A stretch of DNA of 64,000 bases, taken from positions 3,642,322-3,706,321 of the forward strand of contig NZ_CP036273.1 of assembly GCF_007747215.1 (NCBI RefSeq). Reading direction: 5' to 3'. Of this stretch, positions 1-64,000 are shown in pieces; the stretch's first letter is position 1; each line of letters opens with the position of its first letter. The notes beneath the pieces were generated by a model. The model saw only the letters and a program-made list of their open reading frames with translations. It had not been told where the DNA came from and did not search any database. Position numbers and translations under genes: made by a program. Source of the DNA: Urbifossiella limnaea. Its GTDB lineage: Bacteria; Planctomycetota; Planctomycetia; Gemmatales; Gemmataceae.

Positions 1-147
1 GTCGGCTGGACGGACTGGTCGGCCGGATTCGCGTGGTGGTGGGCACTCGGCGAGGGCGCGCTGGTGTCGATGTGTGGAGGCGCGATCGTATTACTGGCGC
101 GCCAACGGCGCGCCGCGAGGGCCGTTGAGTGTGGCGCGGAAGTGTAG
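1..147 (+). CDS. C-terminal end of a membrane protein (5' truncated)
   Basis: Frame 1 is open from the window edge to a TAG at 145-147 and encodes 48 residues. They contain a Trp-rich hydrophobic stretch (FAWWWALGEGALVSMCGGAIV) of helix length, followed by a basic tail (LLARQRRAARA), as expected for a last transmembrane helix with a cytoplasmic end. Third codon positions are mostly G or C, as in the real genes here. The next gene starts 16 bases downstream on the same strand, so the two may be co-transcribed. The family cannot be named from this fragment. It could be a chance open frame, because only 48 codons are visible. Confidence 0.5.
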   Translation, partial: VGWTDWSAGFAWWWALGEGALVSMCGGAIVLLARQRRAARAVECGAEV

Positions 148-163
148 GCCGAGAGGACCGGTC

Positions 164-718
164 ATGACGCGATCACACGCCCTGTCCGTCGCCCTCGCGC
201 TGGTCGCGGGGACTACCGCGGCAGCCCAGCAAGCGACGCCGCGCGTGGTCGGTCCCGGCGGTTCGGGCCTGCAACCGCAGGTTGCTGGCGGAGCGTACCA
301 GACCCAGTCCACCGCGCCCGCCGCCCGTGGCGTGAACCCGTTCGCGGGGATGTCGATACTTCCGTCGGTTTCGCCAGGTACGCGATTCCAGCCTCGACAG
401 GCACGGGCGCCCGCGTTCGTACCGCTGCCGAATCCGGGCGTGCCGAACAACCCGGCCGCGTTCAACCCCGGAATCCCGCCGCCGTTCCCCCTCCTCATTC
501 CGCCGGCCGACTTCGCCCCGCCGTCGGTCGCTTACAACCCGCTGCTCGTGTCGCGGCGCGGGGTCGTGTCGGCGTACTACGTCCCGCCCACGACGCCGCG
601 CTCGCCCGGCTCCGCGCCGTACCCCGGCGACGAACTCCTGCCCCCGGCTGACGACGAAACTGGGCCTTTCTTTCCGTTCCAGCCGGGCGAGTCGCGCTTT
701 CTGCCGTGGATGTGGTGA
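164..718 (+). CDS. Proline-rich secreted protein of unknown function
   Basis: 184 residues from the ATG at 164, which has a purine-rich stretch (gagagga) just upstream. An upstream in-frame ATG at 74 would add a charged, non-signal-like leader and was rejected. Residues 1-22 (MTRSHALSVALALVAGTTAAAQQ) look like a Sec signal peptide with an AxA-type cleavage site. The rest is low-complexity, rich in Pro, Ala and Gly, without cysteines or a recognisable domain, so an extended periplasmic or surface protein is likely. The stop lies only 3 bases from the stop of the convergent PfpI gene. No family was recognised. Confidence 0.7.
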   Translation: MTRSHALSVALALVAGTTAAAQQATPRVVGPGGSGLQPQVAGGAYQTQSTAPAARGVNPFAGMSILPSVSPGTRFQPRQARAPAFVPLPNPGVPNNPAAFNPGIPPPFPLLIPPADFAPPSVAYNPLLVSRRGVVSAYYVPPTTPRSPGSAPYPGDELLPPADDETGPFFPFQPGESRFLPWMW

Positions 719-721
719 CCG

Positions 722-1276
722 CTACCGCGACTCCTTCAGCAGCCGGATGTACGCCCGCATCCACGCCGGGTTGTCGTGCCAGGTGCGGGCGGTGACGAGG
801 TTGCCGCTGACCACCACCTCGCGGTCCACATACTTGCCGCCCGAGAACTCCGCGTCCAGTTTGCACTTCGCCACCGTCGTCACCTCCCGGCCGCGGATCA
901 CGTCTGCCGCGGCCACGATCTCGATGCCGTGGCACACGCTCGCCACCGGCTTGTTCGCCGCGAAGAACGCCCGCGTCAGGTTCAGCAGGTCGGTATCGTA
1001 ACGGAGGTACTCCGGGGCGCGGCCGCCGCTGATCACCAGCCCGGCGTAGGAGGCCGGGTCCACCTCGCGGAAGGCCACGTCGGCGGCGAGGTGGTAGCCG
1101 GGCCGCTCCTCGGTGATGTCCCAGCCCGGCGGCCGCTCGTGAAGCACGAGGTGGTACAGTCGCTTCTCCGGCCCGGCGACGTGGACCGTGTACCCCTCTT
1201 CCTGGAGCCGGTGGAGCGGGTAGAACGTGTCGAGCACCTCGGCGGCGTCGCCGATGACGAGCAGGATTTGCGGCAC
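722..1276 (-). CDS. DJ-1/PfpI family protein (class I glutamine amidotransferase-like)
   Basis: 184 residues from a GTG start. The fold signature is clear: N-terminal strand MPQILLVIGDAAEVLDTFYP, the ISGGRAPEYL loop near residue 83, and the nucleophile elbow SVCHGIEI with Cys115-His116. This Cys-His pair is what PfpI-type proteases, YhbO/YajL-like glyoxalase-deglycases and related enzymes use. Family knowledge suggests a stress or small-molecule repair role, but the substrate cannot be read from sequence. It lies 33 bases downstream of the FAD monooxygenase on the same strand and probably shares its transcript. Confidence 0.9.
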   Translation of the reverse strand: MPQILLVIGDAAEVLDTFYPLHRLQEEGYTVHVAGPEKRLYHLVLHERPPGWDITEERPGYHLAADVAFREVDPASYAGLVISGGRAPEYLRYDTDLLNLTRAFFAANKPVASVCHGIEIVAAADVIRGREVTTVAKCKLDAEFSGGKYVDREVVVSGNLVTARTWHDNPAWMRAYIRLLKESR

Positions 1277-1309
1277 GGGTCGTCTCCGAAGTGGGGTTGT
1301 CCGGTGATT

Positions 1310-2491
1310 CTAGACGGTCATCCGGCCCCGGAAGAAGCCGCCCTTCTGCCCGGTCACCGTGAGCAGCATTTGGTGCTTCACCCACGGCACGAGCGGCATC
1401 ACCGGCAGGGCGATGTCGCGGCCCCAGCCGAGAATTGGCCAGTCGGATTGGAAGAACGGCGACAGCAGGTACGTCACGACGCTGTAGTAGCGGAGGTACT
1501 CGCGTTGCAGCCGCGAGAACGCTCGAAACGCGGCGGCGGGTGACGGCTGTTCTCGCAGGCAGGCCGCTAGCCGCCAGGCGTCCACCAGGGCGAGGTTGAT
1601 TCCCTGGCCGAGGTGCGGACTCATCGCGTGGGCGGTGTCGCCGATGAGGATGACGCGGTCGTCGTGCCGGCGGCGCACCCACACGTGCTGGTAGCCGGTG
1701 AAGAGGAGTTGCTCCGTGTCGTGAACGAAATCGAGCAACTCGGTGGCCTCGGGGGCGAACGCGCGGATCTCGTCCTTGAGCGGCTCCAACTTCCCCGCCT
1801 TCACCCGCTCGAAGTCGCGGACCGGCAGCCCCCAGTAGAGCGAACACAGGCCGTCGCCGAGCGGCAGCAACCCAAGCAACTGGCGACAGCCACGGACGAC
1901 CTGGAGCAGCTTGCCGCGCACCGCCGTGGACGGTCCGGTGACCCACAGCGTGCCGTGGGCGTAGCGGTGGACGCGGGCTCGGAAGCCGAACACCTGCCGC
2001 AGCCGGGAACGCGAGCCGTCGGCGATCACCACCAGATCGAACGGCCCGTGCCGCCCGCCGCTGCGGTCCTGGACGAACTCGCCGTCCGACGATCGCAGCC
2101 GGCCCACGACTTCACAGCCGACTCGCACGTCGAGGGGTTGTGTCGGCAGGAGCCGGTATAGGGTTTGGAACAGCACGCCGCGGTGGACGCCGTAGGCCCG
2201 GCAACTCGGGTCCAGTTCCGGGTAGCGGGTGCGGATCAGCGTGCCGCCGGACAGGTGGCGGGCGTGCAGTTCTTGGAGCTCGGCCGCGTGCGCCAGCACC
2301 TCGTCGAGGACGCCGAGGCGCCGCAGCACTTCCTGGCCGGAACACTGAAGCAAGATACCCGCCCCGATCGGCCCCGGGTCGGCAACCTGTTCGAGCAGCG
2401 TGACGTGGTGCCCGTCGCGGGCCAGCAGGAAGGCGGTGGCCGTGCCAGCGACCCCGGCCCCGACGACGGCGACGCGATACGGACCGGCCAC
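1310..2491 (-). CDS. FAD-dependent monooxygenase, PHBH/UbiH-like
   Basis: 393 residues from a GTG start. The N-terminal Rossmann dinucleotide motif GAGVAG is at residues 11-16, followed by the acidic strand end TLLEQ. The second FAD motif GDTAHAMSPHLGQGINLALVDAW is near residues 285-307; this GD...P..GQG pattern defines the p-hydroxybenzoate hydroxylase group. The middle DLVVIADGSRSRLR matches the DG motif for FAD and NAD(P)H. It probably hydroxylates an aromatic or polyene-type substrate using NAD(P)H and O2; geranylgeranyl-reductase-like enzymes share the fold and cannot be excluded. Divergent from the mobA-like gene with about 60 bases between the starts. Confidence 0.87.
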   Translation of the reverse strand: MAGPYRVAVVGAGVAGTATAFLLARDGHHVTLLEQVADPGPIGAGILLQCSGQEVLRRLGVLDEVLAHAAELQELHARHLSGGTLIRTRYPELDPSCRAYGVHRGVLFQTLYRLLPTQPLDVRVGCEVVGRLRSSDGEFVQDRSGGRHGPFDLVVIADGSRSRLRQVFGFRARVHRYAHGTLWVTGPSTAVRGKLLQVVRGCRQLLGLLPLGDGLCSLYWGLPVRDFERVKAGKLEPLKDEIRAFAPEATELLDFVHDTEQLLFTGYQHVWVRRRHDDRVILIGDTAHAMSPHLGQGINLALVDAWRLAACLREQPSPAAAFRAFSRLQREYLRYYSVVTYLLSPFFQSDWPILGWGRDIALPVMPLVPWVKHQMLLTVTGQKGGFFRGRMTV

Positions 2492-2550
2492 GGGCGACTC
2501 CGGACGCTGCCGATGGTAGGATGCCCCAGCGTACCCGAGGGCCGGTGACG

Positions 2551-3159
2551 ATGCGAACGCGGACCGGCGGAATCGTCCTGTGCGGAGGACTGTCGTCGCG
2601 GATGGGCCGGCCGAAGTGTTGGCTCCCGGTCGGCGGCGAGCCGATGCTGCTGCGCGTTCTGCGGGTCGTATCGGCGGTCGGCGACCCGGTCGTCGTCGTG
2701 GCCGCGGCGGGGCAGGAGTTGCCGACGCTACCCGACGGCGTTGCGGTGGTCCGCGACGAGGCCGAGGGAAACGGGCCGCTTCAGGGGCTCGCAGCGGGAC
2801 TCGCGGCGCTCGCCGGCCGGGCGGACGCCGCGGTCGTGACCGGGTGCGACTGCCCGCTCCTCTCGTCCGCGGTCCTCCGAAGACTCGTCGAGATTCGAGC
2901 CGACGCTTCGACGTGTGTGACCGTCACGGACGACATCCCACGCCCGCTCCCGGGGGTGTACGCCGTCGCTGTGCTGGCGGAGGTGCGGGCGCTGCTCGCG
3001 GCCGGGCGGCTGCGGCTCGGCGCACTCTTCGAACACGTTCCCACCCGCCTCGTCACTCCGTCCGAGTTGGCAGACATCGATCCGCAGCTGCGGTCGCTCC
3101 GCAACGTCAACACGCCCGACGAGTATGCCCGACTTCTGTCCGAACTCGGCCCGCCGTGA
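2551..3159 (+). CDS. mobA: Molybdenum cofactor guanylyltransferase-like NTP transferase (MobA family)
   Basis: 202 residues from the ATG at 2551. An earlier ATG at 2521 would add ten residues (MPQRTRGPVT) that do not belong to the fold. The signature [15 protein letters not shown] sits at the N-terminus, where MobA-type enzymes bind the nucleotide. [12 protein letters not shown] (near residue 96) carries the Mg-binding Asp region, and RNVNTPDEY is the typical C-terminal motif. MobA attaches GMP to molybdopterin to form the bis-MGD cofactor. No other molybdenum cofactor genes are visible nearby, so a MobA-like transferase with another substrate remains possible. The stop is about 50 bases before the next gene. 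Confidence 0.82.
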
Positions 3160-3211
3160 GTGCGGCCGGCTGCTACAATCTCCGCGTCCGTTCCCACGAC
3201 GCCGAGCCCCG

Positions 3212-4366
3212 ATGCACCCGCACAAGCCGCACTACGACCGCCACGCCGGCACTGACGCCAACAAGCAGTTCCTCCACCGCATCAGCCGGCAGAAGATCGA
3301 CCCGCCCGCCGTCACCGCCGGGGCCGGGGTTGCCGATCTCATCGACGCGGCGTTCCTGTCGTACAACGGCGGCCGCCTCCGCGAGGGGTGTCAGCTGTTC
3401 GCCCGCAAGATGCTCGCGGACAACGGCACCGTCGGCCTCGCGCTCAGCGGCGCCCTGACGCCGGCCGGGCTCGGCATGAGTTGCCTCGTCCCGCTGGTCG
3501 AGGCCGGGTACATCGACTGGATCGTGAGCACCGGGGCGAACCTGTACCACGACACGCACTACGCCCTCGGCATGGACCTGTTTCAGGCCGGCCCGAACCT
3601 CCCGGACCACGAGCTGCGCGAGAATCAGGTCATCCGCATCTACGACATCATCTTCGATTACGAGAACCTGCTCGGCACCGACGCCTTCTTCCGCACGCTG
3701 TGTCGCGGCGACGCCTTCCAGCACACCTTCGGCACGGCCGAGTTCCACCACCTCGTCGGCAAGTATCTGGCCGAGCGCGAGGACCAAACCGGCCGCCGCG
3801 GCAAGAGCCTGTTGGCTGCGTGTTACCGGGCCGGCGTGCCGGCGTTCACCAGCTCGCCCGGCGACAGCTCCATCGGCATGAACCTGGCCGCGCTGTCGCT
3901 GGAGGGCTCGGCCCTGCGGATCGACCCGCTCCGCGACGTGAACCAGTCGGCGGCGCTGGTGTGGGACGCGAAGGTGAGCGGCGGAACGAGTTCGGTGCTA
4001 ATTCTCGGCGGCGGCAGCCCGAAGAACTTCATGCTGCAAACGGAGCCGCAGATTCAGGAGGTGTTGGGTCTGGCCGAGGCCGGGCACGACTACTTCCTTC
4101 AGTTCACCGATGCCCGCCCGGACACCGGCGGCCTGAGCGGCGCGACGCCGAGCGAAGCAATGACCTGGGGCAAGGTGGACCCGGACAAGCTCCCCGACTC
4201 GGTGACGTGTTATGTCGATTCGACGATCGCGCTGCCGCTGCTCACGGCGTACACGCTGACCCGCGTCGAGAAGCGGCCGCTGAAGCGGCTGATGGACAAA
4301 CTGCCGGCGCTGATGACGGGCCTGGAAGCGGGCTACGCCGAGACGCGGGCGAAGCGCGAAGGGTGA
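3212..4366 (+). CDS. Deoxyhypusine synthase-like enzyme (polyamine aminobutyl transferase family)
   Basis: 384 residues from the ATG at 3212. The longer open frame from 3125 overlaps mobA and adds non-homologous residues. Motifs fit the deoxyhypusine synthase fold: [19 protein letters not shown] (NAD-binding region) and [15 protein letters not shown], where Lys321 lies at the place of the lysine that forms the enzyme-imine intermediate in eukaryotic DHS (SWGK). Bacteria lack eIF5A, and characterised bacterial homologues include homospermidine synthases, so the product is probably a polyamine or an unknown aminobutylated acceptor. Followed by a large AT-rich palindrome in the convergent gap. 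Confidence 0.87.
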
Positions 4367-4370
4367 ATAC

Positions 4371-4487
4371 GGGTTGGCCGCAAAAAAGCACAAAATACAC
4401 AAAATTGATCAGACATAAATTAGGAAATTTATTCTGATTGCAATTTGTTCTTATTTTGTGTCTTTTGTGCCTTTTTGCGGCCAACCC
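4371..4487. repeat. 117-bp AT-rich imperfect palindrome in a convergent gene gap
   Basis: Outer arms 4371-4405 and 4453-4487 are complementary over 35 bases with two mismatches. They start with GGGTTGGCCGC and run into A/T-rich tracts of AAGCACAAAATACAC type. Inside, a second nested inverted repeat (ATCAGA..TAAATT / AAATTTA..CTGAT) brings the centre together, so nearly the whole gap can fold into one hairpin. The composition is strikingly AT-rich beside roughly 68 percent GC neighbours. It fills the gap between the converging DHS-like and DUF1501 genes, so it may act as a bidirectional terminator. It could also be a decayed non-autonomous mobile element. Confidence 0.85.
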
Positions 4488-4490
4488 GCC

Positions 4491-5813
4491 TTACCCGACC
4501 AAGTCCCGCACCGGCTTCCCCTCGGGGCACAGCTCGATCGGCCGGCCGTCCTGCGCCCGGTACCACGTGTGCAGGTTTACGCCCAGCGTCGTGTAGATCG
4601 TCGCGGCGATGTCGCTAGGGCGGACCGGGTTGTCCGTCACGTACTCGCCGAGGGCGTTCGTCCGGCCCACCACCTGGCCCACTTTCAGGCCGCCGCCAGC
4701 CATCAGGGCACAACCGGCCGTGCTCCAGTGGTCGCGGCCGGCGGTCGGGTTCACCTTCGGGGTGCGGCCGAAGTCGCCGAACCACACCACCAGCGTGTCG
4801 TCCAGCTGCCCGCGCGCGGCCAGGTCGTCGAGCAGCGCCGACAACCCGCGATCGACCCGCGGCAGCAGCCGGTCCTTGAGGCTGCGGAAGTTGTTGGTGT
4901 GCGTGTCCCAGCCGCCGTCGGTCACGGTCACGAACTGCACCCCGGCCTCGACCAGCCGGCGGGCCAGCAGGCACTGCTGGCCGAACATGTTCTTGCCGTA
5001 CCGCTCGCGGACGCGCTCGGGTTCCTCGTTCACCGCGAAGGCCCGCTTCGCCGCGGGGCTCGTGATGATCCCGTGGGCGCGCTCGTAGAACTCGTCGCGC
5101 GCCCGTAGCACGCCGGGGTCGTTCTCCGCGGCCCGCTGATAATTCTCCAACTCGGCCAGCATCCCGTAGCGGCGGTCGAGGCGGGCGCGCTCGGCGTCGG
5201 TGCCGACGCTCAGGTCGCGGACGCGGAACACCGCGGCGCTCGGGTCTTCGTGGACCTCGAACGGGTTGAACTCGTCGCCGAGGAAGCCGGCGACGCCGCC
5301 GTTGAAGCGGCGGTCCACGGCCCGGCCGAGCTGCACGAACGGGAGCATCCCGTTGACGTAGCCGCGCTCCTTCGCCACCACCGAGCCGAACGTGGGGAAG
5401 GGGAGCGACGGGTTGAACTTGTGGCCGCTCATCATCAGGTGGTCCGCGACGCCGTGCGAGCCGTTCTGCGGGTCGTGCCCGCGGATGACGGCGAGGCGGT
5501 CGGACTGCCGCGCGAGCATCGGCAGCGGGTCGGCGAAGCGGACGCCGGGGAGCGTGGTCGGGACGGTGCCGAACTCGCCGCGGACCTCGGCCGGGGCGTC
5601 GGGCTTGGGGTCGAAACTGTCGTGGTGGCTGGGGCCGCCCTGCATCCACAGCAGGATGCACTTCTTGGCCCGCGCCGCGGCCGGAGCTTGAGACTTGGCA
5701 CGGAGGTACGCCGGCAGGCCGAGGCCGAACGCGGCGAGCCCGCCGACCTGCAGGAACGAGCGGCGCGACAGACCGGTGCAGTCGGCGGTTGTGCCGGTGC
5801 GGAGGTTCAGCAT
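4491..5813 (-). CDS. DUF1501 domain protein with Tat signal
   Basis: 440 residues from ATG. The twin-arginine signal LSRRSFLQVGGLAAFG is at residues 19-34, so the protein is probably exported folded. The mature part matches DUF1501, a planctomycete-expanded relative of the sulfatase/alkaline phosphatase superfamily: KKCILLWMQGGPSHHDSFDPKP is the first metal-site region and WFGDFGRTPKVN..GRDHW the late one. In planctomycetes these proteins often pair with DUF1549/DUF1553 cytochrome proteins, but no such partner is next to this copy. The function of the family is not established. Divergent from the esterase gene at 5980 with about 165 bases between starts. Confidence 0.92.
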   Translation of the reverse strand: MLNLRTGTTADCTGLSRRSFLQVGGLAAFGLGLPAYLRAKSQAPAAARAKKCILLWMQGGPSHHDSFDPKPDAPAEVRGEFGTVPTTLPGVRFADPLPMLARQSDRLAVIRGHDPQNGSHGVADHLMMSGHKFNPSLPFPTFGSVVAKERGYVNGMLPFVQLGRAVDRRFNGGVAGFLGDEFNPFEVHEDPSAAVFRVRDLSVGTDAERARLDRRYGMLAELENYQRAAENDPGVLRARDEFYERAHGIITSPAAKRAFAVNEEPERVRERYGKNMFGQQCLLARRLVEAGVQFVTVTDGGWDTHTNNFRSLKDRLLPRVDRGLSALLDDLAARGQLDDTLVVWFGDFGRTPKVNPTAGRDHWSTAGCALMAGGGLKVGQVVGRTNALGEYVTDNPVRPSDIAATIYTTLGVNLHTWYRAQDGRPIELCPEGKPVRDLVG

Positions 5814-5979
5814 GGGAACGGGTCCGAGGCCGGGACGGGGGCGGAGGCGGGGGACGGAAAGAATCCGTCACCTCGAAGCATCACGTCCCGTTTCCCGGTT
5901 GTCAACCGAAAAATCGAGACGACCGGCCGGCCCGCCGGCTAGGATGTCGCCCGGTGCCCGCTCGTCCTCGGAGTCCGTC

Positions 5980-6888
5980 ATGCTGTCCGCCCCTCTCCTG
6001 CTCGCCTCACTCTTGCCGGCCCAACCCCAGACGAACCCGCCCATCGTGGCTCTCTGGGAGGGGAAGGCGCCGCACGCCGTCGGCGACAGTCTGGCCGACA
6101 AGCCGCACGTCACCGTGTTCCGCCCCGCGGCCGGGAAGGCGAACGGCACCGCCGTCGTGATCTGCCCCGGCGGCGGCTACGGCTTCCTCGCCGACGACCA
6201 CGAGGGGAAGCAGGCCGCCGAGTTCCTGAACGGCCTCGGCGTGACGGCATTCGTTCTGAAGTACCGCATCGTGGCGAAGGACCGGCCAGGCCCGCTCCAC
6301 CCGGCCCCGCTGGAGGACGCGCAGCGGGCCATCCGGCTCGTGCGGTCGAAGGCTGCGGAGTACGGGGTGAACCCGGGCCGAGTCGGCATCTGGGGGTTCT
6401 CGGCCGGCGGGCACCTGGCGAGCTCCGCGGCCACACACTTCGACGCCGGGAAGAAGGGCGACCCGATCGACGGCGCGAGCTGCCGGCCAGACTTCGCCAT
6501 CCTCGCCTACCCAGTCATCTCGATGGAGAAGGGCGTGACGCACGGCGGCAGCCGCAACAACTTGCTGGGGGCCAACCCGGACGCGAAGCTGGTCGAGCAC
6601 CTGAGCAACGACAAGCAGGTGACGAAGGACACGCCGCCGACGTTCCTCTTCCACACGAGCGAGGACAAGTCCGTGTTGGCCGACAACCCGGTACGGTTCT
6701 ACCTGGCGTGCAAGGCGGCGGGGGTGCCGTGCGAGCTCCACATCTACGAGAAGGGCCGCCACGGCGTCGGGCTCGGCCGCGACCCGAAGTGGACCGGCGG
6801 CGAGCCGTCGGTGGCGACGTGGCCGGACCGGCTCGCGGAGTGGATGCGCTCGCGCGGACTGCTCGTCGCCGCGCCTCTGCCGAAATGA
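5980..6888 (+). CDS. Secreted alpha/beta hydrolase, acetyl-xylan esterase/lipase-like
   Basis: 302 residues from the ATG at 5980. The open frame extends further upstream, but only this start gives a clean signal peptide (MLSAPLLLASLLPAQP). An ATG at 5944 would add 12 polar residues. The oxyanion motif CPGGGYGFL, the nucleophile elbow GFSAGGH, the acid region TSEDKSVLADN and the His in GRHGVGLG are all present, giving a complete Ser-Asp-His triad of the BD-FAE/Axe type. A periplasmic carbohydrate de-esterification role is plausible from the family; the substrate is unknown. The stop codon lies inside the left arm of the inverted repeat that follows. Confidence 0.88.
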   Translation: MLSAPLLLASLLPAQPQTNPPIVALWEGKAPHAVGDSLADKPHVTVFRPAAGKANGTAVVICPGGGYGFLADDHEGKQAAEFLNGLGVTAFVLKYRIVAKDRPGPLHPAPLEDAQRAIRLVRSKAAEYGVNPGRVGIWGFSAGGHLASSAATHFDAGKKGDPIDGASCRPDFAILAYPVISMEKGVTHGGSRNNLLGANPDAKLVEHLSNDKQVTKDTPPTFLFHTSEDKSVLADNPVRFYLACKAAGVPCELHIYEKGRHGVGLGRDPKWTGGEPSVATWPDRLAEWMRSRGLLVAAPLPK

Positions 6889-6973
6889 CCGAATCCCAGT
6901 GACCCACCAATGACCAAGGGGAGAATGCAATCGTCTTCCTTGGTCATTGGTGGGTCACTGGGATTTGGTCATT
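6884..6973. repeat. 36-bp inverted repeat spanning the esterase stop codon
   Basis: Arms 6884-6919 and 6938-6973 are complementary over 36 bases with one mismatch, and the loop is 18 bases. Each arm contains AATGACC twice, flanking CCCAGTGACCCACC. The left arm includes the TGA of the esterase at 6886-6888. There is no T-run after the stem, so a simple intrinsic terminator is not obvious. It sits between two co-directional genes, 62 bases before the ABC ATPase start, where an RNA hairpin could limit read-through or protect the 3' end. Confidence 0.85.
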
Positions 6974-7034
6974 CCCCAACTCAAGCCCCATTTGCAGCGT
7001 GTCCTATACCTGTGGCGTGGGAAACAGCGACGCC

Positions 7035-7874
7035 ATGATTCGCCTGTCCGGCCTGCGCGTGCTCTACGGCTCGTTCGCGGCCGTGGACGGGCTCGACCTC
7101 GACATCCGCCGCGGCGAGCTGTTCGGCCTCCTCGGCCCGAACGGCGCCGGCAAGTCCACCACCATCCGCGTCCTCATTGGCCAGCGGCGGCCGTCCGCCG
7201 GCAGCGTCACCGTCGGCGGGTTCGACGTGGTCCGCGAGTGGGCGAAGGTGAAGCCGATCTTCGGCTACGTGCCCGACCGCGAGAACCACTTCGAGGAATT
7301 CACCGGCCGCCGCAACCTCGAATTCTTCGGCCGCCTGTACGGCGTCCCCCGTCGCCGGGCGCTCGAGTGCCTCGAGATGGTCGAGCTCGGCGAGGTCGCC
7401 GACCTGCCCGTCCGCGGCTACTCGCTGGGGATGCGGAAGAAGCTGCTGCTGGCGCGGGCTCTGCTCCACGAGCCGCAGGTGCTGTACCTCGACGAGCCGA
7501 CGGCGAACCTCGACATCCACTCGGCCGAGGTGGTGCACCGCATCCTGCGCGAGCGGGTAAAGCACGGCGCCACGATCGTCCTCACGACGCACGACATGGA
7601 CGAGGTCGAACGCATCTGCGACCGCGTCGGCATCGTCTGCCGCGGCAAGCTCGTGGCGCTGGATTCGCCGCTGACGCTCAAGCAGGCCCACACCGAGCGG
7701 ATGGTCGACGTGACGCGCCCGGACGGCGAGCGCGTCGTCTTCGACCTGGACGCCGAAGCCGGCCGCCGCGCCCTGGCCGCGCTCGTCACGGCCGGCGGCG
7801 TCGCCACCTTGCGGACGCGCGAGTTCGACTTCCACGCCACGTTTCTGAAGCTGACCGGGCAGGCGTTCGAGTAG
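7035..7874 (+). CDS. ABC transporter ATP-binding protein (exporter type)
   Basis: 279 residues from the ATG at 7035; the open frame begins at 6999 but its first 12 residues are not part of the fold. Walker A LGPNGAGKST, signature YSLGMRKK (a variant of LSGGQ), Walker B VLYLDEPT and the H-loop TTHDMDEVERI are all present. The C-terminal region with EFDFHATFLKLTGQAFE resembles ATPases of ABC-2 type exporters (CcmA/NodI group). The partner permease starts 12 bases after the stop. The exported substrate is not identifiable. Confidence 0.93.
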   Translation: MIRLSGLRVLYGSFAAVDGLDLDIRRGELFGLLGPNGAGKSTTIRVLIGQRRPSAGSVTVGGFDVVREWAKVKPIFGYVPDRENHFEEFTGRRNLEFFGRLYGVPRRRALECLEMVELGEVADLPVRGYSLGMRKKLLLARALLHEPQVLYLDEPTANLDIHSAEVVHRILRERVKHGATIVLTTHDMDEVERICDRVGIVCRGKLVALDSPLTLKQAHTERMVDVTRPDGERVVFDLDAEAGRRALAALVTAGGVATLRTREFDFHATFLKLTGQAFE

Positions 7875-7885
7875 CGGGGTCGCCG

Positions 7886-9103
7886 ATGCGTCCGTACGTG
7901 ATCCACGCGCTGGTGACGAAGGAGGCGCAGCGGCACGTCGCCAACCGCGGCGGCATCGTACTCGCCGTCCTTCTCGTGGCGTCCGCCGTGCTGCTGTCCG
8001 TGTTCGCGCCGGAAGAAACCGCCAGCGGCACCGGCATGGTCGGCGGCGTCCACCACTGCTTCGTCGAGTTCGACCGCTCGACGCCGCTCGTGAAGCATCT
8101 CCAGGACAACAAGCCGACCGACCTGAAGGTGCAGTTCCGTGAACTGGCGAATGCCGACACCATCAACGCGGTCATCGTCTACCCGCCGGGCACGGGCGCG
8201 ATCCAGTTGCGGCAGGACACGCTGGCCCCGGAGCGCCGCCCGGCCGTGAAGGCGGACATCTGGCACCCCGAGGGCGACCCGCTGGCGCTGGCGCCCTACG
8301 AGGCGTGGTTCTGGAAAGAGACGCGCCGCTACTTCGCCGCCGAGGCCCGCAAGACGCTGCCCGGGGCGGACGTGCCCGCCGACCCCGATTTCGCAGCCGG
8401 CGGGACGTGGCTCGTGACGGAGGCGCACGTCCGCTTGCAGGAGCGCGTCGAGGCCGCCCGCGGGACCGACGAGGCGCGGCCGCTGATCCCCGATTTGGTG
8501 ATCGACCGCAAGGGGCTCGGCGGTAAAGTGCTCGACTTCCGCGCCGCGATCGCCACCGGGATGGTGGTGTTCGCCCTGTACTTCTCGTGTGTATACCTGC
8601 TGCCGACGCTGAATTGTGAGGAGCGCGAGCGCGGCGTGCTGCTGGCGCAGGCGCTGTCCCCGGCGTCGCCGGCGGAGATCGTGGCGGCGAAGTTCTTCTT
8701 CTACCCCACGGCGGGAATCATCCTTGCGGCGATCATCGCCGGCGTCTACAAGGTTGCGATTCTTCAAAGCCTGTTCTTCTGGCTGGCGTTGTTCGCCGTC
8801 GCCGGCGGGTTCCTCGGAATTGGCATGACCGTCGCCACGCTGGCGAAGACGCAGCGGGCCGCGTTCCTCGGCGGCATGTGCTACCTGCTCTCGGTGTCGA
8901 TGTTGCTGCTCATCTGCGCCACGAACGGCATTCCGTTCCTGCCGTACCTGGCGGTCGAGTACCACGGGCCACGCATCCTGCACGCCTCACTCGCCGGCGA
9001 GGTTCACAGCGGACACTGGGGGCACCTCGGCGGGGCGATACTGCTCGCGGTAATCTGGCTGACCGCGGCCGGGTGGCTTTTCCGTCGTCGGGGCTGGCAG
9101 TAG
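7886..9103 (+). CDS. ABC-2 type transporter permease
   Basis: 405 residues from the ATG at 7886, 12 bases after the ATPase stop. An N-terminal helix (IVLAVLLVASAVLLSVF, about residues 23-40) is followed by a long extracytoplasmic domain of about 190 residues. Then come five or six helices from about residue 225, including MVVFALYFSCVYLLP and LAVIWLTAAGWLF. This architecture, one helix, a large periplasmic domain, then a helix bundle, is typical of ABC-2 permeases of the NatB/YhgE type. It should form a homodimer with two copies of the preceding ATPase. Confidence 0.88.
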   Translation: MRPYVIHALVTKEAQRHVANRGGIVLAVLLVASAVLLSVFAPEETASGTGMVGGVHHCFVEFDRSTPLVKHLQDNKPTDLKVQFRELANADTINAVIVYPPGTGAIQLRQDTLAPERRPAVKADIWHPEGDPLALAPYEAWFWKETRRYFAAEARKTLPGADVPADPDFAAGGTWLVTEAHVRLQERVEAARGTDEARPLIPDLVIDRKGLGGKVLDFRAAIATGMVVFALYFSCVYLLPTLNCEERERGVLLAQALSPASPAEIVAAKFFFYPTAGIILAAIIAGVYKVAILQSLFFWLALFAVAGGFLGIGMTVATLAKTQRAAFLGGMCYLLSVSMLLLICATNGIPFLPYLAVEYHGPRILHASLAGEVHSGHWGHLGGAILLAVIWLTAAGWLFRRRGWQ

Positions 9104-9178
9104 GCTGCGTCGGTGCGGCTGTGACGGTCGTAACGCCGGCCCGACCGGTACGACCGCACCATTTCCCGCACTTTCCCT

Positions 9179-9207
9179 TTGACCCCCATTTTGCCCAGAA
9201 CTACTAT
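9179..9207 (+). promoter_or_regulatory. Candidate sigma-70-type promoter of the TIGR03000 gene
   Basis: TTGACC at 9179-9184 and TACTAT at 9202-9207 are separated by exactly 17 bases and lie about 70 bases upstream of the ATG at 9279. The surrounding bases are less GC-rich than the rest of the gap, as expected for a promoter. This is pattern evidence only. Confidence 0.5.
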
Positions 9208-9278
9208 CCTCACCGCGGGGGCGGTCGGTGCGCAGACGCGCGCCGGCCCGTGAATCACGGAATGAGGAGGGCAACGGG

Positions 9279-10076
9279 ATGTACAGCATCGTTCTTATGG
9301 CGGCTACGACGGGCGGGCCGGTCGCGCCGGCCGCGGACCACACGCCGGTCGTGGTCGCCGCTCCGGTCGCGGCGGGGTGCTGCGGCGGGGTGGCGGTCGG
9401 CTGCACCGGCAGCTACTCGGTCGGCTGCTGGGGTTCGTGCACCGGCAGCTACTCGGCCGGCTGCTGTGGCGGCCGCGGCGGGCTGTTCCATCGTCACAAG
9501 CACAGCAGCGGCTGCTGCGGCGGCTACAGCTCGGGCTGCTGCGGCGGCTGGGCGTGCTTCGGCTCGTCGGCGTACGCGGCGTGGGGTGGGTGTCACGGCA
9601 CCGTCAGCTACGGCCCGTCGGCGGCCGGCTGCTGGGGCACCGTGTACGGCGGCGGCTACGGCTGCTGGGGCTCGAGCTACGGCAGCGCCGGCTACGCCCC
9701 ACCGGCCGTCGTGATCCCGGTCGAAACCGCGCCGGCGGCCCCGATGTCGGAGCCCGCGCCGAAGACCAACCCGCTCCCGAAGAGCGGTGGCGCCGGCAAG
9801 GACGGGGCCAGCCTGCGGTTCCAGCTGCCGCCGACCGCGGCCCTGTTCGTGGACGGTAACCGCGTCGCGGGGCAGGGGGCCGACCGGGCCTTTTACACGC
9901 CGCCGCTCCAGGCCGGCCAGCGCTACTTCTACGACGTGCGGGCCGAGGTCGTGGTGAACGGCCAGACGGTGACCGAGGAGAAGCGGGTGGTCGTGACCGC
10001 CGGGGCCGACCTGGTGGAGACGTTCCCGCGGCTGCTCGCCGCCGTGACCGACCCGGCGACCGTCGCCGGGCGCTAA
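9279..10076 (+). CDS. TIGR03000 domain protein with Cys/Gly-rich N-terminal region
   Basis: 265 residues from the ATG at 9279, chosen because a strong GAGGAGG ribosome site lies 8-14 bases upstream. Residues about 25-145 are a low-complexity region of repeated GCCGG, GCWGS, GSYS and GGYG units, very rich in Cys, Gly, Ser and Tyr. The C-terminal 75 residues (from ASLRFQLPPTAALFVDG to VVTAGADLVETFP) match the planctomycete-specific TIGR03000 domain, whose function is unknown. The cysteine density suggests disulfide cross-linking or metal binding at the cell surface or in the envelope. No clear signal peptide is visible. Terminator directly downstream. Confidence 0.88.
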   Translation: MYSIVLMAATTGGPVAPAADHTPVVVAAPVAAGCCGGVAVGCTGSYSVGCWGSCTGSYSAGCCGGRGGLFHRHKHSSGCCGGYSSGCCGGWACFGSSAYAAWGGCHGTVSYGPSAAGCWGTVYGGGYGCWGSSYGSAGYAPPAVVIPVETAPAAPMSEPAPKTNPLPKSGGAGKDGASLRFQLPPTAALFVDGNRVAGQGADRAFYTPPLQAGQRYFYDVRAEVVVNGQTVTEEKRVVVTAGADLVETFPRLLAAVTDPATVAGR

Positions 10077-10094
10077 GCCGACTCGATCCGGGCG

Positions 10095-10124
10095 AAGCCC
10101 ACCGGTTGCAACCGGTGGGCTTTT
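10095..10124 (+). terminator. Intrinsic terminator after the TIGR03000 gene (repeat family copy 1)
   Basis: A perfect 28-base palindrome, AAGCCCACCGGTTG and its complement, at 10095-10122, followed by TT. It starts 18 bases after the stop codon. A nearly identical hairpin, with the flank CCGGGCG also conserved, occurs at 60050-60077 on the other strand. Confidence 0.8.
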
Positions 10125-10231
10125 CCGTTTGCCGAACCCCTCTCGTCGTGCGCCTCCGCTTCACTTTGCCGCTCCGCGTCTGGTACGATTGGGGTAGAGG
10201 GATCGGAACCCTACAACCCAGGCGGCTCCCC

Positions 10232-11335
10232 GTGGGACAGAAGATCGAGCAAGACCTGCAGCGCTTCCGGAAGCTGGTACGCGGCAAGGTGAAGAGCAAC
10301 CTGTCGAAGTACATCAGCCGCGGCGAGATGATCGGCAAGAAGGGGAACGACCTGGTGTCGATCCCAGTCCCGTCGATTAACCTGCCGCAGTTCCGGTACG
10401 GGCAGAAGGGCTCCGGCGGGGTCGGCGTCGGCGAGGGGCAGCCGGGCCAGCCGCTGACGCGCCCGCAGGACGACGACGGCGACCCGCAGGCCGGCGACTC
10501 CCCCGGCGGCCACATCCTCGAAGTCGACCTCACGATGGAGGAACTGGCCGAGATTTTGGGCGAGGAGCTGGCCCTGCCGCGGATCGAGCCGCGGGGCAAG
10601 AAGAATGTCGTGACGCAGAAGGACAAGTACACGAGCATCCGCAACGTCGGCCCGGAGGGCCTGCGGCACTTCAAGCGGACCTACAAGCGCGCCCTGAAAC
10701 GGCAGATTTCTGCCGGCACCTACGACCCCGGGAACCCGGTGGTGGTGCCGGTGCGGGAGGACAAGCAGTACCGCAGCGCGAAGGAGGTTCCCAAGCCGGA
10801 CGCGGTGGCGTGCGTGGTGTACATGATGGACGTCTCCGGCAGCATGACCGACGAGCAGAAGGAGATCGTGCGGATCGAGTCGTTCTGGATCGACACCTGG
10901 ATCAAGAAGCACTACTCGGGCGTGGAGACGGTCTACATCATCCACGACGCGGTGGCCGCGGAGGTGGACGAGCAGACGTTCTACCACACCCGGGAGAGCG
11001 GCGGCACGAAGATCAGCTCGGCCTACGAGCTGTGCAACAAGATCGTGGACGCCCGCTACCCGGCGTCGGAGTGGAACGTGTACGCGTTCCACTTCTCGGA
11101 CGGCGACAACTGGGGCGACGACGTGCCGAAGTGCCTGGCGCTCCTGACGGAGCAGTTGCTCCCGAAGCTGAACCTGTTCGGGTACGGGCAGGTGGAGTCG
11201 CCGTACGGCAGCGGCGAGTTCTACGAGCACGTCCACGAACTGGTGGACGCTCACGAGAACGTGGTGGTGAGCCGCGTCCCCGACCGCGAGGCCATCCTCG
11301 GCAGCATCAAGGAATTCCTGAAGACGGGGCGGTAA
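10232..11335 (+). CDS. DUF444 / YeaH-like protein with VWA-type domain
   Basis: 367 residues from the GTG at 10232. The open frame extends further upstream, but DUF444 proteins start just before the motif KIEQDLQRFRKLVR. The N-terminal half is basic with a Gly/Pro/Asp-rich linker. The C-terminal half carries the VWA metal-site pattern MMDVSGSM with Asp200-x-Ser202-x-Ser204. In E. coli the homologue YeaH is linked to the kinase YeaG (PrkA) and to YcgB (SpoVR) in stationary-phase and nitrogen stress. Here it opens an operon with SpoVR third. No PrkA gene is in the window. Confidence 0.92.
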   Translation: MGQKIEQDLQRFRKLVRGKVKSNLSKYISRGEMIGKKGNDLVSIPVPSINLPQFRYGQKGSGGVGVGEGQPGQPLTRPQDDDGDPQAGDSPGGHILEVDLTMEELAEILGEELALPRIEPRGKKNVVTQKDKYTSIRNVGPEGLRHFKRTYKRALKRQISAGTYDPGNPVVVPVREDKQYRSAKEVPKPDAVACVVYMMDVSGSMTDEQKEIVRIESFWIDTWIKKHYSGVETVYIIHDAVAAEVDEQTFYHTRESGGTKISSAYELCNKIVDARYPASEWNVYAFHFSDGDNWGDDVPKCLALLTEQLLPKLNLFGYGQVESPYGSGEFYEHVHELVDAHENVVVSRVPDREAILGSIKEFLKTGR

Positions 11336-11338
11336 TCG

Positions 11339-12502
11339 ATGTCTATGCCCCGCCCCGAATCCGAGAACTGGTACGCCCCGACGTGGGGGCGCCTCGCCCT
11401 CTTCGCGCTCGTCTCACGCGTCCTCACCCTCACCGCCGGCCTCTTTCTCGCCCCCGCCGCCGCAGGCCCACATTGGACCGCCGACCAACTCGCCTTCCGT
11501 GCGGAAGTCCTGGCCGGGCCTGTGCCCTGGCTCGAACCGTGGGTCCGCTTCGACGCCGGCTTCTACCTCGCCATCGCCCGCGACGGCTACCACCCGCCGG
11601 CTGAGGGCGAAGGGCCGAACGCCGGATTCCTCCCCTTGCTGCCGGCGCTGATCGCGCTCGCCGCGACCGTCGGCGTGAACCCGGTCCTCGCCGGCGTGGT
11701 GATTCCGAACGTCGCGTTCGTCGCGGGCTCGGCCTGCGCCGGAAGGGCCGCGCTTCGTGTCACCGGGGGCCACCGGACTGTCTGGCTCGGGTGTGGCGTA
11801 CTGGCGACATACCCGTTCGCGTTCTACTTCTCGGCCCCGTACCAGGAATCGCTGTACCTCCTCGCCGCGGCTGGCGGCCTGTTGGCTTGGTACGACCGAA
11901 GGCCCGCCCTCGCCGGGCTCTCAGGCTTGATCGCGGCGACGGCTCGGCTCACGGCGGTCGCGTTCCCGATCGGGCTGTTCGTCGAGGCGATGCTGGCACG
12001 TCGTTGGCCGTCTCGTGGGGCGTGGCTGGTTTCTGCCGCGACCGCGGCGGGCGCCGCGGTCCTCGTCGGCTACCTGTGGCTGGCGCTCGGTGACCCGTTT
12101 GCACACTTCAAAGCCCACGCCGCGTGGGGCCGCGAGTCGCCGAGCCTCGGCGGGGTCGGGCGGGCGCTACTGCAAGCCGTCCAGGAACTCGGGCAGTGGG
12201 AACGGCCGTTTCCCGTCGTGAAGCCGATCGCGCTGTTCGGCACGCTCGCGCTCGGCATCCGCGGCTGGGTGAAGCGTGGGCCGCTGTGGGGGTGCCTCAT
12301 TCTCATCCCCGTCGGGCAGGCGCTCAGCACCGGGACGACACTCAGCATCGAGCGGATCGTGCTAACGAGCTTCCCGGCGGCTTTCGAGCTTGGCGAGCTA
12401 CTGGGGCGGTCGCGTATGATGCGGGTAGCGTGGCTGATCGCGGCGCTGCCCGCCCAGGGTTACTTCCTGTGGCTGTTCGTGAACAACGGCTTTCTGAATT
12501 GA
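11339..12502 (+). CDS. Integral membrane glycosyltransferase-like protein (PIG-V-like mannosyltransferase)
   Basis: 387 residues; ATG at 11339 or, six bases later, 11345, directly after the DUF444 stop. About nine hydrophobic helices are visible. The first luminal loop contains VRFDAGFYLAIARDGYHPP and NAGFLPLLPALI, the pattern of bacterial PIG-V-like GT-C transferases (W/F-D-x-G-W/F-Y, then FFPLYPLL), including the acidic residue expected for catalysis. Such enzymes use lipid-linked sugars on the outer face of the membrane. Its place between DUF444 and SpoVR genes with tight spacing is unusual, and its acceptor is unknown. Confidence 0.78.
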   Translation: MSMPRPESENWYAPTWGRLALFALVSRVLTLTAGLFLAPAAAGPHWTADQLAFRAEVLAGPVPWLEPWVRFDAGFYLAIARDGYHPPAEGEGPNAGFLPLLPALIALAATVGVNPVLAGVVIPNVAFVAGSACAGRAALRVTGGHRTVWLGCGVLATYPFAFYFSAPYQESLYLLAAAGGLLAWYDRRPALAGLSGLIAATARLTAVAFPIGLFVEAMLARRWPSRGAWLVSAATAAGAAVLVGYLWLALGDPFAHFKAHAAWGRESPSLGGVGRALLQAVQELGQWERPFPVVKPIALFGTLALGIRGWVKRGPLWGCLILIPVGQALSTGTTLSIERIVLTSFPAAFELGELLGRSRMMRVAWLIAALPAQGYFLWLFVNNGFLN

Positions 12503-12524
12503 CCACCCGGCCGGAGGGCCGCCG

Positions 12525-14081
12525 ATGAACCTCGGGTTCTACAACACGAACCTCCCCGCCCACCTCCGGGTGCTCAAGGACGAGATCGAGGGGTACGCCC
12601 GCGGCTACGGCCTCGACTTCTACGAGACCATCTTCGAGGTCGTGGACGCCGACGACCTGAACGAGATCGCCGCGTACGGCGGCTTCCCCACGCGCTACCC
12701 GCACTGGTCGTTCGGGATGCAGTACGAGGAGCTGAAAAAGAGCTACGAGTACGGCCTGTCGAAGATTTACGAGATGGTGATCAACAACGACCCGTGCTAC
12801 GCCTACCTGATGCGGTGCAACCACACCGTGGACCAGAAGCTGGTGATGGCCCACGTGTACGGCCACTGCGACTTCTTCAAGTGCAACGCGTACTTCGGCC
12901 ACACCACGCGGAAGATGATGGACGAGATCGCCAACCACGCCGCCCGCATCCGCGGGTACGCCGAGCGGTTCGGCGAGGACGAGGTCGAGGCGTTCGTCGA
13001 CCGCTGCATGTCCGTCGACGACCTGATCGACATCCACTCCGTCGCCATCCGCCGCCGCGACGACCACTCGAAGTACGACTTCGCCCCGAAGGACGGCGAC
13101 GACGCCGACGATCGGCCGACGCGGTTCAAGTCGAAGGGGTACATGGACGAGTTCGTGAACCCGCGCGACCAACTGCGGGCCGCCGAAGAGGAGCGGAAGA
13201 AGCTCCAGGACCAGCGGGTGGCGCACTTCCCGGAGCGGCCGGAGAAGGACGTGCTGCTGTTCCTCATCGAGCACGCCCCGCTCAAGAACTGGCAGCGCGA
13301 CGTGCTCAGCATCATCCGCGACGAGGCGTACTACTTCCACCCCCAGGGGCAGACGAAGATTCTCAACGAGGGTTGGGCCTCGTACTGGCACAGCACCATC
13401 ATGACGCAGAAGGTGCTGCAGCCGAGCGAGGTCATCGACTACGCCGACCACCACTCCGGCACGATGGCGACCAGCTCGCGCCGGCTCAACCCTTACAAGC
13501 TCGGCATCGAGCTGCTGCGCGACGTGGAGCGGCGCTGGAACATGGGCCAGTTCGGCCCCGAGTACGACGACTGCGACGACATGGACAAGAAGCGCACCTG
13601 GGACAAGCAGCTCGGCCTCGGCCGCAAGAAGATCTTCGAGGTGCGGCGCGTCCACAACGACATCACCTTCATCGACACCTTCCTGACGCCCGAGTTCTGC
13701 AAGGAGCACCGGCTGTTCTCGTTCAACTACCAGGACCCGACGAAGAACTACGTCATCGAGAGCCGCGAGTTCCAGAAGGTGAAGCAGCGGCTCCTCCACA
13801 GCCTGACCAACTTCGGGAAGCCGTGGATCTACGTCGTGGACGGCAACCACCACAACCGCGGCGAACTGCTGTTGCGGCACGACCACAACGGGGTAGACTT
13901 AAAATTGGACGAGGCCCGCGACACGCTGGTGAACCTGCAGTACCTGTGGTCGCGGCCGGTGTGCCTGGAGACGGTACTGGACGGGAAGCCGACGGTGCTG
14001 TGCTTCGACGGCACCGACCACACCCAGCAGCCGACCGGAGGAACCGATGACGCTCAGCGAAAGCCTGCTGCCAAAGCTTAG
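12525..14081 (+). CDS. SpoVR family protein
   Basis: 518 residues from the ATG at 12525, with CCGGAGGG as ribosome site. It shows the family hallmarks: early YGLDFYETIFEVVD, AYGGFPTRYPHWSFGMQYEEL, the His/Glu-rich centre NEGWASYWHSTIMTQ, and IELLRDVERRWN. Length equals that of E. coli YcgB (about 510). SpoVR proteins are widespread also in non-sporulating bacteria, and their biochemical function is unsettled. The operon with DUF444 matches the known PrkA-YeaH-YcgB association. The C-terminus overlaps the next gene by 35 bases. Confidence 0.95.
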   Translation: MNLGFYNTNLPAHLRVLKDEIEGYARGYGLDFYETIFEVVDADDLNEIAAYGGFPTRYPHWSFGMQYEELKKSYEYGLSKIYEMVINNDPCYAYLMRCNHTVDQKLVMAHVYGHCDFFKCNAYFGHTTRKMMDEIANHAARIRGYAERFGEDEVEAFVDRCMSVDDLIDIHSVAIRRRDDHSKYDFAPKDGDDADDRPTRFKSKGYMDEFVNPRDQLRAAEEERKKLQDQRVAHFPERPEKDVLLFLIEHAPLKNWQRDVLSIIRDEAYYFHPQGQTKILNEGWASYWHSTIMTQKVLQPSEVIDYADHHSGTMATSSRRLNPYKLGIELLRDVERRWNMGQFGPEYDDCDDMDKKRTWDKQLGLGRKKIFEVRRVHNDITFIDTFLTPEFCKEHRLFSFNYQDPTKNYVIESREFQKVKQRLLHSLTNFGKPWIYVVDGNHHNRGELLLRHDHNGVDLKLDEARDTLVNLQYLWSRPVCLETVLDGKPTVLCFDGTDHTQQPTGGTDDAQRKPAAKA

Positions 14082-14505
14082 TGAGTGGGCGCCGGCCGGG
14101 GTCGGTCGGCACTCGATGACCCACACCGCCGACGCCCGTACGGTACACCTCACCGCCGACAAGGCCGACTCCCTGTCGTGCCTCGTGTGGGAGTTGGCGG
14201 TCACGACCACCGAGCCCGCCGCCCTGCGCGACTGGGCCGCGGCCGTGGCGAAGCGCGCCACCGGGCTCGTGGAACCGCTGACGCTGCACGAGGTCGATGC
14301 CGGCCGTGGCGAGGCGGTGCTGCGGAGCACGGCCCCCAGCGCGAAGGGGGCGGCGCTCGCGTACTACGAGGTGAACCTGCACGCCGACGGCCGCGCCGTC
14401 GTCCGCCGCTTCCACGGCTCGAAGGCGAATCCCGGCCGCGAGCAGGTCGCCTTCGCACTCACACACGAGGTTCTCGCCAAGCTCGCCGACGACATCGCCG
14501 GGTGA
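14047..14505 (+). CDS. Conserved-looking hypothetical protein after spoVR
   Basis: 152 residues from the ATG at 14047, with a strong GGAGGA ribosome site inside the end of spoVR; the genes overlap by 35 bases, suggesting coupled translation. No signal peptide or membrane helix. It alternates helices and amphipathic strands (ALAYYEVNLHADGRAVVRRFHG), compatible with a small alpha/beta cytoplasmic protein. No family was recognised. As last gene of the DUF444-SpoVR operon it may be an accessory of that system. A hairpin terminator follows. Confidence 0.75.
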   Translation: MTLSESLLPKLSEWAPAGVGRHSMTHTADARTVHLTADKADSLSCLVWELAVTTTEPAALRDWAAAVAKRATGLVEPLTLHEVDAGRGEAVLRSTAPSAKGAALAYYEVNLHADGRAVVRRFHGSKANPGREQVAFALTHEVLAKLADDIAG

Positions 14506-14526
14506 CCGTCACCCGACGGCCGCACG

Positions 14527-14555
14527 ACGCCCGGGATTCTCCCCCGGGCGTTGTT
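14527..14555 (+). terminator. Intrinsic terminator of the DUF444-SpoVR operon
   Basis: ACGCCCGGG (14527-14535) pairs with CCCGGGCGT (14543-14551) across a 7-base loop, followed by the U-rich TGTTCGTTT. It begins 21 bases after the stop of the last operon gene. Confidence 0.7.
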
Positions 14556-14611
14556 CGTTTCCACCCCACGGCCTATCACATCCGAACCCCTTCGCCCATC
14601 CGGAGGCACTG

Positions 14612-15400
14612 ATGATACGGTACGCCGTAGCAATCCTTTCCCTGACCCTGGGAGCGAACATGGCCCCGGCCGCGGTCAAGACCGAGACGGTCGAGTACGA
14701 GGCCGGCGGCACCAAGCTCAAGGGCTTCCTCGCCTACGACGACGCGGTCAGCGCCACCCGGCCGGGCGTGATCGTGTTCCCCGAGTGGTGGGGTCTCAAC
14801 GACTACGCCAAGGACCGGGCGAAGCAGTTGGCGGGGATGGGCTACGTGGCGTTCGCCGCCGACCTGTACGGCGACGGGAAGGTCATCGACACCGCCCACC
14901 CGCAGGACGCGGCGAAGATGGCCGGGACGCTGCGGGCGAACGTCGGGGCGTGGCGCGCCCGGGCCGAGGCGGCGATGAAGCAGCTGACCTCGCGGCCGCA
15001 GGTGGACGCCAGGAAGGTCGCCGCCATCGGCTACTGCCTCGGCGGCTCGACGGCCCTCCAGCTGGCGTACACGGGCGCCGACCTGAAGGCCGTGACCACG
15101 TTCCACGCCGCGCTGCCGACGCCGACCGCGGCCGAGGCGACGGCGGTGAAGGCGAAGGTACTCGTGTGCCACGGCGACGCCGACTCGTTCATCCCGGCGA
15201 AGGCCGTCGCCGACTTCAAGGCCGCGCTCGGCGGCGCGAAGGTGGGGCTCGACTTCGTGGGCTACCCGAACGTCGTCCACAGCTTCACCGTCCCGGGGGC
15301 GGACAAGGTCGGCAACCCCGGGATGAAGTACGACAAGGCGGCGGACGAGGACTCGTGGAAGCGGATGACCGCACTCTTCCGACAGGAGCTCGGGCGCTGA
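14612..15400 (+). CDS. Secreted dienelactone hydrolase family protein
   Basis: 262 residues from the ATG at 14612, with CGGAGG 6-11 bases upstream. The N-terminus MIRYAVAILSLTLGANMAPAA is a likely signal peptide. The dienelactone hydrolase fold is complete: FPEWWGLNDYAKDRAKQLA near residue 52, nucleophile elbow GYCLGGS with Cys142, acid loop CHGDADSFIP, and His in VVHSFTVPG. The family hydrolyses lactones or small esters; exported copies are common in planctomycetes and the substrate is unknown. It ends 13 bases before a perfect palindromic repeat that separates it from bioB. Confidence 0.92.
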   Translation: MIRYAVAILSLTLGANMAPAAVKTETVEYEAGGTKLKGFLAYDDAVSATRPGVIVFPEWWGLNDYAKDRAKQLAGMGYVAFAADLYGDGKVIDTAHPQDAAKMAGTLRANVGAWRARAEAAMKQLTSRPQVDARKVAAIGYCLGGSTALQLAYTGADLKAVTTFHAALPTPTAAEATAVKAKVLVCHGDADSFIPAKAVADFKAALGGAKVGLDFVGYPNVVHSFTVPGADKVGNPGMKYDKAADEDSWKRMTALFRQELGR

Positions 15401-15413
15401 CGAGCTACCGGGG

Positions 15414-15489
15414 CGAGCGGCCCGCGTGAGCGGGCTGTTCCAGAGCGGTTCGATGTGCTCAGGAACAGCCCGCTCACGCGGGCCGCTCG
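15414..15489. repeat. Palindromic intercistronic repeat, copy 1
   Basis: Arms 15414-15441 and 15462-15489 are perfect complements over 28 bases with a 20-base loop. The arm core GGCCCGCGTGAGCGGGCTGT recurs in both arms of the element at 23719-23797. It sits 13 bases after one stop codon and 26 bases before the bioB start. Confidence 0.92.
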
Positions 15490-15515
15490 TCGACTCACTT
15501 CCTACCCTGTTCCGC

Positions 15516-16469
15516 ATGAAGACGCTCGACGACTTCCGCGCCGTCTACCGCCTGCCGCTGGCGGAACTGATCCTGAAGGCGGCGGCCGCCCACCAGCAGT
15601 TCCGCGACTACCGCGACATCCAGCGCTGCGAACTCCTCAGCATCAAGACCGGCGGCTGCCCCGAAGACTGCAAGTACTGCTCGCAGAGCGCCCACTACGA
15701 CACCCCGGTGGACCGCCAGCCGCTCCTCACCGTCGAGGAGGTGCGCGAGCGTGCCACGGAGGCCCGTGACCGCGGCGCCACCCGCTTCTGCATGGGCGCG
15801 GCGTGGCGGCAGCCGAAGGACGGCCCCGAGTTCGACCGCGTGCTGGACATGGTCCGCACCGTCCGCGGCCTCGGCATGGAGGCGTGCGTCACGCTCGGGA
15901 TGCTGACCGACAGCCAGGCCGGCCGGCTGAAGGACGCCGGGCTGACGGCGTACAACCACAACCTCGACACGTCGCGCCGCCACTACCCCGAGGTGATTTC
16001 GACCCGCACCTACGACGACCGGCTGGACACGCTCCGCGCCGTGTCCCGCGCCGGCATCAGCGTGTGCAGCGGCGGCATCCTCGGCATGGGCGAGACGGAA
16101 GACGACCGGCTGATGATGCTGTGCGAACTGGCGCAACTGGACCCGCCGCCGGAGAGCGTGCCGATCAACTGCCTCATGCCGCAGGGGGGTACGCCGCTGG
16201 CGATGGCCCCGAAGGTGGACTCGCTCGAAATCGTGCGCCTCGTCGCCACCGCCCGCGTCGCCTTCCCGACGGCCCGGGTTCGCCTCAGCGCCGGCCGCGA
16301 CCGGATGAGCCGTGAACTCCAGGTGCTCTGCTTCCTGGCCGGGGCTGACTCGGTGTTCTTCGGCGACAAGCTGCTGACGGCCCCGAACCCGCACGAGAGC
16401 GCCGACGAGGCGCTGTTCCGGGCCATCGGCGTGAACCCGCCGCGCTGTGAACCGGCGACCGCCCCATGA
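15516..16469 (+). CDS. bioB: Biotin synthase
   Basis: 317 residues from the ATG at 15516; the frame opens earlier but that part lies inside the palindromic repeat. The radical-SAM cluster motif is GGCPEDCKYCSQSAHYDT with Cys48, Cys52 and Cys55. Downstream, YNHNLDTSRRHYPE, CSGGILGMGE and LSAGRDRMS are BioB-specific; the Arg of the last motif helps ligate the auxiliary [2Fe-2S] cluster. BioB inserts sulfur into dethiobiotin, the last step of biotin synthesis. Length is usual for the family. The stop overlaps the bioF start (ATGA). Confidence 0.98.
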   Translation: MKTLDDFRAVYRLPLAELILKAAAAHQQFRDYRDIQRCELLSIKTGGCPEDCKYCSQSAHYDTPVDRQPLLTVEEVRERATEARDRGATRFCMGAAWRQPKDGPEFDRVLDMVRTVRGLGMEACVTLGMLTDSQAGRLKDAGLTAYNHNLDTSRRHYPEVISTRTYDDRLDTLRAVSRAGISVCSGGILGMGETEDDRLMMLCELAQLDPPPESVPINCLMPQGGTPLAMAPKVDSLEIVRLVATARVAFPTARVRLSAGRDRMSRELQVLCFLAGADSVFFGDKLLTAPNPHESADEALFRAIGVNPPRCEPATAP

Positions 16470-17584
16470 CCCTCGCCGGCCGCTGGACGGCCACGCTCGA
16501 CGACCTGCGCGGCAAGGGGCGGTACCGCGCGTTCCGCCCGCCCGCGGGGATCGACTTCACCTCGAACGACTACCTCGGCTACGGCCCACAGTGTCAGCCC
16601 GCTGTCACTCCGGAGCTGCCGCGGAGTGGCATGTCGTCCCGCCTCCTCCGCGGGCACCACGCCGTTTGGGACGAGGTGGAGGCGATGCTGGCCGCGTGGC
16701 ACGGCGCCGAGTCCGCCTTGATGATGACCAGCGGCTACGCCGCGAACGAGGGTCTGCTCGCCACCGTGGCCGAGCCCGGCGACTGGGTGGCCGTCGATGA
16801 AGTGAGCCACGCCTGCATCATCGACGGCCTCCGTGTTGCCCGGCCCCGGAAGTTCCTGTTCCGGCACAACGACCTGAACAACCTCGAAGACGGCCTTCGC
16901 GCCGAGAGCGCGAAGCGGCCGGAGGGGCGGGAACTGTTCGTCGTCACCGAGTCGCTCTTCAGCATGGACGGCGACACGGCCCCGCTGCGGGAGGTGGCCG
17001 ACCTGTGCGAGCGGTACGGCGCCCATCTCATTGTGGACGAGGCGCACACGACCGGCTGCTTCGGCCCGCGCGGTTCCGGCTACGTGGACGCGGCCGGCCT
17101 GCGCGGCCGCGTGCTGGCGACGGTCCACACGGGCGGAAAAGCTCTCGGACTGCCGGGCGCATACGTTTGCGGGTCGAAATTGCTCAAGGAGTTCCTGACG
17201 AACACCTGCCGGCACCTGATCTTCACGACCGCGCTCCCCGCGGCCGTGGGGGCGTGGTGGCGCGAACACATCCCCCGCGTGCAGGCCGACGACGCCGGCC
17301 GCCGCCGCCTCCACGATAACGCCGCCGGCTTTCGCGCCGCCCTGGCCCGCCACGGCGTCGCGCCGGCGGGCCGCGACTACGTTGTGCCCGTGATCGTTGG
17401 TCAGGATGAACCGTCGGTCCGTGCCGCGACCGAACTCCAGGCCCGCGGCTACGACGTTCGGGCGATCCGCCCGCCGACCGTTCCCGCGGGCACGTGTCGG
17501 CTCCGCGTGTCGGTCCACGCCGACCACGACCCCGCCGTCCTGGACCAGCTCGCCGCCGCCACAGCCGGGGTACTCCGCCCGTGA
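16466..17584 (+). CDS. bioF: 8-amino-7-oxononanoate synthase
   Basis: 372 residues; its ATG overlaps the bioB stop by four bases. A PLP-dependent alpha-oxoamine synthase: FTSNDYLGYG near the N-terminus, MMTSGYAANEG, the cofactor-stacking region DEVSHACIIDGLR, VDEAHTTGCFGPRGSGYV, and the Schiff-base Lys225 in HTGGKALG. It condenses pimeloyl-ACP (or CoA) with alanine, the first committed step of the biotin rings. The GTGA junction with the following bioDA gene points to translational coupling through the whole biotin operon. Confidence 0.97.
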   Translation: MTLAGRWTATLDDLRGKGRYRAFRPPAGIDFTSNDYLGYGPQCQPAVTPELPRSGMSSRLLRGHHAVWDEVEAMLAAWHGAESALMMTSGYAANEGLLATVAEPGDWVAVDEVSHACIIDGLRVARPRKFLFRHNDLNNLEDGLRAESAKRPEGRELFVVTESLFSMDGDTAPLREVADLCERYGAHLIVDEAHTTGCFGPRGSGYVDAAGLRGRVLATVHTGGKALGLPGAYVCGSKLLKEFLTNTCRHLIFTTALPAAVGAWWREHIPRVQADDAGRRRLHDNAAGFRAALARHGVAPAGRDYVVPVIVGQDEPSVRAATELQARGYDVRAIRPPTVPAGTCRLRVSVHADHDPAVLDQLAAATAGVLRP

Positions 17585-19506
17585 CCGGGTTCGTCGTCGT
17601 CGGCACCGACACCGACGCGGGCAAGACCGCGTTCTCGCTGATGTTTCTCGCCGCGTTCCCTGACACTTTTGCGTACTGGAAGCCGGTCGAAACCGGCGAT
17701 TCGGACGCCGAGAAGGTTCGGCGGCTGGTGCCCCGCGCGGTCGTGCTACCGCCACTTGCGCGGTTCAGCGAACCCGTCGCGCCGGTACTCGCGGCCCGGC
17801 GGGAAGGGCGGGCGATGCCGGGCGTCGCCGACATTCTCGCGGCCCGCCCGTCTGCCGACCGGCCACTTCTGATCGAGACGTTCGGCGGGCCGATGTCGCC
17901 GCTGACCGACGACGTGTTGCAACTCGACCTGATCCGCGCGTTCGCACTCCCCGTCGTGCTGGTGTCGTCGGCTGCCGTTGGCGCGGTGGCGCGCACACTC
18001 CAGGCCGCGGCCGCACTCGAACACGCAGGACTTAGACCGGTCGCGGTCGCCCTGACTGGCGCGGACGACGCCTTCGCGTGCGACCAAATCACGCGGCGAC
18101 TCGGCGGAATTCCTGTCGCGTGTCACGAATTCCCGGCCGGCGAGTGGACGCGAGACAGTCTCGCCGCCGCGGCCGAACGATCTCGGTGGGCGTTGCAACG
18201 GGTCGAGCCGATCGTTCGTGCCGGACCCACTTTCGGCGGCCGTCCGACGGACATTGCCGCAGCCGACGCCCGTGCCGTCTGGCACCCGTACACGCCGCTT
18301 CAATCTCCCGACGCGCCGCTCGCGGTGGCCGCCGCCGACGACGAATTCCTGACGCTCGACGACGGGCGACGCCTGATCGACGGCATTTCGTCGTGGTGGA
18401 CGATTCTCCACGGCCACCGTCCGCCCGCGATCATGCAGGCGGTCCGCGACGCCACGCACCAACTCGACCACGTCCTCTTCGCCGGCGCGACACACCCCGC
18501 GGCCGTCGAGCTGGCCACATCATTACTCGGCTCGATGCCATGGGGGCCGGGCGGCCGCGTCTTCTACTCGGACAACGGCAGCACGGCCGTCGAGGTGGCG
18601 CTGAAGATGGCGTATCAGGCTTGGTGTCACCGCGGCGAGGCGGGCCGCACGCTGTTCGTCGGCTTCGAGCACGGCTACCACGGCGACACGTTCGGCGCTA
18701 TGAGCCTGAGCCGCGATCCCGTCTTCTTTGGCCGGTTCGAGCCGCTGCTATTCCGCGCGCTACAAGTGCCGCTGTCCGCCGACGCGCTCGACGCCGCGTT
18801 GACTCACCACGCCGGTGAGGTAGCCGGCGTACTGGTCGAGCCTCTCGTTCAGGGCGCCGGCGGGATGCGGTTGCACACGCCCGAGGAGCTACGCGCGCTG
18901 TTCGAGGTCACGCGCCGGCACGGCGTGCCGTTCATCGCCGACGAGGTGATGACCGGGTTCGGCCGCACCGGCTCGCTGTGGGCGTTCGAGCAGGCCGGCA
19001 TCGCCCCGGACCTGGTGTGCGCCGCGAAGGGAATCACCGGCGGCGTGTTGCCGCTGGCCGCGACGCTCGCGTCGCCCGAGGTCGTGGCCGCGTTCGACAC
19101 CGCGGACCGCACGCGGACGTTCTTCCACGGTCACTCGTTCACCGCGAACCCGATCGCCTGCGCCGCCGCAGTCGCGTCCTGGCGGCTGCTCCAGACCGGC
19201 CGCTGGCGGACCGACGTGCGACGGATCGAGGCCCACTGGCTCGCCGCGGCAGCAGGCCTTCGCAAGCTCCACGGTGTAAAGGACGCCCGCGTCCGTGGGC
19301 TAATCCTCGCCGCCGAGCTGGACGTGCCCGGCGGCTACCTCGCCGACGTGGGCCGCGCGATGCGGCTGGCCGCGCTCGAGCGCGGCGTCCTGCTCCGGCC
19401 GCTCGGCAACGTCCTCTACGCGCTCCCGCCACTGTGTACGTCCGACGACTCGCTCGCCCGCATCGCCGACGCGATGGTCCACGCCGTCCGGTCGTGCGGG
19501 TTGTAA
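17581..19506 (+). CDS. bioDA: Fused dethiobiotin synthetase - DAPA aminotransferase (BioD-BioA)
   Basis: 641 residues from a GTG overlapping the bioF stop (GTGA). Residues 1 to about 215 are BioD: P-loop VGTDTDAGKT with Lys15, FAYWKPVETGD, and ETFGGPMSPLTDD where stand-alone bacterial BioD usually reads EGAGG. Residues from about 225 are BioA: VWHPYTPLQ at 233, DGISSWWTILHGH, DNGSTAVEVALKMA, IADEVMTGFGRTG, and Schiff-base Lys483 in CAAKGITGG. The chain is continuous with no stop or frameshift, so one polypeptide should convert KAPA to DAPA and DAPA to dethiobiotin. The same domain order exists in plant BIO3-BIO1. Confidence 0.96.
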   Translation: MTGFVVVGTDTDAGKTAFSLMFLAAFPDTFAYWKPVETGDSDAEKVRRLVPRAVVLPPLARFSEPVAPVLAARREGRAMPGVADILAARPSADRPLLIETFGGPMSPLTDDVLQLDLIRAFALPVVLVSSAAVGAVARTLQAAAALEHAGLRPVAVALTGADDAFACDQITRRLGGIPVACHEFPAGEWTRDSLAAAAERSRWALQRVEPIVRAGPTFGGRPTDIAAADARAVWHPYTPLQSPDAPLAVAAADDEFLTLDDGRRLIDGISSWWTILHGHRPPAIMQAVRDATHQLDHVLFAGATHPAAVELATSLLGSMPWGPGGRVFYSDNGSTAVEVALKMAYQAWCHRGEAGRTLFVGFEHGYHGDTFGAMSLSRDPVFFGRFEPLLFRALQVPLSADALDAALTHHAGEVAGVLVEPLVQGAGGMRLHTPEELRALFEVTRRHGVPFIADEVMTGFGRTGSLWAFEQAGIAPDLVCAAKGITGGVLPLAATLASPEVVAAFDTADRTRTFFHGHSFTANPIACAAAVASWRLLQTGRWRTDVRRIEAHWLAAAAGLRKLHGVKDARVRGLILAAELDVPGGYLADVGRAMRLAALERGVLLRPLGNVLYALPPLCTSDDSLARIADAMVHAVRSCGL

Positions 19507-19616
19507 CGCACGCCTTTCGCCCAGCCCCCGATTGCGGTTGCCGCACGACCGTCATTCCCGGTCTAATCCGCACCCGCCCGGCCGATAACTCCAGGTCCGT
19601 CGGCAGGAGGCCGAGC

Positions 19617-22600
19617 ATGACCCCGGAACCCACTCCGCCCCCCGCCGCGCCGCGCCGCCGTCGCTGGCCGCGGCGCGTCCTCGGCTTCGTTGTCCTCCTC
19701 GCCGTCGGCCTCTGGTTCGTGCCGGTGATCGTGGCCAAGACGCCGCTGCGGAACCGCGTCGTCGCCGCTGCGACGGCCGACGTACGCGGCACCGTAAGCG
19801 TCGGCGGGATGTCGGCCGGATGGCTGTCGGCGGTCGAATTGCGCGACGTGGTCGTGACCGACCGCCAGGGCCGCGTCCTCGTCAGCGTCCCACGGGTGGC
19901 TACGTCCAAGACGCTGCTCGCGCTCCTACGCGACCGCTCGGACCTCGGCGAGCTCGAACTGCACGGCCCGCGTGCCGACGTATTTTTCGAGAACGGTTCG
20001 ACCAACGCCGAGGACGTGCTCGCCGAGTACTTCAAGGACTCGCAGCCGGCCGGCCCGCGGCCCGCGGTGCGGGTCCGCGTCGAGGACGGCACGCTCACGC
20101 TCCACGATGGTTCGGCCGCGGCACCGAGCCTGACCGGGCTTCATCTCACAGCCGCGGTGCCCGCCGACCGTGCGGCGCCCATCGAGGTCGCGCTCACGTC
20201 CGCGGTCGGCAAGCTGGACGTGAACGGGGCGGTTGGCGGTGGCGGTCGAATGGAACTGAAGGCGACGGATTTCCCGCTGGCCGTACTTGCGCCGGCGTTC
20301 CGACGGGTCGAACCGGCGGCGAGCATCGCAGGCACCCTCACGGCCGACCTGCGGGCGAACTGGACGGACGGCGGCACGGCCCGGGTCGAGGGCACGGCGG
20401 GCGTGCGGAACCTCGACCTCGCCGGCCCGTGGCTCCGCGGCGACCGCCTCCGCCTCGCGGCCGCCGACCTGCCGCTGAAGGTCGAACTTGCCGGGAGCGC
20501 CGTCCGCGTCGAGCGCGCGGAGCTGACCTGCGACGCGGGCCGGGTGTCGGCCGTCGGCACGTTCGATCCGTCGGAATCCGTCGAGCGTCTGTTCGAAAAG
20601 CCCGGCGTGACGGTTGAGGCGGATGTCGATCTGGCCAAACTCGCGGGCCTGCTGCCGAACCTGCTCCGCCTCCGCGAGGGGACTGCGGTCCGCGAGGGGC
20701 GGGTGGTCGGCTCGCTCACCAGCAAGGCGGGCGCGGACGGGACGGCGTGGGAGGGTGCGGTCCGCACCACGGCGCTGAAAGCCGTCCGCGACGGGAAGGC
20801 GGTCGAGTGGCCGGAGCCGCTGGCGGTGGAGTTTCGCGCCCGCGCCCCGGCCGGGCGGCTGCCGGTGTTCGACAAGCTGCTGTGCAAGTCGGACTTCGTC
20901 GCGGTCAACGCCCGGGGCTCGGCCGAGAAATTCCAGGCCGCGGCGAACGTGTACCTCGACCGCCTCGCCGCCCGGCTCGGCGAGTTCGTCGACCTCGGCG
21001 GGCTGAGCCTCCAGGGCGAGGCGTACACGTGGGTGATCGCCACGCACGACCCGGCCGGGCCGTTCAAGGTGGACGCCGGCGCCGAGCTGAAGCAGTTCGC
21101 GTTCCGGAAGCCAGGCGTGCGCCCGCTCTCCGAACCGAAGCTGACGCTCAAGGCGTCTGCCGAGGGGACCTGGACGAAGAACGGGCCGGTCCGACTCACC
21201 AAGGCGTCGGCCGAGCTGGTCGCCGACCCGGACCGCCTGACCGGCACGCTCATGGCCCCGGTGCCCGACGCGCGCTCGGCCGTCGGGAGCCGCGCCGCGG
21301 TGCGCGTCGTCGGCGACCTCGGCCGCTGGGCCGACCGCGCCCGGCGGCTCGTGGACATCCCGGCGCACTACGAATTCGGCGGCGCGCTCGACGCCACGGC
21401 CACGGTCACGCTCGCGGCCGACGCCGTGATCGCGGACCGCGTCTCGGTCGGCATCAAGGCGGCGCACTTCCGCGGGGCCGGACTCGCCATCGACGAGCCG
21501 TACCTCAACGCGGCCGGGCCGATGACGCTCAACCGCAAGACCGGCGACGTGGTCCTCACGCCGGTCGTCATCAACTCGCCCACGCTGCGGGCGCAGGGGG
21601 CGCGGTTCACGTTCGAGTTCCCCGAGAAGCAGCCGATGGTCGTGAGCGGCAGCGGCCCCGCCGAGGGCGACGTGAACGGGCTGGCCCGCACCCTCCGCAT
21701 CCAGACGGCGCCCGATGGCCCGGATTCGCTGCACGGGCAGGCCGCCGGCCCGGTGCGGTTCCGCTGGCAGGGCGACGCCACCACCTTCGGCGGCACCCTC
21801 GACGTGACCAAATTCGTGATGGGGCCGAAGGCCGCACCGACGGTACGTGAGCCGCGACTGAAGCTCGACCTGGACGCGAAGTACGAGCAGACGGCGGACC
21901 GGCTGACGGTCGCCACCGGCCGCGTCGAGCGGCCGGGGCTCACGGCCGAGGGGAAGGGGACGTGGGCGAAGTTCGATACGACGCAGGACGTGGACGTGAC
22001 CGGCACGCTGGCCTACGACCTGGCTCTACTCACGCCCGAGCTGCGGGCCGCGATCGGCGGCGGCTTCGAGGCGGCGGGGAAGGGCACCCGGCCGTTCTCG
22101 CTCCGCGGCAGCCTGGCGAGCAAGGGCCTCGCGGGCCTGACCGCGGACGGCGGCGTCGGCTGGGACGCGGTCAAGGTGTACGGCTTCGAGATGGGCCGCG
22201 GAGAGTTCACGGCCCGGCTGGCGAACGGCGTCGGCACAGTAAGCCCGGTGTCGGCCACGTTCGGCGGCGGCCGCGTGAGCCTGCAGCCGACGCTGAAGCT
22301 GACGCCGGGGGAGGTGTCGTTCGCCAGGGGCCGCGTCGTCGAGAAGGCGAAGTTGACGCCGGCCGTGTGCGCGGGGGCGGTCGGGTACGCGCTGCCGGTC
22401 GTGGCCAACGCCGCGCAGGCGGAGGGCGAAGTGTCGTTCGACCTGGACGAGAACCGCGTGCCGCTGTCAGACTTCACCGGAGCTACACTCCGCGGGCGGC
22501 TGCTGGTTCACCGCGCGACCGTGAGCGCGGGGCCGGTCGTGTCCGAGATCGTGCAACTGATCGGCGAGCCGGCCCCGCGGGTGGTGTTGGCGAACGAGAT

Positions 22601-23030
22601 GACCGTGCCGATCCGCGTCGAGGCGGGTCGGGTTCACCACGAGAACCTGACGCTGACGGTGAACGGCTACGCCATCAAGACGAACGGCTCGGCCGGGTTC
22701 GACGGCTCGCTCGCGCTCGTGGCCGACGTGCCGATTCCTGGCACGTTCCCGGGGCTGAAGAACAACCCGTCACTGAAGAAGGCACTGGAGGGGAGGATCG
22801 TGAAGGTGCCGATCGGCGGCACGGTGAGTCGACCGGTCGTGGACCGAGCCGGGTTCAACAATGCGGTCGCGGCGGTGGCCCGCGACGCGGCGAAGGATGC
22901 GGTGAAGGACGCGGGGCGCGACCTGCTGAACCGCGAGTTGGAGCGGCTGTTCCCCGGCGGGGCGCCGGGGGCGGGAACTCCGCCGGGCGGGCGGCCGCCA
23001 CTGCTGCCGCTCCCGGTGCCAAAGAAGTAG
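19617..23030 (+). CDS. AsmA/TamB-like large envelope protein
   Basis: 1137 residues from the ATG at 19617, with a perfect AGGAGG ribosome site. A possible promoter (TTGCCG, 18 bases, TCTAAT) lies at 19538-19567. After a Pro/Arg-rich cytoplasmic leader, one helix spans about residues 22-40 (VLGFVVLLAVGLWFVPVIV). The rest is a long beta-rich repetitive body with AsmA-type features: an early VSVGGMSAGWLSAVELRDVVV unit, repeated L.L.A.G....G.L strands and a C-terminal VNGYAIKTNGSAGFDGSLAL / IPIGG-like ending. AsmA-superfamily proteins bridge inner and outer membranes and move or regulate lipids. This fits the diderm envelope; assignment to AsmA versus TamB needs a profile search. Confidence 0.78.
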   Translation: MTPEPTPPPAAPRRRRWPRRVLGFVVLLAVGLWFVPVIVAKTPLRNRVVAAATADVRGTVSVGGMSAGWLSAVELRDVVVTDRQGRVLVSVPRVATSKTLLALLRDRSDLGELELHGPRADVFFENGSTNAEDVLAEYFKDSQPAGPRPAVRVRVEDGTLTLHDGSAAAPSLTGLHLTAAVPADRAAPIEVALTSAVGKLDVNGAVGGGGRMELKATDFPLAVLAPAFRRVEPAASIAGTLTADLRANWTDGGTARVEGTAGVRNLDLAGPWLRGDRLRLAAADLPLKVELAGSAVRVERAELTCDAGRVSAVGTFDPSESVERLFEKPGVTVEADVDLAKLAGLLPNLLRLREGTAVREGRVVGSLTSKAGADGTAWEGAVRTTALKAVRDGKAVEWPEPLAVEFRARAPAGRLPVFDKLLCKSDFVAVNARGSAEKFQAAANVYLDRLAARLGEFVDLGGLSLQGEAYTWVIATHDPAGPFKVDAGAELKQFAFRKPGVRPLSEPKLTLKASAEGTWTKNGPVRLTKASAELVADPDRLTGTLMAPVPDARSAVGSRAAVRVVGDLGRWADRARRLVDIPAHYEFGGALDATATVTLAADAVIADRVSVGIKAAHFRGAGLAIDEPYLNAAGPMTLNRKTGDVVLTPVVINSPTLRAQGARFTFEFPEKQPMVVSGSGPAEGDVNGLARTLRIQTAPDGPDSLHGQAAGPVRFRWQGDATTFGGTLDVTKFVMGPKAAPTVREPRLKLDLDAKYEQTADRLTVATGRVERPGLTAEGKGTWAKFDTTQDVDVTGTLAYDLALLTPELRAAIGGGFEAAGKGTRPFSLRGSLASKGLAGLTADGGVGWDAVKVYGFEMGRGEFTARLANGVGTVSPVSATFGGGRVSLQPTLKLTPGEVSFARGRVVEKAKLTPAVCAGAVGYALPVVANAAQAEGEVSFDLDENRVPLSDFTGATLRGRLLVHRATVSAGPVVSEIVQLIGEPAPRVVLANEMTVPIRVEAGRVHHENLTLTVNGYAIKTNGSAGFDGSLALVADVPIPGTFPGLKNNPSLKKALEGRIVKVPIGGTVSRPVVDRAGFNNAVAAVARDAAKDAVKDAGRDLLNRELERLFPGGAPGAGTPPGGRPPLLPLPVPKK

Positions 23031-23041
23031 TGGCGCGCTAC

Positions 23042-23058
23042 CCGCCGCCTGACGGCGG
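23042..23058. terminator. Short hairpin in convergent gap
   Basis: CCGCCG and CGGCGG pair across CCTGA in the 43-base gap between the AsmA-like and methyltransferase genes. No T-run follows, so termination is uncertain. Confidence 0.3.
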
Positions 23059-23073
23059 TCGGCTCGCCGGGCG

Positions 23074-23697
23074 TCAGCGCTTGCGCTTCTTGCCCGGCAC
23101 ACGCCGGCGCACCTTGTACACGTCGCCGCTGTGGTGCGTCACCAACACGGCGCCCGCGGCAGCGTACTTCTCGAACAGTGCGTCCGTTACCAACTCTTCG
23201 TCCGGCCACGGGTACACGAACACCAGGTCCATGTCGCCCGGGTCGAGGCCGAGCTGGTCGTAGGCGTCGTCGCTCTCGGTCGTGAACCACGCGTACTCGC
23301 CGGCCTTGTACACGCCCTCCTCGGCGCCCCTCGGCACGAAGCTGCCGGCCACGAACTCCGCCTCCAGGCCGTAGTCCTCGGCCAGCCGGCGGGCGCAGTC
23401 CACCAGGCCGGGGTCGATCTCGATGCCGACCGCCTCGAAGCCCAGCATCGCCGCCAGGCACGTCACCACGCCGTAGCCGCTGCCCCACTCGCAGAAACGG
23501 TTGCCGCGGGAGACGGGGTGCTCGTTCAGCGTGCGGAGGAGGCGGTACGCCGTCGGGTAGTCCGACGGGACGAACGCCGGCACGCGCGCGGAGTAGAGGA
23601 AGTCTTCGATGCGGCGGTCGGCGTCGCGGAGAAACTTCCGCACGTCCGGCGGCAGCGGGGCGTCGTCGTCGGGGTAGGGAATTTCGACGAGGGGCAT
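23074..23697 (-). CDS. SAM-dependent methyltransferase-like protein
   Basis: 207 residues from the ATG at 23697; the longer open frame runs through a palindromic repeat and was rejected. The class I motif is CEWGSGYGVVTCLAAMLGFEAVGIEID: a Gly-rich loop followed by an acidic residue that would hold the SAM ribose. The motif post-I acidic region and LVFVYPWPDEE follow. The C-terminus is strongly basic (RVPGKKRKR), which could help contact nucleic acid. The substrate is unknown; sequence resembles small Rossmann methyltransferases rather than a named enzyme. It lies downstream of typA on the same strand. Confidence 0.78.
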   Translation of the reverse strand: MPLVEIPYPDDDAPLPPDVRKFLRDADRRIEDFLYSARVPAFVPSDYPTAYRLLRTLNEHPVSRGNRFCEWGSGYGVVTCLAAMLGFEAVGIEIDPGLVDCARRLAEDYGLEAEFVAGSFVPRGAEEGVYKAGEYAWFTTESDDAYDQLGLDPGDMDLVFVYPWPDEELVTDALFEKYAAAGAVLVTHHSGDVYKVRRRVPGKKRKR

Positions 23698-23718
23698 GGT
23701 TGAAGTGTGGGTCGAGTG

Positions 23719-23797
23719 GCGGGCGGCCCGCGTGAGCGGGCTGTTACGTCGGCGCCTCGAGCAGCGACGTAACAGCCCGCTCACGCGGGCCGCCCGC
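23719..23797. repeat. Palindromic intercistronic repeat, copy 2
   Basis: Arms 23719-23751 and 23765-23797 are perfect complements over 33 bases, with a 13-base loop. The arms share the 20-base core GGCCCGCGTGAGCGGGCTGT with the element at 15414-15489. It lies 6 bases after the typA stop and 21 bases before the methyltransferase start, the same placement as copy 1. Confidence 0.93.
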
Positions 23798-23803
23798 TGC
23801 AGC

Positions 23804-25642
23804 CTACGCCCGCCCGCGGTCGGCGCGCTTGCGGTCGCCTTCCTTGAGGAACACCTTCCGCATGCGGTGCGCCGTCGGCGTCACCTCGACCAGCTCGTCG
23901 TCCTCGATGTACTCCAGCGCCGCCTCCAGGGCGAACTCCATCGGCGGCTTCAGCGGCACCGTCTTGTCGGCCCCGGCGCTCCGCATGTTGGTCAGCGCCT
24001 TCAACCGGGTCACGTTCACCGTCATGTCCTTGTCGCGGTTGTTCTCGCCGACGATCTGCCCCTCGTAGACCGGCTCCATCGGCTTCACGAACAGGGTGCC
24101 GCGCTCCTGCAACCCCTCGATCGCGTAGCCCGTGGCCTTCGACGTTTCCAGGCTGATGAGCACGCCGTTGGGCCGGCCCGGGAAGGTCCCCTTCACCGGC
24201 CGGTACTCCAGGAAGTTGTGGTGCATGATCGCCATGCCCTGGGTGCCGCTCATCATCTTCGTCCGCAGGCCGATCAGCCCGCGGGCCGGGACATGGAACT
24301 CGATGTGCGTCGTGTTGCCGTGGCCGCCCTCCATCTTCACGCACTCGCCCTGCCGCTCCAGCACCAGCCGCATCACCGACCCCGAGTGCTCGGTCGGAAC
24401 CTCGATCACCAGGTACTCGTACGGCTCGTACTTCTTGCCGTCGATCTCCTTGATGATGACCCGCGGCTTGCCGACAGCCAGCTCGCCGCCCTCGCGGCGG
24501 ATCGTCTCCAGCAGCACGCCCAGGTGGAGCAGCCCGCGGCCGGACACGATGAACTCGCTCTCCCGCTCGCCCGGCTTCACCCGCAGGGCCACGTTGTGCT
24601 GCAGCTCGCGCTCCAGCCGGTCCCGCAACTCGCGGCTCGTCAGCGGCTTCCCCTCCTGGCCGGCGAACGGCGAGTCGTTCACCTTGAACAGCATGTCCAG
24701 CGTCGGCTCGTCGATCGTCAGCGGCGGCAGGGCGTTCGGCTTGTCGAACTCGCAGATGGTGTCGCCGATGTCGGCCTCGTCGATGCCCACGATGGCGCAC
24801 ACGTCGCCGGCGCTGATTTCTTCCACCTCGCGGCGGGCCAGCCGGTCGAACTCCTGCACCTGCACTACCGTGTCGTTGAACGTGGTGCCGTCCTTCTGCT
24901 TGACCACCGTCACCTTCTGGTTCTTCCGAATCTTCCCGGCGGCGACGCGGCCGACGACGATCTTGCCGAGGAACTCGCTGTACATCAGGTTCGTCACCTG
25001 CACCTGGAGCGGGGCGTCCACGTCCACGTCCGGCGCCGGGATGGTGTTCAGGATGGCGTCGAACAGCGGCCGCAGGTCCTTGGGCTCCACCTTCATGTCG
25101 TTGGTGGCGATGCCGGCCCGGCCGCTGGCGTAGATGACCGGGAAGTTGGCCTGTTCGTCCGACGCGCCCATCTCGATGAACAGGTCGAAGACCATCGAGT
25201 GGACTTCGTCGATCCGCGCGTCCGGGCGGTCGATCTTGTTGATGACGACGATCGGCTTGAGTCCCACGGCGAACGCCTTTTTGAGGACGAACCGCGTCTG
25301 CGGCAGCGGCCCCTCGGCGGCGTCCACGAGGAGGAACACCCCGTCGGCCATGCGCAGGATGCGCTCGACCTCGCCGCCGAAGTCGGCGTGGCCGGGGGTG
25401 TCGATGAGGTTCACCTTCACGTCGCCGATGCGGATGCCGCAGTTCTTGGCGAGGATGGTGATGCCGCGCTCGCGCTCCTGGTCGTTCGAGTCCATGATGA
25501 GGCCGTGCTGCCCGCCGACGAGCTTGTCCAGCTCCTCGGAGCGGAACAGGCCCGACTGCCGCAGCATCTGGTCCACGAGCGTCGTCTTGCCGTGGTCAAC
25601 GTGGGCGACCACCGCGACGTTCCGAATATCGTTCCGCTTCAT
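23804..25642 (-). CDS. typA: Translational GTPase TypA/BipA
   Basis: 612 residues from ATG. The GTPase motifs are G1 AHVDHGKTT, G2 region RERGITI, G3 DTPGHADF, and G4 NKIDRPDARI. Domain II, EF-G-like domains and the BipA-specific C-terminal domain follow (MSGTQGMAIMHHNF, RPNGVLISLETSKATGYAIEGLQERGTLFV). BipA binds the 70S ribosome and is needed for ribosome assembly and stress or low-temperature growth. Length is standard. It is the upstream gene of a likely two-gene unit with the methyltransferase, separated by the palindromic repeat. Confidence 0.97.
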   Translation of the reverse strand: MKRNDIRNVAVVAHVDHGKTTLVDQMLRQSGLFRSEELDKLVGGQHGLIMDSNDQERERGITILAKNCGIRIGDVKVNLIDTPGHADFGGEVERILRMADGVFLLVDAAEGPLPQTRFVLKKAFAVGLKPIVVINKIDRPDARIDEVHSMVFDLFIEMGASDEQANFPVIYASGRAGIATNDMKVEPKDLRPLFDAILNTIPAPDVDVDAPLQVQVTNLMYSEFLGKIVVGRVAAGKIRKNQKVTVVKQKDGTTFNDTVVQVQEFDRLARREVEEISAGDVCAIVGIDEADIGDTICEFDKPNALPPLTIDEPTLDMLFKVNDSPFAGQEGKPLTSRELRDRLERELQHNVALRVKPGERESEFIVSGRGLLHLGVLLETIRREGGELAVGKPRVIIKEIDGKKYEPYEYLVIEVPTEHSGSVMRLVLERQGECVKMEGGHGNTTHIEFHVPARGLIGLRTKMMSGTQGMAIMHHNFLEYRPVKGTFPGRPNGVLISLETSKATGYAIEGLQERGTLFVKPMEPVYEGQIVGENNRDKDMTVNVTRLKALTNMRSAGADKTVPLKPPMEFALEAALEYIEDDELVEVTPTAHRMRKVFLKEGDRKRADRGRA

Positions 25643-25788
25643 GTCATCCGTCTGGGTGCGATTGCGGGCCGACCGGGCGGGAGGGGTGCGCCCGCGGCCT
25701 TACCATCCGTTCAATCTACGAACCGACGTGCCGTGCCGGAAGGGTTGGTGCCGCGTAGATTGCGTGAACCTCTTCGCGGGAGCCGAGC

Positions 25789-26277
25789 ATGGACCTGTAC
25801 CTCATCCGACACACCGACGCCGGCGACCGCCGGCAGTGGGAGGGCGACGACGCCGAGCGGCCGCTGACCGAACTGGGCCGCGGTCAGGCACGGGCGCTGG
25901 GGGCGGCGTTCCAGGCCCGTGGTATCGCCGTCGGAGCGATCCTGACCAGCCCGCTGACGCGGACCGTGCAGACCGCAGGCGAGTTCAACGAGGCGCTCGT
26001 CGGCAGCCCCGGCCCGACCGCGTGCGACCTGCTCGCGCCCGACGAGCTCCGCAAGCGGAAACTCACGAAGTTGATCGCCGGCCTCGGCGCGACTTCGGTG
26101 GCGGTGGTCGGCCACGAGCCCGACCTGTCCGCGTACCTGGGGTGGCTACTGGGGATCGACTCGGACAACGTGCCGCTGGAGAAGGGCGGGGTGGCGAAGG
26201 TCTCGTTCGAGGACGAACCTGCGAAGGGCGAGGGCGTCCTCGGTTGGATGCTCACCCCGGCGTGGTACGGTGCCTGA
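25789..26277 (+). CDS. sixA: Phosphohistidine phosphatase SixA-like (histidine phosphatase superfamily)
   Basis: 162 residues from ATG. The catalytic motif YLIRHTDAGDR places the nucleophilic His at residue 8, and the second His is in VVGHEPDLSAYLGWLLG. Short length, the RHxx start and the GHEP motif fit SixA, which in E. coli removes phosphate from a histidine of ArcB or of the nitrogen PTS. The physiological partner here is unknown. Followed by an AT-rich repeat element in the convergent gap. Confidence 0.88.
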   Translation: MDLYLIRHTDAGDRRQWEGDDAERPLTELGRGQARALGAAFQARGIAVGAILTSPLTRTVQTAGEFNEALVGSPGPTACDLLAPDELRKRKLTKLIAGLGATSVAVVGHEPDLSAYLGWLLGIDSDNVPLEKGGVAKVSFEDEPAKGEGVLGWMLTPAWYGA

Positions 26278-26352
26278 ACCGAAGTGTTGCCGCAAAGGCA
26301 GCCAGGAGTTGAGGTTCCGCACGATGACCACCGCACTTTGATCAGACATATA

Positions 26353-26396
26353 TTTGTGTATTTGACTCAATGCGTGCCACGACCCCCTGGGGGGGT
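26353..26396 (+). repeat. 44-bp convergent-gap repeat element, copy A
   Basis: This stretch matches the reverse complement of 34967-35010 at 40 of 44 positions. It consists of an AT-rich half with TTGACTCAAT and a GC-rich half ending in CGACCCCCTGGGGGGGT, which forms a hairpin with flanking GTGCC/GGCAC. Just upstream, TTGATCAGACATA at 26338-26350 is also found inside the palindrome at 4371-4487. The element lies between the converging sixA gene and the gene at 26427. Confidence 0.88.
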
Positions 26397-26426
26397 ACGA
26401 GGCACACATCGTGAGCCACTGATCTG

Positions 26427-27314
26427 TCACTTGGCGTTCATCCCCTTCTGTGCCCACGCCCGCCACGCCGCCTCGACCTCCGGCGCCTTCCAGCCGACGG
26501 ACTCCAGTGCCTTCGCCGGCTCCGGGACGTCGCCGTTCTCGTCCGGCCGCAGTGCCCCGACGAAGCGCACGAACTTCTCCTGCCCCATCTTGTCGGTGCC
26601 GAACGCCAGGTAGTCGACGAAGGCGGTGGCGATCAGTTCGGCGTCGGGGCGGTCGTTGGCCCACAACTCGCCGAGCGTGACCGGGCCACGCCCCTTGCCG
26701 AGGACGGCGCCGCGGGCGGCCGTCTTGTACGCGGTGAGGCGCTTGCCGCTCGGGCCATCGGCCCGGAGGCTGGCGGCGCGGCCGTAGCCGCTGCGGAGCC
26801 ACGCGGGCACCGGCGTGTTCGGCCCGGCCTTCGACTGGAGGTACGCCGCCCCGATCGCCGGCCCGATGTCGCCGACGAACTCGGCGTCGGTCGCCTTCGG
26901 GTTAGTCTCGACACCGATGGCCGCCACCGGCTCGTCGCCGCGGACCGACACCACCACGCCGGTGTCGGTGCGATCGCCGAGCACGAGGCGGAGGAAGTTG
27001 CCGTAAGCCCGCCGGTCGGGGACGTGGTAGACGGCAAGTTTTCCTTTCCAGGCTTCTTCCTTCTCGCCGTACTGAAGCCCCTTGCGGGCGGTCTTGGCGG
27101 TCTTCTCCAGCGCCTCGGCCACGGCCTTTGCCCGCGCCTCCGGGAGCGGCGACGCCAGGAGCAGCGTTGCCGATTCGACGACGGTGTACCCCTTCAATTC
27201 GCCCTTCTTGAGGTTCTCGGCGACGGCTGCCTTCTGCGTATCGGTCGCGTCCTGGGCCGAGGAAAGCGACGCGGCGAGTAGGAACAGTGCGGCGGAAGGG
27301 GCGAGGCGCGGCAT
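26427..27314 (-). CDS. Secreted protein of unknown function
   Basis: 295 residues from the ATG at 27314; the open frame extends upstream, but only this start gives a signal peptide (MPRLAPSAALFLLAASLSSAQ). The mature part is mostly helical, with VAVYHVPDRR-like alternation: YHVPDRRAYGNFLRL, an AIGVETN segment and FVDYLAFGTDKMGQEKFVRFV. The layout loosely resembles peptidase-MA-like proteins, but no HExxH is present, so no enzymatic role is claimed. Divergent from the DUF255 gene with 87 bases between starts, so the two may share regulation. Confidence 0.72.
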   Translation of the reverse strand: MPRLAPSAALFLLAASLSSAQDATDTQKAAVAENLKKGELKGYTVVESATLLLASPLPEARAKAVAEALEKTAKTARKGLQYGEKEEAWKGKLAVYHVPDRRAYGNFLRLVLGDRTDTGVVVSVRGDEPVAAIGVETNPKATDAEFVGDIGPAIGAAYLQSKAGPNTPVPAWLRSGYGRAASLRADGPSGKRLTAYKTAARGAVLGKGRGPVTLGELWANDRPDAELIATAFVDYLAFGTDKMGQEKFVRFVGALRPDENGDVPEPAKALESVGWKAPEVEAAWRAWAQKGMNAK

Positions 27315-27401
27315 GTCGTGGCTCCGGCGGGTGCAGCACAAAGAGTATAAGCCCGCGGGGCGGCGTTCGGGTAGGATAATGGTCCGCCCTCGGAGCCTGC
27401 C

Positions 27402-29780
27402 ATGCCGCCCCGTCTGTTCGCGTTCGCCGCCGCGGTCTTGCTCGTGGCCGCCGCCGGCACCCCCGCTGCCGACCCGAAGGAGAAGCCCAAGTTTCCGGCG
27501 AACCGGCTGGCGAAGGAGAGCAGTCCGTACCTGTTGCAGCACGCCCACAACCCGGTCGACTGGTACCCGTGGGGCGCGGAGGCGTTCGAGAAGGCGAAGC
27601 GTGAGGGAAAGCTGGTGTTCCTGTCGATCGGCTACAGCAGCTGCCACTGGTGCCACGTCATGGAGCGGGAGACGTTCTCGGACCCCGACATCGCCAAGCT
27701 GCTGGCCGCGAACTTCGTCTGCATCAAGGTGGACCGGGAGGAGCGGCCCGACATCGACGACGTTTACATGACGGCCCTCAACGTCGCCGGCGACAGCGGC
27801 GGCTGGCCGCTGTCGATGTTCCTGACGCCCGACGGCAAGCCGATCTTCGGCGGCACGTACTTCCCGCCGAAGGACAAGAAGGTGGGCGACGCGACGCAGC
27901 TGGGGTTCTCGACGGTGCTGGGGAAGGTGAACGAGTTGATGGCGAAGGAGAAGGACGGCCTGTTCAAGCAGGCGGACAAGGTCGCCGAGATGACGAACGA
28001 CGCGCTGGCTCGCGGTACCCGATTCCAGCTGGTCGGTGCGCTGACGCGCGAGATGGTGGCTGAGGCCGCGGGTGCTTACGAATTCGACCCGGTGTACGGC
28101 GGCACCGGCTCGAAGGACCGCGACTTCAAAGGAACGAAGTTCCCCCGCCCGTCCGTGTACGGCTTCCTCCTGCACCACGCCGCGCGGACGAAGGACGCGG
28201 CGCTCGCGGGTTCAGTTCGGCTGACGCTCCGGCAGATGGCGCTGGGCGGCATCTTCGACCACCTCGGTGGCGGCTTCCACCGCTACAGCACCGAGCGCAC
28301 CTGGGCCGTGCCGCACTTCGAGAAGATGCTGTACGACAACGCCCAGCTCACCGAGCTGTACGCGGAGGCGTTCCGCCTCGACGCCGACCCGTTGTACCGC
28401 CGCGTCGTCGCCGACACGCTGGCATTTGTGGCCCGCGACATGACTTCGCCGGACGGCGTGTTCTACTCCGCCCTCGACGCCGACACCGACGGCGAAGAGG
28501 GGAAGCACTACGTTTGGACGGGCGAGGAGTTGGGCAAGGTACTCGGCAACGCCGCGGACACGGAGTTCGTCAAGACCGTGTACGGCGTCGGCGCCCCGAA
28601 CTTCGAGGAGAAGTACCACGTGCTGCGGCTGCCGAAGCCGCTCGCGGAGATCGCCGCCGACCTGAAACTGACCGAGGCGCAGGTGCTTGAGCGCCTCACG
28701 CCGCTGCGGGCGAGGCTGCTGGAGGCGCGGGAGCGACGCGCGAAGCCGTTCCGGGACACGAAGGTCATCACGAGCTGGAACGGCCTGATGATCGCGGGCT
28801 ACGCCAAGGCCGGCGAAGTGTTCCACGAGCCGGCCCACACCGCCGCCGCCGCGAAGGCCGCCGACTTCCTCCTCCGCACCGTCCGCACCCCCGACGGTCG
28901 ATTGAAGCACCTCTACGCCGCCGTGCCGGGCGAGCGGCCCGCCGCCCGCGGAAACGCTTTCCTGGAGGACTACGCCTTCTTGACGCACGGCCTCCTCAAC
29001 CTGCACGACGCTACCGGCGACAAGCGCTGGCTCGATGAAGCGAAGGCACTCACCGACGCGGCCGCGAAGTGGCACGGCGACGACGCCCGCGGCGGCTTCT
29101 ACTTCACCGCCCACGACCACGAAAAGTTGTTCGCCCGCGCCAAGGACGGGTACGACGGCGCGACGCCGTCCGGTAACGGGATGGTGGTCCGCAACCTGGT
29201 CCGGCTGGCGTCGAAAACTGACGACGCGAAGTACCGCGAGCTGGCGGGCAAGTCGCTGCGGGCGTTCGCCGGGATGCTGCGCAGCAGCCCAGGAGCAGCG
29301 CCGAACACCGCCCGCGCGCTCGATCAATGGCTCGACATCGCGACGAAAGACTCGGTCGCCGCCGACGCCAAGACGCCGACACCCAAGATGCCGCGGGAGT
29401 CGTCCGACGTGGTGAGCGCAGTGGTTAAGCTGACCCCGGTAGGCGGCCAGCCCAACCGGGCCTTCACGCTCACACTGACGATCGCGGCGCCGTTCCACGT
29501 CTACGCCAATCCGACCGGCAACGACACTCTCGTGGGCTCAAAGACGACTGTCGCCATCGTGGTCGGCGGGAAGGAGAACGACGACCCGATCGCTTACCCG
29601 GTCGGCTCCACGGTAAAGGACGCGACCACCGGCGACTACCGCATCTACGCCGACGGGACCCGCATCACCGGCACGCTGCCGGCCGGCGTAGACCCGGCTA
29701 CAGTCGAATTCCGTGTTCGCGTCATCGCATGCCGCGAGGGGCGGTGCCTCCTGCCGTCAACGCTCCGCGTGAAGCCGTGA
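27402..29780 (+). CDS. Exported DUF255 (YyaL/SPATA20-like) protein fused to a DsbD-alpha-like domain
   Basis: 792 residues from ATG. Residues 1-24 form a signal peptide. The DUF255 thioredoxin-like domain follows, with [19 protein letters not shown] and Cys81-His-Trp-Cys84 in [10 protein letters not shown]. Residues about 250-660 form an (alpha/alpha)6 barrel-like region ([40 protein letters not shown]). Residues about 670-792 resemble the DsbD N-terminal domain, ending with Cys777 and Cys782 in [10 protein letters not shown]. Usual YyaL proteins are cytoplasmic and about 100 residues shorter. A periplasmic thiol relay within one chain is inferred. The stop overlaps the next start (GTGA). Confidence 0.9.
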
Positions 29781-31858
29781 CCGACGGCGGCCCGCGCGGC
29801 CGGGTCAAGCTCGGCGAGCTGGCCGACGCCGTACTGGCGGACGTCGATCCCGTGGTACACGCCGGCTTCGTCGCCGACCTGGCCCTGGTGACGCGGACGG
29901 AGGAAGCAGTGACTGCGGTGGCCGACCGGTTTCTCGCAGAGGGTGACCGCGGCCGGCTGGTGTTCCTCGAATGGCTGACCCGCCTTCGCGTCCGGATCCC
30001 GGAAGCGGTGCGGCCTCAGGTACTCACCGTCCTCGGCGACAGCCGTCTTCCGGACGACTTGCGAGTTCGGGCGGCGGCCAGGGCGCTACGCTCCGGTCGG
30101 ACGTCTCGATCACTTCTCATTTCGGTAGTCGAGTCGCTCACCGCTGGCCTGTCCCCGCTGGACTCACTCGCCCGGCTTCGGGCGGTCCAGGCCCGGCTAC
30201 GGCGCTCGAAGGCGCTTGACGCGCTGATCGATCGCCGCGAACGCCGGCTCCGGCTGACGTGCCCACGCTGCACCGCGCGGCTCGGCCTCGCGGCGATGGC
30301 TCGCCACCTGTTCGAGACGCACGGACTAATACTCGACCGCGGCCGCGCTCGTCGGCCGGAGACGCTGGCGAAAGCTCGCCGTAAGCGGTACGCTGCCGCG
30401 CGCGACACGACGGCCCTGGACGAAGCCGCCGCCCTGTCCACCGCCGCCGCACTCCGGGCCTGGGCGGCGCGAACCAGGCCTGCCCCGTCAGACGTACCGT
30501 CACTCCTCGATGACGCCGCGGGGCGCGGGTGTGGCCTGTGCCCGCGCTGCTTCGCCGAGCGGCCGCCGTCCGTCTCACCGCTGCCGCCGCCGCTCACGCT
30601 CGCCGACGGGCGCCTCTGTGGCGACGGGTACGCGGTCGAAGTCAGTGGTCCCGACGGGCTGCGCACGTGTACCGTCACGACGCCCGCGGGAGTCGTTCGC
30701 TCCGGGCTCGACGGCCGACGGGCCATCGGCCCGCGGGCGGTCGGCGTCGCGGCCGCCGCGGCGGTTCTCGTAGTCGGAGGTGTCTTGTCACTGCCAGTTA
30801 CGGTGGTGGTTGGCCTCTCGGTCACGTCATACCTGGCGGCGCGTGTGCTACGCGGCCCGATGGCCACGGCCGGCGAGCGGGCGGTCGATCGTGCCTGGTC
30901 CGACCTCGTGCCGCGAATTCGGCCCGGCCCCGCGTTCGACCACTTCCTGACCCGACTATGTCGCGTTAGCGCCGGGCACCCGAACACCGAGGCCCGCGCG
31001 GGTCACCTGTCCGAGCCGAGGGACCTGGCGGCACGGGCCGCCGCCCGCTTCCTTCAGGCCGAGGACGCGGCCCGGCACGGCGTCGACCGCACCGGTGCCA
31101 TCGGCGACCTCCTCTCGGCCGGGCTACGGGGTGACGCAGGTGTAACGTTCGCCGAATACGTCACCGAGCTGTTCCTCGCTGGACGGCCGTCGCCCGGCGC
31201 GGTCGCGCGACTGCGCGTGCTCGCGCTCGACGGCGCGTTCGCGGCCGGGTTCACCCCCCGTGGGCTCACCGACGTGTGGGCCGCGTGTCCGAACTTCCGC
31301 GCCCTGACGGACGTCGTACCCCTCTCGCGGCTCGGCGTTCAGTACGGCGTCTGGGACTGGACGAAGCAGCCGCCGTGGGAGTCGGTCGCCGGCACCGGGA
31401 CTGTCTTCGAGTTGGCGCGCGTCGCCCCCACGCTCGCCGGACGCCTGCTCCACGAGCACCCCGACCTGCTCCTTTACCACCGCCCGCCGCAGGCCGTGGA
31501 CGAAGCCCACGGCTGGGTGCTCGTCACCGCCCGCGGTGTGGTCGTGGGTGGAAAACTCGTTGCCGACCCGGACGCGGAGTTGCGCGTGGAAGGCGGGCGG
31601 CTCGTCGGCTCGGCCACGCTCGTTTTCGGCCCGCACCGGCTGGCGCTGCCGCGGCGACCACCGGCCACCTTCCTGACAACGCTCCGTCAACTCCTCCGCG
31701 TCCGCGCCGAGCAGTTGCTGCCGCGCCTCGACGTGGCACTGGCCCCCGGTCCCACGCATCCGGCGTTGGCTTCGCTGGCTAACCGGTGCGGGTGCGGGGC
31801 AGGCGTGTTCATCACCCCCGGCCGGGTCGGGCGGGTGGCGCGGTTCGGGCCGACGTGA
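29777..31858 (+). CDS. Large protein of unknown function with zinc-finger-like motifs and membrane helices
   Basis: 693 residues from a GTG overlapping the previous stop; an ATG at 29729 would overlap by 52 bases and was not chosen. Residues 162-182 read C-x2-C-x11-H-x4-H (CPRC...HLFETH), a C2H2-like zinc site. A second CGLCPRC lies near residue 252, and CGCG near the C-terminus. Around residues 330-365 two hydrophobic helices occur ([36 protein letters not shown]). The N-terminal third is helical and Arg-rich. The Arg content is high but third-position GC is normal. No family was recognised; coupling to the DUF255-DsbD fusion suggests a shared process. Confidence 0.75.
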
Positions 31859-31862
31859 CGGA

Positions 31863-32921
31863 CTACGGCCGCACCGGGCGGTGAGTCCGGATGGCGTCGA
31901 GTGCGCGGCGGATGTCCGGGGCCAGTGGTGCCTCCACCTCGAGCCAGTGCCCGGTCCGCGGGTGGCGGAAGCGGAGGCGGAATGCGTGCAGCGCCTGCCG
32001 GCCGATCAGCACCTCGTCCGCGTCCTTCGGGGTACCAGGTACCAGGTCGGAGAGTTGGAAGCGGTCGCGCCCGCTGTAGTGCTTGTCGGCCAACACCGGG
32101 CAGCCGACGTGAGCCAGGTGGACCCGAATCTGGTGCGTCCGCCCGGTCCGCGGCTGCACCCGGACCAGCGTGTGCCCGCGGAACCGTTCTAACACCTCGT
32201 AGTAGCTCAGTGCGTCCTTCGCATCGGGGTCGGTGGGGTCGAGCGTCGCCGCCATCTTCTCGCGGTCGTGCGGGTGGTGCTTGATCCGAGCCTCGATGTA
32301 GTCCGTGTCGCGCTCGAGTTCGCCCGCCGTCAGGGCGACGTACTCCTTGAACACCTTCCGCGTCTCGAACTGGTTCGAGCACTCGCGGAGGGTCTGGTCG
32401 TCCTTGGCGATCAGTATCACGCCGCTGGTGTCCTTGTCGAGCCGGTGGACGATACCGGCGCGGTACGCGCCGTTCTCCCGGCTTAGCTGCTCGCGGAAGT
32501 GGAACTGCAGGGCGTTCACCAGCGTGCCGGACCAGTTCCCCTTCGCGGGGTGAACCACCATGTCGGCCGGCTTGTTGATCACCGCCAGGAACTCGTCCTG
32601 GTACAGGATGTCGAGCGGGATGTCCTCGGGTTCCGGCAGGTCGTGGTCCGGGGCCGGCATCTCGACGTGCAGCTTGTCGAGCTTTCGCACCTTGTAGCTC
32701 GGCTTCGTCGCCCGGCCGTTCACCGTCACGCCGCCGGCCTCGATCGCCTTCTGAATCTCCGACCTGCTGTAGGCCTGCATGTGGATGTGCAGGTACAGGT
32801 CGAGCCGCATCCCCTCCTGCTTGATCTGCGCGACCAGGTCGAGTGGCTCTCGCGTCCGCGCCGGGATCGGCTCGGCGGGGGCGGCGTCGATCCGGTCGTC
32901 GTCGTCCGCGGCGGGGGTCAT
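31863..32921 (-). CDS. rluD: Ribosomal large subunit pseudouridine synthase, RluD type
   Basis: 352 residues from the ATG at 32921; the open frame continues upstream but without family sequence. The N-terminal S4 RNA-binding domain spans about residues 35-100 (MRLDLYLHIHMQAYSRSEIQKAIEAGGVTVNG). The catalytic motif is GIVHRLDKDTSGVILIAK, whose Asp attacks uridine. It is followed by KEYVALTAGELE and RTGRTHQIRVHLAHVGCPV. RluD modifies helix 69 of 23S rRNA; RluC-type specificity cannot be fully excluded. Only 4 bases separate its stop from the converging gene. Confidence 0.93.
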   Translation of the reverse strand: MTPAADDDDRIDAAPAEPIPARTREPLDLVAQIKQEGMRLDLYLHIHMQAYSRSEIQKAIEAGGVTVNGRATKPSYKVRKLDKLHVEMPAPDHDLPEPEDIPLDILYQDEFLAVINKPADMVVHPAKGNWSGTLVNALQFHFREQLSRENGAYRAGIVHRLDKDTSGVILIAKDDQTLRECSNQFETRKVFKEYVALTAGELERDTDYIEARIKHHPHDREKMAATLDPTDPDAKDALSYYEVLERFRGHTLVRVQPRTGRTHQIRVHLAHVGCPVLADKHYSGRDRFQLSDLVPGTPKDADEVLIGRQALHAFRLRFRHPRTGHWLEVEAPLAPDIRRALDAIRTHRPVRP

Positions 32922-32991
32922 GAGGTGATCCGCAAACGCGACGCGGGGGGCCGAAGCCCCCCGCCGCTTGTGTCCGACTCCGGTTCTTCGG

Positions 32992-33858
32992 TCACGGCGT
33001 GAGCGGCGGGTGCCCCGGCGGGAGCGGGGCCACGGGGCCGCCGCCGGGCAGGCCGGAGATCGGGCCGAACGGGCTGCTACCCGGGCCGAACGGCATCCCG
33101 CCGCCGGGGCCGAACGGCATCCCACCAGGGCCGAACATGCCGCCACCCGGACGGGCGGGGAAGCGGAGCATGTTGTACAGGTCGGTCTGCACCCGCTGGA
33201 TGTCCTGCGTCGTGGCTCCGCCAGGCGCCCTCAGCTCGGCCGCGAGCTTCTTCGCCTCCTCGCCCCACGGCGAATCCTTGGCCACCTCCGCGAGCTTTTC
33301 GAGGTACTGGGCGGCCTCGCGCGGGTCGCCTCGGAACGTGTCGATCCGCCCTTCCTGTGTGATGCCCACCAGCGCCAGCTCGGCCTTCGCCAGGCCCAGG
33401 TAGCACTCGGCTAGCAGGACCGGCGAATCCTTCAGTTCAGGTGCCATCTTCGACAGCGACTCCTTCGCCTGTTCGATGGCGGCGAGTGCTTTCGCCCGCT
33501 CCTGGGGGTCGCCGGTGACGAGCTTGTCGATCCCCTCCGGGGCGAGGCGGATGCGGGCCAGGTGGAACTCGGCAACTTTGGCCGGGGCCGTGCCCGGGTA
33601 GTCGCTGATGACCTTTTCCAGGTCTTCCGTGGTGGAGGCCAGTTCCAGGTCGAGCCACTGCCGCGAGCCGGCCACATTCCCCTGGAAGTTCATGAACCAC
33701 AGCACGCCGACGCCCACGATCAGGATCAGCAAGATGGCCATCACGCGGTACGACACGAGTTCGCCGCGGGTGAACCTCTGCCAGGCCGCCTTGATGGCAG
33801 CCCCCGGCGTGGTCGTTTCCGCGGGCGGCGGGGGGGTCGTCGGCGACTCGGTACTCAT
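32992..33858 (-). CDS. Membrane-anchored TPR-like protein with Gly/Pro-rich tail
   Basis: 288 residues from ATG. A Pro/Thr-rich cytoplasmic leader is followed by one helix at about residues 38-56 (VMAILLILIVGVGVLWFM). An extracytoplasmic helical part then shows tetratricopeptide-like pairs (KVAEFHLARIRL, LLAECYLGLAKAELAL, EAAQYLEKLAEVAKDSPWGEEAKKLAAEL), like YfgM-type proteins. The last 60 residues repeat FGPGGMPFGPG units and are probably disordered. The gene lies 70 bases upstream of rluD on the same strand. A scaffold or chaperone-like role is a guess. Confidence 0.75.
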   Translation of the reverse strand: MSTESPTTPPPPAETTTPGAAIKAAWQRFTRGELVSYRVMAILLILIVGVGVLWFMNFQGNVAGSRQWLDLELASTTEDLEKVISDYPGTAPAKVAEFHLARIRLAPEGIDKLVTGDPQERAKALAAIEQAKESLSKMAPELKDSPVLLAECYLGLAKAELALVGITQEGRIDTFRGDPREAAQYLEKLAEVAKDSPWGEEAKKLAAELRAPGGATTQDIQRVQTDLYNMLRFPARPGGGMFGPGGMPFGPGGGMPFGPGSSPFGPISGLPGGGPVAPLPPGHPPLTP

Positions 33859-34021
33859 GCCGGGCTCCGTTCCGCGGGGCGGGTCGCACGACCGTTACAG
33901 GCACTACGACCGGCGGTAAGGGAGGATGATAGGCCGACCACCCGCCCCGGTCAACGGGGGCTGCGGCCCGCGGCCGCGGCCGTAGAATACCGCCTGGTAC
34001 GCGGCCGCAACGGGGGGCGAC

Positions 34022-34927
34022 ATGGTGTTCGGCTGGTTCAAGCGCGGGCTCGCCAAGACGGCCGGCGTGTTCGGCGGCGTCCTCGACGTGCTCCGCCGCA
34101 AGGGGAAGGTCGATCAGGCGTTTCTCGACGAACTCGAGAAGCAGCTGTACCGCGCCGACCTGGGTACGACCGCAACCGCGACGATCATCGACCGCGTCCG
34201 CCAGGGCTTCCGCGACAAGGAGGTCGGCGAGGAGGTGTCGGCGTTCGTCCGCAAGCAACTCCGCGACCTGCTCGCCTCCGACTCGCCCGGACTGGCCTAC
34301 GCCGCGTCCGGGCCGACGATCGTGATGGTCGCGGGCGTCAACGGCTCGGGCAAGACCACGTCGATCGCCAAGCTCGCCAACAGGCTCAAGAAGGACGGCA
34401 AGAACGTGGCCGTGGCCGCGTGCGACACCTTCCGCGCCGCGGCCATCGAGCAACTGACGGTGTGGGCCGGCCGCATCGGCTGCGACATCATCAAGCAAGG
34501 CCAGAATGTGCAGCCGGCGGCGGTCGCGCACGACGCCTGCGAGGCGGCCAAGGCCCGCGGGTACGACGTGCTCGTCGTCGACACCGCCGGCCGGCTCCAC
34601 ACGCAGACGCACCTGATGAAGGAGCTGGAAAAGATTCACACCGTGGTGAGCCGGCAGATACCCGGGGCGCCGCACGAGGTGCTGCTCGTGCTCGACGCCT
34701 CGAACGGGCAGAACGCCGTTGTGCAGGCCGAGCAGTTCTCGAAGTCCGTGAAGTGCAGCGGCATCATCCTGTCGAAGCTCGACGGCTCGGCGAAGGGCGG
34801 GGCGGTCTTCGCCATCAAGCAGAAGCTCGGCCTGCCGGTGAAGTACGTCGGCGTCGGCGAGGGGCTCGACGACCTGGAGCCGTTCGACCCCGACGCCTTC
34901 GTCGCGGCGCTGTTCGACAAGGGGTGA
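34022..34927 (+). CDS. ftsY: Signal recognition particle receptor FtsY
   Basis: 301 residues from ATG. A short N domain (KVDQAFLDELEKQLYRADLG) leads to the SRP-type GTPase: P-loop GVNGSGKTTSIAKLA, insertion box DTFRAAAIEQL, DTAGRLHTQTHLMKEL, TKxD-like SKLDGSAKGG and the closing GVGEGLDDLEPFDPDAFVAALF. The acidic A domain of E. coli FtsY is absent; membrane contact would come from the N-terminal amphipathic segment (MVFGWFKRGLAKTAGVFGGV). FtsY docks ribosome-SRP complexes at the translocon. Confidence 0.98.
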   Translation: MVFGWFKRGLAKTAGVFGGVLDVLRRKGKVDQAFLDELEKQLYRADLGTTATATIIDRVRQGFRDKEVGEEVSAFVRKQLRDLLASDSPGLAYAASGPTIVMVAGVNGSGKTTSIAKLANRLKKDGKNVAVAACDTFRAAAIEQLTVWAGRIGCDIIKQGQNVQPAAVAHDACEAAKARGYDVLVVDTAGRLHTQTHLMKELEKIHTVVSRQIPGAPHEVLLVLDASNGQNAVVQAEQFSKSVKCSGIILSKLDGSAKGGAVFAIKQKLGLPVKYVGVGEGLDDLEPFDPDAFVAALFDKG

Positions 34928-34966
34928 GTCGGCGAACATTCGGGCCGGGTTCATTGTGTGTACGGC

Positions 34967-35010
34967 ACCCCCCCAGGGGGTCGAGGCACGAATTGAGTCA
35001 ATGACACAAA
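34967..35010 (-). repeat. 44-bp convergent-gap repeat element, copy B
   Basis: Reverse complement of the element at 26353-26396 with four mismatches. It again carries TTGACTCAAT and CGACCCCCTGGGGGGGT (read on the minus strand), with an AT-rich flank (AGTATATGATAA on the plus strand). It lies between the converging ftsY and rny genes, matching the setting of copy A. Confidence 0.88.
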
Positions 35011-35071
35011 AGTATATGATAACGACGCCGCCCGACGTGAGGCCCGCTGCAAGCCAGCCCCACGTCAGAGT

Positions 35072-36676
35072 TTACTTCGCCACCTCGACGGCCCGCGTCT
35101 CGCGGATCACGGTCACGCGGATCTCGCCGGGGTAGTCCAACTGCTGCTCGATGGCGCGGGCGATGTCGCGCGACAGCTTCACCGCCTCGGCGTCCGTCGT
35201 TTGCCCGGCGTTGGCGATGACGCGGAGCTCGCGGCCGGCCTGGATCGCGTAGGCGTGCTCGACCACCGGGAAACCCATCGCCACCGCCTCCAGATTCTCC
35301 AGCCGCTTCACGTACTTTTCCAACGACTCCCGCCGCGCCCCCGGGCGGCTGGCGCTGATCGCGTCTGCGGCCGCCACCAGCACCGTGTAAATGTTGTCCA
35401 CCGTCACGTCGTCGTGGTGGCCTACGATGGCGTGCAGCACCTCCTTGCTCGTCTCGCCGTAGCGGCGGGCGAGCTCGGCGCCGACCTTCGGGTGGCCGCC
35501 CTCCATCTCGTGGTCGGCTGCCTTCCCCACGTCGTGCAGTAACCCGCAGCGACGTGCCAGCTGCGGGTTCAGGCCGAGTTCGCCGGCCATCAGTCCGCAC
35601 AGGTGGGCGACTTCCAGCGAGTGCTGGAGGACGTTCTGGCTGTAGCTCGTGCGGAACTTGAGGCGGCCGAGCAGGTGCAGCAGCTTCTCGTGCGGCTCGG
35701 GAACGTCCGCCTCAATGACCGCGGCCCGGCCGGTCTCGGTGACGTGCTTCTCCATCTCGGCCTGCGTCTCGGTCACCACCTCTTCGATCCGCGTCGGGTG
35801 GATGCGGCCGTCGGCGATGAGCTTGGCCAGGGCGAGCCGGGCCGTCTCGCGGCGGACGTTGTCGAACGCCGACACGATCACCACGCCGGGCGTGTCGTCC
35901 ACGATCACGTCCACGCCGGTGGCCTTCTCGAAGGCCCGGATGTTCCGCCCCTCGCGGCCGATGATGCGGCCCTTGATGTCGTCGGACGGGATGTCCACCG
36001 TGCTCACGGTCGTGTCGGCGGTGTGGTCGGCGGCGAAGCGCTGGATGGCCGTGGCGAGCACCTCGCGGGCCTTCGCCTCGGCCTGCTGGCGGATCCGCTC
36101 CTCGTGCTGGCGGATGCGGGCGGCGGCCTCCTCGGCCAGCTCGCGGTCGAGCCGGTCGAGCAGCATCCGCTCCGCCTCCTCGCGTGACATGCCACTCAGC
36201 TGCTGAAGCGTGCGCGTCTGCTCGGTGGCAAGATCGTCCAGTTGCTTGGCCTTCTCCTGGAGGCGCTCCTTGCGCTCGGAGAGCTTTTTCTGCACCGATT
36301 CGAGTTGCCGCTCCTTGCGGGCCAGCTCGCGGGCCTTCTGCTCCGCGGCGTCCTCCCGCTTCTCGGCGCGGCGCTCCAGCTCGCGCACCTCGCCGCGGGC
36401 CTGGTCCAGCTCGCGCGTCAGCTCGTCGCGGCGCCGGCCGGCCTCGTCGCGCGCCCGCGCCTCGGCCTCGCGGACGATGCCGTCGGCCTCCTGCCGGCCC
36501 CGCTCGACCAGCTCTCGCGCCCGGTTCTCGGCCTGACGCGTTTCCTCTTGCAGGCGGGCGGCTTCCATCACGGACAGCGACGGGCCGCGGCCGAGGGTGC
36601 GGACGGTGACATACGTGAGCGCGGCGCCGGCGGCGGCCGCTCCGGCGGCCAGCCCGGCGGCGAGTTCGGGTTCCAT
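35072..36676 (-). CDS. rny: Ribonuclease Y
   Basis: 534 residues from the ATG at 36676; the frame opens at 36994, but the extra part is unrelated. An Ala-rich membrane anchor lies at about residues 4-24. A long charged coiled coil runs to about residue 200. The KH domain has [24 protein letters not shown], and the HD domain has [30 protein letters not shown] with the metal-binding His-Asp pair. The C-terminus [16 protein letters not shown] is typical. RNase Y initiates mRNA decay as a membrane-bound endonuclease. A candidate promoter lies about 155 bases upstream. Confidence 0.97.
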
Positions 36677-37046
36677 GGGAACGGTCCTTCCCGCGTGTCG
36701 GCCGGGCCGATCGGGCGGGGGTCTGTCGCGGGTGAGGTCGGGTATGCAAGCCGCCGTCCGGGCGGCCGGTCGGCACAACGGCCGGCCGGAACCCGCCCGG
36801 TCGTCCGTGGGGGGCGGGATGTTGGCATTATGCGGACGTGCGAATCCGTTCGCAACCGGCTTCGCCGGCTCTGGCAACGGCCACGGACGCGCCACAACCG
36901 GCTCTTTTTTGGCCACCGGGGCGAGTTCTGTGACGGCCCCGTGAAGGTTCGTTGAAAGGGCTGTTGCCCACCTTTTGGGAGCCCGCCGGGGCAAGTATCT
37001 CTGACGTGCGGGAGTCGCCCGCGACCGGATATGCTGAGGGCTGCAC
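36677..37046. other. 370-base divergent intergenic region between rny and the DUF1559 genes
   Basis: No open frame with coding character was found here. It contains small GC hairpins (AACCGGCTTCGCCGG near 36853) and one candidate promoter for rny. Towards 37047 the sequence becomes slightly more A/T-rich (GCAAGTATCT, GGATATGCTGAGGG), where the DUF1559 promoter and leader should lie. No riboswitch-like structure was recognised. Confidence 0.6.
36827..36855 (-). promoter_or_regulatory. Candidate promoter of rny
   Basis: On the minus strand TTGCGA (36850-36855) and CATAAT (36827-36832) are separated by exactly 17 bases, about 150 bases upstream of the rny ATG. Pattern evidence only, and it implies a long 5' leader. 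Confidence 0.4.
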
Positions 37047-37934
37047 GTGCGTCAGGCGAAACATCATGCGTTCACACTCATCGAGTTGCTGGTCGTCATC
37101 GCGATCATTGCCATCTTGATCGGGCTGCTCCTGCCGGCCGTCCAGAAGGTCCGCGAGGCCGCCGCGCGGAGCACCTGCTCGAACAACCTGAAGCAGATCG
37201 GCCTGGGCATGCACGCCCACCACGACGGGCTCCGCGAGTTCCCGACGGCCGGGTCCGACGGGCCGAACCAGAGCTGCTGCAACGCCACGTCGCGCGTCGG
37301 CTGGACGTGGATGTTCCAGCTCACGCCGTACATCGAGCAGCAGAACGTGTTCAACCTCCCCGAGACCGCCGCGGGGAACACCCAGGTCGCGCAGACGGCC
37401 ATCAAGATCTACTACTGCCCGTCGCGCCGCCAGCCGGTGCTGTACTCCAACGGCGGGCGGTGCGACTACGCCGGGAACGGCGGCCGCAACATGGCCGGGA
37501 ACGGCACCGAGGGCGTGTTCGTCCGCCAGTGGCGCGCCCCCGGCACCACGATGTCGCCGACGGCCCCGGTGGAGCAGCGGCGGACGCTGACCGACATCAC
37601 CGACGGCACCTCGAACACGGTGATGGTGGCGGAGAAGCAGGTGCATTTCTCCGTGCTCGGCTCTGCGGGCGGGGACAACGAGGTGTGGAACAACTCGGGA
37701 TGGGACCAGGACCACCAGCGGTTCGGCGAGGCCGTGCCGGAGCCCGACGACAAGCACCCGACCTCGGCGTCGTCGACGTTCTGGTCGGTCCGGTTCGGCG
37801 GCTCGCACCCGGGCGTGTTCAACGCCGTGATGGCCGACGGGTCCGTGCGGTCGATGCGGTACACGGCCGACGCCGCGAACTGGATGCGGGTGTGCCTCAT
37901 CGGCGACGGCCAGGTCATCACGACCGACTTCTAA
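37047..37934 (+). CDS. DUF1559 protein with prepilin-type N-terminus (first of tandem pair)
   Basis: 295 residues from a GTG start, with GAGGG about 8 bases upstream. The type IV prepilin-like signal [24 protein letters not shown] lies at residues 9-32, with FTLIE marking the cleavage site. The typical planctomycete [25 protein letters not shown] follows. The DUF1559 C-terminal motif is [25 protein letters not shown]1559 proteins are hugely expanded in Planctomycetes, and their function is not established; pseudopilin or surface-fibre roles are suspected. The next gene, a paralogue, starts 49 bases later. Confidence 0.93.
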
Positions 37935-37983
37935 CCCGCCCCGAAACCCACCCCCCACACTCGTCACACACGAGGTCCCTTCC

Positions 37984-38976
37984 GTGATCCGATACACCCG
38001 CCAATCTCGGGCGTTCACGCTGATCGAACTGCTGGTCGTGATCGCCATCATCGCCATCCTCATCGGGCTGCTGCTGCCGGCGGTCCAGAAGGTGCGCGAG
38101 GCCGCGGCCCGGAGTGCGTGCCAGAACAACATGAAGCAGCTCGGCCTCGGGCTGCACAACTTCCAGTCCACCGTCGGGCACTTCCCGGCGGGCGCGCTGC
38201 GGGCGCCGAACACGGGCACCGTCGGACCGATCTTCACGAAGATGGGTGTGACCCGGAACGGCGTCCGGCACGCGTGGTCGGTGTTCCTCCTGCCGCACAT
38301 CGAGCAGGGGCCGCTGTTCCAGCAGTACAACCTGAACGAGGACTGGGCCGCTGCCGCCAACGACACGGCTCGTGCCACGCAACTCAAGGTCATGTCGTGC
38401 CCGTCCACGCCGGGCGGGTCGCGGGTGTTCTCGCGGTCCGTGTCCATCCCCACGGGGGCGGGCGGCGGCACGCGGACGATCAACATCGCCTCCGGCGACT
38501 ACGCGCCCAACAACGCCTACGGCTCGGCCCTGGAAGGCGCCGGGCTCGCGGACGTGACGGTGAACCGGAACGGCATCCTCCAGGTGGTCACCGCCAACAC
38601 GCACCAGATGTTCAGCATCCCCGAGATCCGCGACGGCACGTCGAACACCGTGCTCCTGTCGGAATGTGCCGGCCGCCCCGACCGGTGGACCGGCCCGACC
38701 ATGACCGCCGCCCTCGGCGGGCTCGATGGCGGGTGGGCGGACCACGACAACGAGTACATCACCCACGGCGCCGTGTCGAAGACGAACACGGCGTCCCCCG
38801 GTCCGTGTCACACCAACTGCCACAACGGGAACGAGGTGTACTCGTTCCACGTGGGCGGGGCGATGCACGTGTTCGGCGACGGGTCCGTGCGGTTCATCCG
38901 CGAGAGCATGGACATGCGGCTGTTTGTGAAGTTCCTGACGCGGTCGGGCAACGACGTGGTTCCCCTCGACAACTGA
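37984..38976 (+). CDS. DUF1559 protein with prepilin-type N-terminus (second of tandem pair)
   Basis: 330 residues from a GTG start. The N-terminal 45 residues are almost identical in protein sequence to the preceding gene ([34 protein letters not shown]), but the codons differ at many silent sites, so the duplication is old. The middle contains the [14 protein letters not shown] motif of the family, and the end has [18 protein letters not shown]. It is followed after 14 bases by a small lipoprotein gene, a common planctomycete arrangement. Confidence 0.93.
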
Positions 38977-38990
38977 CCGGAGCGGACGTG

Positions 38991-39449
38991 ATGCGCGTGC
39001 TGACGGGAACGATGCTTGTCGTGGTTGCGGGGTGCTCCGCCGCCGAGCCGCCGGTGACGGTCCACCCGGTTCGGGGGCAGGTGCTGTACGACGGCAAGCC
39101 GGCCCAGGGCGTGAAGGTGTACTTCATCCCGACGAGCGCACCGGTGGTGCCGCAGATTCCGATGAACCCGCACGGCGTGACCGGGCCGGACGGCTCGTTC
39201 GAGCTGTCCACGTTCGGCACGAACGACGGTGCCGCGGAAGGCGGGTACCAGGTCGTACTCGACTGGCCCGAGCCGGCCGGTGAGGGTGAAGAGGAGGACA
39301 TGACCGACCGCCTGCTCGGCTGGTACGGCCCCGTCCACTCGAAGCTGACCGTAACGGTGACCGCGGGGGCGAACGTGGTCCCGCCCTTCAAGCTCGCCGC
39401 CGTCAGCCGGCCGCCCGGCGAAGTGCAAGGCGTGCCGGGCAAGAACTGA
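38991..39449 (+). CDS. Small lipoprotein with transthyretin/carboxypeptidase-regulatory-like domain
   Basis: 152 residues from the ATG at 38991. The lipobox VVAGC places the lipidated Cys at residue 15. The mature part starts VHPVRGQVLYDGKPAQGVKVYFIP and continues TGPDGSFELSTF, the beta-sandwich pattern of carboxypeptidase-regulatory-like or transthyretin-like domains. Such lipoproteins commonly follow DUF1559 genes in planctomycetes; the two products may interact in the envelope. The last 25 residues are Pro/Gly-rich. A strong terminator lies 19 bases after the stop. Confidence 0.85.
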   Translation: MRVLTGTMLVVVAGCSAAEPPVTVHPVRGQVLYDGKPAQGVKVYFIPTSAPVVPQIPMNPHGVTGPDGSFELSTFGTNDGAAEGGYQVVLDWPEPAGEGEEEDMTDRLLGWYGPVHSKLTVTVTAGANVVPPFKLAAVSRPPGEVQGVPGKN

Positions 39450-39467
39450 ACCGCCATCAGCTCACCG

Positions 39468-39507
39468 GCCGCTCGAACTCGTCGCCCCCGAGTTCGAGCG
39501 GCTTTTT
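39468..39507 (+). terminator. Intrinsic terminator of the DUF1559 operon
   Basis: GCCGCTCGAACTCG (39468-39481) and its perfect complement (39489-39502) enclose a 7-base loop and are followed directly by TTTTT. Confidence 0.88.
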
Positions 39508-39589
39508 CGCTTGCGGACACGTCTGCGGTCGATCACAAATAACTATCGCTTATCGGCTCCGACGGGGGCCGTCACCATCACCCCGAGGT

Positions 39590-39919
39590 GTGCCCGTGTT
39601 CCGTGTGTTGCTCCCGGCCGTTGTGACCGCGGTGCTCGTCGCCGGCGGCGGGTCGGTCGCTCAAGACGCCAAGAAGGACACGAAGAAGGCCGACCCGGCC
39701 CCGAAGGCCAAGGGGTTCCTGCCGCAGAACTACGGCAAGCTGGGCCTCACAGACACGCAGAAGCAGCAGGTTTACGAAGTGCAGGCGAAGTACAACACCG
39801 AGATCGACAAGCTCGACGCCAAGATTCGTGAGCTGAAAGCAGCGCGCGACAAGGAGGTGAAGGCCGTCCTGACCCCCGAGCAGAAGAAGCGGCTCGAAGA
39901 AATCCTCCTCGGCAAATGA
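39590..39919 (+). CDS. Small secreted protein with LTxxQ-like helices
   Basis: 109 residues from a GTG at 39590, with GAGG just upstream; a second GTG two codons later is possible. The signal peptide VFRVLLPAVVTAVLVAGGGSVAQ is followed by a Lys-rich stretch. A helical part then carries GLTDTQKQQVYEVQAKYNTEIDKLDAKI and VLTPEQKKRLEEILLGK. The two L-T-x-x-Q motifs recall the Spy/CpxP family of periplasmic stress chaperones, but with this short length the match is tentative. The next small gene starts 15 bases later. Confidence 0.75.
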   Translation: MPVFRVLLPAVVTAVLVAGGGSVAQDAKKDTKKADPAPKAKGFLPQNYGKLGLTDTQKQQVYEVQAKYNTEIDKLDAKIRELKAARDKEVKAVLTPEQKKRLEEILLGK

Positions 39920-39934
39920 CACCGGACCGGCGCA

Positions 39935-40309
39935 ATGGGAATGCAACGCTCCGTCCGCTTCGCCCCCGGCGGCGTCCCTGGGTGGGACGCCGTTTGCGGG
40001 CAACTCGCTCGGGTCGGCGTGGTGGTGTCCGTGAAGATGATTGATGGGCTCCCGGCGTTCCCGGACGAGGTGCCGGAACCGGGCTGGAAGGAACTCCGCG
40101 TCGGCACTCCGGGTGGAATGGTGACCCTGCGATCCGCCCCGGACGCGGTTACGTGTGTGGTCTGGGGCAACGCGGACGACCGGCTCCGGGCCGACTGGGA
40201 CACGCTGTGTTGGGCCTGCGCCGCGGCCGGCGGCGGGCAGGTCGAGACGCCCGACGGACTCACTTCCGCTGACGCCTTCGCCCGTTCCGTGGGCTTGAAA
40301 CCCGCATAA
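39935..40309 (+). CDS. Hypothetical protein of 124 residues
   Basis: Starts at the ATG at 39935, 15 bases after the preceding stop, with ACCGG-type weak ribosome site. No signal peptide or membrane helix. The sequence alternates strands and turns (VVVSVKMIDGLPAFPDEVPEPGWKELRVGTPGGMVTLRS, then VTCVVWGNADDRLRADWDTLCWACAAAGGG) and looks like a small alpha/beta protein with three cysteines. No family was recognised. It is probably co-transcribed with the small secreted protein before it. Confidence 0.65.
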   Translation: MGMQRSVRFAPGGVPGWDAVCGQLARVGVVVSVKMIDGLPAFPDEVPEPGWKELRVGTPGGMVTLRSAPDAVTCVVWGNADDRLRADWDTLCWACAAAGGGQVETPDGLTSADAFARSVGLKPA

Positions 40310-40398
40310 CCCGCACACTCGACCCACGCCCCGCCGCCAGCTGGCACTTCGCCGTGACCACCCGCCCGCCCTCTGGCCGATAAGCCCCCCACAGCCCC

Positions 40399-40410
40399 GC
40401 AACCGGTTGC
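40399..40410. promoter_or_regulatory. Perfect 12-bp palindrome upstream of lpxD
   Basis: GCAACCGGTTGC lies 88 bases before the lpxD GTG in a 188-base gap. It could be an operator half-site pair; nothing else in the gap supports a regulator. Nearby repeats of GGTTCC and GTTCC are also seen. Confidence 0.25.
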
Positions 40411-40497
40411 CCTTGTCGGCGCCGCCGGGTTCCGTTAAGTTCCGCCGCCCCGGGGGTTCCGGGGGGGTCCGCGGCTCGTCGGGAAAAGGGCCACACC

Positions 40498-41520
40498 GTG
40501 TCCGTCACCGTCCGACAACTCGCGGAGTGGGTGCGAGGCGAAGTCCTCGGCGACGGCGACCTCGCCGTCGAGGACGCGCGGACGCTCACCGACGCTCGCG
40601 CCGGCGACATCACCTTCGTGGACGGCGAGAAGCACGCCGCCGCGTGGCACGCCTCGCCCGCGGCCGCGGCCGTGGCCCCGCCGTCGATCCCAGTCAACGG
40701 CCGGCCACTAATCCGCGTCGCCGACCCGCTGCTGGCCTTCGCCGAAATCGTCCGCCACCTTCGCGGCCGGGCGCCGCTCCCGGCCGGCGAGATTCATCCC
40801 ACTGCTCTCGTCCACCCGACGGCGCGGCTCGGGGAGGGCGTGTCCGTCGGCCCGTTCGCGGTCATCGGCGAGGACTCGGAGATCGGCGCGGGCTCGGTGC
40901 TGAGTTCAGGCGTCGTGGTGGGCCGCGGCTGTCGCATCGGGGCGGGGTCGGTGCTGCACCCGCGCGTCGTCCTGTACGACGACTGCGTTCTCGGCGACCG
41001 CGTCGTCATCCACGCGAACGCGGTCATCGGCGCGGACGGGTTCGGCTACCGCACGCAGGCCGGCCGGCACGTCAAGGTGCCGCAGCTGGGGTGGGTCGAG
41101 ATCGAGAACGACGTGGAAATCGGCGCCAGCTCGACGGTGGACCGCGGCACGTTCGGCCCGACGCGGATCGGCACCGGCACGAAGATCGACAACCTGGTGA
41201 TGGTCGGCCACAACTGCCAGATCGGCCGGCACAACATCCTCGCCGCGCAGGTCGGCGTCGCCGGGTCGAGCGTCACCGGCGAGTACGTGGTGATGGCCGG
41301 GCAGGTGGGCGTTGCCGACCACCTCCGGGTCGGCGACCGCACGATTATCGCGGCCAAGAGCGGCGTCCTGAGCGACGTGGCGGCAGACATGCGGGTGCTC
41401 GGCTACCCGGCCCGGCCGGACTCGCACATGAAGCGGGTGTGGGTGCTCCTCGACCACCTGCCGGACTGGCGGCGCGACCTGAAGCGTGTCAAGGAACACC
41501 TCGGCCTGGGGGACGAGTGA
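40498..41520 (+). CDS. lpxD: UDP-3-O-acylglucosamine N-acyltransferase
   Basis: 340 residues from a GTG start. The N-terminal uridine-binding domain (DARTLTDARAGDITFVDGEKH) is followed by a left-handed beta helix of hexapeptide repeats from about residue 100 (IHPTALVHPTARLGEGVSVGPFAVIGEDSEIG). The conserved GADGFGY and the catalytic-His region VMVGHNCQIGRHN are intact. LpxD adds the N-linked acyl chain in lipid A synthesis. It is coupled by a GTGA overlap to lpxI. Other lpx genes are not in the window. Confidence 0.96.
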   Translation: MSVTVRQLAEWVRGEVLGDGDLAVEDARTLTDARAGDITFVDGEKHAAAWHASPAAAAVAPPSIPVNGRPLIRVADPLLAFAEIVRHLRGRAPLPAGEIHPTALVHPTARLGEGVSVGPFAVIGEDSEIGAGSVLSSGVVVGRGCRIGAGSVLHPRVVLYDDCVLGDRVVIHANAVIGADGFGYRTQAGRHVKVPQLGWVEIENDVEIGASSTVDRGTFGPTRIGTGTKIDNLVMVGHNCQIGRHNILAAQVGVAGSSVTGEYVVMAGQVGVADHLRVGDRTIIAAKSGVLSDVAADMRVLGYPARPDSHMKRVWVLLDHLPDWRRDLKRVKEHLGLGDE

Positions 41521-42410
41521 CCGGCCTGCGGCTGAACCCGTTCGCCGCCCGCCCGCCGCGCACCGGGCCCGAGCCGGTCGGGCTGCTGGCCTGCGCCGGC
41601 CGCTTCCCGATCATCTTCGCCGAGAAGGCGCGCGAGGCCGGCGTGCCGGTCGTGTGCCTCGGCGTCCGGGGGATGGCCGACCCGGTACTGAAGGACCTGT
41701 GCGCCGAGTTCCGCTGGATGCCGCGGGCGTCCCTCGGGTTCATGATCCACACGTTCCGCCGCGCCGGCGTCCGCCGGTTCACGATGGCCGGCAAGTTCCA
41801 CAAGCACCAGCTGCTGAAACCCTGGATGCTCGTGCGCTTCCTCCCCGACTGGCGGATGCTCCGGTTCTGGTTTTTCGGCTCGCGCCGCGCCAACAACGAC
41901 GACTCCATCCTGCTCGGCCTCATCCAGGAGTTCCGGTCGCACGGCCTGGACTGCGTCTCGCCCCTCGAACTCTGTCCGGAGCTGCTCGTGCGCGAAGGCC
42001 TCCTCACCCGCCGCCGGCCGACCGCGAACGAGGAGCTCGACATCCGCGTCGGCTGGGCGCTGGCCCGCGAGATGGGCCGGCTCGACGTGGGGCAGAGCGT
42101 CATGATCCGCAACCGGGCCGTCGTCGCCGTCGAGGCCATCGAGGGGACCGACCGCGCCATCCTCCGCGCCGGCGAGCTGTGCGGCGGCACCGGGTTCGTC
42201 GTGGTGAAGGTCGCCAAGCCGGCCCAGGACATGCGGTTCGACGTGCCCACCGTCGGTGTGCAGACCATCGAGTCCATGAGGGCCGCGGGCGGCAAGGTGC
42301 TGGCGATCGAGGCCGGTAAGACCATCCTGATCGACGAGGCGGAGACGGTGGCACTCGCCGACCGGTACGGCATCGCTGTAACCGCCCTGGCCGAGTCGCC
42401 GCCGGGCTGA
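41517..42410 (+). CDS. lpxI: UDP-2,3-diacylglucosamine pyrophosphatase LpxI (DUF1009)
   Basis: 297 residues from a GTG that overlaps the lpxD stop (GTGA). The N-terminus has VGLLACAGRFPIIFAEKAREAGVPVV. The C-terminal catalytic domain carries VAVEAIEGTDRAILRAGELCGGTGFVVVKVAKPAQDMRFDVPTVG, shown here as the DUF1009 hallmark around residues 200-245. LpxI hydrolyses UDP-2,3-diacyl-GlcN to lipid X in bacteria lacking LpxH. Its direct coupling to lpxD supports a functioning lipid A pathway in this planctomycete. Confidence 0.94.
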   Translation: MTGLRLNPFAARPPRTGPEPVGLLACAGRFPIIFAEKAREAGVPVVCLGVRGMADPVLKDLCAEFRWMPRASLGFMIHTFRRAGVRRFTMAGKFHKHQLLKPWMLVRFLPDWRMLRFWFFGSRRANNDDSILLGLIQEFRSHGLDCVSPLELCPELLVREGLLTRRRPTANEELDIRVGWALAREMGRLDVGQSVMIRNRAVVAVEAIEGTDRAILRAGELCGGTGFVVVKVAKPAQDMRFDVPTVGVQTIESMRAAGGKVLAIEAGKTILIDEAETVALADRYGIAVTALAESPPG

Positions 42411-42491
42411 GTCACGATTTCCCCTTTCCCCGCCGGGCCCGCGGCTCGATAATCCAGCATCCTTCCCGGCTGCCGGCGGTCCCAGCCCGAC

Positions 42492-43982
42492 ATGGGTTCC
42501 ACGACGTTTCTGCTGCCGAACCCCCTGCCGCCGGCGGCCGAGTCACTCTTGCGCCTGGCCTGCGTGGCCGGCGGTTACGACCAGGCGCCGACGCCTACCG
42601 CCGTCCGCGTCGAGGGCGACCGTCTAATTCTGTCTCGCGACTCGGCAGAGAGCGGCTTCCTCGTCGTGCCGTGGCCGGTCGGATCGGGCGGCGCGGTGGT
42701 GACGACGAGCGCGACCGTCCGCGAGCGGCCCGAGTCCTACCGGCTGCTCACGGAACTGGCCCGCGGCAAGTTGAATCAGCTCCGCACACAGCTCGGCGAG
42801 TGGAAAGACATCGGCCTACAAACTCCGCCCGAGTTCGAGGCCGACCTCGCCGACCTGATCCGCCTGTTCGGTCAGGCCGTGTTGGCACCTGACGGCACGG
42901 CCGCGGACGATGCCGCGGCGCGTGCCCTGGAGCACGGCTACGTCCTCGCGGACCGGCTTGTGCAGCTGTACGTGGATCAGATGTTCGCCACGCGGCATGA
43001 GGACGAGGGGAAGCTCGGCTCGTGGCTCGCCGCCACCACGCCGGTCCCCGTCCCGCCGCCGCTCGTGGCCGAGTTCCGGCGGGCGTTCTCGGCCGTTCGC
43101 GTCAGCATCCGCTGGGCCGACATCGAGCCCGAGGAGTCGCGCTACGACTGGGACCGCGTGGACGCCGCCATCACCGCCGCGGAGGAACTGGGTCTACCCG
43201 TAGTGTTCGGGCCGGTCATCGACCTGACGCCGGGGATGCTGCCGCCGTGGGCGGCGACCTGGCGCGGCGACATGCCGACCCTGGCCGCGTTCATGTGCGA
43301 CTACCTGGAGACGATCGTCAACCGGTACAAGGACCGCGTCCGCAGGTGGGTGGTGTGCGGCGGTGTGAACCACGCCGACGGCCTCGGGCTGTCCGACCAC
43401 GACCGCCTCCGCCTGGCCTCCCGCCTGTTCGAGGCCGCGGCGCAGCTCGACCCCGAACTCGACTTCGCCCTCGGGGTCGCGCAGCCGTTCGGCGACTACC
43501 TCGTGAGCGGCGACCAGACCATTACACCGCTCGCGTTCGTGGACGACCTGCTGCGGGCCGGCGCCCGCGTCGGCGGGATCGAGCTCGAACTCCGCACCGG
43601 CTCGCTTCCGCGCGGCAGCTTCCCGCGCGACCGGCTCGAAGTGTCGCGGCTGCTCGACCTGTTCGGCATCCTCGGCCCTCCGCTGGACGTGGTGCTGGCG
43701 TGCCCCGCCGGGTCGGGGACGGACCCGATCGCGCAGGCTCACGGCGAGGTGATCTGGTCGCCGGCGTGGCGCGGCCCGCCGACGCCGGAGGGCCAGGCCG
43801 AGTGGGGCATGGCCGTCGCGGCCCTGGCGCTGTGCAAGCCGCAGGTGCGCTCCGTGACGTGGGACCACTGGGCCGACGTCGAACCGCACCTGACGCCGAA
43901 CGGCGGACTCTTTGCCGTCAGCGGTCGGGCGAACCCGCTACTCGGCCGGCTCCAGGGGCTGAGGGCGACCCACCTCGAATGA
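42492..43982 (+). CDS. GH10-like TIM-barrel protein, probably not a canonical glycosidase
   Basis: 496 residues from ATG, without signal peptide. The first 180 residues are an N-terminal domain of unknown fold (MGSTTFLLPNPLPPAAES, later LNQLRTQLGEWKDIGLQTPP). From about residue 190 it resembles a glycoside hydrolase family 10 barrel: VRVSIRWADIEPEESRYDWDRVDAAI, LTPGMLPPW and IVNRYKDRVRRW. Where GH10 enzymes have W-D-V-V-N-E, this protein reads W286-V-V-C-G-G291, so the acid/base Glu is replaced by Gly. It probably binds sugar or has changed chemistry. It lies downstream of lpxI and upstream of the kinase gene. Confidence 0.75.
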   Translation: MGSTTFLLPNPLPPAAESLLRLACVAGGYDQAPTPTAVRVEGDRLILSRDSAESGFLVVPWPVGSGGAVVTTSATVRERPESYRLLTELARGKLNQLRTQLGEWKDIGLQTPPEFEADLADLIRLFGQAVLAPDGTAADDAAARALEHGYVLADRLVQLYVDQMFATRHEDEGKLGSWLAATTPVPVPPPLVAEFRRAFSAVRVSIRWADIEPEESRYDWDRVDAAITAAEELGLPVVFGPVIDLTPGMLPPWAATWRGDMPTLAAFMCDYLETIVNRYKDRVRRWVVCGGVNHADGLGLSDHDRLRLASRLFEAAAQLDPELDFALGVAQPFGDYLVSGDQTITPLAFVDDLLRAGARVGGIELELRTGSLPRGSFPRDRLEVSRLLDLFGILGPPLDVVLACPAGSGTDPIAQAHGEVIWSPAWRGPPTPEGQAEWGMAVAALALCKPQVRSVTWDHWADVEPHLTPNGGLFAVSGRANPLLGRLQGLRATHLE

Positions 43983-44099
43983 CCGACGCGGTGCTTGCGG
44001 GGGGGCCGGCCCGCGGCTAGAATTCCCGCGTCCTGTTCCGACTCGCGGCTACACACAATCCACACACCGGCGCGACCGTGCGCCCACGAGACTGAGGCG

Positions 44100-45098
44100 A
44101 TGCCCCCAGCCGACGACCCGCGGCCGGCCGACCCCGGCGACCCGCCAGAAGCGGGCGGGCTTCACGCCGTCGGCGGCTACCGGCTGCTGCGGCGCATCGG
44201 TGAAGGGGGGATGAGCACCGTCTACCTGAGCTACGACGTGACCGCCCGCCGGCCGGTGGCGGTCAAGCTGCTCGCCGACCACCTCGCCGGCCGACCCGAG
44301 TTCGTGAGCCGATTCTACCGCGAGGCCCGGCTCAGTCAGTTCCTCCAGCACCCGAACCTGGTACAGGGCTTCGCCGCGGGCTTCGACACCGGGCCGCGCG
44401 TGCACTACCTCGTGCTGGAGTTCGTGGACGGGCCCAGCGCCGACGCCGCCCTCGGCCGCGCGCGTCGGCTCGGCGTGGGGGCCGGCGTCCGCCTCGGCGT
44501 GGACATCGCGCGGGCGCTCGGCTTCCTGCACGCCCGCAACCTCGTCCACCGCGACGTGAAGCCGGACAACATCCTGTTCAGCCCCGACGGAGGCGCCAAG
44601 CTCGCCGACCTCGGATTGGCCAAGCGGCTGAACGACGACAGCGGCCTGACGGCCGTCAGCCAGGGCGTCGGCACGTCGTACTACATGCCCTACGAGCAGG
44701 CGTTGAACGGCTCGCTCGTGGACGCCCGCAGCGACGTGTTCGCCCTCGGGGCCACCATGTACCACCTGCTCACGGGTCAGGTGCCGTTCCCCGGCGCGAC
44801 GCACGAGGAGATCATCCGCGGCAAGGAGGTCGGCCGGTTCGCCCCGGTCCGCAGCGCGAGCCCGGAAGTGCCCGCGGCCGTGGCCACGGTACTGGAAACC
44901 GCCCTCCACCGCGACCCGCGCTCGCGCTACCCCACCGCCGACGAGTTCGGCGCCGCCCTCGCCGCCACCGGCCTGGCAACCCGGGTCCCGTCCTACCCCA
45001 TCGGCACCGTGCCGCCCGGCGACGGGCCGCACCTCGACGCCCCCACCCGCGTCGATTTCACGTCCGGCCCGCCGCTCGCCGCCGGCAGCTGCCCGTGA
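44100..45098 (+). CDS. Hanks-type serine/threonine protein kinase
   Basis: 332 residues from the ATG at 44100. Kinase motifs: Gly loop IGEGGMSTVY at residues 33-42, Lys56 in VAVKLL, HRDVKPDN beginning at residue 150, and DLG at 170-172 in place of DFG, a common bacterial variation. The activation segment has GTSYYMPYEQ instead of APE. The last 45 residues are Pro-rich with no membrane helix, so this is a soluble kinase without a sensor domain. Translation is coupled to the EamA transporter (GTGA overlap), an unusual pairing. Confidence 0.92.
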   Translation: MPPADDPRPADPGDPPEAGGLHAVGGYRLLRRIGEGGMSTVYLSYDVTARRPVAVKLLADHLAGRPEFVSRFYREARLSQFLQHPNLVQGFAAGFDTGPRVHYLVLEFVDGPSADAALGRARRLGVGAGVRLGVDIARALGFLHARNLVHRDVKPDNILFSPDGGAKLADLGLAKRLNDDSGLTAVSQGVGTSYYMPYEQALNGSLVDARSDVFALGATMYHLLTGQVPFPGATHEEIIRGKEVGRFAPVRSASPEVPAAVATVLETALHRDPRSRYPTADEFGAALAATGLATRVPSYPIGTVPPGDGPHLDAPTRVDFTSGPPLAAGSCP

Positions 45099-46021
45099 AC
45101 CCCGTCACGTCGGCCCGCCTGCTGCTGGTGCTCGCCGCGGTGCTGTGGAGCCTCGGCAGCCTGTTCGTGCGCTTCCTCCGCGAGCCCACCGCCCTCGGCC
45201 TTCACGACCCGCCGCTGACCCCGCTGCAGATCGCGTTCTTCCGCGGTCTCTTCGGCGGCGCCGTGCTGCTCACGATGGTGCGACGGATCGACGTGACGTT
45301 TCGCCCGCTGATGGGGGCGATGGTGCTCACGTTCACCGTGATGTGCGGGCTGTACATGTCAGCCCTGAGCCTCGGGCCGGCGGCGAATGCCATCTTCTTG
45401 CAGAACACGGCCCCGGTGTGGGTGTACCTGTTCGCCGTGTACGCGCTCGGCGAGGCTGCCAGCCGCCGCGGCTGGCAGGCGGTGCTACTCGGAGGCCTCG
45501 GCGCCGTCGTGATTGTCGCGGGGAATTGGCCGCACGACTTGCCGCCGGACGAGCAGCAGACGCAGGTGCTCATCCTCCTCATGGGCGTCGGCAGCGGCCT
45601 GTGGTATGCGGGTGTCGTGCTCTTCCTGCGGGTGTTGCGGAACGAGTCCCCGGCGTGGCTCGTATCACTCAACCTCCTCGGCACGTCCGCCACGCTCGGC
45701 GTCTACGTGATGCTTCGCTACGGCGTCGGCGGGTTCGTGGACTGGGTGACCGCCCCGACCATGGGGCAACTCGCGCTTCTGGCCGTGTTCGGCGTGGTGC
45801 AGATGGCGATGCCATACTGGCTGTTCGCGCGCGGGCTGCGGCACGTGTCGCCGCACGAGGCCGGCATCATCACACTGCTGGAACCGCTCCTGAACCCGTT
45901 GTGGGCCTACCTCATCACGCCGGACAAGGACACGCCGACGCCCGCCATGTGGCTCGGCGGCGCGCTCATCCTCGCGGCTCTGGTCTGGCGGTACGTCCCG
46001 GACCGACGGGCGGTTCCGTAG
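45095..46021 (+). CDS. EamA/DMT family transporter
   Basis: 308 residues from a GTG overlapping the kinase stop. Ten hydrophobic helices in two EamA repeats: LLLVLAAVLWSLGSLFVRFL starts the first, and LVSLNLLGTSATLGVYVMLRYG lies in the second half. The typical AANAIFLQNTAPVWVYLFA and LLEPLLNPLWAYL motifs are present. The family exports or imports small metabolites such as amino acids or nucleotides; the substrate is unknown. It ends 85 bases before the dehydrogenase gene. Confidence 0.92.
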   Translation: MNPVTSARLLLVLAAVLWSLGSLFVRFLREPTALGLHDPPLTPLQIAFFRGLFGGAVLLTMVRRIDVTFRPLMGAMVLTFTVMCGLYMSALSLGPAANAIFLQNTAPVWVYLFAVYALGEAASRRGWQAVLLGGLGAVVIVAGNWPHDLPPDEQQTQVLILLMGVGSGLWYAGVVLFLRVLRNESPAWLVSLNLLGTSATLGVYVMLRYGVGGFVDWVTAPTMGQLALLAVFGVVQMAMPYWLFARGLRHVSPHEAGIITLLEPLLNPLWAYLITPDKDTPTPAMWLGGALILAALVWRYVPDRRAVP

Positions 46022-46106
46022 GTGATTGCACGCCGCGTCGGCGTGTGGTTCACTGACACTTCGCGCCGCCGACGGCAGGTGGTTCACCAACTTCGGGACT
46101 AGCACC

Positions 46107-49052
46107 ATGACTCGCGCGCTGCCGCTGCTTCTCGCCTGTACGCTCGCCGTCAGCGCCCAACCCCCCGCACTGAAGAACGGTGACCCGCGCACACCCGCCG
46201 AGGAGCGGGCCACGTTCGAACTCGCCGCCGGCTTCGACATCGACCTCGTGGCGGCCGAGCCCGACGTGGTCGATCCCGTGGCCATGTGCTTCGACGAGAA
46301 GGGCCGCATCGTCGTGTGCGAGATGCGCGGTTACCCGAACGGCGGCGTCGGCACCGGCAACGAGACGCGCGGCCGCATCCGTGTCCTGGAGGACCGCGAC
46401 GGCGACGGCAGGTTCGAGACGGCCACCACGTTTGCCGAGGGGCTGCGCTTCCCGATGGGCGTCACGCCGTGGGACGGCGGCATCGTCGCGGCGGTGGCCC
46501 CCGACCTGCTGTACCTCAAGGACACCGACGGCGACGGCAAGGCGGACGTGAAGCGCGTCCTGTACACCGGCTTCAACCTCGCCAACATCCAGCAGATGGT
46601 GAACGGCTTGCAGTGGGGGCTGGACAACTGGGTGTACGGCGTGTGCGGGAGCGACGGCGGCGTGGTGAAGTCCGCGGAGAAGGCCGACGCCCCGGAAGTG
46701 AACCTCCGCAACCGCGGCTTCCGCTTCCGCCCGTGGCAGCCGGGCAGCCTGGAGCCGACCAGCGGCGGTGGTCAGTACGGCCTCACCGCCGACGAGTACG
46801 GTCACTGGTTCACCGCCACGAACAGCCAGCACCTGCGGCAGATCGTGCTGCCGGATCAGTATCTGCGCCGCAACCCGTACCTGGCGGTGACCGCCGTCAC
46901 GATCGACATCCCCGAGCACGGCGCGGCCGCGAAGGTCTTCCGCGCCAGCTCGTTCGAGGCGTGGCGCGTGGAGCGCACGACCCGCCGCGCCGGAAGCCCC
47001 GACGCCAAGCGCTTCCCGACAACGGAGCTTGTGCCCGGTGGCTACATCACGTCCGCGTGCAGCCCGCTGATCTACACCGCCGACCTGTTCCCCGCGCCGT
47101 ACCGCGGCAACAACTTCGTGTGCGACCCGGCGAACAACCTGATCCACCGCGAGACGTTGCACGGGAAGGGGGCCGTGTTCACCGCGCGGCGGGCCGACGA
47201 GAACACGGAGTTCCTGCGGAGCACGGACAACTGGTTCCGCCCGGTCCACCTGACGCTCGGGCCGGACGGGGCGGTGTACGTGCTGGACTTCTACCGCGAG
47301 GTGATCGAGACGCCGCTGTCGCTGCCGGACGACATCAAGGCCCGCATGAACCTGGAGAGCCGCGGCCGCGGCCGCATCTGGCGCGTCGCCCCGGCGGGGA
47401 ACAAGGCCGCGAAGCTGAAAGACGTATCGGGCCTCACGTCGGAACGACTCGTCGACGAGCTGTTCAGCACGAATCCGACGCGGCGGATCACGGCCCAGCG
47501 CTTACTGGTCGAGCGCCAGCCGGCCGACGCCGCCGTCGCACTCCGCGAGCGCGTCCCGGCCTCGTTCGAGAAGGCCGGGTACGTGAACCTGTTGTGGACG
47601 CTCCACGGCCTCGGGAAGCTCCGGGCGGGGGACGTGTTGCCGGCCCTTGGCAACCCACGGCCGGCTGTTCGCGTGCAAGCGCTGCGGCTGAGCGAGGGCT
47701 TTTACGCCGCCGTGTCCGACGTCCGCTTCCTGGCCGGGAAGCAGGCCTCCGACCCGGACCCGCAGGTCCGCTTCCAGGCGGCACTGAGCGCCGGCGAACA
47801 ACCCCCGGCCGACGCGGCGGCGATTCTCGCGGGGGTTCTCCGGGACAACCCCGGCGACCCGTGGATCCAGACCGCGGCCCTGAGTTCCGCCGCGAACTGC
47901 GCCGAGCCGCTCGTCGGTCACCTCTGGGAGGCGAACGACGCCGGCCCGAGCCTGTCGCGCGTCGCCGGGATGGTGGGTGCGAAGGGGGACGCGGCCGCGA
48001 TCGTCCGCCTCCTCGGCCGCGTCGCCGACGGGCGGAAGGCGGCGGCGGACGCCGCGGTCCTGGACGGGTTGGGGCAGGGGATGCGGAACAGCCCTCGACC
48101 GCTGGCGACGTGGTGGGCGACGCCGCCGGCCGGCGCCGAGCCGGTGATGGCCCGCCTCCGCGACCGGTTCCGGACCGCGGGGCAACTCGCCCAGGACGAA
48201 GCCGCGGCCGCGCCGGACCGGGCGAGCGCCGCCGTGCTACTCGCCTACGGGCCGTTCGAGCTGGCGGAACACGCACTGCCGCCCGTGCTCGCGCCGACGG
48301 CCCCCGGCGACCTCCAACTCGCGGCCGTCCGCACGCTCGCCGCGCACACCAACGCAAAGGTGCCCGACCTGCTGCTCGCTCCGTGGGCGGGGTACTCCCC
48401 GGCGGCGCGGCGCGAGGTAGTCGAGGCGCTGCTGGCGCGGCCGGACCGTACCCTCAAGCTGCTCGACGCGATCGGCAAGAATCAGGTGTCGGCAAACGAG
48501 CTGGACCCGGCCCGCGTGAAAGCTCTGAAGGCGCACCCGGCCGCGGCCGTGCGGGCAAAGGCCGAGGCGGTGCTGAAGGCGACCGTGAACGCCGACCGGG
48601 CGAAGGTGGTCGCCGGGTACGCCGCGGCGCTCGACCTGAAGGGCGACGCGGGGAAGGGGAGGGGGGTGTTCAAGACGCACTGCGCCGCCTGCCACCGGCT
48701 CGACGGCGTCGGCGCCGACGTGGGGGCGAACCTGCTGGCGGCGCTGCCGAACAAGTCGGGCGACGACCTGCTCGCCGCGGTGTTCGACCCGAACCGAGAG
48801 GTGGACCCGCGGTTCGTCAACTACCAGGCCGTGACCGCCGACGGCCGCACCCTCGGCGGCGTCATCGCGGCCGAGACGCCGACGAGCGTGACGCTACGGC
48901 GTGCCGACGGGGCCGAAGACACGGTACTGCGCGCGAACCTGGAGTCGCTGCGATCGACGCGGTTGTCGCTGATGCCGGAGGGGCTGGAGCGGGTGCTAAC
49001 GCGGCAGGACGTGGCGGACCTGTTCGCTTATCTGCGGGTGGCGGGGAAGTGA
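46107..49052 (+). CDS. PVC-type membrane-bound dehydrogenase with C-terminal cytochrome c domain
   Basis: 981 residues from the ATG at 46107. Signal peptide MTRALPLLLACTLAVSAQ. Residues about 25-430 form a beta-propeller dehydrogenase-like domain (FELAAGFDIDLVAAEPDVVDPVAMCFDEKGRIVVCEMRGYP, TDGDGKADVKRVLYTGF, LDFYREVIETP). Residues about 440-830 are HEAT-like helical repeats. The C-terminal domain has Cys859-Ala-Ala-Cys862-His863 and PNREVDPRFVNYQAVTADGRTLGGVI. This is the Planctomycetes-Verrucomicrobia-Chlamydiae-type architecture described for many exported proteins; a sugar or alcohol donor is suspected but unproven. A hairpin follows the stop. Confidence 0.95.
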   Translation: MTRALPLLLACTLAVSAQPPALKNGDPRTPAEERATFELAAGFDIDLVAAEPDVVDPVAMCFDEKGRIVVCEMRGYPNGGVGTGNETRGRIRVLEDRDGDGRFETATTFAEGLRFPMGVTPWDGGIVAAVAPDLLYLKDTDGDGKADVKRVLYTGFNLANIQQMVNGLQWGLDNWVYGVCGSDGGVVKSAEKADAPEVNLRNRGFRFRPWQPGSLEPTSGGGQYGLTADEYGHWFTATNSQHLRQIVLPDQYLRRNPYLAVTAVTIDIPEHGAAAKVFRASSFEAWRVERTTRRAGSPDAKRFPTTELVPGGYITSACSPLIYTADLFPAPYRGNNFVCDPANNLIHRETLHGKGAVFTARRADENTEFLRSTDNWFRPVHLTLGPDGAVYVLDFYREVIETPLSLPDDIKARMNLESRGRGRIWRVAPAGNKAAKLKDVSGLTSERLVDELFSTNPTRRITAQRLLVERQPADAAVALRERVPASFEKAGYVNLLWTLHGLGKLRAGDVLPALGNPRPAVRVQALRLSEGFYAAVSDVRFLAGKQASDPDPQVRFQAALSAGEQPPADAAAILAGVLRDNPGDPWIQTAALSSAANCAEPLVGHLWEANDAGPSLSRVAGMVGAKGDAAAIVRLLGRVADGRKAAADAAVLDGLGQGMRNSPRPLATWWATPPAGAEPVMARLRDRFRTAGQLAQDEAAAAPDRASAAVLLAYGPFELAEHALPPVLAPTAPGDLQLAAVRTLAAHTNAKVPDLLLAPWAGYSPAARREVVEALLARPDRTLKLLDAIGKNQVSANELDPARVKALKAHPAAAVRAKAEAVLKATVNADRAKVVAGYAAALDLKGDAGKGRGVFKTHCAACHRLDGVGADVGANLLAALPNKSGDDLLAAVFDPNREVDPRFVNYQAVTADGRTLGGVIAAETPTSVTLRRADGAEDTVLRANLESLRSTRLSLMPEGLERVLTRQDVADLFAYLRVAGK

Positions 49053-49096
49053 CGCCACTCGCGGCGTAGCGTCGTAACGCTACGCCGCAAGCGGCG
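49053..49096. terminator. Hairpin in the convergent gap after the PVC dehydrogenase
   Basis: Arms 49053-49071 and 49078-49096 are complementary over 19 bases with two mismatches; loop TCGTAA. No T-run, so it may act as a pause or a bidirectional 3'-end structure for the converging genes. Confidence 0.6.
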
Positions 49097-49101
49097 GGTG
49101 A

Positions 49102-50073
49102 TTACTCGTACTCGTTCAGCGCCGGCGTCCGCTGGATGTCGGCCAGGTCGGCGACGGCGATCACCGGCAGGTACTGGGTCGAGCCGGGCTGCTGCACGAA
49201 CCGCACCTCGCCCTTCACCCTCACCCACTCGCCGCTGTTGAACCCGGTCACCGCAGTCCGCGTCAGGATGCGGACCTTCAGCGGCACCGTGTCGGCGGCG
49301 CAGCACGTCATCTTCAGCCGGTACAGGCGGAACTCCTTGTCGCCGATGCGGTCGAACCGGCCGACCAGGATGCCGACCTTCCCGCCCAGCGCCTCGCGCT
49401 TGCTCTCGTCGTAGGCCGCGTCGTTCAGGTCGTTGAAGCTCAGCACCGAGCCCTCGCCGGTGGCCACGTTGTCGATGGACACGTTGAGCGCCTGGTCGTT
49501 CCCGAGCATCTTGGCGATCCGGTCCGCGCTGAACCCGGCGTTCGGCACGCCGATCAGGTAGAGGGCCACCGGGAAGAACAGCACCATCATCCGCGCGAAC
49601 ACCCACGCCAGGTCGTGGCTGTGGCCGTGGTCGTCGTGGCTGTGGTCGTGGTCGTGGTGGGCGTGCACCCGGTCGTCGGCGTGCGCGTGCCCGTGGTCGT
49701 GGTCGTGGTCGCACTCCGGGCCGTGCTCGTGCGGGTGGTCGTGGGCGTGCAGGTGAACGGGGTGACCGTGCTGGCAGTCGGGGCCGTGCTCGTGGTGGTG
49801 GTGCCCGTGGTGCTGGGGCCCGTGGTCGTGGGCGTGCGTCTGCCCGGCCTCCTGCCACACGGCCACCGCCCGCACCGCGACCACGACCAGCACCGCAATC
49901 CCGCCGACCAGCACCGGCAGGCGGAACGACGGGGCGAGGATCAGGTCGAGCTTGCCGTCGCGGTACATCAGCACGCCGACGGCCCCGAGCGCGCCGACGA
50001 CGAAGATCGTCAGCAGTTGCTCGACGAAGTAGTCGCGGGCGGACTCGCCGTGGTGGTGATGGTCGTGGGCCAT
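49102..50073 (-). CDS. TIGR03943-type protein with a very His-rich segment
   Basis: 323 residues from the ATG at 50073 ([14 protein letters not shown]). Three or four helices in the first 75 residues are interrupted by a cytoplasmic or periplasmic stretch at 80-153 holding about 32 histidines with many Asp. Another helix follows ([15 protein letters not shown]). The C-terminal soluble part has [40 protein letters not shown], the TIGR03943/DUF1980 hallmark with its Cys pair. Family members sit next to ArsP-type permeases, as here, and the Bacillus pair is linked to zinc regulation. The His-rich loop should bind Zn or similar metals. Stop faces the hairpin of the convergent gap. Confidence 0.9.
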
Positions 50074-50093
50074 GGCGGCCTCCGGGGCGTTGG

Positions 50094-51056
50094 TCAGGAG
50101 CTCGGCGGCAGGCCGGTCCAGCCGTTCATCTGGTAGACGAGGTGCACCGCGTAGCAGTACGCGAGCACCTGCAGGACGACGCACGTGACGATCACGCCGA
50201 TCAGCCGGGGGCGGAACACGCGGGTGTACATCAGCAGCAGTTTCAGGTCGAGCATCGGCCCGAGTACGAGGAACGCCGTCTTGGCGCTGATGTGCATGTT
50301 CGTGAAGCTCGCGGCCACGAAGGCGTCGGCCTCGCTACACAGGCACATCAGCACGGCGAGCCCCATCATCGCGGGGATCGCCAGAAACGGCTGCTCGCGG
50401 GACAGGTACTGAATCTGGTCCTGCGTGATGTACAGCTTGGCGACCGCGGCCAGCACCGCCCCGAGGATCAGGAACACGGTGATGTCCACGAAGTCGTGGA
50501 CGGCCGTGGCCGAGATGTTGCCGAGGCGCTTGCTCAGCGGCTTCCGCGGGGCGGGGGCGTCGGTCACCGGCAGCGACAGCTTCGACTCCGGCGGCAGCGC
50601 GACCGGGTTCAGCAGCGCCCGGCCGTGCTTCACCCACAACCCCTGAACCACCAGCCCCGTGACGACGGCGACGACGAACCCCAGCCCGACGCGCAGGCCG
50701 AGCACCTCGGGGCCGATCTTGTGCGGCCAGAACGCGACGCCGGTGCTGAACATGACGACGGGGTTGATGATCGGCCCGGCGAGCATGTAGGCGACGCAGC
50801 ACGACAGCGGCAGCCCCTTGCGGAGAAGTCGCCGCATCACGACGAGGATGCCGCACTCGCACATCGGGAAGACGAGCCCGATGACGGCCCCGATCATGAC
50901 CGCCGGCACGACCGACTTCGGCAGGTACTTGGTGATCGCCTGCTGCGGCAGGAACTCTTCGAGAATCCCGGCGACGACCGCCCCCAGGATGATGAACGGC
51001 ATCGCCTCCCAAAGGATGGAGGAGAAGGTGAGGATGAAGTCGAGGATGTCCTTCAC
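50094..51056 (-). CDS. Permease, ArsP/DUF318 family
   Basis: 320 residues from a GTG. About eight helices. Family motifs are complete: [49 protein letters not shown] with the C-E-C pair, and [20 protein letters not shown] near the N-terminal half. The homologous second half has [11 protein letters not shown]. Such permeases export organic or inorganic metal(loid)s, and when next to a TIGR03943 protein are often linked to zinc or arsenic. It ends 20 bases before the TIGR03943 gene and is the first gene of the pair. Confidence 0.92.
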
Positions 51057-51132
51057 CGCGTCTCCGCCGGCAGGGCAGGGGGGCTATCGAAGGTACGCCG
51101 GCGGACGCCGGCGGGTTCGTGGTGGCATTCTA

Positions 51133-52059
51133 TCAGGCGGGGCGAAGCGGCCGGTTCTTCAGCCCGCCGGCGAGCACGGAGAGGAAGAAGCACCCGACGC
51201 TGACTACGACTATGGTACCGCTCGGGCCGAACTTGACACCGCCGCCGATCGGCACGGTGACGGCGGTGCTAAGGTAGAAGCCGAGGAGCCCGGACCCGAC
51301 GCAGACGGCGAGCGTGAGCCAGAACAGCTGCCGGAGGTTCCGCGACACGTTCGCCGCGGCCGCGGCGGGGACGACGAGCAGGGCGTTGATGAGGAGCGCC
51401 CCCACGGCCTTGATCGACAGGTTCACGACGAGCGCCAGCAGCACGATGAACAGGTAGTTGTTCACCCGCAGGCTGATGCGGCGGGTGCGGGCCAGGCTCG
51501 GGCTGAAGCTGGCGAACACGAGGTCGTTGTACCGCCGGGCGAACAGAACGCCGACGACCACGACCAACACCATCAGGTACACCAGGTCCGCCTCCGGGAC
51601 GAACAGCAGCGACCCGAACAGGAACGCCTCCGGGTTAAACGTGCTCTTCTCCTGCAACACGCGGAACAACATCGCCCCGAAGCCGATGCTCAGGGCGAAG
51701 AACACCCCGATGACGGTGTCCGCCGCAAGGCTGGTGCGCTCCCGAATGTACACGATCGCGGCGCCGACGGCGGCGCCGAACAGCACCATCACGAGCGGCA
51801 CGAGCCAGCCCATCGTGTCGGGGTCGCGGCCGGCCCCGGCGGCGATGGCCGTGAGCGACCCGAGGGCGACGCCGGCGAACGCCGAGTGCGCCATCGCGTC
51901 CGAGAAGAAGGCCATGCGGTTGCCGACGACGAGCGCCCCGACGGTGCCGCAGAGGAGGCATACGAGCAGGATGGCGAGCACGCCCTTCACGATGAACAGT
52001 TCGGTGCCGAGGGCGTCGGCGGCGGCGGCGATCAGGTCGGCCATCCAGGCGGCGGGCAT
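51133..52059 (-). CDS. Metal ABC transporter permease (ZnuB/TroC-like)
   Basis: 308 residues from the ATG at 52059, with GGAGACGAG as ribosome site. Eight or nine helices; VVGNRMAFFSDAMAHSAFAGVALG is the typical early motif, and LLINALLVVPAAAAANVSRNLRQLFWL the coupling region of Zn/Mn ABC permeases. The ATPase and the periplasmic binding protein that it needs are not adjacent within the window. It lies 76 bases upstream of the ArsP-type permease on the same strand, so one metal-regulated operon is possible. Confidence 0.9.
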   Translation of the reverse strand: MPAAWMADLIAAAADALGTELFIVKGVLAILLVCLLCGTVGALVVGNRMAFFSDAMAHSAFAGVALGSLTAIAAGAGRDPDTMGWLVPLVMVLFGAAVGAAIVYIRERTSLAADTVIGVFFALSIGFGAMLFRVLQEKSTFNPEAFLFGSLLFVPEADLVYLMVLVVVVGVLFARRYNDLVFASFSPSLARTRRISLRVNNYLFIVLLALVVNLSIKAVGALLINALLVVPAAAAANVSRNLRQLFWLTLAVCVGSGLLGFYLSTAVTVPIGGGVKFGPSGTIVVVSVGCFFLSVLAGGLKNRPLRPA

Positions 52060-52190
52060 CTCGTCTCCGGACGGGGGCGTCGGTCGAGGCAGGGTGCTGA
52101 GGTAAAGTACCGGAACGGCACCGGCCGCGACAGCCGCTTGCGGGCAACAAGCGCCAGGTCTATGTTGGGGCGTTAGGCGGACCGGCTGGT

Positions 52191-52218
52191 CCGGACCATC
52201 GTGTTAGGTCTGGTCCGG
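52191..52218. promoter_or_regulatory. Inverted repeat upstream of the metal permease
   Basis: CCGGACCA (52191-52198) and TGGTCCGG (52211-52218) are perfect complements over 12 bases, 29 bases before the small membrane protein and about 130 before the permease start. A GTTAGG repeat lies beside each arm. It could be an operator; no known zinc-box sequence was recognised. Confidence 0.35.
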
Positions 52219-52246
52219 CTAATTACTCGTTCGGCGGTGTCACGTG

Positions 52247-52732
52247 ATGCGGGGTCTTGCGCCACTTCTCGTCGGCGCGTTCACCGGGGCAGTCCTGTGG
52301 GCTGTCACGGGGTTCTTCGTCACCTCGGCCGCGGACTTGTCCGGGTACTGCTGCGCCCAAGTGACGCGCGGGTTGCTGGTGCCGGGGGCGGCAGTCGGCG
52401 GGCTCCTCTTCCTCGTAGCCGCACTGGTGTGCCCGCCAGGGCGGGCCGAAGCATCATCGCTCGCATTGGGCATGATGGGCGGCGCGGTGCTCGGGCTGAT
52501 GGTCGGGATAATCGCAGACATCCTGATGGGGATGGCGAGCACCGGCATCTTGCCCTCATACACGCTCGCATTGGCGGGGACATCCGCGGTGACGGGGGCG
52601 GGCGCCGCGTGGTTCGGGGGGTGGCTGACGACCGAGCGCTCACGGCAGCGCTCGCCCAGAGTGGCGGACGGAGTAGAGGGCAGCGCCGACCCCGGCGCGG
52701 CAGCAGACCGCGGAGTCGGTGGCGATTCGTGA
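52247..52732 (+). CDS. Small four-helix membrane protein
   Basis: 161 residues from the ATG at 52247 (a GTG lies immediately before it). Four hydrophobic helices: LLVGAFTGAVLWAVTGFFV, LLVPGAAVGGLLFLVAALV, LGMMGGAVLGLMVGIIADIL and a last one including LAGTSAVTGAGAAWFGGWL. A polar, Arg/Asp-rich cytoplasmic tail of about 30 residues follows. No family was recognised. Divergent from the metal permease, convergent with the aminotransferase. Confidence 0.65.
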   Translation: MRGLAPLLVGAFTGAVLWAVTGFFVTSAADLSGYCCAQVTRGLLVPGAAVGGLLFLVAALVCPPGRAEASSLALGMMGGAVLGLMVGIIADILMGMASTGILPSYTLALAGTSAVTGAGAAWFGGWLTTERSRQRSPRVADGVEGSADPGAAADRGVGGDS

Positions 52733-52737
52733 TTCTC

Positions 52738-52760
52738 GGCAGCCGTGAGCCGCGGCTGCC
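52738..52760. terminator. Hairpin in convergent gap
   Basis: GGCAGCCG and CGGCTGCC pair across TGAGCCG, 6 bases after the stop of the small membrane protein and 33 bases from the end of the aminotransferase gene. No clear T-run. Confidence 0.4.
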
Positions 52761-52792
52761 GCGGTAACTGTTCAACCCACCCCACGGGACGC

Positions 52793-54190
52793 TTACCCGC
52801 CTCCGAGCCGCGACGCGGCGCGGGCCAGCAGCGCCATCGCGGCGGCCGCCTCGGCGGGGGTGATGGTCAGCGGCGGCGAGATCCGCACCACCTTCTTCGC
52901 CAGCGGGCCGAGGAGGTGGACGCCGTCGCCGCCGCGGCCGTCGCCCAGGTACGCGGCCAGAACGAAGCCGTTCGCCCACTCCGCCGCCGACTTGCCGCCG
53001 TGGTCCGCGAACTCGACGCCCCACACCATCCCGCCGGCCTCGCCGCGGACGTGCGCCACGAACGGGTGAGCCTTTAGCGCCACCAGCCCGCGCTCGATCA
53101 GCGCGGACGGCTCCTTCATCGCGGCGATCACGTCCCGCGCCTCAAACTCGTCTAGCGTCGCCAGCACGGCGGCGCAGTTCAGCGGGTTGGCGCTCCACGT
53201 GTCAGACCCTTCGCCGTAGTCGAGCGCCCCGAACACGTCCGCCCGGCCGACCGCGGCCGCGACCGGCACGCCGTTGCCTAGCCCCTTCCCGAGCACCACC
53301 AGGTCGGGCTCCAGGCCGTAAGTGCTGTACGCGAACATGCTGCCGGTGCGGCCGAAGTTCGCCTGCACCTCGTCGAGGATGAACAGCACGTCGTTGGCCC
53401 GGCACCAGCGCTGGAGGAACTGCAGGTACTCCTTCGGCGGGTGGTACGAGCCGCCGCCGCCGAGGTACGGCTCGGTGATCAGCGTGCCGATCCGCCGGCC
53501 GAACTGGTGGAGGAGGGCGGCCAACTCCTTCTCGTAGGGGGCCGTGTCGAACGGCTCGCCGCGCTGCGCCACGTCGCGGCACTCGGCCGTCGGAAAGGTG
53601 ATGAACTTCACGCGCGGGTCGCGCTCGGCGTCGGCCTCGCTGCCGGTCACGGCGTTGGCCAGCCCCTTCTTGCCGTGGAAGCCGTAGCGCGTGGCCAGGA
53701 TCATGGGCCGGGTGCGGTCGCGGGCGTGGGTCGCCCACAGCGCCTTCTGAATGGCCTCCGAGCCGGACGCCGCCCACATCACTTGTTCCATCCGCCCGCC
53801 GCCCGGCTCGGCCCGCAGCGCCGCAATGAGGCGGCGGCTGGCCTCGGCCTCGATCGGCGTCACCGCGTTGTACGCAGTCATGGCCACGGCCGGGAAGTAA
53901 TCCGGCCCGGCGTCGAAGGCGCCGGCCCCCTTCCCCGCGGCGGGCCAGCCCATGTAGTCGAAGAATCGCTGCGTCCAGCGCACGGGGTTGTGGCCGAGGT
54001 TGGCGACGAGCACGCCGGAGGAGAAGTCGAACAGGCGGCGGCCTTCTGGGGTCCAGTGGTAGACGCCGGCGCTCCTGGCGAGCACGGCCTGCGACGGGGT
54101 GAACGTGCGGAGCGACCGCGGCTCAACGGCGGCGGCGGCGGCGCGGGCGGCGTTGGACGCGGGTTCGGCGGGGTGTTCGATCGGCGGCAT
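52793..54190 (-). CDS. Class III aminotransferase, PLP-dependent
   Basis: 465 residues from the ATG at 54190. Features: FDFSSGVLVANLGHNP near the N-terminus, ASGSEAIQKALWATH, the cofactor region ATRYGFHGKKG, ILDEVQANFGRTGSMFAY, and the Schiff-base Lys in VVLGKGLGNGVP. It belongs to the ornithine/GABA/acetylornithine group; VGRADVF-type and LGGGGSYHPP differ from bioA. The amino donor and acceptor cannot be read out. It begins one base after the kptA stop and should be translated from the same mRNA. Confidence 0.92.
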   Translation of the reverse strand: MPPIEHPAEPASNAARAAAAAVEPRSLRTFTPSQAVLARSAGVYHWTPEGRRLFDFSSGVLVANLGHNPVRWTQRFFDYMGWPAAGKGAGAFDAGPDYFPAVAMTAYNAVTPIEAEASRRLIAALRAEPGGGRMEQVMWAASGSEAIQKALWATHARDRTRPMILATRYGFHGKKGLANAVTGSEADAERDPRVKFITFPTAECRDVAQRGEPFDTAPYEKELAALLHQFGRRIGTLITEPYLGGGGSYHPPKEYLQFLQRWCRANDVLFILDEVQANFGRTGSMFAYSTYGLEPDLVVLGKGLGNGVPVAAAVGRADVFGALDYGEGSDTWSANPLNCAAVLATLDEFEARDVIAAMKEPSALIERGLVALKAHPFVAHVRGEAGGMVWGVEFADHGGKSAAEWANGFVLAAYLGDGRGGDGVHLLGPLAKKVVRISPPLTITPAEAAAAMALLARAASRLGGG

Positions 54191-54191
54191 G

Positions 54192-54752
54192 TCAGGCGTC
54201 CGGGGGCGGGGTGACCCGAAGGTATTCGGGCGGCACGGCGTCGGCGAGCCAGACGCCGTTGGCGGCCCTGTAGAAGGTGTACCCGGCGGCCCGCATCGCG
54301 GCCGCATTCACTTCGAGGACGACGAGCCGGCCGTGCCGCGTCCCGACCTTCGCGGCGGTGGCCGTGTCGGCGGACAGGTGGACGTGGTGGCGCGCCATCT
54401 TCAGCAGGCCGTCGCCGCGGATGGCGTCGAGAAACCGGTCGGCGGTGCCGTGGTACAGCACGGCCGGCGGCTCGGCGGGTTCGAGTTGCAGGTCGACATC
54501 GGCGGAATGGCCCTGGTTCGCGCGGACCTTCGTCCCGGTCGTGTCGAGGGCGAAGCGCTGCTTGTCGTTGCTGCGGACGACCTCGTCGAGGTCTTCGGGC
54601 GTCATCGGGAAGCCGACGCGGGCGGCGCCGGCGATCAGGTCGGCGACCGGAACCCAGCCGCCGGGTTCGAGCGTGAGTCCCAGGCCCGCCGGTTGGTGCC
54701 GGAGGTGGAGGCTCAGGAACTTGCTGAGGCGGACGAGGCGCTTCCGGTCCAC
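54192..54752 (-). CDS. kptA: RNA 2'-phosphotransferase KptA/Tpt1
   Basis: 186 residues from a GTG at 54752. A TTG start at 54836 was rejected since it would overlap the preceding gene and add disordered residues; the chosen length matches E. coli KptA. The N-terminal winged-helix part has KRLVRLSKFLSLHLRHQP, GGWVPVADLI and DKQRFALD. The C-terminal ADP-ribosyl-transferase-like half has VRANQGHS, LYHGTADRFLDAI, HVHLSADTATAAKVGTRHG. The Arg/His residues of the active site are retained. The family removes 2'-phosphates left by tRNA ligase in eukaryotes. The bacterial role is unclear. Confidence 0.93.
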   Translation of the reverse strand: MDRKRLVRLSKFLSLHLRHQPAGLGLTLEPGGWVPVADLIAGAARVGFPMTPEDLDEVVRSNDKQRFALDTTGTKVRANQGHSADVDLQLEPAEPPAVLYHGTADRFLDAIRGDGLLKMARHHVHLSADTATAAKVGTRHGRLVVLEVNAAAMRAAGYTFYRAANGVWLADAVPPEYLRVTPPPDA

Positions 54753-54777
54753 GGCGGGCCTGGTGTGTGGGGCGGAC

Positions 54778-56073
54778 TCAGACCCGCCCGGGGTAGAGGA
54801 CTTCGGGGGTCGCGCTGCCCGGCGCGTAGAGGACAAGCCCGCCCTCGGGTTGGTTCACCTTCACGACGCAACCTGGGCGGCCGGCCGCGGCGTGCTTCAG
54901 TACGGCTTCTGAGGCCTGAACGACGGCGACGACGTTGCGGTCGGCGCTCAGGTCGTCGTAGGCGAGCGCCTGCATGGCCGCGAGCCGCTGCGGTCGTTCC
55001 GCCGGCGACCCGCCAAACTCGACGGTGGCGACCTCCCGGAAGAACCGCTCGATGACCTCGATGCCGTAGCCGCGCTGGGACCGCTCGCCCCACGGTTCGA
55101 GGAACGTGCCATTGTAGTGGTAGTTGGGGGTGTTCTTCATGTCGTGCGGGGTGCGGCCCTCGACCGTGAGCTCGACGCCGCGCTTGCGCTGGTGGGCGGC
55201 CCAGACGGCGTTGTCGAAGCGGAACTGGACCTCCTGCTCGACGTACCCCGGGAAGTTATCGGGCGTGACCCAGCTGGTGTGGATGTCGAACGCGGCCTCG
55301 CGGGAGTCCGGGTGGTGGTACACGACCTGAAGCTGCACCGAGTCCCACGTGGGGCCGTCGGCCGGGCCGACGATTCCACGCTGGCCGGTGGCGGTGATCC
55401 GGGCGAGGTCCCAGTCCGGGCCAAAGGTGAAGTCGATGAGTTTGAGGTAGTGGACGGCGACGTAGGTTGACGGGTTCCGGCCGGTGATCCATTCCGCGAA
55501 CTGCCCGCCGCTGATGGACTTCGGTTCGAGGAGCGAGCAGTAGCCGTTGTTGACGTGCCGCAGCACGCCGTCCTGATAAAGCGTGCGGAGTTTCTTGTGG
55601 TCGGGGTCCGCGAGCTTGTGGTAGACGACTTTGGCGAGGGCGCCGGTTCTCGCGGCCGTGGCGACGAGTTCGTCCAGTTCGGTGAGGCTGAGGACGGAGG
55701 GTTTTTCGATCAGAGTGTGTTTGCCGGCGGCGAGGGCGGCGCGGGCGGCGGCGAAGTGGCGGTCGTCCGGGCTGGCGACGCACACGGCCCGGACCGGCGA
55801 CCGGGCGAGTCGCTCGGCCGCGTCGTCTCCCACGAGGTTGTCGAAGGCGTCGGGGGGCGTTCCGGTGTCGCGGAGGAAGCGGGCGACGCGGGCGCCGGTC
55901 CTGGTGGCTGCGGCGGTGAGGCGGACACGGACCGGGCCGGTTGCCGGGAGGAAGAGCGGCGACCGGGCGAGGGCGTCGAAGCACGGGCGGTACGTCTCGT
56001 CGACGATCATACCGAAGCCGACGAGGCCGACGTCGAGGCTCGGGGCGGCGGGATTCGCAAGGATTTCAGGCAT
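54778..56073 (-). CDS. Gfo/Idh/MocA family oxidoreductase
   Basis: 431 residues from the ATG at 56073; a GTG 12 codons earlier is less likely. The N-terminal Rossmann domain has VGLVGFGMIVDE, a diverged GxGxxG, then AVCVASPDDRHFAAARAALAAGKHTLIEKPSVLSLTELDEL, the EKP motif of the family. The C-terminal dimer domain has LKLIDFTFG and ITATGQRG. Substrates are usually sugars or inositols. It precedes kptA by 25 bases in an operon that ends with the aminotransferase. Confidence 0.92.
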   Translation of the reverse strand: MPEILANPAAPSLDVGLVGFGMIVDETYRPCFDALARSPLFLPATGPVRVRLTAAATRTGARVARFLRDTGTPPDAFDNLVGDDAAERLARSPVRAVCVASPDDRHFAAARAALAAGKHTLIEKPSVLSLTELDELVATAARTGALAKVVYHKLADPDHKKLRTLYQDGVLRHVNNGYCSLLEPKSISGGQFAEWITGRNPSTYVAVHYLKLIDFTFGPDWDLARITATGQRGIVGPADGPTWDSVQLQVVYHHPDSREAAFDIHTSWVTPDNFPGYVEQEVQFRFDNAVWAAHQRKRGVELTVEGRTPHDMKNTPNYHYNGTFLEPWGERSQRGYGIEVIERFFREVATVEFGGSPAERPQRLAAMQALAYDDLSADRNVVAVVQASEAVLKHAAAGRPGCVVKVNQPEGGLVLYAPGSATPEVLYPGRV

Positions 56074-56242
56074 ATCCGCAAGGTACGCGGGCCGGCGACC
56101 GGCGTCCACAAGCCGCGGCGGTTTTCAATACATAATATACATTATCGGACGTTGTATGCGGACGTGCGGAACGGGCTGTACTTCCGCCGCGACCGATAAT
56201 CAACCTTATGTTGTGAAACCGCCGGCCCGACCGGGCCGGCGT
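56074..56242. promoter_or_regulatory. AT-rich promoter-like region of the oxidoreductase-kptA operon
   Basis: A short AT-rich island (AATACATAATATACATTATC near 56130) contrasts with the GC-rich surroundings and holds several -10-like words on the minus strand. No exact -35/-10 pair is claimed. It is also the 3' side of accA. Confidence 0.35.
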
Positions 56243-57196
56243 TCAGCCCAGAACGCCCATCGAGCGGAACTTCGCGTACCGGGACTGGAGGAGTTGGGGC
56301 GACGGCTGCGCCGCCAGCTCGCGGAGTTGCTTCGTCAGGTAGCCCTTGAGCGTACTGCCGGCGTCGCGCGGGTTGCGGTGCGCCCCGCCGACCGGCTCCG
56401 CGATCACGTGGTCAATCACCCCCAGCCGTTGCAAGTCGGCCGCCGTCAGCCGCAGCGCGTCGGCGGCCTTCGGCTTCGTCGCGTCCGTCGCCACCTTCCA
56501 CAGAATGCCGGCGCATCCCTCGGGGCTGATCACCGAGTAGTACGCGTGCTGGAGCATCGCCACCCTGTCGCCCACGCCGATCCCCAACGCCCCGCCCGAG
56601 CCGCCCTCGCCGATCACCACACAGACAATTGGCGTCGGCAACCGGGACATTTCCAGAATGCTCGTGGCGATCAGCTGCGACTGGCCGCGCTCCTCCGCCC
56701 CGATACCCGGGAACGCCCCCGGCGTGTCGATCAGGCACACCACCGGCACGCGGTACTTCGCCGCCAGCTTCATCTTCGCCAGCGCCTTCCGGTAGCCCTC
56801 CGGGTGCGCGCAGCCGAAGTAGCACTGGGTCCGCTCGGCCGTCGTCTTCCCCTTCTGGTGGCCGATCAGCATGACCTTGTGGTCGCCGATTCGCGCGAAC
56901 CCGGCTCGGATGGCCCGGTCGTCGCCGATGGCCCGGTCGCCGTGCAACTCCACGAACTCGTCGCAGATCAGGCCGATGTAGTCGAGGGTTTGCGGCCGCT
57001 GCGGGTGCCGCGACACCAGAACAGTTTCCCACGCACTCAGGGTCGAGTACCGCTCCCGGAGCAACGCCACGACCTCGCGGCGCATCTTCTTCAGGACTTC
57101 GGCCCCGCCTGGTGTGGCGGCCCCGCCCTCGAGCCGGGCCAGCGCTTGTTCCAGTTCGTGGATGTCGTGCTCGAACGGCAGCGGGTCGGGGACCAT
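56243..57196 (-). CDS. accA: Acetyl-CoA carboxylase carboxyltransferase subunit alpha
   Basis: 317 residues from ATG. The N-terminal coiled region (FEHDIHELEQALARLEGG) leads to the crotonase-fold carboxyltransferase domain: SRHPQRPQTLDYIGLICDEFVELHGDR, MLIGHQKGKTT, HPEGYRKALAKMKLAAKYRVPVVCLIDTPGAFPGIGAEERGQ, and VIGEGGSGGALGIGVGDRV. The end has SPEGCAGILWK. It transfers CO2 from carboxybiotin to acetyl-CoA for fatty-acid synthesis and thus depends on the biotin whose synthesis genes are also in the window. It lies 45 bases after the kinase gene on the same strand. Confidence 0.97.
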   Translation of the reverse strand: MVPDPLPFEHDIHELEQALARLEGGAATPGGAEVLKKMRREVVALLRERYSTLSAWETVLVSRHPQRPQTLDYIGLICDEFVELHGDRAIGDDRAIRAGFARIGDHKVMLIGHQKGKTTAERTQCYFGCAHPEGYRKALAKMKLAAKYRVPVVCLIDTPGAFPGIGAEERGQSQLIATSILEMSRLPTPIVCVVIGEGGSGGALGIGVGDRVAMLQHAYYSVISPEGCAGILWKVATDATKPKAADALRLTAADLQRLGVIDHVIAEPVGGAHRNPRDAGSTLKGYLTKQLRELAAQPSPQLLQSRYAKFRSMGVLG

Positions 57197-57241
57197 CGGG
57201 CGGCAACCTCGGGCGGCTGGGGGGCGTGCGACGGCAGGCTG

Positions 57242-58120
57242 TTACCCCTCGTCTTCGACCTTCTCGTCCTTGTAAATCTTCACCTTCCGCAGGGCGATGA
57301 GGAACTCGTGGAAGCCGGCGAACCGGTCCTCGCGTTTTTTCGCCAGCATCTTCAGCACGATCTGCCCGAACTCGTCGGTGAGCTCCTTGTTGTAGTTCAC
57401 CGGGCTCTGCGGCTTCTCGGTGAAGTGCTTCGTCAGCAGTTCCTGCTCGGTCATCCCCACGAACGGCTTCCGGCCGGTAGTCAACTCGAACAGGGTCACC
57501 CCGTAGCTGTACAGGTCGGCCCGGCCGTCCAGCGGCTGCTTTAGGATCTGCTCCGGGCTCATGTAGCTCTTCGTGCCGCCGACGCGCTCCTTCTTCCCCA
57601 GCAACTTGCCGAGCAAGCCGGACAGGCCGCCGCCCTGCTTCGCCTTCGTGGTCAGGGCGAAGTCGATGATCTTCGTGTCGCCCATGCTGTTGACCAGGAT
57701 GTTGTCCGGCTTCACGTCGCGGTGGACGTAGCCCATGGCGTTCATGTACGCCAGGCCCGTCGCCGCCTCGCGGAAGATTTTGCGGGCGTGCTCCTTGATG
57801 AACTTCGTGTCCTTCGCCTGCAGCCGCAGCCGGAGCGAGCCGGACGGGAAGAACTCCATCACGAAGAACGGCCGCTCCTTCGACCGCTCCACCTTGTGGA
57901 TGCGGATGACGTTCGCGTGCGCCATCTTCACGCCGACCTCGGCGTCGTTGAACAGCTCGGCGCGGGCCTCGGGCTCGGTCGCCGCCTCGGGCAGCAGCAC
58001 CTTCATGGCGAAGTGCCGGTTCGACCGCGTCTCCACGACCTCGAACACCTGCGACTTCTGCCCCGTCTGGAGCAGCGTGCGCAGGCGGTAGCCGCCGATG
58101 ACCTCGTTGATGTCGGCCAC
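57242..58120 (-). CDS. Hanks-type kinase with atypical nucleotide-binding motifs
   Basis: 292 residues from a GTG. The Gly-rich loop is changed to LLQTGQKSQVFEV (residues 17-28), with only one Gly. Lys40 in FAMKVL and the catalytic loop HRDVKPDN (133-140) are intact, but DFG reads DFA at 153-155. SPE at 188-190 replaces APE. No transmembrane or sensor domain. It may be a weakly active kinase or a binding module. Coupled within 9 bases to the ferredoxin-NADP reductase gene upstream. Confidence 0.88.
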   Translation of the reverse strand: MADINEVIGGYRLRTLLQTGQKSQVFEVVETRSNRHFAMKVLLPEAATEPEARAELFNDAEVGVKMAHANVIRIHKVERSKERPFFVMEFFPSGSLRLRLQAKDTKFIKEHARKIFREAATGLAYMNAMGYVHRDVKPDNILVNSMGDTKIIDFALTTKAKQGGGLSGLLGKLLGKKERVGGTKSYMSPEQILKQPLDGRADLYSYGVTLFELTTGRKPFVGMTEQELLTKHFTEKPQSPVNYNKELTDEFGQIVLKMLAKKREDRFAGFHEFLIALRKVKIYKDEKVEDEG

Positions 58121-58129
58121 GCCGCCCCC

Positions 58130-59062
58130 TCACCAGTACTCTTCGAAGTGGACGTTGCCCTTGAACTTCAGCGCCGACACGTCCGCCTGGAAGCCGCGCT
58201 TCTCGAGCACCTCGATCACCCCGACCGGCTCCGGGTACGTCTTGGCGCCGGTCTCCTTGTCGCGGTGCGGCACGCCGATCATCTTCGGGTTGCCGCACAG
58301 GAACACGTGCGTCTTGCCGGGGTCGAGCGCCTCCCCGAGCTGCTCCTCCAGTTCGCCGCCGGCGATCACGTCCTGGATGTACGTCTTCTTGGTGACGGTC
58401 GCCTCGCGGGTCGTCAGCGGCAGGTACTTGTAGTTCGGGAACTGCGTCATCAGGCGGCGGTGAGTTTCCAGGTAGCCCAGGTCGCGGGCGTAGCGGACGC
58501 ACGACGCCGACAGCACCTTCCCGGTGTGCCCGCGCCGCAGCAACTCCCACACCATGTAGTTGTGCGGCGCCTCGCCGGTGCCGGTGCCCAGGAACAACAC
58601 CGTGTCGCCGGGCTTCACCGGGTCGAGCGTGTACACGCCGGTGATCTTCTCGCCGACGTTGAGCCGGTCGCCCTCGCCCAGGGCGAACAGCCGCGGCGTG
58701 AGCGCCGGCACCCGGCCGTCGGCGTTCTCGCGCACCAGCACGATGTAGAATTCGAGGTAGTCCGTACTCGGCACGTCCACCAACTCGCCGGCGTCGGTCA
58801 GGATCGAGTTGCTGATCGAGTACGCCCGGCGGACCACCTTGGTCTGTTCCTCGGGCGTCAGCGTCTCGACCTGGCATCCGTCGGCGCGGGCCTCCCAGTA
58901 GCCGAGGCCGAGCGAGCAGTACTGGCCGGGCTTGTGCGCGGGGCGAACGAAGTCCGGCTTCACCCGCAGGACCATCAGGTCGGAGTGAACCTTCCGGACG
59001 TATGTCACGGTGCCGTTGTAGCGCTTCTGGCGGAGGTCGGTGATGTGGTCGGGCGTCAGCAC
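58130..59062 (-). CDS. Ferredoxin-NADP(+) reductase-like flavoprotein
   Basis: 310 residues from the GTG at 59062, which has GAGG at a good distance; a TTG at 59083 would start at the foot of a strong hairpin. FAD-binding motif VVRRAYSISNS, the NADP-binding Gly motif FLGTGTGEAPH, FLCGNPKMIG, and the aromatic C-terminus HFEEYW are all typical of the bacterial FNR group. An insertion of about 30 residues before RAYSIS lengthens it relative to E. coli Fpr (248 residues). It should pass electrons between NADPH and ferredoxin or flavodoxin. The following gene is the atypical kinase. Confidence 0.93.
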   Translation of the reverse strand: MLTPDHITDLRQKRYNGTVTYVRKVHSDLMVLRVKPDFVRPAHKPGQYCSLGLGYWEARADGCQVETLTPEEQTKVVRRAYSISNSILTDAGELVDVPSTDYLEFYIVLVRENADGRVPALTPRLFALGEGDRLNVGEKITGVYTLDPVKPGDTVLFLGTGTGEAPHNYMVWELLRRGHTGKVLSASCVRYARDLGYLETHRRLMTQFPNYKYLPLTTREATVTKKTYIQDVIAGGELEEQLGEALDPGKTHVFLCGNPKMIGVPHRDKETGAKTYPEPVGVIEVLEKRGFQADVSALKFKGNVHFEEYW

Positions 59063-59086
59063 GGCGGCCTCGGGGGCGGACAAACG

Positions 59087-59121
59087 GCACGCCCCCCGCC
59101 GGCGGCCGGCGGGGGGCGTGC
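59087..59121 (-). terminator. Strong hairpin between the TIM-barrel gene and the FNR gene
   Basis: GCACGCCCCCCGCCG (59087-59101) and its perfect complement (59107-59121) enclose a 5-base loop. On the minus strand it follows the stop at 59146 and is followed by GTTTGTCC, so it can end the transcript of the TIM-barrel gene. Confidence 0.7.
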
Positions 59122-59145
59122 GGCCCGGTCACCGAGTGTTATAGG

Positions 59146-60006
59146 CTAGGTCGCCCGGCGGGCCACGTCGCGGACGTGGTCCACACACTTCTTCATGTCC
59201 GGCGACGGGTCCTGCGGGTGCGCCTCGTACTCGATGCAGATGGCGCCGTTGAAGCGCACCTCGCGCAGGGCCGCGAGCACCTGGGCGACGTTCAGCGCCC
59301 CGGTCGGGTCGCCGAACACCACGTCCTCCTTGCGGCGGTTGTCGTGGTCCTTCACGTGCATCCCGAAGTTGCGGGCGCCCATGTGCCGGATCTGCTGCGC
59401 CGGGTCGAGCCGCTCGCCGAGCTGGGCGGCGCGGATGAGGTGCCCCGTGTCGAGGCACGCGCCGATGAGGCGGTGGTGGTCCCGCACGGCCCGCATGATG
59501 ACCTCCGCGGAGTACCACCGGTGCAGCGCCTTCCCCGACGGGCCGTGCGGGTGGATGGCGATGGCGATGTTGTACTCGGCCACCAGCTTGTCCAGGCTGT
59601 CGAAGCTGTTCGGCGTCGGGTCGGCGCTCAGGTACTTCACCCCGAGCGCCTTGCCGAAGTCGAACACGCGCTTGTTGGCGTCGTGGTTGTCCGTGAACGC
59701 CTGCACGCCGAACCCGACCGGCGTCACCTCGTACTCTTTGCACAGCCCGAGGATCGTGGACAGCTGCTGCGGCGTGCTGGCCTGCGGGATGTGGTTGTTG
59801 TAGAACTCGGCGTTCTTGATCCCGAGGTCCTTCATGCGGCGGAGCGCCTGCTCCAGGTTGAACTGGCGGAACGTGTAGCTCTGAACGCCGAGGGAGATGT
59901 CGCCGACGAGGTCGCCGGCGGCACCCGCGGGGGTGGCGGCCAGGAGTCCGGCGGCGGTGGCGGCGCCGGCCTGGAGGAACGAGCGGCGCGACAGGGGCGC
60001 GGACAT
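59146..60006 (-). CDS. Tat-exported sugar phosphate isomerase/epimerase-like TIM-barrel protein
   Basis: 286 residues from ATG. The twin-arginine signal LSRRSFLQAGAATAAGLLAA covers residues 5-24, ending in AGAAG. The mature part is a xylose-isomerase-like barrel: ISLGVQSYTFRQFNLEQALRRMKDLGIKNAEFYNN, then AIHPHGP, LDTGHLIRAAQ, NFGMHVKDHDNRRKEDVVFGDPTGALN and ICIEYEAHPQDP. The Glu/Asp/His metal-ligand pattern appears to be kept. Many planctomycete homologues are exported; the substrate is unknown. A terminator-type repeat lies upstream. Confidence 0.9.
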   Translation of the reverse strand: MSAPLSRRSFLQAGAATAAGLLAATPAGAAGDLVGDISLGVQSYTFRQFNLEQALRRMKDLGIKNAEFYNNHIPQASTPQQLSTILGLCKEYEVTPVGFGVQAFTDNHDANKRVFDFGKALGVKYLSADPTPNSFDSLDKLVAEYNIAIAIHPHGPSGKALHRWYSAEVIMRAVRDHHRLIGACLDTGHLIRAAQLGERLDPAQQIRHMGARNFGMHVKDHDNRRKEDVVFGDPTGALNVAQVLAALREVRFNGAICIEYEAHPQDPSPDMKKCVDHVRDVARRAT

Positions 60007-60049
60007 GGGTTCAGCTCCGGGAGGGTGGGGCGAGGGTGATTAAAGCAGA

Positions 60050-60077
60050 AAGCCCACCCGTTGCAACGGGTGGGCTT
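60050..60077 (-). terminator. Terminator of the VIT/VWA gene (repeat family copy 2)
   Basis: A perfect 28-base palindrome (AAGCCCACCCGTTG and complement). Read on the minus strand, it follows the stop at 60104 and is followed by TCTGCTTT. Relative to 10095-10122 one base pair is swapped, G-C to C-G, in both arms, and the CCGGGCG flank is shared. Confidence 0.8.
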
Positions 60078-60103
60078 CGCCCGGCAGGCTGGAACGGCCG
60101 GTG

Positions 60104-62584
60104 CTACCGGCGGGCGGTGAACAGTGCGTCGATCTCCGCGTCGGTGAGCGCGTCCTTGCCGCCGTTCGCGTCCACGACGATTGCGGTGCCGTTCGGCGCC
60201 ACCCACACCAGGGCGTTGCCGAGGCGGAACACGTCGCGCATCGCCGGCTGCTTCTCCAGGATGCGGAAGTAGCCGGAGCCCTGGGCCTTCACCACGACGG
60301 TCGGCATCTTCGCCTCGTAGGCGTCGTCGATCCACACGCCGCCGACCTCCAGCACCTGCCGCCCGTTGGCCGCGCGGTTGGCGGTCAGCGTCAGCCGGCT
60401 CTGGTTGCGGAGGTTGTCGGTGTTCTGGGCCAGGTCCACGCCGAGCTTGCCGGTCTGGTAGCCGGCCCGGTCGCCGCGGAACGCCCGGCCCGCCCCCTCG
60501 TTTGTGTCCTTCTGCAACTTGAGTTGGCCGACGGCTTCCTCGAGTCGCTTCCGCGTGTCGGCGTCCTTCGTCTCGCGGACGGCCTGCTCGCCGGCCTTCA
60601 GGAGGCGGTCGTTCGCCACGGCCCGGCTGGACGCGAGGGCGTCGGCCGGTGCACTCTTCGCCCCGGCGCCCTTCGATTGGTCACGGGCGAACTCGGCCAC
60701 CGACTGTGCCGGCCCCCCCGCACCGCCCATCGGCGCAAGGCCGGGGGCGAGCCCACCGAACCCGCCGCCGAGCCCGCCCGGCACCGGCGCGTGCGGCACC
60801 GGGCCGCTGGCCGGCTGCGGGCGGCGCCCCGGCGGCGGCACCACCGGCATCGGGCCGTCCGGCACGACCAGGTGACTCGTGTACGGCGTGGCGATGCCGT
60901 AGCGGCGGGCCAGCGTCACCACCTCGTCGATCAGTTCCTTCTGCTCGCCGTTGGCGCGGATCTGGTCGAGCAAGTAGCCGACCTTGCGACGTGCCCACAG
61001 CGGCTCGACGAAGTCCTTCCCCGTCCCCTCGTCGGTGCGGACCGGGAACGTCACGTCGTACACGAACTCCTTCCGCTCGCCGTTCACCATGCCGCTCAGG
61101 CGGACGGCCGTCGGGCCGCTGCCGCTGTACCGGGCGGTCACGATTACCTGCTGGCCGTGGAACAGGTCCGGCAGCCGCGGCGGGTACACCTCCGTCAGCT
61201 TCACGTTGTCGCCGGTCGTCATCTTCAGGTCGGTCATCACCGGGTGGCTGATCTTCGCGTACAGTCCGGCCACGCGGTCCTTGATGTCCTCCGCCGGGCG
61301 GACGTAGGTGCTCACGGCGCGGGTCGATTCGGCGAGCTGGTCCAGCAGGCTGGCGTTCACGTCGTCGCCGACGCCGAAGGTGAAAATGCGGGTGTTGGCG
61401 CTGTTCCGCGCCGCCACGTTCTTGACGATCCGGTCCGGGTTCGTCTCGTCCACCGTCGGCTGGCCGTCGGTGAAAAAGATGGTGGTGAAGGCGCGCGCCG
61501 GGTCGTTCGGCCGCAGGGCCAGGGCGTCCTCCAGCGCCGGCCAGATGGCGGTGCCGCCGCTCGTGCGCAGGTCGTCCACCCACTTGTTCGCCCGCTCCAG
61601 GTTGTCGTTGTTGGCCGCGACGAGCGTGTCGCGGAACCGGCTCACCGTTGTCGAGAAGCGGACGACCGCGAACCGGTCGTCGGGCCGCAGCTGGGCCAGG
61701 CAGAAGCGGAGGGCGCGCTTCGCCTGCGTGAACTTGATCTCCGACATGCTGCTGGACGAATCCAGAACAAGCACCAGGTCGCGCGGCGTCCGCACGCGGG
61801 CCGGGTCGATCTGCGGCGACACCAGGAGCATGACGTACCCGTCGTCGGCGGTCACCGGCTTGTACAGCAGCGGCGTCACGCCCACGTCGCCGCCGCCGGT
61901 GCCGTAGAAGAGTTGGAAGTCGCGGTCCAGTACGCCCTGCTCTTTCGCGAACTCGACGGTCACCTCCTTGTCCGTCTTGCGGACCACGGTGACGGCGTGC
62001 GTCGGGCTGTAGACGTTCTGGATGGCCTGCTGCGACTTGATGTTCACGCGGACCGAGAAGTCCTCGAGCGTGGCGGTGGCCCGGCCGTCGGTGCGGAGCG
62101 GGTACGTGTACTCGACCACGGCCCCGTCCCGCGGGGCGACCGAGCGGAAGCTGATCTTCACCTTCTGGTCGCCGCGCGGGGGGATCGGGAAGACCTTCAT
62201 CCGCATCAGCCCGTTGCCGAGGTACTCCAGCAGGCCGGGGTCCTGAATGCGGCGGACGATGTCGGTGTACACCTTCTCGGCGTCCTTCGCCGGCAGCAGC
62301 TCGCCGTTCGTCTCCTTGCCGTCGATCCACATGCTGAACCGGTCCACGCTGGCGCCGCGCGGCACGGGGAACAGGTACGTCGCCTCCTGATTCCGGTCGG
62401 TGTGGTTGCGGAACGTCTGCTCGACGGTGGTGACGGCGACCTGGTCTTCGACGGCGACGGTCACCTTGTGGTTGACCATAGCCAGTGGCGGCGTGCCCTT
62501 CTCGTTCGGGATCAGGAAGCCGGCGGCCTGGGCTCGGCCCCCGGCCGCGGCCAACAGCACGAACAGCGGGAGAGCGTAACGCAT
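60104..62584 (-). CDS. Secreted VIT and VWA domain protein
   Basis: 826 residues from the ATG at 62584; the frame opens at 62608 but the signal peptide MRYALPLFVLLAAAGGRAQA begins here. The VIT domain spans about residues 25-160 (LAMVNHKVTVAVEDQVAVTTVEQTFRNHT, ATYLFPVPRGASVDRFSM). The VWA domain at about 280-450 has LVLVLDSSSSMSEIKF as metal site and TTIFFTDGQPTVDE. The C-terminal part has a Gly/Pro-rich segment and then GVWIDDAYEAKMPTVVVKAQGSGYFRIL. This inter-alpha-trypsin-inhibitor-like architecture is common in envelope proteins that bind ligands through metal. Three GTTAC boxes lie upstream. Confidence 0.93.
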   Translation of the reverse strand: MRYALPLFVLLAAAGGRAQAAGFLIPNEKGTPPLAMVNHKVTVAVEDQVAVTTVEQTFRNHTDRNQEATYLFPVPRGASVDRFSMWIDGKETNGELLPAKDAEKVYTDIVRRIQDPGLLEYLGNGLMRMKVFPIPPRGDQKVKISFRSVAPRDGAVVEYTYPLRTDGRATATLEDFSVRVNIKSQQAIQNVYSPTHAVTVVRKTDKEVTVEFAKEQGVLDRDFQLFYGTGGGDVGVTPLLYKPVTADDGYVMLLVSPQIDPARVRTPRDLVLVLDSSSSMSEIKFTQAKRALRFCLAQLRPDDRFAVVRFSTTVSRFRDTLVAANNDNLERANKWVDDLRTSGGTAIWPALEDALALRPNDPARAFTTIFFTDGQPTVDETNPDRIVKNVAARNSANTRIFTFGVGDDVNASLLDQLAESTRAVSTYVRPAEDIKDRVAGLYAKISHPVMTDLKMTTGDNVKLTEVYPPRLPDLFHGQQVIVTARYSGSGPTAVRLSGMVNGERKEFVYDVTFPVRTDEGTGKDFVEPLWARRKVGYLLDQIRANGEQKELIDEVVTLARRYGIATPYTSHLVVPDGPMPVVPPPGRRPQPASGPVPHAPVPGGLGGGFGGLAPGLAPMGGAGGPAQSVAEFARDQSKGAGAKSAPADALASSRAVANDRLLKAGEQAVRETKDADTRKRLEEAVGQLKLQKDTNEGAGRAFRGDRAGYQTGKLGVDLAQNTDNLRNQSRLTLTANRAANGRQVLEVGGVWIDDAYEAKMPTVVVKAQGSGYFRILEKQPAMRDVFRLGNALVWVAPNGTAIVVDANGGKDALTDAEIDALFTARR

Positions 62585-62659
62585 CGCACACCTCCGGGGT
62601 CGGAACACCCGGAGTATACGCTCCCGGGTGCCGCTTCCGCGAGGGGTCGTGAGAGGGTC

Positions 62660-62686
62660 GTTACGGTCGGGTTACGAGTGGGTTAC
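62660..62686 (-). promoter_or_regulatory. Three direct repeats at 11-bp spacing upstream of the VIT/VWA gene
   Basis: GTTAC occurs at 62660-62664, 62671-62675 and 62682-62686, an exact 11-base period. Read in the gene's direction the boxes are GTAACCC, GTAACCC and GTAACGA. They end 75 bases upstream of the start codon. Direct repeats of 11 bases are the layout used by OmpR/PhoB-type response regulators. Confidence 0.45.
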
Positions 62687-62720
62687 AAAGGAAAACATGC
62701 ACTGCCGCAAGTGGCGGGAG

Positions 62721-63977
62721 TCAGCCGTTAGCTTGCCGGACGACGACGAGCACCGGCACCGCGGTGGGTCGGCGGTCGCCGCGCCGCTCGAAGAATTGAC
62801 GGACCTCGGCGGACCGCCCCGGAACCGTCCGCACCTCGCGCGGGGCGTAGGTCGTCAGCACCGCCAGCCGGTCGCCCCCCTTCCCCTTCGGGTCAGTCAG
62901 GTTACGCGTCAGCTGGTTCACGGTGTCGCTCGACACGGACTTCGGCTCGGCGGTCGTCATCGGCCGCTTCCACAGGCCGGGGTCGGTGCCGAGCAACTCG
63001 CGCAGGTCGCGCCCGTCGGCCGGTACGGCCGCGGTCGTGTGGACGGCCTCGAAGGTCTTGGACGGCGCCTTCGCGTCGGCAGTAGCGAGCCGGACGAGGA
63101 GGTCGCGCAGGTCGGTCGCGGTCAGGCTGTCCGTGTACACGAGGTACGCCGCGGCCTGCTTCCGCTGCACGCGCTCGGCGGTTGTGCGGTCCACGAGCAG
63201 GTTCAGCCCGGTTCCCTTCGCCGCGGCCTGGAACAGCTCCACACCGCGTGCCGGGTCGCGGGCGAACAGGTCAATCCGGAACGCCAGGTCTTGCCTGAGT
63301 TCGGAGACGAACTGCTGCTGCACGTCCTCGCGGTCGAACTCGGCGACGGTCGCCAGGAAGGGCACCCGGACGCGGGCCAGGTCGAGCTTGCCAACGGCCG
63401 GAACGGGCGGGAACGTCAGCACGTCGCGGACGACGGCCCGCGGCTCGGGCGCCAACTCGGGCGAGACCTGGGCTTCGACGGCGGCGACGGGCTCGGGAAT
63501 CGGTTCGATGGGCGCGGGTGACGACGACGGCGGCGCCGCATCGCGCGGCAACAGCTTCGCCCACTCGCCGTCGCGCTTCGGGTTAGCCTTCGCCAGCAGA
63601 GCCCCGTGGGTACTCGGGCCGCCGTTCGGCCGGTTCACGAAGAACGTGAACGACGCGCCGGCCATCGCCACGAGCACGGACGCAGCCAACCCCACGGGCA
63701 CGAGTGACATCTTCCGCGACGGGGACACCGGCCGCGCGACCTCGACCGGAGTCGGAGGATGAGCGGGAAGCCGGGCCATGATGCGGGCGTGGAGGTCGGC
63801 CGGTGGTGCGACGGGAGTGAGCTGCTGAAGCCGCTGCCGATCCGCCCGCAGGTTGCGGAAGGTGTGCCAGGCCGACGACGAATCCGCCAACAGGGCGCGG
63901 ACGGCCTCGGCCTCGGCGGGGGTGAGTTCCCCGTCCACGGCGGCGGTCAGCAGTGGTAGAGCGTCGTCGGGCGTCAT
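62721..63977 (-). CDS. Anti-sigma-factor-like membrane protein
   Basis: 418 residues from ATG. The N-terminal 80 residues (LPLLTAAVDGELTPAEAEAVRALLADSSSAWHTFRNLRADRQRLQQL) look like an anti-sigma domain of the RskA type, without the His-x3-Cys-x2-Cys zinc site. One helix spans about residues 93-115 (VPVGLAASVLVAMAGASFTFFV). The extracytoplasmic part has a Pro-rich linker and a long folded region (TGLNLLVDRTTAERVQRKQAAAYLVYTDS). The ATG overlaps a TGA in another frame (ATGA), consistent with an upstream coupled gene, probably the cognate sigma factor, beyond the window edge. Confidence 0.82.
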   Translation of the reverse strand: MTPDDALPLLTAAVDGELTPAEAEAVRALLADSSSAWHTFRNLRADRQRLQQLTPVAPPADLHARIMARLPAHPPTPVEVARPVSPSRKMSLVPVGLAASVLVAMAGASFTFFVNRPNGGPSTHGALLAKANPKRDGEWAKLLPRDAAPPSSSPAPIEPIPEPVAAVEAQVSPELAPEPRAVVRDVLTFPPVPAVGKLDLARVRVPFLATVAEFDREDVQQQFVSELRQDLAFRIDLFARDPARGVELFQAAAKGTGLNLLVDRTTAERVQRKQAAAYLVYTDSLTATDLRDLLVRLATADAKAPSKTFEAVHTTAAVPADGRDLRELLGTDPGLWKRPMTTAEPKSVSSDTVNQLTRNLTDPKGKGGDRLAVLTTYAPREVRTVPGRSAEVRQFFERRGDRRPTAVPVLVVVRQANG

Positions 63978-64000
63978 GGCGAACCGCGGGTCGGCGGTCC

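Follow-up and report, generated by a model that had tools for sequence, protein, structure and literature searches.

Genus-limited family of structured intergenic repeats of about 96 bp in the genome of Urbifossiella limnaea

Introduction

Small interspersed repeats have been well studied in Proteobacteria and in pneumococcus. The REP elements of the GTAG and CGTC superfamilies are single hairpins of 20-40 bp, mostly arranged in dimers, with a GTAG or CGTC tag that stays unpaired at one of their ends, and typically lie <20 bp from the 3' ends of ORFs (Di Nocera et al., 2013; PMC3733652), and the RAYT genes are described as always flanked by two inverted REPs (PMC2817692). Concerning ERIC/IRU and the other bacterial MITEs, most listed families have terminal inverted repeats and several show a target duplication or a terminal TA (Delihas, 2007; PMC2229807). 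The CIR repeats of Caulobacter are about 110 bp long, with two stem-loop arms and a linker, harbor GANTC and are not intragenic, while the highly conserved RUP of pneumococcus has terminal repeats in common with an IS of its host genome (PMC2229807). REPs have been reported from Planctomycetes in general; our literature search found no described repeat family of this kind for the relatives of Gemmata.

Here we present two inverted copies of a repeat from U. limnaea, located in a stretch of 64,000 nt (hereafter the window; positions 3642322-3706321 of the 7.80-Mb single-contig genome G000). They are members of a dispersed, genus-limited family of structured repeats of about 96 bp. We class the family as new, although of the familiar MITE/REP kind of small, interspersed and structured repeats; it is not a strict REP, a terminator or an Rfam family. 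Like REPs, it is intergenic and palindromic, has many copies with an often species-limited occurrence and lies near the 3' ends of ORFs. Unlike them, it is a 96-bp monomer with two hairpins and occupies divergent gaps in background numbers, and the CGTCG at one of its ends is about 30 nt off the stem, so that it does not qualify as a REP tag. With ERIC/IRU and the MITEs it shares a size in the range of about 100-200 bp, dispersal in gaps, a stable long stem-loop and filled/empty sites, but clear terminal repeats, target duplication and terminal TA were not found and the long stem is internal instead of terminal. The likeness to CIR, as far as the published description goes, extends to the similar length, the two arms, the GANTC of main-family copies and the intergenic position; in contrast to CIR, GANTC is not kept in diverged members, the host phylum is unrelated and the family is found in this genus only. 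Finally, RUP (about 100 copies) is likewise a non-coding intergenic repeat of roughly 100 bp, although no corresponding IS was found here and the mean identity of the copies is only 69%. The family combines a clear, covariation-supported fold and a likely reading strand with empty sites and an occurrence in several species, which makes it testable whether such a repeat is a parasite, an RNA signal or both.

Results

Extent and Copy Number

The original prediction had noticed that 40 of 44 bases agree between 26353-26396 and the reverse complement of 34967-35010, each piece lying between two genes that end toward each other. Both observations were borne out: the match is 40/44, the runner-up in the window reaching only 25, and the strands of the flanking genes are convergent in both cases. 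Copy 1 lies between sixA (as named in the original prediction; 25789-26277, plus strand) and a gene at 26427-27314 (minus strand), whose product has no Pfam match and which reads into the element in sense. Copy 2 lies between ftsY (34022-34927, plus strand), which also reads into it in sense, and rny (35072-36994, minus strand). A 35-base consensus matched twice in the window (0 expected from 100 shuffles), and the element pair ranked first among the inverted pairs in a repeat search of the window (61 nt, 82%).

The 44-bp pieces are real, but their limits proved too short. Genome-wide, the 35-base consensus was matched 46 times and a 24-base core 58 times, compared with 0 and 1 for the reversed control. 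In an alignment of the 58 copies, conservation sets in about 28 bases ahead of GACTCAAT, extends 66 bases past it and is low outside these limits, and the covariance model of the resulting 96-bp unit detected 65 genome copies at E < 2e-6, both window copies included. Copy 1 spans 26336-26431 with the minus strand as the folding strand (80.6 bits with model R1 and 83 bits with R2), and its 5' end, in the RNA sense, overlaps the stop codon of the gene at 26427-27314. Copy 2 spans 34932-35027 on the plus strand (R1 99.8 bits, R2 94.3 bits) and begins 4 nt past the ftsY stop codon (34925-34927). A broader model additionally found a diverged copy at 118232-118326 (L138) and another (L331) in 794 kb sampled at random from the genome, and the true copy number is probably somewhat above 65.

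The copies are 69% identical on average and the closest pair 94%, which gives no sign of a recent burst. Just one of the 58 aligned copies overlaps a predicted gene. Copies are mildly denser near the contig ends (Rayleigh p ~0.02). Five of the six closest pairs (the 3.9- and 13-kb pairs excepted), that of the window included, are in plus/minus order, 7-11 kb apart. Two other copies (L017 and L027) lie within a duplication of about 750 bp, whose two parts are 75% identical and each carry the element.

Fold and Strand

The element folds into a 13-bp stem (H1) with a G+C-rich apical hairpin, followed by a second, weaker hairpin (H2). In copy 2, the R2 alignment places the 5' arm of H1 (TTCATTGTGTGTA) at 34950-34962, the 3' arm (GGCACGAATTGAG) at 34985-34997 and the apical CCCCC/GGGGG hairpin at 34968-34980, all on the plus strand; the apical hairpin is missing or substituted in some diverged members. 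The H2 region with its conserved CACAAAA loop (helix 3 of the alignments) is found at 35003-35015, plus strand. Its partner side is degenerate in copy 2 and H2 is clearer in relatives. For copy 1, on the minus strand, the 3' arm of H1 lies at 26366-26378 (plus-strand CTCAATGCGTGCC; R2 fold and pair counts) and the partly degenerate 5' arm at 26401-26413 (plus-strand GGCACACATCGTG; R2 and folding). What had been described as a TTGACTCAAT half joined to a C/G hairpin half is in reality a strand-specific fold, in which CTCA(A/T)TGCGTGCC forms one arm of the long stem.

It is the diverged copies that reveal the stem, GTGCC/GGCAC being replaced by TTCTC/GAGAA or by GTCT/AGAC. In an alignment of 35 sequences (A2), changes on both sides were counted in 12 of 23 pairs (32 cells), a value as high in none of 500 shuffles, and sliding the partner abolished most of the pairing; helix 3 is weaker, with 59% of its cells paired. 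Among 13 diverged members from three species (A4), the 13-bp stem alone has 18 both-side cells, again equaled by 0/500 shuffles, but since kinship alone can lift sequences above shuffles, such pair counts are to be read as support and not as a probability. Two stem columns carry A-C in 93 cells on the strand used in the original prediction, that is G-U on the opposite one, and core folding gave a mean z of -3.74 on the folding strand vs. -1.95 on the other. Both observations identify the minus strand for copy 1 and the plus strand for copy 2 as the folding strand. The U-run of an intrinsic terminator was not seen, as no T-run lies beyond the hairpin on either strand of the 58-copy alignment. 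Rfam gave no gathering match within the window, and when four loci were searched permissively, no match fell on the element.

Gene Context

Gene context was assigned with a simple codon-based gene finder, by which 56 copies were classifiable. Convergent gaps hold 10 of these, divergent gaps 17 and co-directional gaps 29, numbers near the background of gaps of 100-600 bp in the random 794-kb sample (24, 68, and 110, respectively), so convergent gaps are hardly enriched.

The position of the 5' end is more particular. Where the 5' neighbor reads toward the element in sense, its stop codon falls within -10 to 15 bp of the element's 5' end in 17 of 21 cases (median 8), compared with equally near antisense stops at the far side in just 8 of 28 (Fisher p = 0.0004); the element limits used here are those of the conserved span, with a few bases' uncertainty either way. 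This corresponds to the position of REPs, <20 bp from 3' ends. In congeners, stop-to-element spacings of -4, 5, 5, and 10 bp were recorded, the second 5 belonging to a weaker match (L288). A 5' neighbor that reads away has its start at a median of 80 bp.

Ten neighboring genes were scanned and belong to unrelated families or to no family, on which ground a regulon was rejected. A role as a promoter part was rejected as well: in the scan of most copies, -10-like sites occur downstream at variable distances, with no fixed spacing.

Distribution among Related Species

The exact core was not found in 84,980 genomes, in viral contigs or in five congeners. By-eye alignments of orthologous gaps were no better than shuffles, and model searches and position tests were used instead. 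In the nearest congener (G089, FtsY 93% identical) 34 orthologous loci were compared, some of which, belonging to gene families such as the DUF1501 genes, may be paralogues. The models detected a full-length element at one of the 34, after surE (L270:1954-2048, E 7e-5), at the same place as a copy of G000 (L053); the stem letters of the two differ yet pair. Three G089 sites are clean and short, namely ftsY-rny, L028 and L016, and thus represent empty orthologues of filled sites. Specifically, the ftsY-rny gap measures 150 bp in G000 vs. about 26 bp, element-free, in G089. Weak remnants were recognized at three further orthologous G089 sites (L177, L263, and L193); in 513 kb the right-end motif has just two occurrences, which lie at the orthologous sites L177 and L263. 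The remnants and the full-length copy after surE indicate that some sites predate the split of the two species. Most copies would have been either gained in G000 or lost in G089, as judged from these comparisons.

The structured model R2 found up to four relatives in G089, one of which (L118) was part of the model, and two in a second congener, G091. With model R3, L284 and L287 of G089 and L282 and L285 of G091 score well, all four being members of its training set. The relatives in both congeners have different stem letters with pairing kept. For another genus (G021), the last model gave only matches at E 0.14-0.21, which are not convincing, and a search for the right-end motif across the genus returned mostly coding matches. 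Convincing diverged relatives were found in two congeners only.

Ends and Candidate Transposases

A scan of the copies for target-site duplications of 2-10 bp revealed no clearly enriched offset pair, and neither perfect nor good terminal inverted repeats were found at the element ends. The ends CGTCGCTC and CGACGTTC agree at 6 of 8 bases, and some copies weakly match the model on the opposite strand. At the L028 site, comparison of G000 with G089 (L172) showed that about 20 bp of the 3' end of the next gene recur, diverged, beyond the inserted stretch, which resembles a long target duplication.

Three Y1_Tnp genes (PF01797) are present in the genome, none of them with copies on both sides. 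The diverged copy L138 (L138:4233-4327) lies 78 bp from the strongest one (~118405-118851, minus strand, product of 148 aa), on one side only, and a second Y1_Tnp gene is about 1.3 kb from a copy. The start of the L138 copy overlaps the stop codon of a transporter-like gene.

Discussion

The reading that we favor, at a probability of roughly 0.58, is that of small non-autonomous structured repeats, limited to the genus, probably mobile and tolerated or perhaps used in 3' UTRs. The element would be small, mobile and non-autonomous, of the same type as REP, ERIC and CIR, and would owe its spread to a putative enzyme recognizing both the strand that folds and the conserved ends, GACGTTCGGGCCG ... 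TTGGAGCGACG. These ends, together with a fold confined to one strand, suggest that it is recognized in folded, single-stranded form, as REP sequences and the ends of IS200/IS605 are. Copies would survive where nothing is broken, chiefly right after a stop codon or right upstream of a promoter, and sense transcription would place the hairpin in the 3' UTR of the preceding gene. A small mobile element persisting in harmless gaps had already been considered in the original prediction, and part of this holds, as the family is dispersed, almost always intergenic, genus-limited and without a counterpart in most orthologous gaps of G089; IS-type terminal inverted repeats, target duplication and a partner transposase, however, were not found. 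Other observations run against this reading as well. None of the three Y1_Tnp genes has copies on both sides, the identities among copies give no sign of a recent burst, L270 and the remnant sites show that some sites are older than the species split, and the strict 5' anchoring exceeds what harmless insertion predicts. Placement after stop codons could reflect target choice, tolerance, or use of the hairpin in the 3' UTR.

The main rival is a cis-acting 3'-UTR RNA element, in which hairpins transcribed in sense just past the stop codon would protect or process the end of the mRNA, or block read-through and divergent antisense transcription, and in which copies are maintained by selection and not by transposition. 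It draws on the strand-specific covariation, on the stop-codon spacing, which is similar in congeners, and on the full-length relative after surE in G089, which has different stem letters and stands where G000 has a copy. Use in the 3' UTR would account for the constraint on pairing and for the surE site common to both species; it does not account for the 35 of 56 copies whose 5' gene reads away, where no host mRNA enters in sense. Most sites, moreover, are not common to the nearest congener, the hairpin is without a U-tract and the scanned neighbors are unrelated, and we consider this explanation possible but unlikely. An intermediate form, with structured 3'-UTR RNA signals special to the genus that were spread by transposition and are now used by the cell, is also unlikely, and a little more so; it can point to stems that vary under a pairing constraint and to a 5' end that, in several species, lies no more than a few bases from stop codons.

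The favored reading, that of probably mobile non-autonomous repeats, can also be narrowed to repeats moved specifically by a Y1 transposase of the IS200/IS605 type, in the manner of REPs and RAYTs. Recognition of a folded single strand and the lack of a target duplication fit that family, and two Y1_Tnp genes have copies nearby. Unlike at RAYT genes, though, the copy is on one side only, and with three Y1 genes and at least 65 copies such proximity may be due to chance, which leaves this route doubtful.

We regard it as very unlikely that the repeat is a DNA-binding or methylation site organizing the chromosome, like the GANTC-bearing CIR repeats (PMC2229807), with GACTC as the methylated site. 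GACTC is present in nearly all main-family copies, the length of about 100 bp and the two arms are as in CIR, and copies are in mild excess near the contig ends; but several diverged copies (CACTC, AGCTC, GGCTC) and most congener relatives have lost GANTC and retain the stem, the conserved part is the stem arm CTCA(A/T)TG, and GANTC is common regardless (2.25 per kb in the window). A link to CcrM through GANTC is weak.

Least probable of all is the bidirectional 3'-end element, or terminator between convergent genes, of the original prediction, which could rely on the setting of both window copies and 10 of 56 genome-wide and on a G+C-rich hairpin, but which fails, by the original prediction's own test, on the near-background numbers in divergent and co-directional gaps and is contradicted by directionality, with one strand alone folding well and no T-run on either side. 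What survives from it is that the 5' end of the element sits at the stop codon of any gene reading in.

Other Repeats in the Window

The window holds further inverted repeats. Those at 23719-23797 and 15414-15489 are 33 bp long, perfect or almost so, have AACAGCCCGCTCACGCGGGC in common and represent another palindromic family. A 36-bp pair (CCGGGCGAAGCCCACCGGTTGCAACCGGTGGGCTTT) at 10088-10123 and 60049-60084 is 94% complementary and itself palindromic. Finally, long inverted repeats with short loops and 36-bp arms, 94-97% matching, are located at 6884-6973 and 4370-4488.
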